Assembly (NCBI GenBank): GCA_002787355.1
Contig: PCWN01000001.1
Coordinates: 77,838 to 117,115, forward strand
DNA: 39,278 bases
Direction of reading: 5' to 3'
Source: Candidatus Magasanikbacteria bacterium CG11_big_fil_rev_8_21_14_0_20_39_34
Lineage (GTDB): Bacteria; Patescibacteriota; Patescibacteriia; Magasanikbacterales; UBA922
In this document: positions 1 to 39,278 of the stretch, one piece after another
Layout: each line of letters starts with the position of its first letter
Position numbering within the stretch: position 1 is the stretch's first letter
Notes under the pieces: generated by a model
Database searches by the model: none
What the model saw: only the letters and a program-made list of their open reading frames with translations
What the model was told of the DNA's origin: nothing
Program-made: the position numbers and the translations under genes

Positions 1-14
1 ATATACAAATTAAA

Positions 15-43
15 TAAAAAACTCCGGAACTCCGGAGTTTTTT
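15..43. terminator. Terminator after the YggU-family gene
   Basis: Stem ACTCCGG (21-27) / CCGGAGT (32-38) with loop AACT, flanked by A5 on the left and T5 on the right, so it can work in both directions. It lies just past the stop codon of the minus-strand gene that ends at 46. Confidence 0.8.
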
Positions 44-45
44 AT

Positions 46-279
46 TTATGGTTTTTCTATATCGAGAGAAAGGATTTTATTTTTTGAACCTTCTCCCTTC
101 AGAATCTGTATTTTAGACTTTGGAATTTTTAATTCTTTGCTTAAAAAAACAATGAGCGCCTTATTTGCAGCACCATCAACTGGTGGGGCGGTAAGTTTCA
201 CTTTGATGGAACCATCTTTTATATTCCCAATGATTTTATTTTGTGAAGATTTTGGAATAACTTTTACAGAAATTTTCAT
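46..279 (-). CDS. YggU/DUF167-family protein
   Basis: A 77-aa protein covering the whole DUF167 (YggU) domain. The family hallmark, KLTAPPVDGAANKALI, is at about residues 28-43. Family members are small alpha/beta proteins of unclear biochemical role, often encoded beside housekeeping genes. Length is normal for a stand-alone member. There is no clear Shine-Dalgarno site before the ATG. An extended -10 (TGTTATACT, minus strand, -10 at 316-321) lies about 37 nt upstream, directly behind the trigger-factor terminator, so the gene probably has its own promoter. Confidence 0.85.
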   Translation of the reverse strand: MKISVKVIPKSSQNKIIGNIKDGSIKVKLTAPPVDGAANKALIVFLSKELKIPKSKIQILKGEGSKNKILSLDIEKP

Positions 280-315
280 ATAAAGGTGAAAAAATGAAAG
301 AACTTAGACTTTGTA

Positions 316-321
316 AGTATA
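316..321 (-). promoter_or_regulatory. Extended -10 promoter of the YggU-family gene
   Basis: Minus strand reads TGTTATACT (TG-N-TATACT). The -35 position falls inside the trigger-factor terminator hairpin (326-353) and is not consensus. Terminator and promoter are physically merged. Confidence 0.5.
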
Positions 322-325
322 ACAT

Positions 326-353
326 AAAAGGCCCCATTTTGTGGTGGCCTTTT
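326..353. terminator. Terminator of tig
   Basis: Stem AAAAGGCC (326-333) / GGCCTTTT (346-353), extended inside by CCA/TGG. It sits 22 bases past the tig stop codon and is followed on the minus strand by a T-rich stretch. Confidence 0.75.
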
Positions 354-375
354 AGAGTATAAAAAAGTGAAAGGA

Positions 376-1668
376 TTACACTTTTTGGACATTCTCCTTG
401 AGGAAATCCATGACCTTTCTATTTTGGATAGTGGTTGCAATGGTTTCTTTTACTTCTGGACGGTCAAAATGTTCCTTATACTGTGCATAATCTGGATGAT
501 CTTTATACATTTCTTTCACTTTGGAGAGTTCTTCTTCAAGCTCTTTTTCTTCAACTTGGATATTGTTGTTTTTTGCAACTTGTCTTGAAATGAGTGCAGC
601 TTTTGCACGTTTTACGGCTTGTATCTCAAAATCTGCAAAGAGTTCTTCTTCTTTTTTCTTTATATCGGAGAGGTATTGTTCAAGAGTGACGCCATTTTTT
701 TCTAAATCACGTTTCAGTTCTTGGAACATTTTTTGTTTTTCATGAGTCACCAGAATGTTTGGTATATCTTCAAACTTTGATTTTTCTATGAGTTGGTCTA
801 AGAGTTCAATTTCAAAACGTTGGTCTGCCTTTTGGTCTTCTTCTGCTTGTTTATTTTGTTTGAGAAGATCTTTGAGTTCTGCAACATTTTTTTGACCAAG
901 TTTTTGTGCAAATTCATCATTAAGTTCAGGAAGTGTTCGTGTAAATACATCTTTTACCTTTACTTCAAATTCTGCTTTTTTCCCTGCGAGATGTTTTTGG
1001 TAGTGATCTTTTGGAAACTCCAGAGTAAAAGATTTTTCTTCTCCTGGTTTTAATCCAATAAGTTGTTCATTGAATCCTGGAATGTAGTGTTTTTCTGATA
1101 GATATACTTGGTAGCCCTTGGACTGTCCCCCCTCTACTGGAACCTTATCATGCTTGATATCCATATCAATCACCATCTTGTCAGTTTCCCCTGCTGCCCC
1201 ATCTTTTTTTACTTCTTGTGCCTGCATCCCACGGAGCGCATCTATGGTTTCGCTAACCTGTTTGTCTTCAACTTTTTTAATCTTTTTTTCTACTTTTATT
1301 TTGGAAATATCTGCCAGGGTAACTTGTGGAAGAAGAGCAACGGTTGCAGTATAAACAAGATCATTTCCAGGTGCCATTTTTTCCATATTAATTTCAGGAG
1401 TTCCTATGATATCCAAATTTTCTGCAACAACCGCAGTGTGGTAGCTATGGCGAAGAATAGTCTCCAATGCTTCCTGAAGAATACCCATCTCACCCACCTG
1501 TTGTTTTACCTTTTCATAGGGGGCCTTCCCTTTTCGGAATCCCTTGATGTTTACTCGTTCAGAAATACGATTGGCTGCTGCCTGGAGATCCTTCTCATAT
1601 TCCTCAGGTGAAACGGTAATGGTAAGTTGTACCTGTGATTGTGGAAGTTTTTTTACAGTATATGGCAT
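376..1668 (-). CDS. tig: Trigger factor
   Basis: Ribosome-associated chaperone with peptidyl-prolyl isomerase activity; it receives nascent chains at the ribosome exit tunnel. The 430 aa match the usual length (about 430). The ribosome-binding domain carries GFRKGKAP at residues 43-50, the family signature. An FKBP-like isomerase domain follows at about 155-245, then the long helical C-terminal arm domain. The ATG at 1668 fits the N-terminus of the family (MPYTVKKLP). There is no Shine-Dalgarno site in the short leader. A TTGACT-N17-TAAACT promoter lies just upstream. The gene is monocistronic, with its own terminator. Confidence 0.97.
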   Translation of the reverse strand: MPYTVKKLPQSQVQLTITVSPEEYEKDLQAAANRISERVNIKGFRKGKAPYEKVKQQVGEMGILQEALETILRHSYHTAVVAENLDIIGTPEINMEKMAPGNDLVYTATVALLPQVTLADISKIKVEKKIKKVEDKQVSETIDALRGMQAQEVKKDGAAGETDKMVIDMDIKHDKVPVEGGQSKGYQVYLSEKHYIPGFNEQLIGLKPGEEKSFTLEFPKDHYQKHLAGKKAEFEVKVKDVFTRTLPELNDEFAQKLGQKNVAELKDLLKQNKQAEEDQKADQRFEIELLDQLIEKSKFEDIPNILVTHEKQKMFQELKRDLEKNGVTLEQYLSDIKKKEEELFADFEIQAVKRAKAALISRQVAKNNNIQVEEKELEEELSKVKEMYKDHPDYAQYKEHFDRPEVKETIATTIQNRKVMDFLKENVQKV

Positions 1669-1699
1669 ATATTTAGATTAGTATCTCAAATGTAGGGCA

Positions 1700-1728
1700 A
1701 GTTTAGCGTATTTTAAAGAAAAAGTCAA
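1700..1728 (-). promoter_or_regulatory. Promoter of tig
   Basis: Minus strand: -35 TTGACT (1723-1728), 17-bp spacer, -10 TAAACT (1700-1705). Predicted start about 25 nt before the ATG. Confidence 0.65.
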
Positions 1729-1814
1729 AGATGGGACAGAAATTGGAATTTTTTGTCAATCAATGATAATTGACTATCGAGCAAAGGAAAAGACAAAGTA
1801 TTTTATTTACCTAA

Positions 1815-1826
1815 TTTTAGCTAAAA
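1815..1826. promoter_or_regulatory. Palindrome TTTTAGCTAAAA upstream of the M23 gene
   Basis: Perfect 12-bp palindrome 15 bp upstream of the M23 promoter -35. The same 12-mer lies over the promoter of the Lrp-type regulator gene at 10664-10677. It may be a binding site of that regulator; this is inferred only from the match. Confidence 0.35.
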
Positions 1827-1841
1827 AGCATATATATTTCC

Positions 1842-1870
1842 TTGTTTTTTTTACTTTTTTGCGGTATAGT
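1842..1870 (+). promoter_or_regulatory. Promoter of the LysM/M23 peptidase gene
   Basis: -35 TTGTTT (1842-1847), 17-bp spacer, -10 TATAGT (1865-1870). The predicted start near 1877 rules out upstream in-frame start codons and supports the ATG at 1908. Confidence 0.7.
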
Positions 1871-1907
1871 AGGATCACTTTTTGCCAATTGGGGAGAAGG
1901 AATAGTT

Positions 1908-3290
1908 ATGAAAAAATATCTTTACAAGGGTCTTCTCTTTTTTTTAAGAGGCCTCGTATACGTCAAACGAGCGATAGTTTCCTTCTTTTTTGCATTGGTT
2001 CATTTTTTTGGTTTTCTTGCAAGGGGGTATCGAAATAGTATTGGTTTCCGAATTTATAAGGTATATTTGCGTCTAAAGCGATACTACAATCGAACCAGTA
2101 TCACAGAAAATCGTTTCGTTGATTTTTTTGGACGCAGAGGAGTTTTGCAGGCCTTTTTTTTCTTGTTGGTTGTGGGATTAATGTTCCCACACAGTAAACT
2201 CTATTCTCGAGAAAATATAGAAATAGTTGGAAGGGAAACCCTTCTGTACAAAATGACAGGACCGGGAGAGCAAGATTTTTCTTCTGAAGAAACATTAGGG
2301 GATATAGCCTATTCTGATAGTTCTCAATTTGGTGCATGGAAAGAAGGTGGAATTGCAACAGAAGATTTAGGAAGTGATATCTTGGGACAAATTTCGGAAC
2401 AGGAGCTCTATGGAACCAGTGAACAGGGATCTGCGATAACAAAACCAATCATTATGCCAGGAGCATCCCTTCCAGAGACTCCTGAGCCAGAAGTTCAGCC
2501 AGGTGCTCCAAGAAAGGAATCCGTGAAATATATTGTTCAACCAGGAGATGTGATTGGAAAAATCGCGGAAAAGTATGATATTCATGTGAATACTATTTTG
2601 TGGGCAAATAACCTTTCCGTGAGATCATACATTCGTCCGGGAGATGAATTGATTATTCCTCCCGTAGACGGGGTAAGCCATAAAGTAAAATCCGGAGACA
2701 CGCTAAACAAAATTGCGAATCTTTATGATGCTGAGGTAGATGAAATTATTGCCTTTAATAATTTACAGGATTTAGAACGTGCATTGCAGATTGGTGATGA
2801 GCTTGTCATTCCAGGAGGAACACCAATTGCAAAGGCTGCCGTGGTAGTACCAAGAACACCGGTGCGAAGTTCTCCAGTGACTCAGATAGTTGCACCACGT
2901 CCTTCTGTTACGGCTCCGGCTGGCTCTGGTTATATTTGGCCAACAGATGCAAAAATTATTACTCAATACTTTGGTTTACAGCATACAGGTGTAGATATTG
3001 CTGGTCCTACCGGACTTAGCAACTATGCAGCAAGATCTGGAACCGTCATAAAGTCCCAGTGTGGTTGGAATGGTGGATATGGTTGTTATGTTATTTTGGA
3101 CCATGGCGGTGGAGTTCAGACGTTATACGGACATAACTCAAAACTTTTGGTAAGTGTAGGACAAACCGTAAATCAAGGAGACCCTGTGGGAATACTTGGT
3201 TCAACAGGGCGTTCGACTGGGCCCCACCTCCACTTTGAGGTACGGGTAAATGGTAAACGAGTAAATCCACTTAAATATATTCGTCAATAA
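1908..3290 (+). CDS. LysM-domain M23 peptidoglycan endopeptidase
   Basis: Membrane-anchored cell-wall hydrolase of 460 aa. The start is the ATG at 1908, preceded by GGGAGAAGG; the upstream in-frame extension overlaps the promoter. The basic N-terminus has hydrophobic stretches, including one near residues 75-92 (AFFFLLVVGLMF), then a low-complexity acidic linker. Two LysM repeats (about 205-250 and 257-302, each with an xxxPGD/SGDT start) bind glycan. The C-terminal M23 domain keeps the zinc ligands: HTGVD near 358 and HLHFEV near 440. Two cysteines (CGWNGGYGC) lie in the catalytic domain. The family cleaves peptide cross-links in murein; roles in division or wall growth are likely here but not shown. 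Confidence 0.93.
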   Translation: MKKYLYKGLLFFLRGLVYVKRAIVSFFFALVHFFGFLARGYRNSIGFRIYKVYLRLKRYYNRTSITENRFVDFFGRRGVLQAFFFLLVVGLMFPHSKLYSRENIEIVGRETLLYKMTGPGEQDFSSEETLGDIAYSDSSQFGAWKEGGIATEDLGSDILGQISEQELYGTSEQGSAITKPIIMPGASLPETPEPEVQPGAPRKESVKYIVQPGDVIGKIAEKYDIHVNTILWANNLSVRSYIRPGDELIIPPVDGVSHKVKSGDTLNKIANLYDAEVDEIIAFNNLQDLERALQIGDELVIPGGTPIAKAAVVVPRTPVRSSPVTQIVAPRPSVTAPAGSGYIWPTDAKIITQYFGLQHTGVDIAGPTGLSNYAARSGTVIKSQCGWNGGYGCYVILDHGGGVQTLYGHNSKLLVSVGQTVNQGDPVGILGSTGRSTGPHLHFEVRVNGKRVNPLKYIRQ

Positions 3291-3296
3291 AAAATC

Positions 3297-3342
3297 TTTT
3301 CAAATACAATACAGCTCATATGAGCTGTATTGTATTTGAAAA
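3297..3342. terminator. 46-bp perfect palindrome after the M23 gene
   Basis: An uninterrupted palindrome centred at 3319/3320 (GCTCATATGAGC in the middle). It starts 7 bases after the M23 stop codon and probably ends that transcript or protects its 3' end; no T-tract follows on the plus strand. Its right arm supplies the -35 hexamer of the next promoter. Confidence 0.6.
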
Positions 3343-3364
3343 AATAACAAAAAAAATTTATACT
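3336..3364 (+). promoter_or_regulatory. Promoter of the small membrane protein gene
   Basis: -35 TTGAAA (3336-3341) lies within the palindrome arm, then 17 bp, then -10 TATACT (3359-3364). A leader of about 75 nt follows. It contains GGTT...AACC and ACCTC-AAGA-GAGGT hairpins; the second holds the Shine-Dalgarno site. Confidence 0.6.
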
Positions 3365-3445
3365 GAAGGAAGTCTTCGGGGAACTCTCAACCAACGCGGC
3401 AACCCAGGGGAGAGGTTGTCTGCATAACCTCAAGAGAGGTATTGC

Positions 3446-3778
3446 GTGGATGTATTCCAATTGGCGGGGTCACTGCTGGCAGTCATCACCTACATTGCGT
3501 TTGTTGGTGCTTTCTACTACTTCGATAGATCTCGGTACGTGATGACTGGGGTGTATCTGCTCATCATGTTTGGATCTGTCGAGGAGTGTGCGTATGCCAA
3601 TGAACGCTATCCGTCTGCAGAGATTCTCCTGTCCTACAGCTGCACTTTGCTGGGACTCATGACACTTCCGTTCGTCATTGATTTTTCCCCCAGGCGATTT
3701 TTTCAGTGGATGGCAAACCGGCCGGCCATCCTGGGTACGCGATCGCGTACGTCCACCTCAGTGTCCGCGCGTTCCTAA
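3446..3778 (+). CDS. Small membrane protein, GC-rich orphan
   Basis: I do not recognise the family. The 110-aa product starts at a GTG (3446) six bases after AGAGAGG; no better ATG exists in frame. It has about three membrane segments (near residues 6-25, 31-45 and 62-82) and a short basic, Ser/Thr/Arg-rich tail. The gene is visibly richer in G and C than its neighbours, but its promoter is of the resident TTGAAA-N17-TATACT type. Its last codons form the 5' arm of a GC-rich hairpin with the stop codon in the loop. The next gene faces it on the minus strand. Confidence 0.7.
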   Translation: MDVFQLAGSLLAVITYIAFVGAFYYFDRSRYVMTGVYLLIMFGSVEECAYANERYPSAEILLSYSCTLLGLMTLPFVIDFSPRRFFQWMANRPAILGTRSRTSTSVSARS

Positions 3779-3791
3779 AAATCGCGCGGAC
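3763..3791 (+). terminator. Stop-codon hairpin of the gene ending at 3778
   Basis: Stem GTCCGCGCG (3763-3771) / CGCGCGGAC (3783-3791). The TAA stop (3776-3778) is in the loop. No T-tract follows; the T-tract hairpin is farther on at 3815-3845. Confidence 0.6.
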
Positions 3792-3814
3792 AAAAAAAAC
3801 CTAAAAAATTTGGA

Positions 3815-3845
3815 TAAAAAAAAGCACCTTTTCGGTGTATTTTTG
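3815..3845 (+). terminator. Intrinsic terminator
   Basis: A-run, stem GCACC (3824-3828) / GGTGT (3834-3838), then ATTTTTG. It ends the transcript of the plus-strand gene before it. Confidence 0.7.
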
Positions 3846-3857
3846 TTTGGGATTGTT

Positions 3858-3896
3858 GCTGCCACCGCTAAGGAGGGATTTTATTGCGGTGGCAGC
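3858..3896 (-). terminator. Stop-codon hairpin of the gene 3881-4306
   Basis: Stem GCTGCCACCGC (3858-3868) / GCGGTGGCAGC (3886-3896). On the minus strand the 5' arm is made of the last sense codons, and the TAA stop (3881-3883) lies in the loop. Confidence 0.6.
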
Positions 3897-4306
3897 GTGG
3901 ATTCGGGGCTCATGCCCGCGTCGAGGCGCAAGTAGGCCTCAGACACGGCGATCATGGTCGCCCGGTCCACTGGTGAGAAGGTTTTTTCCTGGGGGTCATA
4001 CCGCTTGACGGTGAGTCCCCCGGGGTTCATCTTGCGGAACAGGATGAAGAACTTCCCCTTGTGGTAGGGATCCTCGCCTTCGGCGTAGATCCACCCCCAC
4101 TCGGGGTTCGTCTCGATCTCCGTCCCGTCTTCGGAGAAGACGGGCGTTGGGGCCCGGGTATAGCATCCCTGTTGGCAGGTGGTGCCCCGCAGGCCGCTCA
4201 AAGGGAGGGTGATGGAGGCGTACACCTCCGGCAAGGAGTCCTCGGCCAGGGCGGCCGAGGGCAGGGTCATGGCGGCGGCGAGGATCAGGGCGGCGATGCG
4301 GGTCAT
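3881..4306 (-). CDS. Secreted protein, GC-rich orphan
   Basis: No family recognised. The 141-aa product begins with a clear signal peptide, ending near AALA-E at residues 18-22, so the mature part is exported. The mature part has a close cysteine pair (TTCQQGC, about residues 43-47) and a WGWIYAEGEDPYHKGKF segment. AGGAGA lies eight bases before the ATG. A TTGCTT-N17-TATATT promoter (4399-4427) leaves a leader of about 85 nt. The base composition is far more GC-rich than flanking yidD and tig. The 3' end forms a stop-codon hairpin, as in the convergent gene next to it. Confidence 0.72.
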   Translation of the reverse strand: MTRIAALILAAAMTLPSAALAEDSLPEVYASITLPLSGLRGTTCQQGCYTRAPTPVFSEDGTEIETNPEWGWIYAEGEDPYHKGKFFILFRKMNPGGLTVKRYDPQEKTFSPVDRATMIAVSEAYLRLDAGMSPESTLPPQ

Positions 4307-4398
4307 GACGAATCTCCTGGCACCATTTCAATTATGAGGCTGGTCCAAGGCCTGTGCAGCTCAGAGGGATAGAGTACACCCAAAGAGTTGAACTGCAT

Positions 4399-4427
4399 AA
4401 TATAGCACATTTTTTAAAAAAAAGCAA
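4399..4427 (-). promoter_or_regulatory. Promoter of the secreted-protein gene
   Basis: Minus strand: -35 TTGCTT (4422-4427), 17-bp spacer, -10 TATATT (4399-4404). Confidence 0.6.
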
Positions 4428-4473
4428 GGGGGAATAGGGTACAAGTTTCGATTTTTTTCTAAAATAAAACAAA

Positions 4474-4493
4474 AAACGCCAATTATGGCGTTT
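4474..4493 (-). terminator. Terminator of rpmH-rnpA-yidD
   Basis: Stem AAACGCC (4474-4480) / GGCGTTT (4487-4493), with TTTTTTGTTTT following on the minus strand. It lies 25 bases past the yidD stop. Confidence 0.8.
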
Positions 4494-4517
4494 CAATAAA
4501 ACAAAAAAAAGGCGCAT

Positions 4518-4784
4518 TTATGGCAGATCTACGCCCCCTTTGCTCCATGGATTACAGCGGAGTATCCGCCAGAGAGTTTTTATGGTTCCTATGATAAATC
4601 CGTTCTTTTGGAGTGCTTTCCGTGCGTACTCGCTGCATGTTGGGTAAAATCGGCAGTATCCATGAGGAAAAAAAGCTTTCAATGGTCCATGATCTGGAGA
4701 AAGTGTCTTTTGGTATAAAAAAATACCCAAAGAGAGTACTCTTCTTGGAATATACCAAATCTCCTTGAGTATTTTTTTATACAT
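4518..4784 (-). CDS. yidD: Membrane protein insertion efficiency factor YidD
   Basis: An 88-aa YidD-family protein with the hallmark CRFYPTCSEYA (about residues 43-53) and RCNPW near residue 75. The family helps YidC-dependent insertion of membrane proteins and sits at the inner face of the membrane through an amphipathic N-terminus. Length is typical. It is the last gene of rpmH-rnpA-yidD, 28 bases after rnpA. yidC and dnaA, often nearby in other bacteria, are not in this window. Confidence 0.95.
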   Translation of the reverse strand: MYKKILKEIWYIPRRVLSLGIFLYQKTLSPDHGPLKAFFPHGYCRFYPTCSEYARKALQKNGFIIGTIKTLWRILRCNPWSKGGVDLP

Positions 4785-4812
4785 AGTTAAATGAGGAAGA
4801 AAAAAGGAAGGT

Positions 4813-5190
4813 TTACTTGAGTACCCGTCCTCGTTTCAGTATATCGAGGATACTCTTTTCTATTTCGGCGTACTCTGAGTGAAGAATTTCATTTTTTGCC
4901 ATCAGTGTTATGATAAACCCCTTCTTGAGTTTGTGGTCTTTGAGAAGAAGGCGTACCACTTCTCGCATCTGTCTTTTCCCACGATTTCGTTTGACCGCAC
5001 TTTTACTTACTTTGGTACTTACCACAAATCCTATGAGAAGGGTGTCTTTGGTATAGTTACGGCGAGGATACTTTTCTGGTTGAATAGGCCAAATTTTCAT
5101 ATTTACCACTTTCCCACCTACAAAATGCCCTTCATCAAAAAGGATTTTAAAATCTTTCATGTGTTTGAGCCGAAACTCTTTTGGAAGCAT
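4813..5190 (-). CDS. rnpA: Ribonuclease P protein component
   Basis: A 125-aa protein that binds RNase P RNA and helps mature tRNA 5' ends. The RNR motif region reads SAVKRNRGKRQMRE (about residues 63-76), the family signature; LPKEFRLKHMKDF at the start is also typical. An AGGA site lies just before the ATG. It follows rpmH in the usual order. The 100-base gap to rpmH holds a hairpin and an extended -10 promoter, so it can be set apart from rpmH expression. The RNase P RNA gene itself was not found here. Confidence 0.95.
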   Translation of the reverse strand: MLPKEFRLKHMKDFKILFDEGHFVGGKVVNMKIWPIQPEKYPRRNYTKDTLLIGFVVSTKVSKSAVKRNRGKRQMREVVRLLLKDHKLKKGFIITLMAKNEILHSEYAEIEKSILDILKRGRVLK

Positions 5191-5223
5191 AAGTTCCTGG
5201 ATAAGGATATTTCCATCTCTCTT

Positions 5224-5229
5224 ATTATA
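5224..5229 (-). promoter_or_regulatory. Extended -10 promoter before rnpA
   Basis: Minus strand TGATATAAT (TG-N-TATAAT), directly behind the hairpin at 5238-5255. No good -35 is visible. It would start a transcript about 27 nt before the rnpA ATG. Confidence 0.5.
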
Positions 5230-5237
5230 TCAAAAGA

Positions 5238-5255
5238 GCCTCGTAGAATCGAGGC
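5238..5255 (-). terminator. Terminator-like hairpin between rpmH and rnpA
   Basis: Stem GCCTCG / CGAGGC with a 6-nt loop, followed on the minus strand by TCTTTTG. It could reduce rnpA-yidD expression relative to rpmH. Confidence 0.5.
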
Positions 5256-5290
5256 CCTTGTTTGGAGTACCAATAAGAAAGAATTGGAGT

Positions 5291-5467
5291 TTAACGAGTT
5301 TTTCGTGTTCGTTTTCCCTTCTTTTCATCTGAAACAGTGAGCTGCTTTCTTGCTTTTTCTCTTCTTCTTTTGAGAACAGCCTGTCCATCTTTGGTCTTCA
5401 TACGAGCACGAAAACCATGGGTTTTTGCCCTCTTACGCTTTTTTGGTTGGTATGTACGTTTTGGCAT
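5291..5467 (-). CDS. rpmH: 50S ribosomal protein L34
   Basis: Translation of the minus strand gives a 58-aa protein starting [19 protein letters not shown] and continuing [17 protein letters not shown], an unmistakable L34. The usual protein is about 44-46 aa; this one has an extra basic tail ([13 protein letters not shown]) after KQLTV. It is first in the order rpmH-rnpA-yidD. The promoter is near consensus (TTGACA-N17-TATTAT, 5509-5537), giving a leader of about 35 nt. Confidence 0.96.
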
Positions 5468-5508
5468 ATCTATACAGTTCGGGCAGGGCCCTGATTAACA
5501 GTGAACCA

Positions 5509-5537
5509 ATAATACAAAAAAAAGAGAGGTTTGTCAA
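5509..5537 (-). promoter_or_regulatory. Promoter of rpmH
   Basis: Minus strand -35 TTGACA (5532-5537), 17-bp spacer, -10 TATTAT (5509-5514). The -35 overlaps the lspA stop codon (5534-5536). Confidence 0.8.
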
Positions 5538-5998
5538 GTGGCCTTTTCCACTTTTTTATTTTCACTCCTATGTTCGAGGATAAGAAGGAGAGCCCCAAGA
5601 CTAATCATTATATCTGCTACATTGATAACGGCGGTAAAAAATAGAAAATAATCTGTGGTAAAGGAGAAAAGGACCCTATCAATATAGTTAGAAAGTGCCC
5701 CAAAAATGATGAAACCAAGCGCGAGAGAAAAAAGAAGGCCCTGTTTTTTTGCATGTTTATTCCAGTATACAAACAGGAGCAGAAGGAGAATAGGAGTTCC
5801 AATGAGCAGTATTCCTTGGGGGAATGGAAGGCTGAAGGCGATACCCGGATTTTCAAAGTACTGCCAGCCAAGATATCCATGAAGGAAGGAAAAATGCTTC
5901 GCCGGTTGTGTGCGAGCATACCACTTTAAAAATTGATCACAAAACAAAAACAAACCGGACAGTGCAACTATTGCAAGAAAACGGTTTGTTTTTTTCAT
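5534..5998 (-). CDS. lspA: Lipoprotein signal peptidase (signal peptidase II)
   Basis: A 154-aa integral membrane aspartyl protease that removes signal peptides from prolipoproteins. Family motifs are in order: DQFLKWYA (about 21-28), NPGIAFS (about 51-57), GALSNYIDRV (about 100-109) and AVINVADIMISLG (about 123-135). The two catalytic aspartates are in the last two. Four membrane segments are visible. It follows the dksA-like gene by 24 bases and is probably co-transcribed. Its substrates here would include the four solute-binding lipoproteins encoded at 10.8-24.4 kb. Confidence 0.95.
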   Translation of the reverse strand: MKKTNRFLAIVALSGLFLFCDQFLKWYARTQPAKHFSFLHGYLGWQYFENPGIAFSLPFPQGILLIGTPILLLLLFVYWNKHAKKQGLLFSLALGFIIFGALSNYIDRVLFSFTTDYFLFFTAVINVADIMISLGALLLILEHRSENKKVEKAT

Positions 5999-6022
5999 AT
6001 CTATTTTGAGGTTTCCTACAAA

Positions 6023-6379
6023 TTAGGATTCGTCAGTGAGAACTTTTTTGGCCTCTACAGAAGAACTAGAGGTTGGTCTTGCACGAAGACGTTCTTTGGA
6101 GATAGGCTCCCCGGTATATTTACATATACCGTAGGTACCATTGTGGATTCTTTGTAGTGCAGATTTTACATCACGAAGTGTTTTTTCGAGTCTATCAATG
6201 AGCTGTCTGTTTACTTCATCCTCTATTACCTCGTGTGCATTGTCTTCTTCGGTATCACCATACTCAACATGACCCTGCATGTTTTCAAGTTCTTTTTCGA
6301 GTCGTTGTTCTTCGTCTTCAAGCATTTTTTGAATTTCGTCTATGAATGCTTGATCAAAAAAATCAAGAGTTTTTGCCAT
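6023..6379 (-). CDS. DksA/TraR-family protein with an incomplete zinc finger
   Basis: A 118-aa protein with a long acidic coiled coil (about residues 10-75) and a C-terminal GTYGICKYTGEPISKERLRA segment typical of the DksA/TraR zinc-finger region. Family members bind the secondary channel of RNA polymerase. Only one of the four usual zinc-binding cysteines remains, so the finger probably does not bind zinc in the normal way. The start is the ATG at 6379: the promoter TTGCCT-N17-TATACT (6406-6434) starts transcription near 6399 and excludes an upstream in-frame start. First gene of an operon with lspA. Confidence 0.88.
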   Translation of the reverse strand: MAKTLDFFDQAFIDEIQKMLEDEEQRLEKELENMQGHVEYGDTEEDNAHEVIEDEVNRQLIDRLEKTLRDVKSALQRIHNGTYGICKYTGEPISKERLRARPTSSSSVEAKKVLTDES

Positions 6380-6405
6380 ATGAAATATTATCTTTAGTAA
6401 CGCAG

Positions 6406-6434
6406 AGTATATCACAGATATTGCAAAAAGGCAA
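6406..6434 (-). promoter_or_regulatory. Promoter of dksA-like-lspA
   Basis: Minus strand -35 TTGCCT (6429-6434), 17-bp spacer, extended -10 TGATATACT (-10 at 6406-6411). Confidence 0.65.
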
Positions 6435-6502
6435 TAACTCCTCTACCTTCTGTAAACACGTATCAGTATATAATGAAGTTTTTAAAAAATCAAGAAATAA
6501 AA

Positions 6503-6928
6503 AAACGGCCCGTCCCCTAAGGCTTGATAGTATATGGGAGGGCCGAAGATGATTCCAAAGGTGCCGCATCCCATCTGGTTACCTTCAAGTATTTGAAGAC
6601 ATTCAGATAGGAGACAACAATCCTTTTGGATCAGGGATTAACATCTTTGCCACTTTGGTGGTAGTATTCTCGGTGCGTCATATAAATATGGCGCTAAATG
6701 GGTGAGAACTACCAAACTCGGACTCTTGTTTCGCTCTATGAGCGTATTTTTTTTGCTTTTATTTTTGTTTTCCGCTTCTGTGAGCTATTTGGGGCTCAGC
6801 AGCTTACGCCGCACAGAAGCAAAAGGAGAGTCCGATAAAGAAAGCAGTCAAAGATGTAAGTCTCTACAACCGGGGATATTTCCCCAGGAAAGACAGTGTT
6901 GTAAAGATCTCTTCTTACTTGATCTTAC
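6503..6928 (-). ncRNA. Candidate structured RNA of about 425 nt
   Basis: No convincing protein gene fits this stretch, yet the minus strand has a near-consensus promoter (TTGACA-N17-TATTAT) and a terminator with T7. The predicted transcript is almost fully paired. In order: ACAAC...GTTGT around a GGGGA/TCCCC hairpin; TCGGACTC...GAGTCCGA enclosing CTTCTGTG/CACAGAAG and CGCTC-ATA-GAGCG; TGGTAGT...ACTACCA; CCAC-CAAA-GTGG; ATCC-AAAA-GGAT; ATCTG...CAGAT around CTTCAA/TTGAAG; then the terminator stem. I looked for RNase P RNA, tmRNA and SRP RNA signatures and saw none. The family is unknown. Confidence 0.5.
6506..6545 (-). terminator. Terminator of the candidate structured RNA
   Basis: Stem CGGCCC (6506-6511) / GGGCCG (6540-6545), extended inside by CCC/GGG. 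On the minus strand it is followed by TTTTTTTATTTC. Confidence 0.75.
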
Positions 6929-6934
6929 CTTTAT

Positions 6935-6963
6935 ATAATAGCACAATTTACCGTTTTTGTCAA
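6935..6963 (-). promoter_or_regulatory. Promoter of the candidate structured RNA
   Basis: Minus strand -35 TTGACA (6958-6963), 17-bp spacer, -10 TATTAT (6935-6940). Among the best promoters in the window. Confidence 0.8.
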
Positions 6964-7135
6964 TATCTCTTATTTTTATCTTAAATTAGATAAAAAATAT
7001 AAAATTTGCTCTAAAAAAAGTATAGATTAGTGTATACTTTTATTTTTTTTATTCCATACTTTTTAATATTTATCCACAGTTAGTGGATATTATCCACAGG
7101 TTTATCCACATTGTATAGACTAGTCTATACAAAAT
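6964..7135. other. Candidate replication origin (DnaA boxes plus AT-rich stretch)
   Basis: Three perfect, same-direction DnaA boxes TTATCCACA lie at 7070-7078, 7090-7098 and 7102-7110. To their left is about 100 bp of very AT-rich DNA (6964-7069), which could serve as an unwinding element. To their right is a perfect palindrome (7111-7132). rpmH-rnpA-yidD, classical near-origin genes, are about 2 kb away. dnaA is not in the window. A second DnaA-box cluster lies at 20999-21081 beside parS sites, so which one is the working origin cannot be decided from sequence alone. Confidence 0.55.
7111..7132. repeat. Palindrome family copy 1 (core GTATAGACTAGTCTATAC)
   Basis: 22-bp perfect palindrome, one base after the third DnaA box. 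The 18-bp core recurs exactly at 21028-21045 and with one symmetric base change at 19236-19253. A degenerate copy is at 7020-7037. Confidence 0.7.
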
Positions 7136-7194
7136 TGGTTCTTTTATAGCATCCGCTTGTGTGATACTCTGTAGATAACTGACGGGGCGTGGAC

Positions 7195-7536
7195 ATGGAC
7201 TGTTACAGGACAGAGATTGGAATATTCTACTACTGCCTCATTCCAGGGCACGACGGCGGTCATCGGGTGCTCGTCTGTGCCAGTCGAGAAGACATCTACA
7301 ATGATGACTGGGTAGACTCCTTTCTGGCTTCTACACGCAGTGAAGTCATCGAACAGTTGGCATGGCTTCTTACGGATGACGCTTTTCAAACCGAATCGGA
7401 TGATCTGGGGGAGGTCGCCGATTGGTGGCAAGAGTGCATTCTTGACTTCTGGTCCAGACATGCCGCGAAGAGCCATTCGCACCCATACCACTTTGTTCCC
7501 GGAAGCATCCGACCCCACCCCAAACCAAATCAGTAG
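7195..7536 (+). CDS. Hypothetical protein, GC-rich orphan
   Basis: No family recognised; soluble, 113 aa. Tryptophan and acidic residues are frequent (DDWVDSF, VADWWQECILDFW), with His/Pro-rich residues at the C-terminus. The ATG at 7195 lies seven bases after GGGG (7184-7187); a GTG at 7189 in the same frame is less likely by spacing. The gene starts about 60 bases beyond the candidate origin palindrome. I see no good -35/-10 pair. The hairpin at 7574-7588 followed by T6 ends it, facing comM. Confidence 0.6.
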   Translation: MDCYRTEIGIFYYCLIPGHDGGHRVLVCASREDIYNDDWVDSFLASTRSEVIEQLAWLLTDDAFQTESDDLGEVADWWQECILDFWSRHAAKSHSHPYHFVPGSIRPHPKPNQ

Positions 7537-7573
7537 GAGGGCCCACCAACCCAATTCCTTTTTTTGAAATAAA

Positions 7574-7596
7574 TCCCCGAGATGGGGAATTTTTTA
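7574..7596. terminator. Convergent terminator between 7536 and comM
   Basis: Stem TCCCC (7574-7578) / GGGGA (7584-7588), then ATTTTTT on the plus strand. It is short and overlaps the comM stop codon. Confidence 0.55.
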
Positions 7597-9114
7597 TTCT
7601 TTACTTCTATATTGAAGGGCTTCTGCAATGTGCTGTATTTCTATAGAGTCATGTGCATCGAGGTCTGCAATGGTACGAGAGAGTTTCAGAATGCGGTGAA
7701 AACTTCTCGCAGAGAGGTGCATTTGTTGTACGGCATTTTTGAGGAGGTTCATCCCCTCTTCCGTGAGACGACAATATTCCTTTATTTCTTTATTTTTCAT
7801 TTCACTATTGGTGGCAATACTACTATTTTTAAATCGAACATTTTGTCTTTCTCGTGCCTGTTCTACCCGTTTTTGTATTTCTTCTGAGGATTCGGCAAGT
7901 TCATCTTTTGACAGTTTTTCTAACTCTACACGTGGAACTTCAATATGCAGATCTATTCTATCAAGAAGTGGACCACTGATCTTCTTTTTGTATCTGGATA
8001 TTTGTATTGGGGTACACAGGCACGGTTTATTTGGGTCAGTTGCAAATCCACAAGGGCAGGGATTTTGACTGGCAACAAGCGTAAAGCTTGCAGGGAAAGT
8101 TAAGGTTCCTTGGGCTCGAGATATGGTAACCAATCCATCTTCAAGAGGTTGGCGCAAATTTTCCAAAACCTGCCGAGGAAACTCTGGAAATTCATCCAAG
8201 AAAAGTACACCACGATGTGCAAGTGATATTTCTCCAGGTTTGGGGAATTTTCCTCCTCCTACGAGTGCGACATGACTGGCGCTGTGATGTGGTGAACGGA
8301 ACGGGCGTGTAGTAATAAGAGGAGTATCTTGTGGAAGGATACCGGCAACAGAATAAATTTTTGTAACTTCTATAGCTTCATCTATCGTCATTTTTGGAAG
8401 AATGCTTGGGAAGGACCTGGCCAGCAACGTTTTTCCGGATCCCGGAGGACCAGAAAGAAGAATGTTATGTGCACCACTGGCAGCAATTTCGAGGGCTCGT
8501 TTTGCAAACTCTTGCCCTTTTACATAGGCCATATTCATTTCATATGTATCTGTATCAAAAAGTTCTTCTTTATTGGTGGGCGTTATGCACGACATTTTTT
8601 GAATACCGGTTAGGTGTTTGAGAATTTGATCCAGTGTTTTTACCGGGTATATCTCTATTCCTTCTATGATAGATGCTTCCGGTGCATTTATTTCTGGGAC
8701 AAAAAATTTTTTAAACCCTTTTTTTTGCGCATAGATGGCAAGGGGAAGAATCCCGTTGGTATGACGTAGTGACCCATTGAGTGCCAATTCACCAACAAAA
8801 AGAGCATCGTCAAGATGCAAGTGGGTAAGATTTTCATTGGTAACATACATTCCAATGGCAATGGGAAGATCAAAAGCCGTTCCTTCTTTTCTGACATCTG
8901 CTGGTGCAAGATTTATGACCACTCCTCTATTATGAGGATAGGTAAGTCCGGTATTTTTCCATGCGGTTCGTATTCTATCTTTTGCTTCTTGAACGGCTGC
9001 ATCGCCAAGACCAACAAGTGTAAATCCAGGCCAACTGCTTGAAATATCTACTTCTATTTCTATGGGTTCACAAGTAAGCCCCACAACGGAAGCTGAGTGT
9101 ATTTTATAAAACAT
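7594..9114 (-). CDS. comM: YifB/ComM-family AAA+ ATPase (Mg-chelatase-like)
   Basis: 506 aa, the normal length of the YifB/ComM family. The N-terminal ribosomal-S5-like fold (VGLGDAAVQEAKDRI) is followed by Walker A GPPGSGKT near residue 222 and Walker B VLFLDEFPEF near 300. A cysteine cluster (NPCPCGF...PCLC) lies in the chelatase-like module and a helical C-terminal domain ends the protein. ComM of naturally competent bacteria is a helicase that helps branch migration during uptake of DNA. The start is supported by AAGGAGG right before the ATG. Monocistronic; the upstream gene is divergent. No consensus promoter was clear. Confidence 0.93.
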   Translation of the reverse strand: MFYKIHSASVVGLTCEPIEIEVDISSSWPGFTLVGLGDAAVQEAKDRIRTAWKNTGLTYPHNRGVVINLAPADVRKEGTAFDLPIAIGMYVTNENLTHLHLDDALFVGELALNGSLRHTNGILPLAIYAQKKGFKKFFVPEINAPEASIIEGIEIYPVKTLDQILKHLTGIQKMSCITPTNKEELFDTDTYEMNMAYVKGQEFAKRALEIAASGAHNILLSGPPGSGKTLLARSFPSILPKMTIDEAIEVTKIYSVAGILPQDTPLITTRPFRSPHHSASHVALVGGGKFPKPGEISLAHRGVLFLDEFPEFPRQVLENLRQPLEDGLVTISRAQGTLTFPASFTLVASQNPCPCGFATDPNKPCLCTPIQISRYKKKISGPLLDRIDLHIEVPRVELEKLSKDELAESSEEIQKRVEQARERQNVRFKNSSIATNSEMKNKEIKEYCRLTEEGMNLLKNAVQQMHLSARSFHRILKLSRTIADLDAHDSIEIQHIAEALQYRSKE

Positions 9115-9194
9115 ATTCCCTCCTTCATTTGAATAAAAAAAAAATTTTTGAATAATAAAAGCTTACCGCAATTTAAAATATTACGCAATACAGA

Positions 9195-9223
9195 TTGACA
9201 AAATGAAAAAAATAAGCTATAAG
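9195..9223 (+). promoter_or_regulatory. Promoter of the gene at 9269
   Basis: -35 TTGACA (9195-9200), 17-bp spacer, -10 TATAAG (9218-9223). The leader then folds GCCCAA (9240-9245) / TTGGGC (9251-9256) right before AGGAGG. Confidence 0.75.
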
Positions 9224-9268
9224 TTGCTTAGACTTTTGCGCCCAACGGAATTGGGCAGGAGGAAAGCG

Positions 9269-9607
9269 ATGTTCGGTTCGGAAGATCTGACGCTGTTGGC
9301 GCAGCTGTCCGCTAAGGGGATGGATCGCTTTGTCTATCTCTCGGGGGAGCTCTCGGAGAATCCCGAGGCGGTGATGCACATTCTGAACCTGGCGAGCGCC
9401 TCACGCGCGCCCGTCTTCATCCTGTGGTCGACTGAGGGGGAAACAGTCGAGACTGCAATGGAAGCCTGGGTGGATGTGCTTCGTCTTCCGTGGGGAGACA
9501 AGAGCAGGGTGGCCGTCAATCGGGTGACCATGCTCTCCGAAGAACACCCACTCTACGTGAAGGGACGGGCAACCTGTATGGTTCGTTTGGAAGCCGACTT
9601 TGACTGA
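9269..9607 (+). CDS. Hypothetical protein, GC-rich orphan
   Basis: No family recognised. 112 aa, soluble, acidic, with alternating helix/strand-like stretches (FVYLSGEL, APVFILWSTEGE, RATCMVRLEAD). The start is the ATG at 9269 behind AGGAGG; an earlier in-frame ATG (9203) overlaps the promoter. Promoter, leader hairpin, strong ribosome site and a good terminator make this a complete single-gene unit, clearly richer in GC than comM and the Lrp gene beside it. Confidence 0.7.
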   Translation: MFGSEDLTLLAQLSAKGMDRFVYLSGELSENPEAVMHILNLASASRAPVFILWSTEGETVETAMEAWVDVLRLPWGDKSRVAVNRVTMLSEEHPLYVKGRATCMVRLEADFD

Positions 9608-9621
9608 ACACCCCACCCAAC

Positions 9622-9680
9622 AACCACGCCGGAACAATCACACAATGTATTGTGTGTACAATTCTGGCGTGGTTTTTTTG
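9622..9680. terminator. Terminator between 9607 and the Lrp-type gene
   Basis: Outer stem AACCACGCC (9622-9630) / GGCGTGGTT (9666-9674), inner stem ACACAAT (9640-9646) / ATTGTGT (9649-9655), then TTTTTTG. It serves the plus-strand gene; the Lrp-type gene converges on it. Confidence 0.8.
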
Positions 9681-9683
9681 TTT

Positions 9684-10640
9684 TTAAAAAGTACAAAGCG
9701 AAAACTTTAGGTGGCGAAAGATTGGTAAAACTTTTATGGAGATGATTTCAGTTCCAAACTCCGTGTAAAGTTTTTGTGTAATAAGAGTCACGTCTTCACT
9801 CTTTTCTAGATCAATCCCAATTTCAAAATCCCATTCTCCAACTCCTTGGAGAAAGTGAATTATATTTGGTTCTTCTTCTGAAAATTTTTTCATTTTATCT
9901 ACAAACTTTTTGTCAAAGGTATTTGTAAAGATAAGAAGGTCATAGAGATGTGTTCCAGCTTTTAGGTGATTAAATGCATAGGTGTGCCCCACAATTACAG
10001 AATGTTCCTCCAATTTTTTTAATCTACTTTTTATGGTAGATGCAGAAACGGAAAGTTTTTTTTCCAAATCATAGGAAGAAAGAGATCCATCCATCTCAAC
10101 AAGACGAAGTATTTTTATATCCAGATTATCATAGTGGACAGTATTTTTTGTTTGATGAATCGTAAGTGCTTTACTCTTTGCTTTGGTATTAAAATATTTT
10201 CTCGAGTAAAGGGTAACAAAAATTCGTATATGAATACTTTTGTTAAAAAAAACATTTCCAAATTGTTCTGTGATGCTATCAAACATATCAATAACATCTA
10301 AAATATTTGTGGCTCGGTAGGCAAGTGCATACTGATATTCTCCACCCAGTTCTATAGCCCACGGAACGTTTTCCGAATCCAGAAAGGTGTTGAGCACTTG
10401 CGTGCGTATATGGGTGTTCTCCGTTTTGAGAGAAAAGTACACAGCATATTCTGTGTATCCAAATGGGGAGAGATTAATAAGTGACACAGGGTGGATAATC
10501 CCCTGTTCTTTGAGCTTATGGAGGCTGTAGTGAACGGTATGAGATTTATATCCGGTAAGTGTTGCAAGTTCATCATTGGTTTTTTTGGCGTCAGTGAGGC
10601 AGTGGGAAAGTATGGATTTTTCTTTTTCACTTAATTTCAT
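9684..10640 (-). CDS. Tandem Lrp/AsnC-type transcription regulator
   Basis: 318 aa, about twice the size of a normal Lrp. Two modules in tandem: an N-terminal HTH (about 1-50: SEKEKSILSHCLTDAKKTND) plus ligand-like domain, then a second HTH (about 172-220: LDIKILRLVEMDGSLSSYDL, SASTIKSRLKKLEE) plus a second Lrp sensor-like domain. The family binds amino acids or related ligands. It is divergent from the binding lipoprotein gene at 10768. The two promoters share one TTGCAA -35 hexamer, and its own -10 lies in the palindrome ATTTTAGCTAAAAT, so autoregulation is likely. Confidence 0.85.
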   Translation of the reverse strand: MKLSEKEKSILSHCLTDAKKTNDELATLTGYKSHTVHYSLHKLKEQGIIHPVSLINLSPFGYTEYAVYFSLKTENTHIRTQVLNTFLDSENVPWAIELGGEYQYALAYRATNILDVIDMFDSITEQFGNVFFNKSIHIRIFVTLYSRKYFNTKAKSKALTIHQTKNTVHYDNLDIKILRLVEMDGSLSSYDLEKKLSVSASTIKSRLKKLEEHSVIVGHTYAFNHLKAGTHLYDLLIFTNTFDKKFVDKMKKFSEEEPNIIHFLQGVGEWDFEIGIDLEKSEDVTLITQKLYTEFGTEIISIKVLPIFRHLKFSLCTF

Positions 10641-10663
10641 ATTTTAGATATTTTTTTACATAT

Positions 10664-10715
10664 ATTTTAGCTAAAATAATAAAGATTTGCAACTAAATAC
10701 AGATTTAGATTAAAT
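10664..10715. promoter_or_regulatory. Divergent promoters sharing a palindromic -35, with operator
   Basis: TTGCAA (10687-10692) is its own reverse complement. To the right, 17 bp on, is TTAAAT (10710-10715) for the lipoprotein gene. To the left, 17 bp on, is TAAAAT (10664-10669, minus) for the Lrp-type gene. The left -10 overlaps the perfect palindrome ATTTTAGCTAAAAT (10664-10677), a likely operator. Confidence 0.6.
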
Positions 10716-10767
10716 ATGCTCGTTATATAAAGAAAATCCATAGAGGTGATTTTCATAAACAAAACAT

Positions 10768-11910
10768 ATGAAAAAAGTTCTTTTTTTATTGATGAGTATT
10801 TTTATTTTAAGTGGTTGCTCACAGAGCACATCTCTTTCAGAGCAAAAAGATCCCATAGTGGTGGGTGGTGTCTTTGCACTCACGGGTGTTGGGGCTGCAA
10901 TAGGAGAACAAGAATACAAGGGAGCACAACTGGCAGTAGATGAAGTGAATGCAGCAGGCGGAATTGATGGGCGCAGAGTTACGTTTATGGTAGAAGACGT
11001 TTCTATAGATAAGATGAGTATGGGAACACAGGCGATACAAAAGTTATTGCAGGTGGATAAAGTTGTAGGAATAGTAGGGCCTACGTGGGATGAGCCTGCG
11101 CAGCAGATGCTTCCTATTATTGAAAATGCACAAGTTCCCATCTTGATGCCGGACCAAACCAATGATTTGGAACGTGAGCAAAATTTTTCGTTTGCTTTTT
11201 CTACTTGGTATGACAATCGTGTAGGTATTCGTGAACTGTTGAGGTATGCACAAAAAGAAAATATTAAAAGAGTTGCTATCATTCGTCCGGTTGGTGGTGG
11301 GTTTTGGGAATTTACGCGCAATGTTTTTTTGCAATATGCTCCCGAGTTTGGAGTTGAGGTCATAGAAGATATAGATCTCGGGAATCCTTTGGAAACAGAT
11401 TTTCGTACACCACTTACCAAAATAAAAGCAAAACAACCAGATGCCATTTTTATTGTAGTTTCTGACTACAACGAATGTACTTTCATGAAACAAGCAAAAG
11501 AGTTGGGTATAAACATCCCTATTTTATCTACGGAGTCTGCAGGAAATGAAATATCAAGACAGGGTTGTGCTAATATATTAGAAAATATGTATTTCAGCAC
11601 ACCAAAACATACCAGCAGATACCAAGAGTTTGAAAAACGTTTTCAAGAACATTTTCATGCATCACCGCTTTTTCCGTCCGTTACTACATCATATGATGCA
11701 ATGAAAATTCTTCTTGATGGAATTCATGAAACTGGTTCTACGGACGGAAATGTTTTGCGTATTTGGTTGGAAAATGTAAAAGATTACAAAGGCGTTTCTT
11801 TTGAGAATATTCAATTTGATAAGCAGGGATTTGTATCTACTGATGAGGATGTTTTTGAAATGAAAACATTACGAAATGGTATCTTTGTGTCCCCTTTTGA
11901 TTTCAAATAA
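10768..11910 (+). CDS. LivJ-type solute-binding lipoprotein
   Basis: 380 aa. Lipobox ILSGC with Cys17 after a hydrophobic signal, so the protein is a membrane-anchored lipoprotein. The body is a type I periplasmic-binding fold of the branched-chain amino-acid/amide class: IVVGGVFALTGVGAAIGEQEYKG opening, NAAGGIDGRRV, VVGIVGP and YDAMKILLDGI segments. Ligand unknown. The Shine-Dalgarno-like AGAGG is about 18 bases from the ATG, too far to be convincing. No permease or ATPase gene is near. Paired back to back with the tandem Lrp-type regulator. Confidence 0.9.
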   Translation: MKKVLFLLMSIFILSGCSQSTSLSEQKDPIVVGGVFALTGVGAAIGEQEYKGAQLAVDEVNAAGGIDGRRVTFMVEDVSIDKMSMGTQAIQKLLQVDKVVGIVGPTWDEPAQQMLPIIENAQVPILMPDQTNDLEREQNFSFAFSTWYDNRVGIRELLRYAQKENIKRVAIIRPVGGGFWEFTRNVFLQYAPEFGVEVIEDIDLGNPLETDFRTPLTKIKAKQPDAIFIVVSDYNECTFMKQAKELGINIPILSTESAGNEISRQGCANILENMYFSTPKHTSRYQEFEKRFQEHFHASPLFPSVTTSYDAMKILLDGIHETGSTDGNVLRIWLENVKDYKGVSFENIQFDKQGFVSTDEDVFEMKTLRNGIFVSPFDFK

Positions 11911-11963
11911 AAAAACGCAAATGCGTTTGGGAATTGTGCGTGCGGGTGGGTTAGAGCGCACGC
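11911..11963. terminator. Convergent terminator and stop-codon hairpin
   Basis: AAACGCA (11913-11919) / TGCGTTT (11922-11928), giving T7 on the minus strand. Next to it GCGTGCG/CGCACGC (about 11937-11963) has the TAA stop of the minus-strand gene (11951-11953) in its loop. Confidence 0.65.
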
Positions 11964-12562
11964 TTGGATTTTCGGTGTGGGCGATTATAGAGCCAGAGTG
12001 AGATGTTTGTCACAAGTAGGGCTGTGTAGGCGGGGTTGAGCCATTGGAGTACGGGATCTTCTCGACGGATGGCGTAGAAACACCACAACAGAGCGCTGAT
12101 CAGGTAGATGATGAGAAGCTGAAGATCTACCCGGCCGCGTCCTGTTTTCCAGAGCTCAATGGATTGCATGATTGCGGAGAGGAGGATGGTAGCGCCAAAG
12201 GCCGTGAAGCATGCTTGCTTGTGTGGACTGAGGAACGTGATCACAATCCCCAGGAGAGATATAACAATCACGATCCAGTCTCGGCGGAACCATTCCTTGT
12301 ACAGCCAGAGTCCTCTCAAAAGTGGAAGTTGACTGATTGCGAGGACGTAGGCATTGTAGAGGATGATCTCGTCGTTGTCACGCCAGTAGCCGTAGTTAAT
12401 CTGCGCGATGCAGATGCCAATGTAGTTGGCAAACCACGACACTGAAACGGATGTTGCGTCATGGCTTTTCAGAATGTGGTAGCTCTGAAGTGCTGTGCCG
12501 GCTGCCTGTGCGATGGTGAAAGCAAGGATACCCAGAACCGCAAACGTTTCAAACGTACTCAT
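11951..12562 (-). CDS. Seven-helix membrane protein, PQ-loop/SWEET-like
   Basis: 203 aa with about seven membrane helices in a 3+1+3 pattern. The segment SHDATSVSVSWFANYIGI (about residues 38-55) resembles the PQ-loop repeat of the MtN3/SWEET/PQ-loop superfamily (small sugar or amino-acid carriers); a true PQ pair is not seen, so the assignment is tentative. The start is the ATG at 12562 behind GGAGAA; an upstream ATG (12580) has no ribosome site. GC-rich compared with the binding-protein genes on both sides. It lies between two binding-lipoprotein genes and is the only transporter-like gene there. Confidence 0.6.
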   Translation of the reverse strand: MSTFETFAVLGILAFTIAQAAGTALQSYHILKSHDATSVSVSWFANYIGICIAQINYGYWRDNDEIILYNAYVLAISQLPLLRGLWLYKEWFRRDWIVIVISLLGIVITFLSPHKQACFTAFGATILLSAIMQSIELWKTGRGRVDLQLLIIYLISALLWCFYAIRREDPVLQWLNPAYTALLVTNISLWLYNRPHRKSKRAL

Positions 12563-12625
12563 CGGTGTTCTCCACACCATGTTGAAGCGAAGATATCATG
12601 TGAAGAAAAAGTTGTAAAGTAGGTA

Positions 12626-12680
12626 AAAAGTATATATCAAAAAACTGCGATACACGCAGTTTTTTTATATATACTTTTTT
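12626..12680 (-). terminator. Long AT-rich hairpin after the gene 12679-13794
   Basis: About 24 paired bases with one mismatch: AAAAAGTATATAT (from 12626) through ACTGCG, loop ATACA, CGCAG and back to ATATATACTTTTT. Its right arm covers the stop codon. Confidence 0.7.
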
Positions 12681-13794
12681 ATTTTTCTACTTCCACGGGT
12701 TTTCCATTTTGGACTTTGTCTATTTTATAATTTTTTGTGAAAGCTCCCTTTTTATCGGACATAAGTTTTCCAGATGCTCCGTCCCAAGTATCTATTGTAT
12801 TGAGATATTCTGCTATGGTATTTGTGTCTTGTGATCCTGTTTTTTTCATCGCTTCAGAGAGCATCATGACAGCATCATATGCAGAGTCTGCACCAATTTC
12901 TACTTCCATACCATATTTTTTTTCATACTTTTCTTGGAAAGATTGAGTAGGTGTCAAAAAAGTGAGAAAAATCATTCCATTATAGGCGCCTTCAGCGGTT
13001 GATATGATATTTTTATCAAGAGTCATAGAATAAAGAGGAATCTCTACACCTATTTCTTTGAGTTTCTTTGCAAATATATTTCCTATATTCCAAACACCAG
13101 CGGTCAAAACAATTCCATCTATATTTTCTGAAAGTGATTTTACTTTCAGTGCTTCGGTGGTTAGGTTTTTTGCTTGCGTATCGGGCTCAATAACCAGTTG
13201 TACTGTCCCACCGAGTTCTTCAAATCTTTGTTTTACAGTATTGGTTTGGTCTTTGGTCCATACATCTTCTGCTCCAAAGATAACAATATTTCTTTTCCCA
13301 GATTCGTAGAGGTATTCTGCGAGTTTTTGCGAAATAATAAAATCATGTGGCCAGGTATTGAAAATGAGATTACTAGACTCATTAAATTCTGCAACTCCAA
13401 GAGAAGGAGAAATCAAAAGTGTTTGATCTGAAATAGCGGAATCTTTTATTGCAACTCCTGAATTTGACCAACTGGTTCCAATGATAAAATTGGTATGATT
13501 TTCATCATGTAATTTTTTGTATGCAGAAAGTGCGGTTTGTGGACTTGCCTTACTATCTTCGTGAAAGAATTGAAGTTTTTTTCCTTCTATTCCTCCGGAA
13601 GAATTTATTTCTTCTACGGCAAGATCAATTCCATTTCTTGCCGCATTCCCCCAAGATGCACCTTCACCAGAAAGAATAAGAATGCTCCCCATTGAAATGT
13701 TTTGGGATTCATTGGAAGAAGGATTGTGTACCCCTGTACTACATCCACTGAAGATGAGCACAGCAGAACAAAGTGTTAAGATGACTTTTTTCAT
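12679..13794 (-). CDS. LivJ-type solute-binding lipoprotein
   Basis: 371 aa. Lipobox IFSGC with Cys18. Type I periplasmic-binding fold: SMGSILILSGEGASWGNAARNG opening, INSSGGIEGKKL, IIGTSWSNSG and ADSAYDAVMMLSEAMKKTG near the C-terminus. The ligand-binding class is that of LivJ/LivK and amide-binding proteins, but the ligand is unknown. The gene has a near-consensus promoter (13953-13981) and an unusual ~150-nt structured leader. It is divergent from the TrmB-type gene at 14072. No ABC components nearby. Confidence 0.9.
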   Translation of the reverse strand: MKKVILTLCSAVLIFSGCSTGVHNPSSNESQNISMGSILILSGEGASWGNAARNGIDLAVEEINSSGGIEGKKLQFFHEDSKASPQTALSAYKKLHDENHTNFIIGTSWSNSGVAIKDSAISDQTLLISPSLGVAEFNESSNLIFNTWPHDFIISQKLAEYLYESGKRNIVIFGAEDVWTKDQTNTVKQRFEELGGTVQLVIEPDTQAKNLTTEALKVKSLSENIDGIVLTAGVWNIGNIFAKKLKEIGVEIPLYSMTLDKNIISTAEGAYNGMIFLTFLTPTQSFQEKYEKKYGMEVEIGADSAYDAVMMLSEAMKKTGSQDTNTIAEYLNTIDTWDGASGKLMSDKKGAFTKNYKIDKVQNGKPVEVEK

Positions 13795-13946
13795 AGTGAC
13801 TATTGCTATGATGATTTAAAGGAGTTCGAGAAGAGCTCCTTGCAAGCCACTCTAAGTAACAAAAGGCGAATAAAGCTACTTAGAAGTGCCTTGCAAGTAA
13901 CACTCCTCTTTTCGCCTTTTGTTGTAGAATTTTTCTCTATGTATGA
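13795..13946 (-). promoter_or_regulatory. Structured 5' leader, possible riboswitch or attenuator
   Basis: The leader can pair ACAAAAGGCGAA with TTCGCCTTTTGT (about 13859-13922) around a GAGTG...CACTTC hairpin. The palindromic CTTGCAAGG occurs twice, once inside that domain and once after it, with related TAAGTAG/ACTTAG stretches. A last hairpin AAGGAG/CTCCTT (about 13819-13841) lies 25 bases before the ATG. It matches no riboswitch class I know. Confidence 0.45.
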
Positions 13947-13952
13947 CCCTGA

Positions 13953-13981
13953 AGAATAACAAGAAAAAGAAAAAATGTCAA
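13953..13981 (-). promoter_or_regulatory. Promoter of the lipoprotein gene 12679-13794
   Basis: Minus strand -35 TTGACA (13976-13981), 17-bp spacer, -10 TATTCT (13953-13958). Confidence 0.75.
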
Positions 13982-14036
13982 AGGTAATAAGACATTATAT
14001 ATAAAAACTAATCTAAAATTAGTTTAAAAATATGTG

Positions 14037-14078
14037 TTGACAATATATCAACAACATGGTATCATTTTGGTATGATAC
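14037..14078 (+). promoter_or_regulatory. Promoter of the TrmB-type gene, with operator over the start
   Basis: -35 TTGACA (14037-14042), 17-bp spacer, -10 TATCAT (14060-14065). GTATCAT (14059-14065) and ATGATAC (14072-14078) form an inverted repeat over the -10 and the start codon. The predicted transcript start coincides with the ATG, suggesting a leaderless mRNA and self-repression. Confidence 0.65.
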
Positions 14079-14836
14079 AAGAAACCCTCAAACATCTTGG
14101 GCTGTCAGAAAAAGAAATACAGATCTATCTTGTGGTTTTGCAGTATGGCAGTATTGGAGCTACAAAAATTTCAAAAAATACGCAGATAAATCGTACAACG
14201 GTATACAGTGTTCTCAAAGAACTGGTTGCAAAAAAACTCATTACGGAAGACCTTGCCTCCCCTATTGCAAAGTTTGTAGCAAGACCACCCGAGTCAATTG
14301 AAATCCAAATAAAAAGAGAGGAAGAAAAATTGAAAACCAAAAAACAATGGGCTATGCGTGCTGTACGTGAGCTAACCACCCTGACGCAGAGTACGAAATA
14401 TTCTGTTCCTAAAATTGTATTTGTAGAAGATGAAGATGTAGAAGATCACCTCTATAAACAAACGCCATACTGGAATGCAAGTATAAAAGAAAGAAATACA
14501 CTTTGGTGGGGGTTTCAAGATAGTCACTTTGTAAAGCATTATGAGTCATGGATAGATAACTATTGGGTGCATGAGCCAACAGCAAAAGGAATAGAATTGC
14601 GACTGATAAGTGATGAAGTTGCAGAAAATATAAAAGGGAAAAAATATTCCAATAGAAAAATAAAATTTTGGGACAAAGCAAAAAATTTTACAGCCACTAC
14701 TTGGGTAATGGGAGATTATGTTACGATGATTTTTACCAACAGTAGACCACACTATTTGGTAGAAATATGTGATGCAACTTTGGGGCATAATATGCGTGAG
14801 ATTTTTAAAGGTTTGTGGGAGGAAATTTCAGAGTAA
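14072..14836 (+). CDS. TrmB-like transcription regulator
   Basis: 254 aa. N-terminal TrmB-type winged helix (about 1-75): LKHLGLSEKEIQIYLVVLQYG, then INRTTVYSVLKELVAKKLI as recognition region. A short helical linker follows, then a C-terminal effector-like domain (about 105-250). TrmB proteins of archaea sense sugars; the ligand here is unknown. No Shine-Dalgarno site. The -10 ends seven bases before the ATG, so the mRNA is probably leaderless. Divergent from the lipoprotein gene 12679-13794, with about 280 bases between. Confidence 0.85.
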   Translation: MIQETLKHLGLSEKEIQIYLVVLQYGSIGATKISKNTQINRTTVYSVLKELVAKKLITEDLASPIAKFVARPPESIEIQIKREEEKLKTKKQWAMRAVRELTTLTQSTKYSVPKIVFVEDEDVEDHLYKQTPYWNASIKERNTLWWGFQDSHFVKHYESWIDNYWVHEPTAKGIELRLISDEVAENIKGKKYSNRKIKFWDKAKNFTATTWVMGDYVTMIFTNSRPHYLVEICDATLGHNMREIFKGLWEEISE

Positions 14837-14854
14837 AATTATGAGTGAAGAAAT

Positions 14855-14894
14855 GAAGTGTTTTATTGACACTTCTTTTTTTCATTGATAATGT
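14855..14894 (+). promoter_or_regulatory. Terminator of the TrmB gene merged with the promoter of the gene at 14922
   Basis: Terminator stem GAAGTG (14855-14860) / CACTTC (14870-14875) with T7. The -35 TTGACA (14866-14871) lies in its loop and right arm; after 17 bp comes -10 TAATGT (14889-14894). The U-tract of one signal is the spacer of the other. Confidence 0.75.
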
Positions 14895-14921
14895 AAAAAT
14901 ACACGGGCAAGGGGCACAACC

Positions 14922-15164
14922 ATGATCGTTCTCGAGGCGGTTTTACTCCCGCATGGGATTCACTTTGTATTGTGGAAAGACGGATATTCCGTCAATTCAC
15001 AGGTTTTCCATCTTGGAGATCCGACCATTGAATCGATGGTACTTTCGTGGCTCGGGGACTTGGGCATCCCTCTCGAGCGACGAGGTTCTCTTTTCGATAC
15101 GGCCGTGATCGGGGCGCTCTTCAAGTCTTTGCGTACACGCAATAGTCAACTCCGTGACTTTTAA
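14922..15164 (+). CDS. Small hypothetical protein, GC-rich orphan
   Basis: 80 aa, no family recognised. It begins MIVLEAVLLPHGIHFVLWKDG, strand-rich, then a helical half rich in Leu and Arg. AAGGGG lies a few bases before the ATG. The promoter is consensus-like and sits inside the terminator of the TrmB gene. After the stop comes ATGCGTTCC/GGAGCGCAT, then a T-tract terminator at 15233-15256. Confidence 0.65.
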   Translation: MIVLEAVLLPHGIHFVLWKDGYSVNSQVFHLGDPTIESMVLSWLGDLGIPLERRGSLFDTAVIGALFKSLRTRNSQLRDF

Positions 15165-15232
15165 TCCCACCCTCCATTTCTATACGCCATGCGTTCCTTA
15201 CCTCACCGGAGCGCATACATAAAATAAAAAAA

Positions 15233-15256
15233 CAGGGAGAGAATCCCTGGTTTTTA
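15233..15256. terminator. Convergent terminator
   Basis: Stem CAGGGA (15233-15238) / TCCCTG (15244-15249), with A-run before and GTTTTTATTTTT after. It serves the plus gene ending at 15164 and the minus gene ending at 15288. Confidence 0.8.
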
Positions 15257-15287
15257 TTTTTGTGTGGTCCGTGAGGTGGTACCATAC

Positions 15288-15494
15288 CTAGGAGGTGTCG
15301 GTGGGGTCGTCATTTTGGTGTGTATGGGCAATTCTTGCCGCAAAATCTTGCGCTGCCTGCTGGCAGACTGGGTCTCTACAGCAGGGAATGCGTGTTTCTC
15401 CAAGGACCACCATGTAAGTGGCAGTACTGTTGCACGACAGTGCGCCAAGACACCGCTGCTCTCCGGTGTCATTAAACCGGATTTCCACTTTCAT
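15288..15494 (-). CDS. Small cysteine-containing protein, GC-rich orphan
   Basis: 68 aa, no family recognised. Five cysteines, at about residues 15, 21, 38, 39 and 44 (RCLGALSC, IPCCRDPVC), could bind metal; the first half is strand-like. AAAGGA lies eight bases before the ATG. A TTGACA (minus, 15548-15553) stands upstream, but I see no good -10 at the right distance. Confidence 0.6.
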   Translation of the reverse strand: MKVEIRFNDTGEQRCLGALSCNSTATYMVVLGETRIPCCRDPVCQQAAQDFAARIAHTHQNDDPTDTS

Positions 15495-15571
15495 AGAGAT
15501 TTCCTTTCACCATCACGACAGACTACCTTGCCATTTTTTTTCCTCTTTGTCAAAATTTTTTTGCATTCAAT

Positions 15572-15599
15572 AAAAAAACACGATCTAATCGTGTTTTTT
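15572..15599. terminator. Bidirectional terminator between divergent genes
   Basis: A7, stem CACGAT (15579-15584) / ATCGTG (15588-15593), T6. It lies between two divergent starts (15494 minus, 15619 plus), where a terminator is not expected unless it blocks read-through. Confidence 0.75.
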
Positions 15600-15618
15600 A
15601 ATAAAAAGGATTGGGAAG

Positions 15619-15750
15619 GTGGGGGGCTTATTTGGTGATGAGCGTGCGTGGGCAGCGATGCGTTATTTGCATCCGGGGCAGCCCTCACGCATATACCCCG
15701 GATTCTTCCGAAAGATCATTCTGACCATCACAAAAACCTCTAGACGTTGA
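15619..15750 (+). CDS. Possible 43-aa basic protein
   Basis: A short reading frame from GTG 15619 to TGA 15750. AAAAGGA (15604-15610) is eight bases before the GTG. The product begins MGGLFGDERAWAAMRYL and ends in a basic tail (ITKTSRR). GC-rich like the other orphan genes. The stop lies in the loop of ACCTCTA/TAGAGGT (about 15736-15757), the same arrangement as in neighbouring orphan genes, and a T6 terminator follows at 15788-15816. No clear promoter follows the hairpin at 15572-15599. The same DNA could form a pseudoknot in RNA, so a non-coding role is the alternative. Confidence 0.4.
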   Translation: MGGLFGDERAWAAMRYLHPGQPSRIYPGFFRKIILTITKTSRR

Positions 15751-15787
15751 TAGAGGTAATGTACTGAAAACAACAATTTTATCAATG

Positions 15788-15816
15788 AAAAAAGAATTCG
15801 ACGAGAATTCTTTTTT
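15788..15816. terminator. Terminator between 15750 and the HAD gene
   Basis: Stem AAAAAAGAATTC (15788-15799) / GAATTCTTTTTT (15805-15816) with a five-base loop; works in both directions and ends the rmuC-HAD operon. Confidence 0.8.
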
Positions 15817-15826
15817 AAAGATTTTT

Positions 15827-16411
15827 TTAAGAAAAAAGTTTTTTAAAATTTTCAAAAGTTGTGTAGACGTGTCCTTGGAAACCATGCTGCTCTGCACTCT
15901 CTACACGATCTTGTTCATTATCACAAAAGAGTATTTCTTCTGGTAAAAGAGATGTTCGTTCTATGATATATTCGTATATTTTGGGATTCGGTTTCCGTAC
16001 TCCAACTTCGAATGAACAAACCAAAAGATCAAAAACCGTATCAAGATTAAAATTCTTTTCCATATATTCAAAACGGTACTTTTCAGTATTGGTACATAAA
16101 ATACAAATAATTCCACGTGCTTTGAATTCTTCTATCAAATTAAGAATTTTTTTATCAATTGCTCCATTGGAAAACCAATATTCCATAAGTTCCTCCACAG
16201 AACCTGGGTAATTCCACTCTGCGAGTCGGTCCTGGAGGATTTTTTTCATGTCTTTTTCTCCATTTTGGCAGTGTACAAATTCATTGGAAAAAAATTCCTG
16301 GACTTTGTTTTTATTTACTTGAGGATATTCCAAAAAAAGTCTGTCGGTAAATTTGTGAGTGGTTTCATGGTATACCATTCCATCAAAATCAAAGACAACA
16401 GCTTTTATCAT
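15827..16411 (-). CDS. HAD-superfamily phosphatase-like hydrolase
   Basis: 194 aa. HAD motif I DFDGMVYHE with nucleophile Asp8 and Asp10; motif II CTNT; motif III lysine in RKPNPKIY; motif IV in FCDNEQDR. A helical cap lies between motifs I and II (subfamily IA type, phosphoglycolate-phosphatase-like). Substrate unknown. The start is the ATG at 16411, four bases after the stop of the upstream monooxygenase gene; a longer start would overlap that gene. Last gene of the four-gene operon that begins with rmuC. Confidence 0.88.
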   Translation of the reverse strand: MIKAVVFDFDGMVYHETTHKFTDRLFLEYPQVNKNKVQEFFSNEFVHCQNGEKDMKKILQDRLAEWNYPGSVEELMEYWFSNGAIDKKILNLIEEFKARGIICILCTNTEKYRFEYMEKNFNLDTVFDLLVCSFEVGVRKPNPKIYEYIIERTSLLPEEILFCDNEQDRVESAEQHGFQGHVYTTFENFKKLFS

Positions 16412-16415
16412 ACTA

Positions 16416-17591
16416 TTATTTTTTTTCTGAAAAAATATTAGAGACATGAAACTGTTTTAACACAAAGGAACGAATTCCGGGCCAAAACATCATTTTTACG
16501 AATTGGTTTCTAAACCAAATACCCAATTTGGTATTGGGAACAAAAGAGCCCGTAAGTCCTTCAGCCATCTTTTGAATTTTTTCCACTTCTGGCTTTAGCC
16601 TTTTCTCATATTGTGCAAAAGCTTGCGTATGATCCCCTCCAAATTTTTTCAGCTCTGTGGCAAGTACATATGCTCCTGCCATGGCCAAAGAGGAACCTTG
16701 ACCAGCTATAAGGGTGACACAGTCGCAGGCATCTCCTATGAGCGTCACTCTATCTTTTGACCATGTTTTCATTTTTATCTGTGTAAGTGAATCCAAAAAT
16801 ACGGGAGCATCTTCCGGTAGTGCATCAAAAAGTTCAGGGATAATCCATCCTACATTTTTGTAGGTATCCATAAGAGACTTCTTACGGAGTTTGGGGTTAA
16901 TCCATCCCTTATCTTCCGACTTATATACAAAAAATGTCGCAAGTTTATTATTGCGAATGGCATAGATAGAAGCTTGTAATCCCGGCTCCACATAGCTATA
17001 AAAATTTGCATTGTAAGAAAAAGAATTTTCAATAATAAATGCGCCAGTATAGTATCCCAGGTAATGATTAAATGCTTTTTCGTTATGAAAAACAATCTGT
17101 CGAACATTGGAACGGGCACCATCTGCCCCCACAAGAAGGTCAAACTTTTCTGTTCGTCCATTATTGAAAGTTACCTCAACGCCATTGCTATTTTGTGTGA
17201 TAGTTGTAATCGTTGTTTGAAATAGAATGGGGACTTTCCCTTCAATTTTTTTATAAAGGGTATCTTCAAGGTCTCCACGCATAAAAGCAAAGGCACGGTC
17301 CATAAGGAGTTTACGGAGTTTTCGAATATTCATTTTCGCTACCGTCTCCCCTTTTTTATTCACAAAGGATAATCCTTCTACAAAATAGTCTCGTTCTTGG
17401 AGTGTTGGGAGGATTCCCATTTTTTCGGCGACATCATAACCGGATCCAAAAAAATCTATCATATACCCTTCATTGCGTAAATGATCCCCAATCTCAATGA
17501 GTGTGGGTTCAAAACCAAATTTTTCAAGCCAGTATGCAAGCGTAAGACCAGCAATGCCTGCACCCGATATAAGAATTTTTTTATTCTTCAT
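16416..17591 (-). CDS. FAD-dependent monooxygenase (UbiH/TetX-like)
   Basis: 391 aa. The three FAD signatures of group A flavoprotein hydroxylases are present: GAGIAG (10-15), the DG motif DLLVGADGARSNVR near 155, and the GD motif RVTLIGDACDC near 283-290. Such enzymes use NAD(P)H and oxygen on aromatic or polyketide-like substrates. A relative of TetX-type tetracycline-modifying enzymes is possible, but this cannot be decided by eye. An oxygen-dependent enzyme is notable if the host is an anaerobic or fermentative CPR bacterium. Follows the hypothetical gene by nine bases. Confidence 0.88.
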   Translation of the reverse strand: MKNKKILISGAGIAGLTLAYWLEKFGFEPTLIEIGDHLRNEGYMIDFFGSGYDVAEKMGILPTLQERDYFVEGLSFVNKKGETVAKMNIRKLRKLLMDRAFAFMRGDLEDTLYKKIEGKVPILFQTTITTITQNSNGVEVTFNNGRTEKFDLLVGADGARSNVRQIVFHNEKAFNHYLGYYTGAFIIENSFSYNANFYSYVEPGLQASIYAIRNNKLATFFVYKSEDKGWINPKLRKKSLMDTYKNVGWIIPELFDALPEDAPVFLDSLTQIKMKTWSKDRVTLIGDACDCVTLIAGQGSSLAMAGAYVLATELKKFGGDHTQAFAQYEKRLKPEVEKIQKMAEGLTGSFVPNTKLGIWFRNQFVKMMFWPGIRSFVLKQFHVSNIFSEKK

Positions 17592-17600
17592 AAAAAATAT

Positions 17601-17996
17601 TTATGGAACAAAGGTATACCAGTTGGTACCGTCTACACCTATCATGAATGTACCATTTTTTTCTGTGTAAATATGAGTAACTTTTCCAAGATTTTTTTCA
17701 TCTATGACTAGGTTTTCCCCTATCAGTATTTTTCCTCCAGTAACTTTTCCACGTATGGAATCGCTTTGACCATCGGAGGTCTGGGTAAGAGTGATTTCTG
17801 TAGTTAACAGTTCAGGGGGGATTTCCAAATTATTTGTTTCTCTATGTTCTGGATAACTCTTGCGAGTGGGGTTGTGAAAATTGATATCCTCTGGCGGAAA
17901 TAAAAGTTGATGAGGATGGGGTGTCATTTCTTCCTTCATTCTGCTTGTTTTTTGTGCATTCATCATTTGTTGTATACGACGAAAAAGATCATCCAT
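17601..17996 (-). CDS. Hypothetical protein in the rmuC operon
   Basis: 131 aa, no family recognised. The first half is polar and Pro/His-rich and probably disordered (MDDLFRRIQQMMNAQKTSR start). The last ~60 residues form a small strand-rich domain with KVTGGKILIGENLVIDEKN and HIYTEKNGTFMIGVDGTNWY. It lies 11 bases behind rmuC and nine before the monooxygenase gene, so it is part of one transcript. Confidence 0.8.
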   Translation of the reverse strand: MDDLFRRIQQMMNAQKTSRMKEEMTPHPHQLLFPPEDINFHNPTRKSYPEHRETNNLEIPPELLTTEITLTQTSDGQSDSIRGKVTGGKILIGENLVIDEKNLGKVTHIYTEKNGTFMIGVDGTNWYTFVP

Positions 17997-18007
17997 AAAA
18001 TTTTTTA

Positions 18008-19150
18008 TTAGGAATCCAATTGTTGTGGTCTATCAATGACTAGGGGTTCAATTTTTCTATCTCCATCGGTGATGCGAATAACATCCTTATCAATTTTTCC
18101 AAGTTCCTTGTACGCGGTATTGTAGTGGTTAACTGCCGTATTCATGCTTGCACCCAATTTTTGCATGTAGCTATCAAACGCTGCAATATGTTTGTGAAGC
18201 ATTTCAACATTTTTGCGTATTCCCTTTGCACTTTCTTCAATTTTCATGGCGCGTAATCCCTGAATGACGGTTTGGAGATAAGCTGCAAATGTCGTTGGAG
18301 AAACAATAACTACTTTCTTATCAAGGAGAGCGTAGTCTATGAGGCTTCTTGTATTTACTTTTACGGCGCCCACTTCGTTGATAAGAAGATCATAATAGAT
18401 TCCTTCTGCAGGAATATACATAAAGGCAAAGTCAAGAGTTCCTTTCCCCGGCTTTATGTATTTTGCTGTCTCATCAATGCGTTTTTTAAGATCATTTTTA
18501 AAATCTTTTTCCAACTCTGCTTTTCTCTCTTTATTATCCTCTTTCAGGATTCGGTTATAGTTATCAAGTGAAAATTTTGCATCTACAGGGATGAGGCCTT
18601 CTTTGGTAAAAATAGCAGCATCCACAATATCACCATCATCAAATTGATATTGCAGCTTGTATGCGGTAGGTGGAAGCATGTTTTCTAGCATAAGTTGTAG
18701 ACCTGCCTCGCCTAATTCTCCACGTTGTTTTTGGTGGGTCAAAACTTTTTCCAAATTACCAAGTTGTTCAGAAAAACTTACGACTTGTTTGTTTGTATTA
18801 TCAAGAGTAGTGAGCTTTTCTGTAATTTCAGCTATCATTTTGGCACTTTGTCCAGTAATGCCTTGGATCATCTTGGTACTTTGTCCAAATTGTTCCTGTA
18901 TGGTTTGGTGCATGTGTTGTTGGGACTGGGTCATGGACTTATTGGTTTCTGTTATTTTGGTATCAATAACTTTTGCAAGTTCTTGAACTCCTCTGCTTTG
19001 TTCTTGAATCTGATTTTGGAGCAGCATGAAAAGATTTTGTTCGCCTTCCTTGGGTTCAGAGAGTTTTTGTACTTTTTTGTAGAGAAAAAAAACAGCAAGA
19101 GCGGCCACCCCAACCATGACAAGAAGAAGAACAAGAAGAAAAGTTTGCAT
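18008..19150 (-). CDS. rmuC: RmuC-family DNA recombination protein
   Basis: 380 aa. N-terminal membrane segment (about 4-25), long coiled coil (about 30-120), then the RmuC domain (about 130-350) with ELGEAGLQLMLENMLPP, VDAAIFTKEGLIPVDAKFSL (nuclease-like core) and DFAFMYIPAEGIYYDLL. RmuC limits inversions at short inverted repeats in E. coli; the biochemistry is unsettled. First gene of a four-gene operon with promoter TTGTTT-N17-TACAAT (19196-19224). Confidence 0.92.
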   Translation of the reverse strand: MQTFLLVLLLVMVGVAALAVFFLYKKVQKLSEPKEGEQNLFMLLQNQIQEQSRGVQELAKVIDTKITETNKSMTQSQQHMHQTIQEQFGQSTKMIQGITGQSAKMIAEITEKLTTLDNTNKQVVSFSEQLGNLEKVLTHQKQRGELGEAGLQLMLENMLPPTAYKLQYQFDDGDIVDAAIFTKEGLIPVDAKFSLDNYNRILKEDNKERKAELEKDFKNDLKKRIDETAKYIKPGKGTLDFAFMYIPAEGIYYDLLINEVGAVKVNTRSLIDYALLDKKVVIVSPTTFAAYLQTVIQGLRAMKIEESAKGIRKNVEMLHKHIAAFDSYMQKLGASMNTAVNHYNTAYKELGKIDKDVIRITDGDRKIEPLVIDRPQQLDS

Positions 19151-19195
19151 AAAATTTTTTTCTAATGAGAATGAAAAAGGAATCGTGTATGATTC

Positions 19196-19224
19196 ATTGT
19201 ATCATGTCGGTGAAAGATAAACAA
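19196..19224 (-). promoter_or_regulatory. Promoter of the rmuC operon
   Basis: Minus strand -35 TTGTTT (19219-19224), 17-bp spacer, extended -10 TGATACAAT (-10 at 19196-19201). A GAATC-palindrome hairpin follows in the leader. Confidence 0.65.
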
Positions 19225-19233
19225 ACATGATTT

Positions 19234-19255
19234 TTGTATACACTAGTGTATACAA
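19234..19255. repeat. Palindrome family copy 2 (core GTATACACTAGTGTATAC)
   Basis: Perfect 22-bp palindrome between the kinase gene stop and the rmuC promoter. It differs from copies 1 and 3 by a G/C swap at one symmetric pair of positions, so it stays perfectly palindromic. Confidence 0.7.
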
Positions 19256-20149
19256 TTACAGCTTGAAACGTTGCAAAAACATTTTATATCCTGATTGAAA
19301 AATAATGTCTGCAAGACGTTTATCCCACCGTTTCATTTTATAGGCATCTACCATGATAAAGAAAGTACAACGGTAAAAGTAAAGCTTTGCTCTTTCAAAA
19401 AGGGTATCATCTGAAAAGTGATACTGTGAAAGAACTTCTTTCACAAATTTGGGTCCATAAACAAAAAGACCGGCAAAATCACCTGCTCTATCCCCTATTT
19501 CGCGATCACTAAAATCTAGAATAGATATTTTTTTCTTTTTTTCATCCCAAAGGATATGATCTTCAGAAAGATCCGAGTGAATGAGAGAAAAGTATTTCTC
19601 TGATTCTTTGACTACCGATTGAAGATCTTGAAGAAATTTTTGTGCGCAGATCTGCTCTTTCTTATCGAAATGAGGAAAAAGATACTTTTTTACATTATTT
19701 TGTAAATTTTTTATATTTTTCTGTGGAGACTGTCTGTGTACATGAAATTTTTTAATTTTTTTTATATCAAAACCATGGAGTTGATTCAAAAATTGAGCAA
19801 CCTGTTTGGCAAAAGATAACTTATCTTTTTTGGAAAGAGTTTGATATCTATACTTTCTCATTTCCCTTCCGAGGAGTATTGGATAGGCCGCGAAAGATTT
19901 ATCTTTCGATACGTGAGTATAGTGTGGGATCTGTGCGTCTATATGTGATGAAAGAAATTGAAGGAGTGTAATTTCGTCCTTGAGCATTTCAATAGAATCT
20001 CCTTTTTTGGGAAAGCGAAAAATCATTTTTTTATCAAGGATAATGACATCATGGTCATAACCTTTGGATATATATTGAGCTGTTTTCCATTTTGATATGT
20101 TGAACTCCTCCTGTATCTTTTTGAGAAGTTCATCCTTTCTTTTTTGCAT
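19256..20149 (-). CDS. Aminoglycoside-phosphotransferase-family kinase
   Basis: 297 aa from the ATG at 20149. Protein-kinase-like APH fold: N-lobe with DHDVIILDKKMIFRFPK; catalytic loop LIHSDLSEDHILWD near residue 190 (Asp base present, the usual Asn replaced by His); metal-binding ILDFSDREIGDRAGDFAG about 20 residues later. The HSDLSxDHIL loop resembles APH(2'')-type enzymes, but the family also covers many small-molecule kinases, so resistance should not be assumed. Longer starts are ruled out by the promoter at 20206-20233. The leader contains a hairpin. The stop codon abuts the palindrome at 19234-19255. Confidence 0.85.
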   Translation of the reverse strand: MQKRKDELLKKIQEEFNISKWKTAQYISKGYDHDVIILDKKMIFRFPKKGDSIEMLKDEITLLQFLSSHIDAQIPHYTHVSKDKSFAAYPILLGREMRKYRYQTLSKKDKLSFAKQVAQFLNQLHGFDIKKIKKFHVHRQSPQKNIKNLQNNVKKYLFPHFDKKEQICAQKFLQDLQSVVKESEKYFSLIHSDLSEDHILWDEKKKKISILDFSDREIGDRAGDFAGLFVYGPKFVKEVLSQYHFSDDTLFERAKLYFYRCTFFIMVDAYKMKRWDKRLADIIFQSGYKMFLQRFKL

Positions 20150-20179
20150 AAAAACTAATTGAGTTGATTGGTGACAAAG

Positions 20180-20198
20180 GGACCTTGAAAAAAGGTCC
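20180..20198 (-). promoter_or_regulatory. Leader hairpin of the kinase gene
   Basis: GGACCTT / AAGGTCC with a five-base loop, lying within ATTGG...CCAAT pairing, about 30 bases before the ATG. Possible attenuator or stability element. Confidence 0.35.
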
Positions 20199-20205
20199 AA
20201 TTTGG

Positions 20206-20233
20206 AGTATACTATACTAACTGTACTCCTCAA
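20206..20233 (-). promoter_or_regulatory. Promoter of the kinase gene
   Basis: Minus strand -35 TTGAGG (20228-20233), 16-bp spacer, -10 TATACT (20206-20211). Confidence 0.6.
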
Positions 20234-20336
20234 GTATAGCAGAAATAAAGGAACGACAAAAGGCAGAAAGAAACATTTGAGTAGCATTGTCCCTCTTTTT
20301 GTATCATTGTACGACACTAAAATATACCTAAAATAA

Positions 20337-20408
20337 GGCCCCATAGTTTAATGGATAAAACAAGGCACTCCTAACGCCTAGATCCAAGTTCGATTCTTGG
20401 TGGAGCCA
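20337..20408 (+). tRNA. tRNA-Arg (anticodon CCU)
   Basis: Cloverleaf: acceptor GGCCCCA / TGGAGCC (one mismatch, position 4-69), D stem GTTT/AAAC, anticodon stem AGGCA/CGCCT (mismatch at 31-39), loop CTCCTAA with anticodon CCT, T arm CCAAG-TTCGATT-CTTGG. Discriminator A; CCA is not encoded. It would read AGG codons. The two mismatches leave some doubt, but the T and D arms are intact. Confidence 0.8.
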
Positions 20409-20469
20409 CAAGTAAAATCAAACTCTTTTCTTTAGAGGCCATCCCCCGCATCTTGGTGGATGAATAAAA

Positions 20470-20485
20470 TGTTTCACGTGAAACA
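20470..20485. other. parS site 1
   Basis: TGTTTCACGTGAAACA, the canonical ParB-binding palindrome without mismatch. It ends two bases before the start codon at 20488. Confidence 0.92.
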
Positions 20486-20487
20486 TT

Positions 20488-20970
20488 ATGAAAGATATTT
20501 ATAAAATTTTGGATGGGCTTAACATCCAGTATAAAATTTATGACCATCCTCCTTTCTATACCTGCGAGGAGGCAGATCTTTTTTATTCTCATCTAGATTC
20601 TGGAAAGATAAAAAATCTTTTTTTAAGAAATGCCAAAGGAAACCAACACTTTCTTTTGCTTCTTGAGAGTCACAAATCTTTAAATATTTCAGATTTTGGC
20701 CAATCTATCTCACAAAAAGGCCTTGGATTTGCTTCTGAGGAACGGTTAGCAAAGTATTTGGGCTTAAAAAAGGGTTCGGTAAGCCCATTTGGCCTCATAA
20801 ATGACGAATCTCATGATGTATGTGTTTATATTGACAAAGATATCCTCTTACATGATTCTCTTCTTTTTCATCCCAATGTAAATACTTCAACACTTCAAAT
20901 TTCTCGTGATGATTTTCAAAAATTTATTGGTTCTACAGGAAATCTTATTCTTTACCATGATTTTGCATAA
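20488..20970 (+). CDS. ProX-type aminoacyl-tRNA editing protein (YbaK/ProRS INS family)
   Basis: 160 aa, one free-standing INS-like domain. The conserved lysine is in KIKNLFLRN (Lys42) and the hallmark GSVSPFGL is near 112-119; HPPFYTCEEAD near 20 is also typical. ProXp-ala proteins hydrolyse Ala-tRNA(Pro) mischarged by ProRS. A parS site ends two bases before the ATG and another begins right after the stop, so no Shine-Dalgarno site is possible in the usual place. Transcription may come from the tRNA just upstream; no separate strong promoter is seen. Confidence 0.9.
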   Translation: MKDIYKILDGLNIQYKIYDHPPFYTCEEADLFYSHLDSGKIKNLFLRNAKGNQHFLLLLESHKSLNISDFGQSISQKGLGFASEERLAKYLGLKKGSVSPFGLINDESHDVCVYIDKDILLHDSLLFHPNVNTSTLQISRDDFQKFIGSTGNLILYHDFA

Positions 20971-20971
20971 A

Positions 20972-20987
20972 TGTTTCACGTGAAACA
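20972..20987. other. parS site 2
   Basis: TGTTTCACGTGAAACA, exact. It starts one base after the stop of the editing-protein gene. The hairpin ACAGGTT-ATA-AACCTGT follows directly. Confidence 0.92.
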
Positions 20988-20998
20988 GGTTATAAACC

Positions 20999-21081
20999 TG
21001 TGCATAAAGATGTGGATAGGAAAAAAAGTATAGACTAGTCTATACTTTTTTTGTATTCAAAAAGGATGCTATTGTGGATAT
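20999..21081. other. DnaA-box-like cluster beside the parS sites (second origin candidate)
   Basis: On the minus strand: TTATGCACA (20999-21007, fits TTATNCACA), CTATCCACA (21011-21019) and ATATCCACA (21073-21081), the last two one base off consensus. All point the same way. The 32-bp palindrome 21021-21052 lies between them. Flanked by parS sites 2 and 3. Confidence 0.45.
21021..21052. repeat. Palindrome family copy 3 (core GTATAGACTAGTCTATAC)
   Basis: Perfect 32-bp palindrome including A7 and T7 flanks; the core matches copy 1 exactly. By shape it can also act as an intrinsic terminator in both directions. Confidence 0.75.
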
Positions 21082-21121
21082 ACAGTTTTTTTACCTTCAA
21101 CTGAGTAAAAGAGTATGAAAA

Positions 21122-21137
21122 TGTTTCACGTGAAACA
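21122..21137. other. parS site 3
   Basis: TGTTTCACGTGAAACA, exact. Twenty bases beyond the end of the minus-strand TrmB gene. Confidence 0.92.
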
Positions 21138-21157
21138 TTTTCAGGTCTTTCCCTAGA

Positions 21158-21907
21158 TCAATCAATCTTTTTTTGTATTCTTGTAACTTGCCAAAGGATA
21201 TCAAAAAGGTTCTTCTGTGTATTATAAAAGTCCACAGACTCAACAATCATACCAAAACCTTCTTTTTTTGTGCTCATGATGGCTACTTTGTTGTTGTAGA
21301 GATACATAGTCATAGCAAAAATCATCCCATCCGGTGCAAAATGGACTTCACGATTTTCCTTTGTACTTGAGGGCCAATCATTTTGGACCTCTTTTTCCTG
21401 TGAACGAATAACATGAAGGTGAGTTCCAGATGCGATACGTCTTTGTGTGTAGCTTGTCATAAACGACTTTCCAATGGTGTGGTAGAGATCTTCCATAGAG
21501 AGAATGGCATGAAGGGTATCACTTTTTACGGTAAGCGTATCTTCAAATACTGTTTTTATTCCTTCTACACCCTCATAAATGCGCACTTGCGGTCGAATTC
21601 CTTCTGGATTATAGAGTGAAAGGAGATCAGGAAATCCTCCTTCAAGAAGTTTTTCTTTATTTTTAAGAATTTTTTGGAACTTCTTGGGGTGCTCTGCTAT
21701 ATATATACGTGTTCTTCCTTTTGTTATATAGGAAACTATACCCATGGAACAGAGCCCTTGGAGTATTTCATGGACGGTGGTGCGGGGAAGGTTCACCTTG
21801 AGCGCTATGGCCTGTGTAGATGCAGACCCAAGTCCAAGGCAAGCAAGATAAACTTCTGCCTTGCTTTTGGTAATATCAAATTCTTCGAGGAGTTTGTAAA
21901 TGTTCAT
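21158..21907 (-). CDS. TrmB-like transcription regulator
   Basis: 249 aa from the ATG at 21907 (a TTG at 21916 in frame is less likely). N-terminal TrmB winged helix: FDITKSKAEVYLACLGLG, LPRTTVHEILQGLCSMGIV. The middle part has VRIYEGVEGIKTVFEDTL, the TrmB-domain signature, and a C-terminal sensor-like region. Promoter TTGACT-N17-TATACT (21937-21965). No Shine-Dalgarno site. Divergent from the lipoprotein gene at 22068. More like the TrmB at 24566 (shared VYLACL, EGxxGIKxxxED) than the one at 14072. Confidence 0.88.
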   Translation of the reverse strand: MNIYKLLEEFDITKSKAEVYLACLGLGSASTQAIALKVNLPRTTVHEILQGLCSMGIVSYITKGRTRIYIAEHPKKFQKILKNKEKLLEGGFPDLLSLYNPEGIRPQVRIYEGVEGIKTVFEDTLTVKSDTLHAILSMEDLYHTIGKSFMTSYTQRRIASGTHLHVIRSQEKEVQNDWPSSTKENREVHFAPDGMIFAMTMYLYNNKVAIMSTKKEGFGMIVESVDFYNTQKNLFDILWQVTRIQKKID

Positions 21908-21936
21908 ATTCGTCAATATTTTTCGACAACAAATAA

Positions 21937-21965
21937 AGTATAAAATAAAAACTAAAATAAGTCAA
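21937..21965 (-). promoter_or_regulatory. Promoter of the TrmB gene 21158-21907
   Basis: Minus strand -35 TTGACT (21960-21965), 17-bp spacer, -10 TATACT (21937-21942). Confidence 0.7.
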
Positions 21966-22013
21966 ATATTGCGAGATGTAAAATATATAAAATATAAATT
22001 TGTACAATAAAAA

Positions 22014-22052
22014 TTGACGTAAATTCATTCTCGATTTATGATACCGTATCAT
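22014..22052 (+). promoter_or_regulatory. Promoter of the lipoprotein gene at 22068, with operator
   Basis: -35 TTGACG (22014-22019), 17-bp spacer, -10 TATGAT (22037-22042). ATGATAC-C-GTATCAT (22038-22052) is a perfect inverted repeat over the -10 and the transcript start, a likely repressor site, probably for the divergent TrmB. Confidence 0.65.
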
Positions 22053-22067
22053 TCATTAACTTGAAAT

Positions 22068-23192
22068 ATGAAAAAAATAATCTATCCTTTCATTTTTCTT
22101 TTGGCAATTTTGGTGTTTCCTGGATGTGCCAAAGAAGAAGTGGATACCCAACAAATACTCAAAGTTGGAGCTATTCTTTCACTTACTGGAAATGGAGCAT
22201 CCTATGGAGTTCCTGCAAAAGACGCTATAACACTGGCGCTTGATGAATTTGAAGCATTGAATCCTCATAAAAAGGTAGAAGTTTTTTTTGAAGATTCACA
22301 ATTTGATCCACAAACGGCGCTTTCAGCATTGCAGAGTTTGCAAGCACGTGACGTAAAATATTTTGTAAGTAATGGATCATCCGTTTCAGTAGCTCTGAAA
22401 GGTCCCGTGGTACAAAAAGATGATTTCCTCATTGAAGTTGGAGCTGTCACTCCACTTTATAAAGATGGGGAAAAGAATACCTGCCGTTTGGCTTTGACTG
22501 CTGATGTCTCCGGACAAAAAGTTGGGCAATTTATTTCAAATAAATTACATGCAAAAAATATTGCTTTTTTGACGCTCAATGATGAGTACGGGACTGCCAT
22601 GTACCACAATATAAAAAAACAATTAGATGCATCAGGAGTAGATACAAAAATTGCACAGACACTTGGAAAAGACGATGGAGATTTTCGGACGCAAATTACA
22701 AAGATTATTGCACAACAAGACTTCCTTGATGCAGTAGTTGTTATTCCTACAGCAGGACAGGCAGAAAGAGTATTCAAGCAGCTCCAGGAATTAGGATGGA
22801 AAAAACCAATTATAAGTGATAATTGGACCATTATAAATCAAAATCTTCATGATAGGAGTTTGGTAGAAGGTGTATATTTTTCAAATTATGATTGGAGTAC
22901 CGATGAAACAGAAGCAGATAACATTCTTCAGAAACAGTTCAAGAAAAATTTTCAAGAACACTTTCACTACGCACCGCCTGTTATTGCAGGGAATGCCTAT
23001 GATGCTATGTGGAGAATTCTTGATGGATGGAATAGAGGAAAAAATGTACCAGAGCAATTAGCAACATTTATAATAGAGAGTAAAAATGCAGAAGGAGTAA
23101 CTGGAAAACTTTTATTTGATGAGGATTGTGAAAGTAAAAGAGATGTGCGGATAGATCAAGTGATAGATGAAAACTTTGAAAAAATATACTAA
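22068..23192 (+). CDS. LivJ-type solute-binding lipoprotein
   Basis: 374 aa. Lipobox VFPGC with Cys20. Type I periplasmic-binding fold: LKVGAILSLTGNGASYGVPAKD opening, DSQFDPQTALSALQSL, AFLTLNDEYGTAMYHNIKKQ, GNAYDAMWRILDGW. Clearly a branched-chain amino-acid/amide-binding type, ligand unknown. No permease or ATPase genes. Divergent from the TrmB gene 21158-21907; a strong inverted repeat covers its promoter. Confidence 0.9.
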   Translation: MKKIIYPFIFLLAILVFPGCAKEEVDTQQILKVGAILSLTGNGASYGVPAKDAITLALDEFEALNPHKKVEVFFEDSQFDPQTALSALQSLQARDVKYFVSNGSSVSVALKGPVVQKDDFLIEVGAVTPLYKDGEKNTCRLALTADVSGQKVGQFISNKLHAKNIAFLTLNDEYGTAMYHNIKKQLDASGVDTKIAQTLGKDDGDFRTQITKIIAQQDFLDAVVVIPTAGQAERVFKQLQELGWKKPIISDNWTIINQNLHDRSLVEGVYFSNYDWSTDETEADNILQKQFKKNFQEHFHYAPPVIAGNAYDAMWRILDGWNRGKNVPEQLATFIIESKNAEGVTGKLLFDEDCESKRDVRIDQVIDENFEKIY

Positions 23193-23240
23193 GAAGAAAT
23201 AAAAAAACAGACTGAGCGGTCTGTTTTTTGTTTCTTCTTA
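23191..23240 (+). terminator. Long hairpin terminator after the gene 22068-23192
   Basis: About 20 paired bases with one mismatch; core AAACAGAC (23205-23212) / GTCTGTTT (23219-23226), loop TGAGCG. The stop codon is at the base of the left arm. Confidence 0.8.
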
Positions 23241-23297
23241 AGGAGAGTTTCTGAATCTTGAGGAAGAATATTTAAGGGGATAGATATGTTTAGCGCT

Positions 23298-24422
23298 TTA
23301 ATTTTTATATAGAAAAAGATTTGGTTTACCATTTTTTATCACAAAAATATCATATTGTGATGTAACCATATCTCCATTTTTATCAAAGCCTATTTCACCT
23401 GAGACACCGGTATAATTTTTTATGGTCGAAAGAGCTTGTTGCAGTTTTTTGGGATCAGGTCCTGTTTGCTGTAGTTTATCAAAAAGAATATTAGCTGCAT
23501 CATAACCCTGTGCTGCAAAGAGGGGGATACTTTCTCTATTGGTGAATTCGAGGAAGGAATTTTGAAATTTTTCATTAATTGGAGCCGTACGCTGTGTAAC
23601 AAAAAACACACCTTCGGCTAAAGAATTTTTGATAACCAAAGGATCGTTAAATGCATCTCCTCCTACGATAGGAATATTAAGATTAATTTCTTTGGCCTGT
23701 CTGAGAAGAAGAAGTGCGGAGTCGCTATATCCAGAAAAAAAGAGAACTTCTGCAGACGAATTTTTTATTTTTGTTAAAACAGTTTTGAAATCTTTTTCTT
23801 CTTTTAAAAAAGAGTCTTGGGTTGTTATTTCTCCAGAAAACTTTTGATATGTAGAAGAAAAAGCACTTGCAATTCCATTGCTGTATTCGGAAGATTCGTA
23901 AAGAATTGCTGCATGTTTTTTCTTTAAGTCAGCAAAAATAAAAGAGGCGGCAACTTTTCCACGAAAACTATCTGAGGGGACTACACGAAAAATAAAATTT
24001 CCAAGTTGAGAAATGCTTGGTGCTGTTGATGCCGGGGAAATCATAACTACATTGTGAGATTGTGCAATAGGACCTGCTGCAAGGGTTTCACTTGAACATC
24101 CACCTCCAATAATAGCAATAACTTTATTTTGAGAAATAAGTTTTTGCACAGCATTCGTAGAAAGTTTTCCATCACACTTTGTATCTTCAAAAAAGATTTT
24201 GATTTTTGGTTTTCTATCAGGGGTTTTTTTATTGAATTCACTTTGAGAAAGAAGGACGGCTTCCTGTACTCCTTTCCCAATATCTGCAAGATCTCCTGAA
24301 AGTGGTCCAATCCATCCAACGTGTATGGGTTGTGGTGTTGAATCTAGAGAATTGAGATTGGTACACCCATAGAGTAAAAAAGAAGAAAAAATTGTAAAAA
24401 AAAGTATAAAAATTTTTTTCAT
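23298..24422 (-). CDS. LivJ-type solute-binding lipoprotein
   Basis: 374 aa from the ATG at 24422. Lipobox LLYGC with Cys20 fixes the start; a longer upstream frame only reads through the AT-rich promoter region. Type I binding fold: VGWIGPLSGDLADIGKGVQEAV opening, KVIAIIGGGCSSETLA, AAILYESSEYSNGIASAF, AAQGYDAANILFDKLQQTG. Divergent from the TrmB gene at 24566. It looks closer to classical LivJ/LivK than the other three; ligand unknown. Confidence 0.9.
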   Translation of the reverse strand: MKKIFILFFTIFSSFLLYGCTNLNSLDSTPQPIHVGWIGPLSGDLADIGKGVQEAVLLSQSEFNKKTPDRKPKIKIFFEDTKCDGKLSTNAVQKLISQNKVIAIIGGGCSSETLAAGPIAQSHNVVMISPASTAPSISQLGNFIFRVVPSDSFRGKVAASFIFADLKKKHAAILYESSEYSNGIASAFSSTYQKFSGEITTQDSFLKEEKDFKTVLTKIKNSSAEVLFFSGYSDSALLLLRQAKEINLNIPIVGGDAFNDPLVIKNSLAEGVFFVTQRTAPINEKFQNSFLEFTNRESIPLFAAQGYDAANILFDKLQQTGPDPKKLQQALSTIKNYTGVSGEIGFDKNGDMVTSQYDIFVIKNGKPNLFLYKN

Positions 24423-24500
24423 AAGAAAATTAAAAGATAATAATAGGAGTATAATAAATATATAAAATATGTAAATAAGTTTTACAATCTTTAAAAAAGG

Positions 24501-24561
24501 TTTACAAAAAATGGCTAATTTTATATAATAAAATTGATAAAAATGTTGTAAAAAATTACTA
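24501..24561 (+). promoter_or_regulatory. Promoter and possible operator of the TrmB gene at 24566
   Basis: -35 TTTACA (24501-24506), 17-bp spacer, -10 TATAAT (24524-24529). In the leader, TTGTA and TACAA arms nine bases apart (TTGTA-N9-TACAA, just before the ATG) form a possible repressor site. Confidence 0.6.
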
Positions 24562-24565
24562 CAAT

Positions 24566-25300
24566 ATGAATAAAAAATTAACAAAAGCCCTTCAAAATAT
24601 TGGTATGGATGATAAAGAAGCAGAGGTTTATCTCGCTTGTTTGGAACTTGAATCTGCATCCAATGCGCAGATTGCCCAAAAAACAAAGTTGAATAGAATT
24701 ACTAATTACGAAGTACTCAAAAGACTTCAGTACAGAGGAATAGTAAAAAGTTTTCGAAAAAGAAAAGTGATGCATTTTTTGGCAATAGACCCGCGTATCA
24801 TTTTGAAGCGTGCGAAGGAGAGGGTACAGGATGCAGAAGAGTCTCTCCCAGAACTATTGGCAATAAGTAACCAGATGAAAAAAAAACCGAAGGTTATGTT
24901 TTTTGATGGTCTGGAGGGAATAAAATCTTTGTATGAAGATTCCCTCACTACAAAAAAAGAAATTTTAACGTTTACAAATGCACAAGATCTTCATGGGATA
25001 CTTGAAAAATTTATGGATAAATATGTAGACGAAAGAGTAAAGAAAAAAATTCCTTTGAGAGGTATTGCACCGGATGATAAATTTGGGAAAAAAGCAAAGA
25101 TGAATGCACAGGAGTCTCTACGGCAGGCAAGACTTTTTTCCAAAGAAAAATATATGATTCATAATGAAATTCTTATTTATGATGATAAGGTTGCTCTTTA
25201 CTCCGCTGAAGATGAAATTGGTTTACTTATAGAAAGTAAAAGTATTTCTCAAACTTTTTCCACATTATGGAATATGGTTTGGGATAACATTGAAGAATAA
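24566..25300 (+). CDS. TrmB-like transcription regulator
   Basis: 244 aa. TrmB winged helix at the N-terminus: LQNIGMDDKEAEVYLACLELE, LNRITNYEVLKRLQYRGIV. Then a short coiled linker, the MFFDGLEGIKSLYEDSL signature and a C-terminal sensor-like domain. No Shine-Dalgarno site before the ATG. The stop codon is one base from the next gene, so both are translated from one mRNA. Divergent from the binding-lipoprotein gene 23298-24422. Confidence 0.88.
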   Translation: MNKKLTKALQNIGMDDKEAEVYLACLELESASNAQIAQKTKLNRITNYEVLKRLQYRGIVKSFRKRKVMHFLAIDPRIILKRAKERVQDAEESLPELLAISNQMKKKPKVMFFDGLEGIKSLYEDSLTTKKEILTFTNAQDLHGILEKFMDKYVDERVKKKIPLRGIAPDDKFGKKAKMNAQESLRQARLFSKEKYMIHNEILIYDDKVALYSAEDEIGLLIESKSISQTFSTLWNMVWDNIEE

Positions 25301-25301
25301 T

Positions 25302-25943
25302 ATGAAATTTTATTCAAGATATATCTTTCCCTATATACTCGATTTTTTAATGTCACGATCATTCTTTCAAAGTATGAGGAAAAATATTTTAAAGGATGTG
25401 AAAGGAGACATTTTGGAAATTGGTTTTGGAACAGGACTCAATATAAATTGCTATCCAGAAGAAGTAAAAAAAATTACAGTATTGGATGTGAATGTAGGCA
25501 TGAATACACGTGCAAAAAAACGGGTAAAAAAATCTTTGAAAGAAGTGGAATATGTTGTCATAACTGCAGAAAAAATGCCATTTAAAAATGAAAGCTTTGA
25601 TACCGTGGTAAGCACCTGGACGCTGTGTAGTATAGAAGATGTTTTTTCCGCCATGCATGAAATTTATCGTGTACTTAAACCCGGAGGACAATTCATTTTT
25701 ATTGAACATGGCCTGAGTAGTGACGCAAAAATAAGAAAATGGCAAAAAAGGATTACCCCCATTTGGAAAATAATTGGCGACGGTTGTTATGCAGACAGGA
25801 ATATCAAAGAGATCATTCTTTCGGAACCTTTTGAGATGCAAACTCTTCAAGAAGGTGAGACAAAAAAAACTAATCGGCTTTTTGCGTATATTTATCAGGG
25901 AATTGCACAAAAAAAATACCCCCAAAACCATTTTGAAAAATAA
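25302..25943 (+). CDS. Class I SAM-dependent methyltransferase
   Basis: 213 aa. SAM-binding motif I DILEIGFGTG (36-45), the post-motif region VVSTWTLCSIEDV, and VLKPGGQFIFIEHG, typical of Methyltransf_11 / UbiE-type enzymes. An N-terminal FPYILDFLMS stretch is hydrophobic. Substrate unknown. The ATG is one base after the TrmB stop codon, so the two are co-expressed. Its last codons form the left arm of a hairpin that has the stop codon in the loop. Confidence 0.88.
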   Translation: MKFYSRYIFPYILDFLMSRSFFQSMRKNILKDVKGDILEIGFGTGLNINCYPEEVKKITVLDVNVGMNTRAKKRVKKSLKEVEYVVITAEKMPFKNESFDTVVSTWTLCSIEDVFSAMHEIYRVLKPGGQFIFIEHGLSSDAKIRKWQKRITPIWKIIGDGCYADRNIKEIILSEPFEMQTLQEGETKKTNRLFAYIYQGIAQKKYPQNHFEK

Positions 25944-25955
25944 CTTTGGGGGTAT
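25916..25955 (+). terminator. Stop-codon hairpin of the methyltransferase gene
   Basis: Stem ATACCCCCAAA (25916-25926) / TTTGGGGGTAT (25945-25955); the TAA stop (25941-25943) lies in the 18-base loop. No T-tract follows. Confidence 0.65.
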
Positions 25956-25982
25956 TGCGAGGGGTGGGGCATCGCAGGGTAT

Positions 25983-26591
25983 TCAGGCAGCCCGTGATTG
26001 GAGGCGCGTCGTAAGTGCCGTCACGTCACGGTGGAGATCCGGATTTTGTTTTCTCCATTGCTTCTTGGCACGAGAAAGGATGGAAGGAACCGAAGGAATG
26101 GTACATCCCACCGCCAGTGCGATCTGGTCGTGGCCTACACCATTTTGGGCGAGTACGTGAGCAATCACCATGCGGATGTGCGGGTAACGCCCACCCGTTC
26201 GGTTTTGCTCGAGTCCCATTTGGCTGACCCCGAAGAGTTCACATCCGGAGTCCAGGATTCTCTGGGTATCCGGACCGATGTAAGAAGCGGGAGGAAGGTA
26301 GGGGCGTTGGGGACGCTTTGGGGGGAGTGCAGTATCTTGTCCATCATCACGAAGAGCCAGGCCGTGTTGGGCGAGTACCTCACGTACCTTGCCCATGCGT
26401 CTGGTGACGACGCCGAGCTCTGCGAGTTCCCTTCGCGAGAAGGAGATGAGCTCGCCGAGAGTGTCGATCCCTTTGGTGTGTTCAGGGCGATCTGATGGCC
26501 TGCCGGTATCGAGCGCGGCAAACCACGTTGCCTGCACAACACTGAAACCGGCCTCCAACAGAAGGAGATTGTGCGCGCGAGTATCCGGCAT
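25983..26591 (-). CDS. Putative DNA-binding protein: alpha-CTD-like plus DnaA domain IV-like
   Basis: 202 aa. Residues about 38-80 (GIDTLGELISF...RELAELGVVTRRMGKVREVLAQHGLAL) follow the helix-hairpin-helix pattern of the RNA polymerase alpha C-terminal domain. Residues about 112-175 (CELFGVSQMGLEQNRTGGRY, then IRMVIAHVLAQNGVGHDQIA and SVPSILSRAKK) follow the pattern of DnaA domain IV, the part that binds DnaA boxes. There is no AAA+ ATPase, so this is not DnaA. GC-rich; GGAGGA stands before the ATG. Both domain calls are by eye. Confidence 0.55.
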   Translation of the reverse strand: MPDTRAHNLLLLEAGFSVVQATWFAALDTGRPSDRPEHTKGIDTLGELISFSRRELAELGVVTRRMGKVREVLAQHGLALRDDGQDTALPPKRPQRPYLPPASYIGPDTQRILDSGCELFGVSQMGLEQNRTGGRYPHIRMVIAHVLAQNGVGHDQIALAVGCTIPSVPSILSRAKKQWRKQNPDLHRDVTALTTRLQSRAA

Positions 26592-26657
26592 GGGTCCTCC
26601 AGAAAAAAAGATGCCTTTTACAGCGTATAAAAAAAATAGAAGAAAGTAAAGTTTTTT

Positions 26658-26701
26658 GAAGAAATAAAAATTCTGAAATGATTCAGAATTTTTATTTCTT
26701 C
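26658..26701. terminator. 44-bp inverted repeat between the two GC-rich genes
   Basis: Arms of 20 bp (26658-26677 and 26682-26701) match perfectly around ATGA. It lies downstream of the gene 26769-27977 on the minus strand. There is no separate T-tract; the arm itself is T-rich. Confidence 0.6.
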
Positions 26702-26768
26702 AATGTATTTTATTTAGAATGAAATACCTTTCTTAAAATACATAGTTGGATTGAAGGTGGGTGTTCGT

Positions 26769-27977
26769 TTAGCGGTGGCGGCGTTTTTTCCTATCGTTAG
26801 CACGTGAGATCGCAAGTTCCAGACCTCTCAGAGCGATTCGACGCCCTCGACCAGGTTTGGACGACCGAACAGCATCAAGTGCTTCGTGAACTCGCGCTGT
26901 TATGCGATCTTCGTAGCGGATGAGCTCCACTCGACGCTCGATTCCTTCGAGTTGCTCGGTCCATGCGTTCTTCTCGCGTTCTTCTGCAATTGTGTGACGT
27001 GCCGCCTCGAGATTACTTGGGTCCTCGAGAAGCTCTTCACGCTTGAACTTGAGCCCAAGTAGTACTGCCTCTTGGAGTGTAGCCTCGACTTGTGCATGGA
27101 GACGAACTATATGACGTGCTGCTTGCTCATTTCTCTCAAGGAGTAAAGCTTGTACCACAGGGGTACAGCCGTGTCGTTCTGCTTCTTGAAGGAGGTCTGC
27201 GTACTGACCCCAGTCGTGCATGAAGCTTTGCGCTGCGGCGAGACCAGCTGTGCGAAGAAGTTCATCAACTTCGTGCAGGATCCCCTGTCGGTCAGCACGT
27301 GCGCGCAGACGGGAGATATCCCGTTCTTGCCGCTGTGCTTCGCGCTGGGCAGCAGTTTCTTCTTCCTGTCGCCGACGCGCCAGGAGTTGGTCTGCCGTAT
27401 CCCGTCTCCCACTTCGGATCAGATCCTCAATTCTCCTTCTGATCCCGAAGAAATCGGCGTAGGTTCGCAGGAGGTTATCGTGAATGCTCTGCTCCTTTCG
27501 GCGAACATCCCGTGCTATCAGGTGGACAGCTTCGGGGTATTGCCCTATCAGGATGAGCCAACGACATCTCCAGAGCGAACCGAACTCTTTTGCCGCCTGC
27601 ATGAACTCTTGGTGCGCCGCTCGAGTTGAGGGGGCTTCTTCACCAAGGCTCACTGCCCACTTCTTTATTTCAAAGGGCGAGCGCGCCCCGAAATAATAGA
27701 AGTAGAGGAAGATGGACCACTCGGTCTTACCGAAGATGAAGCGCAGGTAGCGTCCCATGTAGTGGATGTCAACGAGCATGGGCAGCGTACAGGACAGCAC
27801 GATCCCCGTATGGAACTGAATGGCGTCCTGCATCGACACCCCGCCGTGGAGGCCGTACATCATGTTGCGCATGAAGTACAGGCCGTTGGCGATTGTGCAC
27901 ACCAGAAAGAAGGTGCGCACAAAGAAAACTGCACCGCGCTCGAAGGCGATGCGTTCGATGTCCGTGCTCTGGCTCAT
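26769..27977 (-). CDS. Membrane-anchored coiled-coil protein, GC-rich orphan
   Basis: 402 aa, no family recognised. Two membrane segments near the N-terminus (about 20-42 and 56-78), then a long, charged helical region rich in Arg, Glu and Ala (RRRQEEETAAQREAQRQERD), probably coiled coil on the cytosolic side, ending in a basic KKRRHR tail. The start is the ATG at 27977, five bases behind GGGAGAA; the promoter TTGACA-N17-TTTAAT (28005-28033) excludes the longer frame. GC-rich compared with its neighbours. Structural or scaffold roles are possible; function unknown. Confidence 0.7.
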   Translation of the reverse strand: MSQSTDIERIAFERGAVFFVRTFFLVCTIANGLYFMRNMMYGLHGGVSMQDAIQFHTGIVLSCTLPMLVDIHYMGRYLRFIFGKTEWSIFLYFYYFGARSPFEIKKWAVSLGEEAPSTRAAHQEFMQAAKEFGSLWRCRWLILIGQYPEAVHLIARDVRRKEQSIHDNLLRTYADFFGIRRRIEDLIRSGRRDTADQLLARRRQEEETAAQREAQRQERDISRLRARADRQGILHEVDELLRTAGLAAAQSFMHDWGQYADLLQEAERHGCTPVVQALLLERNEQAARHIVRLHAQVEATLQEAVLLGLKFKREELLEDPSNLEAARHTIAEEREKNAWTEQLEGIERRVELIRYEDRITARVHEALDAVRSSKPGRGRRIALRGLELAISRANDRKKRRHR

Positions 27978-28004
27978 GGTGTTCTCCCGTTTGTGCCCGC
28001 CACC

Positions 28005-28033
28005 ATTAAAGCGAAAATTTGGCTTAATGTCAA
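28005..28033 (-). promoter_or_regulatory. Promoter of the coiled-coil gene
   Basis: Minus strand -35 TTGACA (28028-28033), 17-bp spacer, -10 TTTAAT (28005-28010). Confidence 0.7.
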
Positions 28034-28156
28034 GCAGTTTTGCATATCTAAAGAAAATTTTGGTTCGCAAAAAATTTTTTTAAAAGAATTGATTTAAAAC
28101 TTAATTTAGCAAAAAATAAAAACTTTATATCCACAGAAAAATTTCCTTTTTTATGA

Positions 28157-28162
28157 TATAAT
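28157..28162 (+). promoter_or_regulatory. Extended -10 promoter of the surface-protein block
   Basis: TGATATAAT with -10 TATAAT (28157-28162). The predicted start is within about three bases of the ATG at 28172, so the first mRNA may be leaderless. No good -35. Confidence 0.6.
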
Positions 28163-28171
28163 AGGAAACAT

Positions 28172-28840
28172 ATGAAATGGTTTCTTAACCTCTTTTTTGT
28201 AGTAAGTCTTCTTGGTATGTTTTTTCTTTCTATACCAAGATTAAGTGCCAGCATGACCGGTGGTGCTTTTGAGTTATATGCAGATACTTTTTCTATTGCA
28301 GATGGTTTTGCTTCAAGCACGGATTATACTTTGGAGGGAACGGGTGCTTTTTCTTCCGCAACTTCTACGGGGGGAGCCTATGAACTCAGAGGAGGCTTTC
28401 AGGCACAAGAAAAAGGAATTCTTACATTATCTTTAAGCACAACAACTTTAAATCTTGGAGTATTATCTGTTTCACAGGTGACCACTTCTTCTCCCGTGTT
28501 GGTATCTGTGTCTACGGATTCGGAAACGGGATATTCATTGTCTATCGCAGAGGACGGTAATTTTCGCTCAGGGGTACATGACATTAATGATGTTGCAGAT
28601 AATGACGTTACAGCTGGTAATGAAGAATATGGTATGGAAGTTACGGGAACTGATCGTGCGTCTACCTTGCCGGCCGGGGACCAACCAGTAATTGGTCCGG
28701 GTACTACCATTGCAAATAGCACAGGCGGAGTTACCAATCGTGAGACAACCATAAAATTTTTGGCTGCCATTAATTCTTCGGTAATGGGGGGGCTTACCTA
28801 TTCACATCAAGTGACGTTTACGCTTACTGTAAATCCTTAG
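28172..28840 (+). CDS. Secreted beta-rich surface protein
   Basis: 222 aa. Signal peptide cleaved near SASM (about residue 27). The mature part is Ser/Thr/Gly-rich with two related stretches, MTGGAFELYADTFS and TGGAYELRGGF, then LSTTTLNLGVLSVSQVTTS and a C-terminal beta region (YSLSIAEDGNF, YSHQVTFTLTVNP). Strand order and the DUF916-like partner gene next door recall WxL-type surface proteins, but no WxL motif is seen. The next gene begins two bases after the stop, so the two are coupled. Confidence 0.75.
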   Translation: MKWFLNLFFVVSLLGMFFLSIPRLSASMTGGAFELYADTFSIADGFASSTDYTLEGTGAFSSATSTGGAYELRGGFQAQEKGILTLSLSTTTLNLGVLSVSQVTTSSPVLVSVSTDSETGYSLSIAEDGNFRSGVHDINDVADNDVTAGNEEYGMEVTGTDRASTLPAGDQPVIGPGTTIANSTGGVTNRETTIKFLAAINSSVMGGLTYSHQVTFTLTVNP

Positions 28841-28842
28841 AC

Positions 28843-29748
28843 ATGAATCAAAATATATTGTACAAAGGTTGGAGGATAAAATGGAGTTCTCTCTTTTTCT
28901 TTTGTATTCTTTTTTTGAGTAGTTTTCCGTTTAGCAACTCTGTACTTGCTGTATCAATTTCTCCCCTGCGCCAAACTATTAGCATTGATCCTGGTACACA
29001 AGAAACCGTAAAAATTGAGGTGACAAATGATACGCAAGAAGAAAAAATATTTATACCTTCGCTTGATGCCTTTTCTACCAATGGGGGATCAAATGAAATC
29101 CACTTTGGAAAAAATGATGAAGCTTTGGCTTGGGTAGATTCTACACAAAAGGAATATACTTTCGCGCCCGGTGAAAAAAAAGAAATACCCTTCACCATAA
29201 TTATCCCAAATGATGCACAACCGGGGGCACACTACTTAGGCCTGTTTGTATCAGAGCGTTCAGGAAGGGGGCAGATTGGTGCGCAGGGAAGAGTTGGATC
29301 ACTTCTTTTTTTGTATGTAAGTGGTCGGATTGAAGAGAATGTGTCTTTGGATTCTTTTACTACAAATAAAAAATTATATTTTGGTGGAACGGTATTTATC
29401 AATGCACAGTTAAAAAATAATGGAACAATTCATATTATCCCCGTGGGAAATGTACAAGCAAAGAAAAAAGATTGTGTTGACTACTTTGAAGAATTAAACA
29501 CAGAAAAGAAAAAAATTTTTCCACACACCAGTTGGCAATGGGAAAAAGAATTTCCTTTGAAAAATTGTGGTATGGGATTGTACCGTGTTACTTTATATGT
29601 GCAATATGGACTGAGTAAACAAACCATGATTCAGTCTCTTTCTTTTTATTATTTCCCTCCTGCATTTGTAATTATTAGTTTTGTAGGTATTACTGTACTC
29701 ATAATTTTGAGTTTTATTTTTTACAAAAAAAGAAAAGGAAAAAAATAA
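28843..29748 (+). CDS. DUF916-like (WxL-interacting type) membrane-anchored protein
   Basis: 301 aa. Signal peptide (about 1-38), then two immunoglobulin-like beta domains. The first has ISPLRQTISIDPGTQETVKI, IPNDAQPGAHYLGLFVSE and GSLLFLYVSG, the pattern of DUF916; the second has FGGTVFINAQLKNNG. A single C-terminal membrane helix (about 275-295) is followed by a short Lys-rich cytosolic tail. In Firmicutes such proteins hold WxL proteins at the surface. Here it probably anchors the product of the gene before it. The next gene starts three bases after the stop. Confidence 0.78.
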   Translation: MNQNILYKGWRIKWSSLFFFCILFLSSFPFSNSVLAVSISPLRQTISIDPGTQETVKIEVTNDTQEEKIFIPSLDAFSTNGGSNEIHFGKNDEALAWVDSTQKEYTFAPGEKKEIPFTIIIPNDAQPGAHYLGLFVSERSGRGQIGAQGRVGSLLFLYVSGRIEENVSLDSFTTNKKLYFGGTVFINAQLKNNGTIHIIPVGNVQAKKKDCVDYFEELNTEKKKIFPHTSWQWEKEFPLKNCGMGLYRVTLYVQYGLSKQTMIQSLSFYYFPPAFVIISFVGITVLIILSFIFYKKRKGKK

Positions 29749-29751
29749 TGT

Positions 29752-32700
29752 ATGCAAAATTTTTTTAGAAAAAATAGTTTCTTTTTATATGTTATAGTAG
29801 GATTTATTTCTTTTACTTTTTTTGCTCAGAAAGTATTTGCAGATACGAGTTCGGGGAGTGCAACAGTATCTGGATCCGTGGCTGCCGTTTGTGGAAATAA
29901 TTTAATAGAGGGAGCAGAAGCCTGTGATGACGGCAATACCACAAATGGAGATGGTTGTTCTTCTGTTTGTGCTGTAGAAAATGATAATCAAAATAATGGT
30001 GGTGGAGCTCCACAAGGCGGAGGTGGTGGAGGAGATGCACAAAAACCGATAATTGCAAATGTAACGGCTTCAACCACTGTCTCTGTAGCCGATGTTACTT
30101 GGACTGCAACAGATGATACCTCCGTTGAATCATGTACTATACAATATGATATTGATGCAAGTTATAGCAAAGTTGGTAATGTCGTTATTCAAGATGGAAA
30201 ATATACGGCCCGTCTAGAGAATCTTCTTTCCAATACGAAGTATCTCATACAAATCCGTTGCGTTGACCCCAGTAATAATCAGGGACAATATCAAGGGGAC
30301 TTTACCACAAAAGTGTTGGCGGAAGATGATCTTGCACCTCCGCTTATTGAAAATGTAGCAGTTCATAATGATGTTTTGGGTATCTGGGTTGATTGGAAAG
30401 CAACGGACGCATCGGGGATTGATCAGTGCAGTTTTGTTTTTGATACCGATGAAGCTGCAGAACCCTATGATCATGAAATTCAGGTAGAAAAAAGACCTCA
30501 ACCAAACCTATACAGGGCAACCTTTCAGGATCTTATTCCAAATGTTGTACATTTTTTCAAAATAACTTGTCTTGATAATGCTGGAAAGAATGCGGTTGCT
30601 TTGGGAAATTTTACTCCACCAAAAGACAATGTCCCTCCGCCAGATGTAGCCAATATTAATGCTGTTTTTTTGGCACCCAATGTGAAACTTTTTTGGGATT
30701 TTAATGCAAATGATGTAAAAGACTTTTCAAAAATTGTTATTCGAAGGTCTCTTGCACCAATTGGTGGAATCAATGATGGTGAGCTTCTTACAGAAATTGT
30801 TGATCCAACAAAAAAAGAATTTTTGGATGGAAATGTCATAGAAGGAAAAAAATATTTTTATAAAATATTTGTAGTTGATACTTCGGAAAATGTAAGTAAT
30901 GGAGTCTCGGTATCTATACAAGTCCCCGGTGCGGCTGTGGTTCCGCCAGAGATATGTAATAATGGAAAAGATGATGATGGAGATGGGAAAGTAGATTGTG
31001 CCGATAATGAATGTGGGGCACTTCCTGCATGTATAAATAATCCACCACCCCCAGGTGGAAATGAAGGTGCACCGGATGGAAACGGTGGAAACCAAGGTGG
31101 CAATCAAGGTGGGGGGCCTGCGCAGGGTGGTGGAAATGCAGGGCAAAATGTTGGTGGAGAAATTTGTGATAATGGAAAAGATGATGACCAAAATGGACAA
31201 GTGGATTGCGCAGATAACGCATGTGCAGATCTTGCTGCCTGTCAGGTAAGGGAAAAAGAAAATATCTGTGATGATCAAGAAGATAATGATTCCGATGGAC
31301 TTATTGATTTTGCCGATCCGGATTGTATCATAAAGGCCATACCATCTGGTGCTCCGGTCAATGGTTTGCAATTGCAGGATCTCTTATTTTGGCTTTCACA
31401 GAGGACTATTCCTGTTGAGCCGCAAAATGGTACGATCCATTCCTTGGTGGGTAGACAAATAACGGTTGGTGTAGAAGAGTCAAAGCTTCAGGGAGATGTG
31501 GATTTCATTATGTTGGTCTTGCGTGGAAATAACTACGAACTGAAAAAGGCAAATGATGGAATATATTATTCCGATTTTTTTGCACCCATCCCAGGCACAT
31601 ACACCGCAGAGGTAGTTATAAAATATAAGGATCTTCCTGCGGAAAAAATTTCCTTTTTTCTTGAAGTACTCCCCAATGGTTCTGTGGTAGATCGTGAGAG
31701 CAAAGAGCCACTGGAGGAGCTGGAGCTCACTTTGTTTCGTGTCGATAATGGAGAAAAAGTGTGGCAGGGAACAAACTATAAGCAAACCAATCCCATACAG
31801 TTGAAAATCAATGAGTATGGATTTATTGTTCCCAATGGAACGTATCGTGTGGTCATAAAAAGTAATGGATATGTAGAATACAAGAGTCTGCTTCTCAAAG
31901 TGGAGAACAATGTGATAAATAGAGATTTTACGCTCATCAAAAAGGCATCGGATATTTTGGATGGTGTAGACTTTGATGCTCCACTTGGGGAAACTATTAC
32001 AAAAATTTTTGACAATTTACAAGGAAAAATTAAAGAACAGGGACAGATTCTTTCACAAAAGGCATTAGAAACGGCAGAAAAACTTCAAGAACTGGCAGAT
32101 GATAAGCAAGTGGAGGAAGTTACCAAAAAGGTTGTAGCTCCTGCAACCATTGGGGTAAGTGCTGCCGTGGTTGTTCCATCTCTTTGGAGCAGTCTCATTC
32201 CACTTTTGCGCTTTTTGTTTCTCCAGCCACTTCTTTTATTTGGTCGTGGAAAGCGAAAAGAATGGGGTATGGTATATAACTCTTTTACCAAGTTGGCAAT
32301 TGATTTGGCTATTGTTCGGTTGGTGGATGTTCATACCAAAAAAGTTGTCCAATCACGCGTGACCGATGCAAAAGGGCGCTACATGTTTTTTGTAAAACCG
32401 GGGAGTTATCTCTTGGAAGTAACCAAACAAGGTTTTACTTTTCCATCCAACATTTTGCGTCTTGTAAAGTCAGATGGTCGTCTTTTGGATATTTATCATG
32501 GAGAGCCAATAGAAGTTACAGCAGCCCAAGTGGCCATTACTCCCAATGTTCCAGTAGATCCCGTCGGGGAAACAAAGACTCCAAAGCGTATTCGTAAAGA
32601 AAAGCATCTTCGGATTTTTCAGAATGGACTTTCGTCTCTTGGTATATTTGTAACAGGTGTTTCATTTTATGTAAGTCCTACTTGGTATATTGGAGCCTTT

Positions 32701-33168
32701 TTCATTCTCCAATTGGCTTTGTATGTCCTCTTTGCAAAGTATCTTAAACCCAAAAAACCCAAAGGTTGGGGAATTGTATATGATAAAAAGACGAGAAAAC
32801 CGGTTCATGATGCGATTATTCGTCTTTTTACCAAGGAATACAATAAGCTTGTTTCTACACAAATAACAGATAAGAAAGGGCGCTATGCCTTTCTTGTTGG
32901 ACCAAGTAACTACTACTACACGGTTGAAAGCAAACATCATAGTGAGTATAAAAGTGATGATATTGATTTAGGGGAAAGTGAAGAAAATTATACCGTTATC
33001 AAAGATAAGGTGCCACTTCTTCGAAAACATAAGGGGAATCATAATTCTCCTGCGGGGCAGGGTTCAGAGCTTTCTTTGGCGGGAGATCATCTCCATCATC
33101 ATAAAAAAAAGAGAAGAAAAAGAAGTATTTGGTCTAAACTTTTTGGGAAGAAAAAAAGACACAAGTAG
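29752..33168 (+). CDS. Large surface protein with Fn3-like and Asp-rich Cys repeats
   Basis: 1138 aa. Signal peptide (about 1-30); a Cys-rich repeat near 45-75 with EACDDGNTTNGDGCSSVC (DUF4215 type); fibronectin-III-like domains (about 105-400); three Asp-rich Cys motifs (CNNGKDDDGDGKVDC, CDNGKDDDQNGQVDC, CDDQEDNDSDGLIDF) joined by Gly/Asn-rich linkers; a beta domain; then two copies of a module made of membrane segments (about 795-830, 960-995), a GWGIVYD/EWGMVYN start and a carboxypeptidase-regulatory-like beta-sandwich. The C-terminus is Lys/His-rich. The Asp-rich motifs probably bind calcium. Third gene of the surface operon. Confidence 0.82.
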   Translation: MQNFFRKNSFFLYVIVGFISFTFFAQKVFADTSSGSATVSGSVAAVCGNNLIEGAEACDDGNTTNGDGCSSVCAVENDNQNNGGGAPQGGGGGGDAQKPIIANVTASTTVSVADVTWTATDDTSVESCTIQYDIDASYSKVGNVVIQDGKYTARLENLLSNTKYLIQIRCVDPSNNQGQYQGDFTTKVLAEDDLAPPLIENVAVHNDVLGIWVDWKATDASGIDQCSFVFDTDEAAEPYDHEIQVEKRPQPNLYRATFQDLIPNVVHFFKITCLDNAGKNAVALGNFTPPKDNVPPPDVANINAVFLAPNVKLFWDFNANDVKDFSKIVIRRSLAPIGGINDGELLTEIVDPTKKEFLDGNVIEGKKYFYKIFVVDTSENVSNGVSVSIQVPGAAVVPPEICNNGKDDDGDGKVDCADNECGALPACINNPPPPGGNEGAPDGNGGNQGGNQGGGPAQGGGNAGQNVGGEICDNGKDDDQNGQVDCADNACADLAACQVREKENICDDQEDNDSDGLIDFADPDCIIKAIPSGAPVNGLQLQDLLFWLSQRTIPVEPQNGTIHSLVGRQITVGVEESKLQGDVDFIMLVLRGNNYELKKANDGIYYSDFFAPIPGTYTAEVVIKYKDLPAEKISFFLEVLPNGSVVDRESKEPLEELELTLFRVDNGEKVWQGTNYKQTNPIQLKINEYGFIVPNGTYRVVIKSNGYVEYKSLLLKVENNVINRDFTLIKKASDILDGVDFDAPLGETITKIFDNLQGKIKEQGQILSQKALETAEKLQELADDKQVEEVTKKVVAPATIGVSAAVVVPSLWSSLIPLLRFLFLQPLLLFGRGKRKEWGMVYNSFTKLAIDLAIVRLVDVHTKKVVQSRVTDAKGRYMFFVKPGSYLLEVTKQGFTFPSNILRLVKSDGRLLDIYHGEPIEVTAAQVAITPNVPVDPVGETKTPKRIRKEKHLRIFQNGLSSLGIFVTGVSFYVSPTWYIGAFFILQLALYVLFAKYLKPKKPKGWGIVYDKKTRKPVHDAIIRLFTKEYNKLVSTQITDKKGRYAFLVGPSNYYYTVESKHHSEYKSDDIDLGESEENYTVIKDKVPLLRKHKGNHNSPAGQGSELSLAGDHLHHHKKKRRKRSIWSKLFGKKKRHK

Positions 33169-33325
33169 AAAAAAAGGGATAGATTGACGAAGAAGAGTAT
33201 GGTTGTCCACACTTTTAAAATGAAAAAAAGACAAAGTAAAGAATTTATGGTAAAATTAAGGGTATATTGTGACTTTTGGTTACAATATTTTGAAGTATTT
33301 CTTTTACAGAAATACAAAAAAAAAC

Positions 33326-36300
33326 ATGATGTATCCCTCACTCAATAAAAATACATTGGGGGGCAATGAAGGATTGAAAAAAGGAAAGATATCATCCCTT
33401 GTTTTTTGGGCTTGTATATGGACGCTGGCTCTTTTTTGTTCTGCTTTTTTTGTGGCGAGAAATGCGCAATCTGCAGCTCCGCCAAGTATTATTACGTACC
33501 AGGGAAAATTACTGCAAAGTGGCGCCTCCGTAACGACCACACAGGACATGGGATTTCTCATATACACCCAGTCTACGGGGGGAGCGCTCGTGTATAGTTC
33601 TACGGGTACCATCCCAGCAAGTACCGGTACTATTCCTATTGCCGTCAATCAGGGGGTGTTTAATGTAAATTTTGGTGGTACTGGTACCAATGCACTTCCA
33701 ACCACACTTTTTCAAAATAACACGGATCTTTTTTTGGAGGTATGGATAAATAATGGAGGAACTTTAGTAAAACTTTCCCCCAGAAAACAAATTACTGCGG
33801 CTCCATTTGCCATAAATAGTCAATTTCTTTTGGGATATAGTCCAGCCGTTACATCCTCTGCGCAATATATTCCTGTTTCAGATAGCAACGGGAATTTTAC
33901 GTTTACAGGAACCCCCCAATCTTCTACCGTATCTGGAGGTGTTATGTATATTAACCCAGAGACTGCAAATCCCAATGATACACTTTTCGGTGTTGCTCTC
34001 AATGGAAGCCAACGTTTTCGTATTGATGAAGATGGTGATGGTTGGCTTTCGGGGGCATTTTCGGTTACTGGAACAAGTACGCTTGCTACGACCACAGTTT
34101 CTAAGCTTTTGGTAACGGGGACGACCTCTGGTATTAATTTACAAGATATCACGGGAAGTTCAACGCTTGCCTATCTTGCAGGGGATAATGCCTTCACGGG
34201 AGTCAACACATTTTCTGCAACATCTACTTTCACAACGTCAACCTTTAATGGAAACTCCATTGTAAATGGATTTTTGCATGTGACGGGAAATACCTTAAAA
34301 CCAAAGGCACTTGGATCTTACACCAATAATACCTTGCTTGATGGTGTAGACGAGATCGTGGTGCAAAACAATATTGCATACATTGGAACGACAACAGGAA
34401 CACTTGCTTTGGTAGATGTCTCTGACCCAAGTAATCCAACCTTGTTGGGCTCATACACCTCGACAACACTTGCAACTACACAAGAAATAAATTTGCAAGT
34501 TGCCGGTGATTTTGCCTACTTTGGTAATGACCAAAAAACATTTATTATTGATATAAGTAGACCAAAGAATCCAAGGTATATTGGATCCGTGTTTGATCAA
34601 TTTGGAGGTGATACTGGTACTCCATCTTTTGTACTATCTGGAAATTATCTACATACTACCAATTTTGTTGGGACAGGAGTGCCAGAGTATATGGATATAA
34701 CGAATCCACAAAATGCAAAACAAGTGTCTGTTATGGGAAGTTCAGATTTAAATCAAGGAAGAGATGTCGCCATTTCCGGAAAATATTTATATGTTTTGTC
34801 TAGTAACTCTCTTGTGGGAATTTTTGACGTTAGAGATCTAAATCATGTGACTGAGTTGGGTTCTGTAACTGATAACAACTTATCTGACGTTGCATTTACA
34901 AGCGAAAACGGGAATATTGCTACAAAAGGGCGTTATGTATATGTTACTGCTCCGCAAAGTTCGGATGGGAGTGCGGGTGATGCGCTTACCGTTATAGACG
35001 CAGGAAATCCTAATTCGCCAAGTGTCGTTGGAACACTAGCTTCTTCAACGAATGCTCTTTTGGATGACCCTACTTCCATTTTTATTTCTGGAGATTATGC
35101 ATATATTACCAGTTATGCACAAAATGCTTTGGCAATCGTAGACATTTCAGACCCAACTTTACCTTCGGTAGCTGCATCCATTGTAGATTCTGCTTCATCG
35201 GTTTTGACGGGGGCAAAGGCCGTAGCAGTAGCTGGAAATTATGCATATGTTGTCTCACAAACGGATCGTTCTTTGCAGGTTATAGATGTCTCAGGCGCAA
35301 AGATAAGTAATGCTGATATTGGCTCTGCACGAATAAGCGATATTCAGGTCAGTGGGCAATCATTTTTTGACAGTAACCTAAATATAAAGGGTGGACTCAC
35401 TGTGGGGAATAGTGGACTCCTTCTTCGCGGTGATTTAAGTATAAGTGGTACAACAGCTACCAGTACGGGTCTCTATACTACAGGCACACTGCATTTTGCC
35501 GGTCCAGCTCTTTTTGACAGTCAGGCAGTTCTTGGAGATTCTGCATTTATATTTAGACCAAAAAGTTCATTCACAGGAAATATTTTAAGTGTACGGTCTG
35601 GAAATAATGATGCTTTCTTAGATATAGGAAGTACAGGAAATTTTGGTATTGCAACAAGTTCCCCATCCTTTCCTTTGTCTGTAGTTGGAACCGGATATAT
35701 ACAAGGAGATTTCTACGTAGGTTCTGCCGTTGAACAGATCACCACGAGCACTTTCACATTAAGTGGAGATGATATTTATATTCATGATCTTTTGGGTGTA
35801 GGAAATTCCGTGTTTGTAGAACAGGCACTTTATATTGGGACAAGCTCACTTAAGCTCACAGGAAATCCTTCGGGAAGTCAGATTCGTGCTGGGGGTGGTC
35901 CACTTACATTGGATTCAACGGGAGTATTGAGTTTCAATACACTCAATGCACAAAACATTGAATTTGGGGGGGCTGTTTCTTCCGCACTAACAGTAAAAGG
36001 AAAAGTGGTGAGTCCTACAAGTGTAGGAGTGGTTGATCTTACTTTTGGTGATAGGGTTACAGTACAGGGGGACTATGCCTATGTGGGACTTATATCTGAT
36101 GGGTTTAGTATTATTGATATTTCAAATCCTACTTCTCCTACGACAACGGCGACATTTGATCCGTTGGGAAGTGTTTATCAAATAGCCGTTTCTGGAAATT
36201 ATGCATATATTTCACATAATGATCAGAGTAACGGTATTACTATTGTAGATGTTTCCGATCCGACCAGTCCATTTACGGTAAAAAGTTGGGATCCTGGACA

Positions 36301-38707
36301 GAGTTTTACAGATCTTACTGTCTCTGGCAACTACCTGTACGCAATTGATGGTGATAAATTACATATTTTTGACATAACAGACAGAACAGACCCTCAGACG
36401 ATTGGAACTTGGACAGGGACATCTATTTCTGAACTTGCCATTCATGGAAAATATGCTTTTGTAGCAGCAGAAATCTCAAAAATATATATGCTTGATATTT
36501 CAGATCCACAAAATCCGGCTACAACAACATTTTTTGATACTACCCTCGATATTGGTGATATAAAAGTTTCAGGAAATTATGCCTATACCAGTCGTTCCGG
36601 TGGAGTAGATAATGGATTGCGGATATATGATATATCTGATCCTGCTGCAATTTCACTTACGGGAACTGTTACGACTACCGGATCCTTTCGAGAATTTGAT
36701 CTTGCAGGAGATTATGCTTATGTTGGAGACTTTACCAATGGTTTGCAAATTATTGATGTTTCAGATAAGTCCGCACCAGCGATTGTTTCAACCATAGATC
36801 CCGCAAGTAGTGGTGCTTTGGATGCAGTGGCTGTAGGGAATTATGTATATGTTGCAACGAAAGCAGATGGTCTACGCGTGATAGATGTATCAGGTATAAG
36901 AGCCTCTAATGCACAAATAGGGGTATTAAAGGCAGGACATTTTATGGCAAGTGATTTTGCTGAATTTGAAAACGGAGTAAAAATAGGAAATGGACTGCAT
37001 ATCGCCAATAATGGACTTCTCCTCGGAGGAGATTTTGGCATGTACTCAAATAGTTCATCGGTAAATGCTACCAATACTCTTCATTTTTCCCACAGAGTAC
37101 TTTTTGAAACGGCAGTGACTTCAACGAGTAATAATGCATACATATTTGATACCAAAAATACACTTGCAAGCACGAATACGGTTTACTTACTTTCTGTACG
37201 GAATAATGGGACGCCCGTCTTTTCTGTTTCTTCTGTAGGTGATGTCCATGCGACCGGAACATTTTATGGAGAGGCAGCTGCCGTTGGAACCCCGGGAGCT
37301 CCTGGAGACCTTGCTGAGCGAGTAGATATTTCACTGAGCGATAACGTAGAGCCGGGAGATGTCATGCTTGTAGATTTGGATGCTAACGATAAATATCGTA
37401 AAAGCCAAAGTGCAAGAGCACAGAATGTAGCCGGTGTTATAGCTACCAATCCAACCATTGTTCTTGGTAATGGAAAAACAGAAAATACTGCCGTTATGAC
37501 TATGATAGGACGTGTTCCGGTAAAAGTTACCGATGAGAACGGCCCTATTGAGCGCGGTGATCTATTAGTAACAGCTTCCAAACCAGGTTATGCAATGCGC
37601 TATGATAAGTGGCAGGATACAGGACTTAACTTAGTTGGAATTGTGGGAATTGCCTTGGAACCACTTCCGGTAAATAGTGGAAAAGTTATGGCATTGGTAA
37701 AAACGGGTTGGGTACAAAATAGAACACAGACCATAGCAGAAATTCAGCAAGATCTTATTACCATTGCACAGTCTGAAGGAATAATTATTGGTACCAGTGT
37801 ACAAAATTTGAGCATTGGTGAAGATGAAAATGGACAACTCCAACATGTGGGTGAAAATATTGACTTAAATGGATACTACATTATAAATGTTGCTGGGTTA
37901 TTTGGAGAAAATGGAAGTTGGGAAATTGATGATCAGGGACGATTCGTCACGCAGGTTCAAACTTCAGATGGGAAGAAACCATTATATGCCCTCCAGTCAC
38001 AAAAAACAGAATATGTTTTCTCAGGTTCTTCATCATTACAAAATGGTTTGGCACGGGTTGATTTTGATAAGGTTACTCAAGATATTATTAATGATGAAAA
38101 GCCTATTAAAGTAAGTATTACACTTACTGCAGAGGCAAACGGAGTCTTTGTGGAGACAAAGGATAATACAGGATTTAGTGTACGTGAGTTGCATGGAGGT
38201 TTGAGCAATGCTGGTTTTGACTGGGTTGTTATTGCTCAAAGAAAAGTTGAAGGCGTGCAAGAGGAACCAGAATCCCAGGATCCAGAAAATGTGGTAGCAA
38301 CCACAACGCAAGAGCAGGTCCCCGTGGGTGAAACAGAGGAACAACAAAATGCAAGCACTACAGAATCAAATGTGCAAGAAGAATCTGAAGAGGTGACCCC
38401 GGGTGATTCATCTGAGCAAACGGAGGAACCTGTGGTGAGCAGTACACCAGAACAGGTAAATCCAGAGGAAGATACTGAAAATGCTGAAGAAGTAGTGAAT
38501 AGTTCTTCAACAGAAAAAGTGGTAAATGAAGAACCTCCTGTGGAAGAACCATCCCAAGAACCTGTACAGGATTCTGAGGTTGTGGGAGATCAACAGGGGT
38601 CAGAAAATCCTGTAGGGGAAGAAGCCCCAGGAGTAGAGGAACCAAGTAATGATCCTCCTGTAGAAGAAGTAAACATTGATACTCCACCGGAAGGTGAAGG
38701 TATTTAA
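33326..38707 (+). CDS. Giant surface protein with two LVIVD beta-propellers
   Basis: About 1793 aa from the ATG at 33326; a GTG at 33269 in the same frame is less likely. Signal/anchor helix (about 25-45); an adhesin-like start PSIITYQGKLLQSG; a Thr/Ser-rich stem; two blocks of about six LVIVD-type repeats (near 34310-35300 and 36000-36900; repeats of the form VSGNYAYI...IVDVSDP) that should each close a beta-propeller; stem repeats between them (GNSGLLLRGDLSI, NNGLLLGGDFGMY). Then a domain with APGDLAERVDISLSDNVEPG and GRVPVKVTDENGPIERGD, like phage G2-type peptidase/chaperone domains, and an acidic Glu/Pro-rich C-terminal tail. Confidence 0.85.
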   Translation: MMYPSLNKNTLGGNEGLKKGKISSLVFWACIWTLALFCSAFFVARNAQSAAPPSIITYQGKLLQSGASVTTTQDMGFLIYTQSTGGALVYSSTGTIPASTGTIPIAVNQGVFNVNFGGTGTNALPTTLFQNNTDLFLEVWINNGGTLVKLSPRKQITAAPFAINSQFLLGYSPAVTSSAQYIPVSDSNGNFTFTGTPQSSTVSGGVMYINPETANPNDTLFGVALNGSQRFRIDEDGDGWLSGAFSVTGTSTLATTTVSKLLVTGTTSGINLQDITGSSTLAYLAGDNAFTGVNTFSATSTFTTSTFNGNSIVNGFLHVTGNTLKPKALGSYTNNTLLDGVDEIVVQNNIAYIGTTTGTLALVDVSDPSNPTLLGSYTSTTLATTQEINLQVAGDFAYFGNDQKTFIIDISRPKNPRYIGSVFDQFGGDTGTPSFVLSGNYLHTTNFVGTGVPEYMDITNPQNAKQVSVMGSSDLNQGRDVAISGKYLYVLSSNSLVGIFDVRDLNHVTELGSVTDNNLSDVAFTSENGNIATKGRYVYVTAPQSSDGSAGDALTVIDAGNPNSPSVVGTLASSTNALLDDPTSIFISGDYAYITSYAQNALAIVDISDPTLPSVAASIVDSASSVLTGAKAVAVAGNYAYVVSQTDRSLQVIDVSGAKISNADIGSARISDIQVSGQSFFDSNLNIKGGLTVGNSGLLLRGDLSISGTTATSTGLYTTGTLHFAGPALFDSQAVLGDSAFIFRPKSSFTGNILSVRSGNNDAFLDIGSTGNFGIATSSPSFPLSVVGTGYIQGDFYVGSAVEQITTSTFTLSGDDIYIHDLLGVGNSVFVEQALYIGTSSLKLTGNPSGSQIRAGGGPLTLDSTGVLSFNTLNAQNIEFGGAVSSALTVKGKVVSPTSVGVVDLTFGDRVTVQGDYAYVGLISDGFSIIDISNPTSPTTTATFDPLGSVYQIAVSGNYAYISHNDQSNGITIVDVSDPTSPFTVKSWDPGQSFTDLTVSGNYLYAIDGDKLHIFDITDRTDPQTIGTWTGTSISELAIHGKYAFVAAEISKIYMLDISDPQNPATTTFFDTTLDIGDIKVSGNYAYTSRSGGVDNGLRIYDISDPAAISLTGTVTTTGSFREFDLAGDYAYVGDFTNGLQIIDVSDKSAPAIVSTIDPASSGALDAVAVGNYVYVATKADGLRVIDVSGIRASNAQIGVLKAGHFMASDFAEFENGVKIGNGLHIANNGLLLGGDFGMYSNSSSVNATNTLHFSHRVLFETAVTSTSNNAYIFDTKNTLASTNTVYLLSVRNNGTPVFSVSSVGDVHATGTFYGEAAAVGTPGAPGDLAERVDISLSDNVEPGDVMLVDLDANDKYRKSQSARAQNVAGVIATNPTIVLGNGKTENTAVMTMIGRVPVKVTDENGPIERGDLLVTASKPGYAMRYDKWQDTGLNLVGIVGIALEPLPVNSGKVMALVKTGWVQNRTQTIAEIQQDLITIAQSEGIIIGTSVQNLSIGEDENGQLQHVGENIDLNGYYIINVAGLFGENGSWEIDDQGRFVTQVQTSDGKKPLYALQSQKTEYVFSGSSSLQNGLARVDFDKVTQDIINDEKPIKVSITLTAEANGVFVETKDNTGFSVRELHGGLSNAGFDWVVIAQRKVEGVQEEPESQDPENVVATTTQEQVPVGETEEQQNASTTESNVQEESEEVTPGDSSEQTEEPVVSSTPEQVNPEEDTENAEEVVNSSSTEKVVNEEPPVEEPSQEPVQDSEVVGDQQGSENPVGEEAPGVEEPSNDPPVEEVNIDTPPEGEGI

Positions 38708-38728
38708 AAATATTTTTAAATTTTTTCT

Positions 38729-39046
38729 ATGAGTTATATTGAAATGATTAATGCATTTGTACGTTATATTGGATTTATCATTGAGTATCTTGGCTTGGGG
38801 ATTATTGCCGTGTCTGCCGCTATTGCACTCATAAAGTTATGCTTTAAAGAAAGGGACGTTGATCACATCCGAAAAAATTTGGCCAAGAGAATGATTTTTG
38901 GTTTAGAGTTTATTATTGCAGCAGATATTATATTGGCAACGGTAGAAACAGATATCATGCAAAGTGCAAGGCTTGGTGGAATTGTGCTTATTCGTGTGAT
39001 TTTGGGTTGGGCACTCCATAAGGAAGCAGGATTCAAGTTAAAGTAG
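38729..39046 (+). CDS. DUF1622 family membrane protein
   Basis: 105 aa with three membrane helices. FIIEYLGLGIIAVSAAIALI, LAKRMIFGLEFIIAADIILA and IVLIRVILGWALHKE match the DUF1622 pattern. Function unknown in the family. Twenty-one bases after the giant surface gene and in the same direction, so possibly co-transcribed; it has its own terminator. Confidence 0.88.
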   Translation: MSYIEMINAFVRYIGFIIEYLGLGIIAVSAAIALIKLCFKERDVDHIRKNLAKRMIFGLEFIIAADIILATVETDIMQSARLGGIVLIRVILGWALHKEAGFKLK

Positions 39047-39057
39047 ATAAATAAAAA

Positions 39058-39101
39058 AAATCAGGCCTCAGCTTGATTTTTTTTATTTCATTCATTATAA
39101 T
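39058..39101 (+). promoter_or_regulatory. Terminator of the DUF1622 gene merged with the tRNA-Ala promoter
   Basis: Terminator stem AAATCAGGC (39058-39066) / GCTTGATTT (39071-39079), one G-T pair, then T8. The -35 TTGATT (39073-39078) lies in its right arm; after 17 bp comes a perfect -10 TATAAT (39096-39101). Confidence 0.75.
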
Positions 39102-39122
39102 GTGGCATACCTTTTAAAAAAA

Positions 39123-39199
39123 GGGCCTTTGGCGCAGCTGGCTAGCGCGCCTCCATGGCATGGAGGAGGTCACGGGTTCGAATCCCGTAAGGTCCGCCA
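39123..39199 (+). tRNA. tRNA-Ala (anticodon GGC)
   Basis: Perfect cloverleaf: acceptor GGGCCTT / AAGGTCC with the G3-U70 pair that marks tRNA-Ala, D stem GCGC/GCGC, anticodon stem CCTCC/GGAGG with loop ATGGCAT, T arm ACGGG-TTCGAAT-CCCGT. Discriminator G (A is usual) and an encoded CCA. Own promoter at 39073-39101. Confidence 0.95.
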
Positions 39200-39201
39200 A
39201 T

Positions 39202-39253
39202 TTTCACTTTTTGTGAAATCGTAAGAAACAGCCTCGGCGCAAAGCGCCTCGGC
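39202..39253. other. Hairpins after tRNA-Ala
   Basis: TTTCAC (39202-39207) / GTGAAA (39213-39218), then GGCGC-AAA-GCGCC (39236-39248) set between two copies of GCCTCGGC. Nothing else is recognisable up to the window end. Confidence 0.4.
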
Positions 39254-39278
39254 ATGGTATTTTTCCGCTATTTTGAAG

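Follow-up and report, generated by a model that had tools for sequence, protein, structure and literature searches.

The window analysed here, a stretch of 39,278 nucleotides on contig C7 of a Candidatus Magasanikbacteria genome (1.18 Mb, 99% complete), carries on its minus strand a gene for a structured RNA of approximately 425–430 nt that, judged by comparison with known families and with its own homologues, is a new RNA family; it does not belong to any Rfam 15 family tested, nor is it a variant of one. Compensatory base changes in this RNA exceed those in shuffled and slid controls, and a covariance model located it at the expected place in genomes that had been held out of the model. The original prediction of a structured RNA with its own promoter and terminator is strongly supported by these results, and it passed both sequence-based checks that could have refuted it, the Rfam search and the analysis of covariation, while its placement next to a candidate replication origin is only partly borne out. 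The features of the locus, in the direction of transcription, are the following; all are on the minus strand except the first, which has no strand.

7020–7130, control or origin-like region with the palindromes GTATAGATTAGTGTATAC (7020) and GTATAGACTAGTCTATAC (7113) around DnaA boxes
6935–6963, minus, promoter TTGACA-N17-TATTAT with extended −10 (TGcTATTAT); expected transcript start at ~6928; a counterpart lies upstream of dksA in relatives
6499–6928, minus, the whole structured RNA gene, supported by fold, covariation and covariance model, with no ORF conservation
6901–6928, minus, 5' leader hairpin GTAAGATC / GATCTTTAC, from the fold; in relatives, GUUCUUUA or GAUCAUUA occupies this place
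6860–6894, minus, H1, 5' hairpin GTCTTTCCTGGGGA / TCCCCGGTTGTAGAGAC, from the fold; relatives have a hairpin at the same place
6844–6852, minus, conserved junction ...UUUGACUGC, consensus CUUUUUACUGC, from the alignment
6826–6836, minus, 5' arm of the long-range stem H2, ATCGGACTCTC, from the arm-swap test
6768–6824, minus, variable hairpin within H2, TTTTGCTTCTGTG / CACAGAAGCGGAAAA, from the fold; relatives differ in length and sequence
6758–6770, minus, A-rich linker AAACAAAAATAAA, conserved in sequence more than any other element
6717–6727, minus, 3' arm of H2, AAGAGTCCGAG, from the arm-swap test
6835–6828 with 6725–6718, minus, core pairing of H2, TCGGACTC with GAGTCCGA
6657–6716, minus, H3 domain: GGTAG/CTACC (H3a), TTCTC/GAGAA (H3b) and the apical hairpin AGCGCC..GACGCA (H3c)
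6642–6661, minus, CCACCAAAGTGGCAAAGATG, site of the conserved GAGCGGUAGAAGG motif, from the alignments
6619–6639, minus, H4, AATCC/GGATT hairpin, the loop of which, GATCCAAA, is able to form the pseudoknot H6
6569–6613, minus, H7, CTCCTATCTG/CAGATGGGA with inner CTTCAAATACTTGAAG; 78–85% paired, every pair changing on both sides
6551–6561, minus, 3' arm of H6, CCTTTGGAATC, which matches the H4 loop by complementarity and would form a pseudoknot or an alternative helix with it
6499–6545, minus, H8, rho-independent terminator that makes up the 3' stem, a GC-rich hairpin with 7 T; relatives keep the inner stem and an A/U-rich loop
6023–6379, minus, dksA/traR-like gene P0001, downstream of the RNA and used as synteny anchor; promoter-like sites lie between the gene and the RNA terminator

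The promoter, for which no strand had been given, is present on the minus strand, matches the consensus at 11 of 12 positions in addition to the extended −10 TG and has the top score within the region scanned. The same promoter form, TTGACAAAAACG...TTTGTGCTATTAT, also precedes ordinary protein genes in relatives (L010, 1501–1530; L013, 1501–1529) and thus represents a general consensus of the family that is not specific to the RNA. The predicted T7 terminator was likewise found, at 6545–6499, and the interval originally proposed ends 4 nt short of its end. In family f4, the terminator stem H8 is paired in 96.7% of cases, with double changes at 6 of 7 pairs. On sequence evidence, the RNA gene has its own strong promoter and its own terminator. 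The transcript of the minus strand folds with −154.4 kcal/mol compared to −108.6 ± 5.5 kcal/mol for shuffled sequences (z = −8.35), and the fold of the plus strand is weaker (z = −5.16). That the interval holds no credible protein gene was also correct, as the longest ORF on the transcript's own strand comprises 25 amino acids and 25 homologues share no conserved ORF. Downstream of the RNA, genes similar to dksA/traR, lspA, rpmH, rnpA and yidD, named from their translations, follow on the same strand. On the other side, an ORF of 115 codons (MDMDCYRTEIGIFYYCLIPGHDGG..., 7189–7536, plus strand) is located between the DnaA boxes and a comM/yifB-like gene.

Within the family, the elements of the RNA are arranged in the order UUCAUUA/GUUCUUU leader, hairpin, CUUUUUACUGC, H2, A-rich linker AAACAAAAAYAAA, H3 domain, GGUAGAAGG, H4/H6/H7 domain and terminator. 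The A-rich strand is predicted to be unpaired inside the domain closed by H2, and 12 of the 25 family members as well as 11 of 26 loci of other orders contain the exact linker sequence AAACAAANANAAA, which is rare in shuffled sequences. H3b and H3c are paired in 80–89% with changes on both sides, whereas H3a and H4 are only 55–60% paired on the alignments, so that their registers are provisional and alternative pairings may apply. A possible pairing of ACCCAG in the terminator loop with an upstream CUGGG was discarded, since the covariation, judged by eye, was inconsistent. Some natural variants lack whole elements: the closely related loci L038 and L050 carry a short hairpin in place of H2, and the H4–H7 domain is missing from L033 and L054, which are identical at dksA. 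H2 and the H4–H7 domain may therefore be dispensable modules.

For the analysis of covariation, 20 family members were aligned with plain MAFFT (alignment A1). Since RNAalifold found just one helix on the raw alignment, a structure was drawn up manually by inspecting the sequences one by one and tested afterwards. In A1, 74% of the cells were paired compared to 58.1 ± 1.2% after shuffling, and 161 cells with double changes were counted compared to 70.2 ± 7.0 in shuffled alignments (0/500) and 50–59 when the structure was slid by 1–3 columns. With 32 model-fitted matches, 279 double-change cells stood against 107 ± 9 after shuffling and a maximum of 88 after sliding. G-U pairs were frequent among the pairs kept in these matches, which favours an RNA over a DNA cruciform. 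Independently of alignment columns, we compared the pairing of each 5' arm with the 3' arm of its own genome and with those of other genomes. For H2, this arm-swap test gave −14.2 kcal/mol for own and −9.1 kcal/mol for swapped arms within the family, a difference reached in 0 of 20000 permutations, and the long-range TCGGACTC/GAGTCCGA stem of the original prediction is thus a real helix. The H4–H7 domain yielded a similar result (−14.9 versus −10.6 kcal/mol, 0/20000 permutations), as did H2 in family f4 (−21.3 versus −15.3, 0/20000), and in other orders own arms of H2 paired with −24.9 compared to −22.5 for swapped arms (341/20000).

A BLASTN search with the RNA against 46 genomes of the family returned no true homologue, but just look-alikes of the promoter or of A-rich sequence. 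Homologues were instead located by searching for the dksA-like protein and reading the sequence upstream of its gene, and in nearly every family genome with an intact locus a promoter of the same kind was found 450–650 nt before dksA. A covariance model built from 20 family sequences (R1) and applied genome-wide within the order matched 36 of the 46 family genomes, 16 of which had been held out of the model; wherever a held-out match shared a contig with dksA, it was located just upstream of this gene (13/13). Ten family genomes remained without a match to R1, at least two of which carry a diverged or shortened RNA (L032 in G003 and L033 in G014). R1 gave no match in the 40 genomes that belong to the order but not to the family, yet most of their dksA loci have a promoter ~380–580 nt upstream and the same layout. 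Fourteen sequences from family f4 aligned well and shared GGUAACCCC..GGGGU..UACC, AGCGGUUGG and the terminator with 6 of 7 pairs covarying. A second model (R2), built from the f4 sequences alone, detected the RNA at the right place in family f1 (L032, 2.5e-9; L041, 5.4e-6; L046, 4.2e-5) and at the f7 locus L129 (1.3e-5). Across the class, R2 matched only f4 and one other genome and, as R1 found nothing outside its family, wider homology was traced by synteny. Of 26 dksA loci from other orders of the class that were read by eye, 17 showed the same architecture, and R1 or R2 produced weak but correctly placed matches in L144, L148, L153, L160 and L147. The E-values of single models at the level of the class are weak (1e-3 to 3e-5) and come close to the 0.005 of a probable chance match in an unrelated locus. 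The comparisons show that structure and place of the RNA, rather than its sequence, are conserved across the family and the order, and conservation across the whole class is likely, in part from the reading by eye. The RNA has escaped notice because its fast sequence drift defeats BLAST even within the family, whereas helices and place are kept.

At the curated cut-offs, the only Rfam 15 matches anywhere in the window were two tRNAs, and ARAGORN likewise reported nothing but two tRNAs. Searching the RNA interval at E ≤ 10 yielded no more than a miRNA match attributable to chance (E 2.5) and a UTR element that lies outside the RNA (E 9.5), both with scores far under the Rfam cut-offs. The 16 homologous loci, searched at E ≤ 0.5, gave nothing but a tRNA and a miRNA beneath the threshold, neither of them within the RNA. 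The description of the RNA as undescribed has thereby held up: its novelty at the level of the RNA family follows by elimination against the families of Rfam 15, and the partly accessible literature on ncRNAs of Patescibacteria contributed nothing relevant. RNase P RNA and tmRNA resemble the new RNA as structured RNAs of similar size, but their signatures are missing here, as originally noted. Both identities were rejected, with no Rfam match at this locus and with the genes for RNase P RNA (C3:221–632, 175 bits, RF00010) and tmRNA (C11:71252–71647, 118 bits, RF00023) located elsewhere in the genome. The broader kind, large structured bacterial ncRNAs of unknown function, is already known. OLE, GOLLD and ROOL are large, ornate bacterial ncRNAs that were shown to form homo-oligomeric complexes (PMC12286853). 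The RNA described here shares with them a length of hundreds of nucleotides, several helical domains, a gene of its own and an unknown function, but differs in having no Rfam match to any of the three, in its occurrence in Patescibacteria, where DnaA boxes and dksA are its neighbours, and in its A-rich linker AAACAAAAAYAAA.

Taken together, the RNA is probably an independent, stable and trans-acting structured ncRNA of ~425 nt, and several other explanations have to be weighed against this. It is very improbable that the RNA is a strongly diverged version of a known housekeeping RNA such as that of the signal recognition particle (SRP; RF00169 / RF01854). This identity was raised since the genome has no recognisable SRP RNA, so that a housekeeping RNA seems to be missing, and it was dropped once the SRP GTPases turned out to be missing as well: no SRP GTPase motif was found in this genome, and of the 86 genomes of the order, 85 gave no match to an SRP54-type GTPase (Ffh/FtsY) in a search that was positive for all 14 controls. 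Consequently, an SRP RNA would have no Ffh as binding partner. The domain IV motif is absent from the RNA and Rfam reports no SRP match, and the presence of RNase P RNA and tmRNA elsewhere speaks against the other housekeeping RNAs, so that the proposal is largely refuted. The apparent absence of the signal recognition particle from this genome and its order is notable in itself. 6S RNA regulates RNA polymerase by mimicking an open promoter; it binds the sigma70 form of the enzyme, serves as template for pRNA and is built as a single long rod that opens into a central bubble. A 6S-like polymerase regulator encoded beside the gene of another polymerase-binding regulator, the dksA/traR-like gene, would agree with the strong promoter, the size class of housekeeping RNAs and the conserved neighbourhood, and both are stand-alone bacterial RNAs. 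However, RF00013 matched neither the interval (E ≤ 10) nor the 16 homologues (E ≤ 0.5), and in contrast to the single rod with central bubble, the new RNA has about twice the length and several domains with a probable pseudoknot, which makes this explanation rather unlikely. The constant position upstream of dksA and the inclusion of the terminator in the conserved structure could point to a cis-acting, riboswitch-like leader or attenuator, the terminator of which controls the dksA-like gene. In three loci, however, another gene lies between the promoter and RNA on the one side and dksA on the other, namely an ORF similar to superoxide dismutase (L123), one similar to membrane proteins (L119) and another ORF (L120), and the RNA is therefore not simply the leader of dksA. 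In other families, including f4, a separate consensus promoter is usually found directly before dksA, so that promoters separate the terminator from dksA in most loci outside the family, and the window contains promoter-like sites at this position too. Intervening genes and promoters together identify the RNA as its own transcription unit, and we regard control of dksA in cis as unlikely.

The remaining alternative is that the hairpins are a DNA element of a replication origin, active as single-stranded DNA or as replication primer, and not a functional RNA. Three TTATCCACA DnaA boxes (7070, 7090 and 7102) are located upstream of the RNA promoter, and together with the palindromes directly upstream they recur in relatives, many of which have similar sites upstream of the RNA with DnaA boxes often spaced 32 bp apart. 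The palindrome GTATAGACTAGTCTATAC, including variants, occurs in five copies in the genome stretches scanned, four of which are in the window (7020–7037, 7113–7130, 19236 and 21028), and the first two of these flank the DnaA boxes. On the other hand, dnaA with its own cluster of DnaA boxes (C7, ~57.4 kb) and the contig's minimum of GC skew (55.2 kb) are ~27–29 kb distant from the RNA (84.3 kb). For this reason, the position next to the origin is unproven: the DnaA boxes at 7070–7110 argue for it and the ~29 kb to dnaA and the GC-skew minimum against it. Contig C7 thus has two clusters of DnaA boxes, one upstream of the RNA and one beside dnaA, and either could be the origin. Control of the RNA by DnaA is an alternative to an adjacent origin. 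As an explanation for the hairpins themselves, origin DNA is hardly probable, given not only the distance to dnaA and the GC-skew minimum but also a promoter that points away from the boxes, frequent G-U pairs among the conserved pairs and a structure that is bounded by a conserved promoter and terminator.

Returning to the independent ncRNA, which would probably serve as scaffold of a ribonucleoprotein, sequence comparison shows as its covarying domains the 5' hairpin, H2 closing a domain with the A-rich strand AAACAAAAAYAAA, H3 closed by GGU..ACC and followed by the GGUAGAAGG motif, H4/H6 as probable pseudoknot, H7 and the terminator stem. The RNA would fold during transcription, persist as a long-lived molecule and act as core or scaffold of a particle made of RNA and protein or of RNA alone. 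A role as trans-acting particle scaffold, in which the A-rich strand and GGUAGAAGG would provide the docking sites, is suggested by size, structure and conservation, and we consider it fairly likely. The DnaA boxes and palindromes upstream may couple expression of the RNA or its gene dose to the replication cycle.

Few RNA genes are shared by an entire large branch of bacteria, and those that are usually prove to encode central machines such as RNase P, tmRNA, SRP and 6S RNA. To our knowledge, very few RNAs have been described from Patescibacteria. It is conceivable, although doubtful, that the RNA is essential throughout the class and possibly throughout the Patescibacteria, that it forms a new kind of particle with dose or transcription tied to DnaA, and that it might partly replace the SRP in lineages that have apparently lost it. 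The covariance model makes the RNA family searchable, and the conserved A-rich strand and the GGUAGAAGG motif are concrete targets for pulldown experiments and structural work. From the conservation described here, Patescibacteria probably possess a basic RNA machine that has hitherto not been described.
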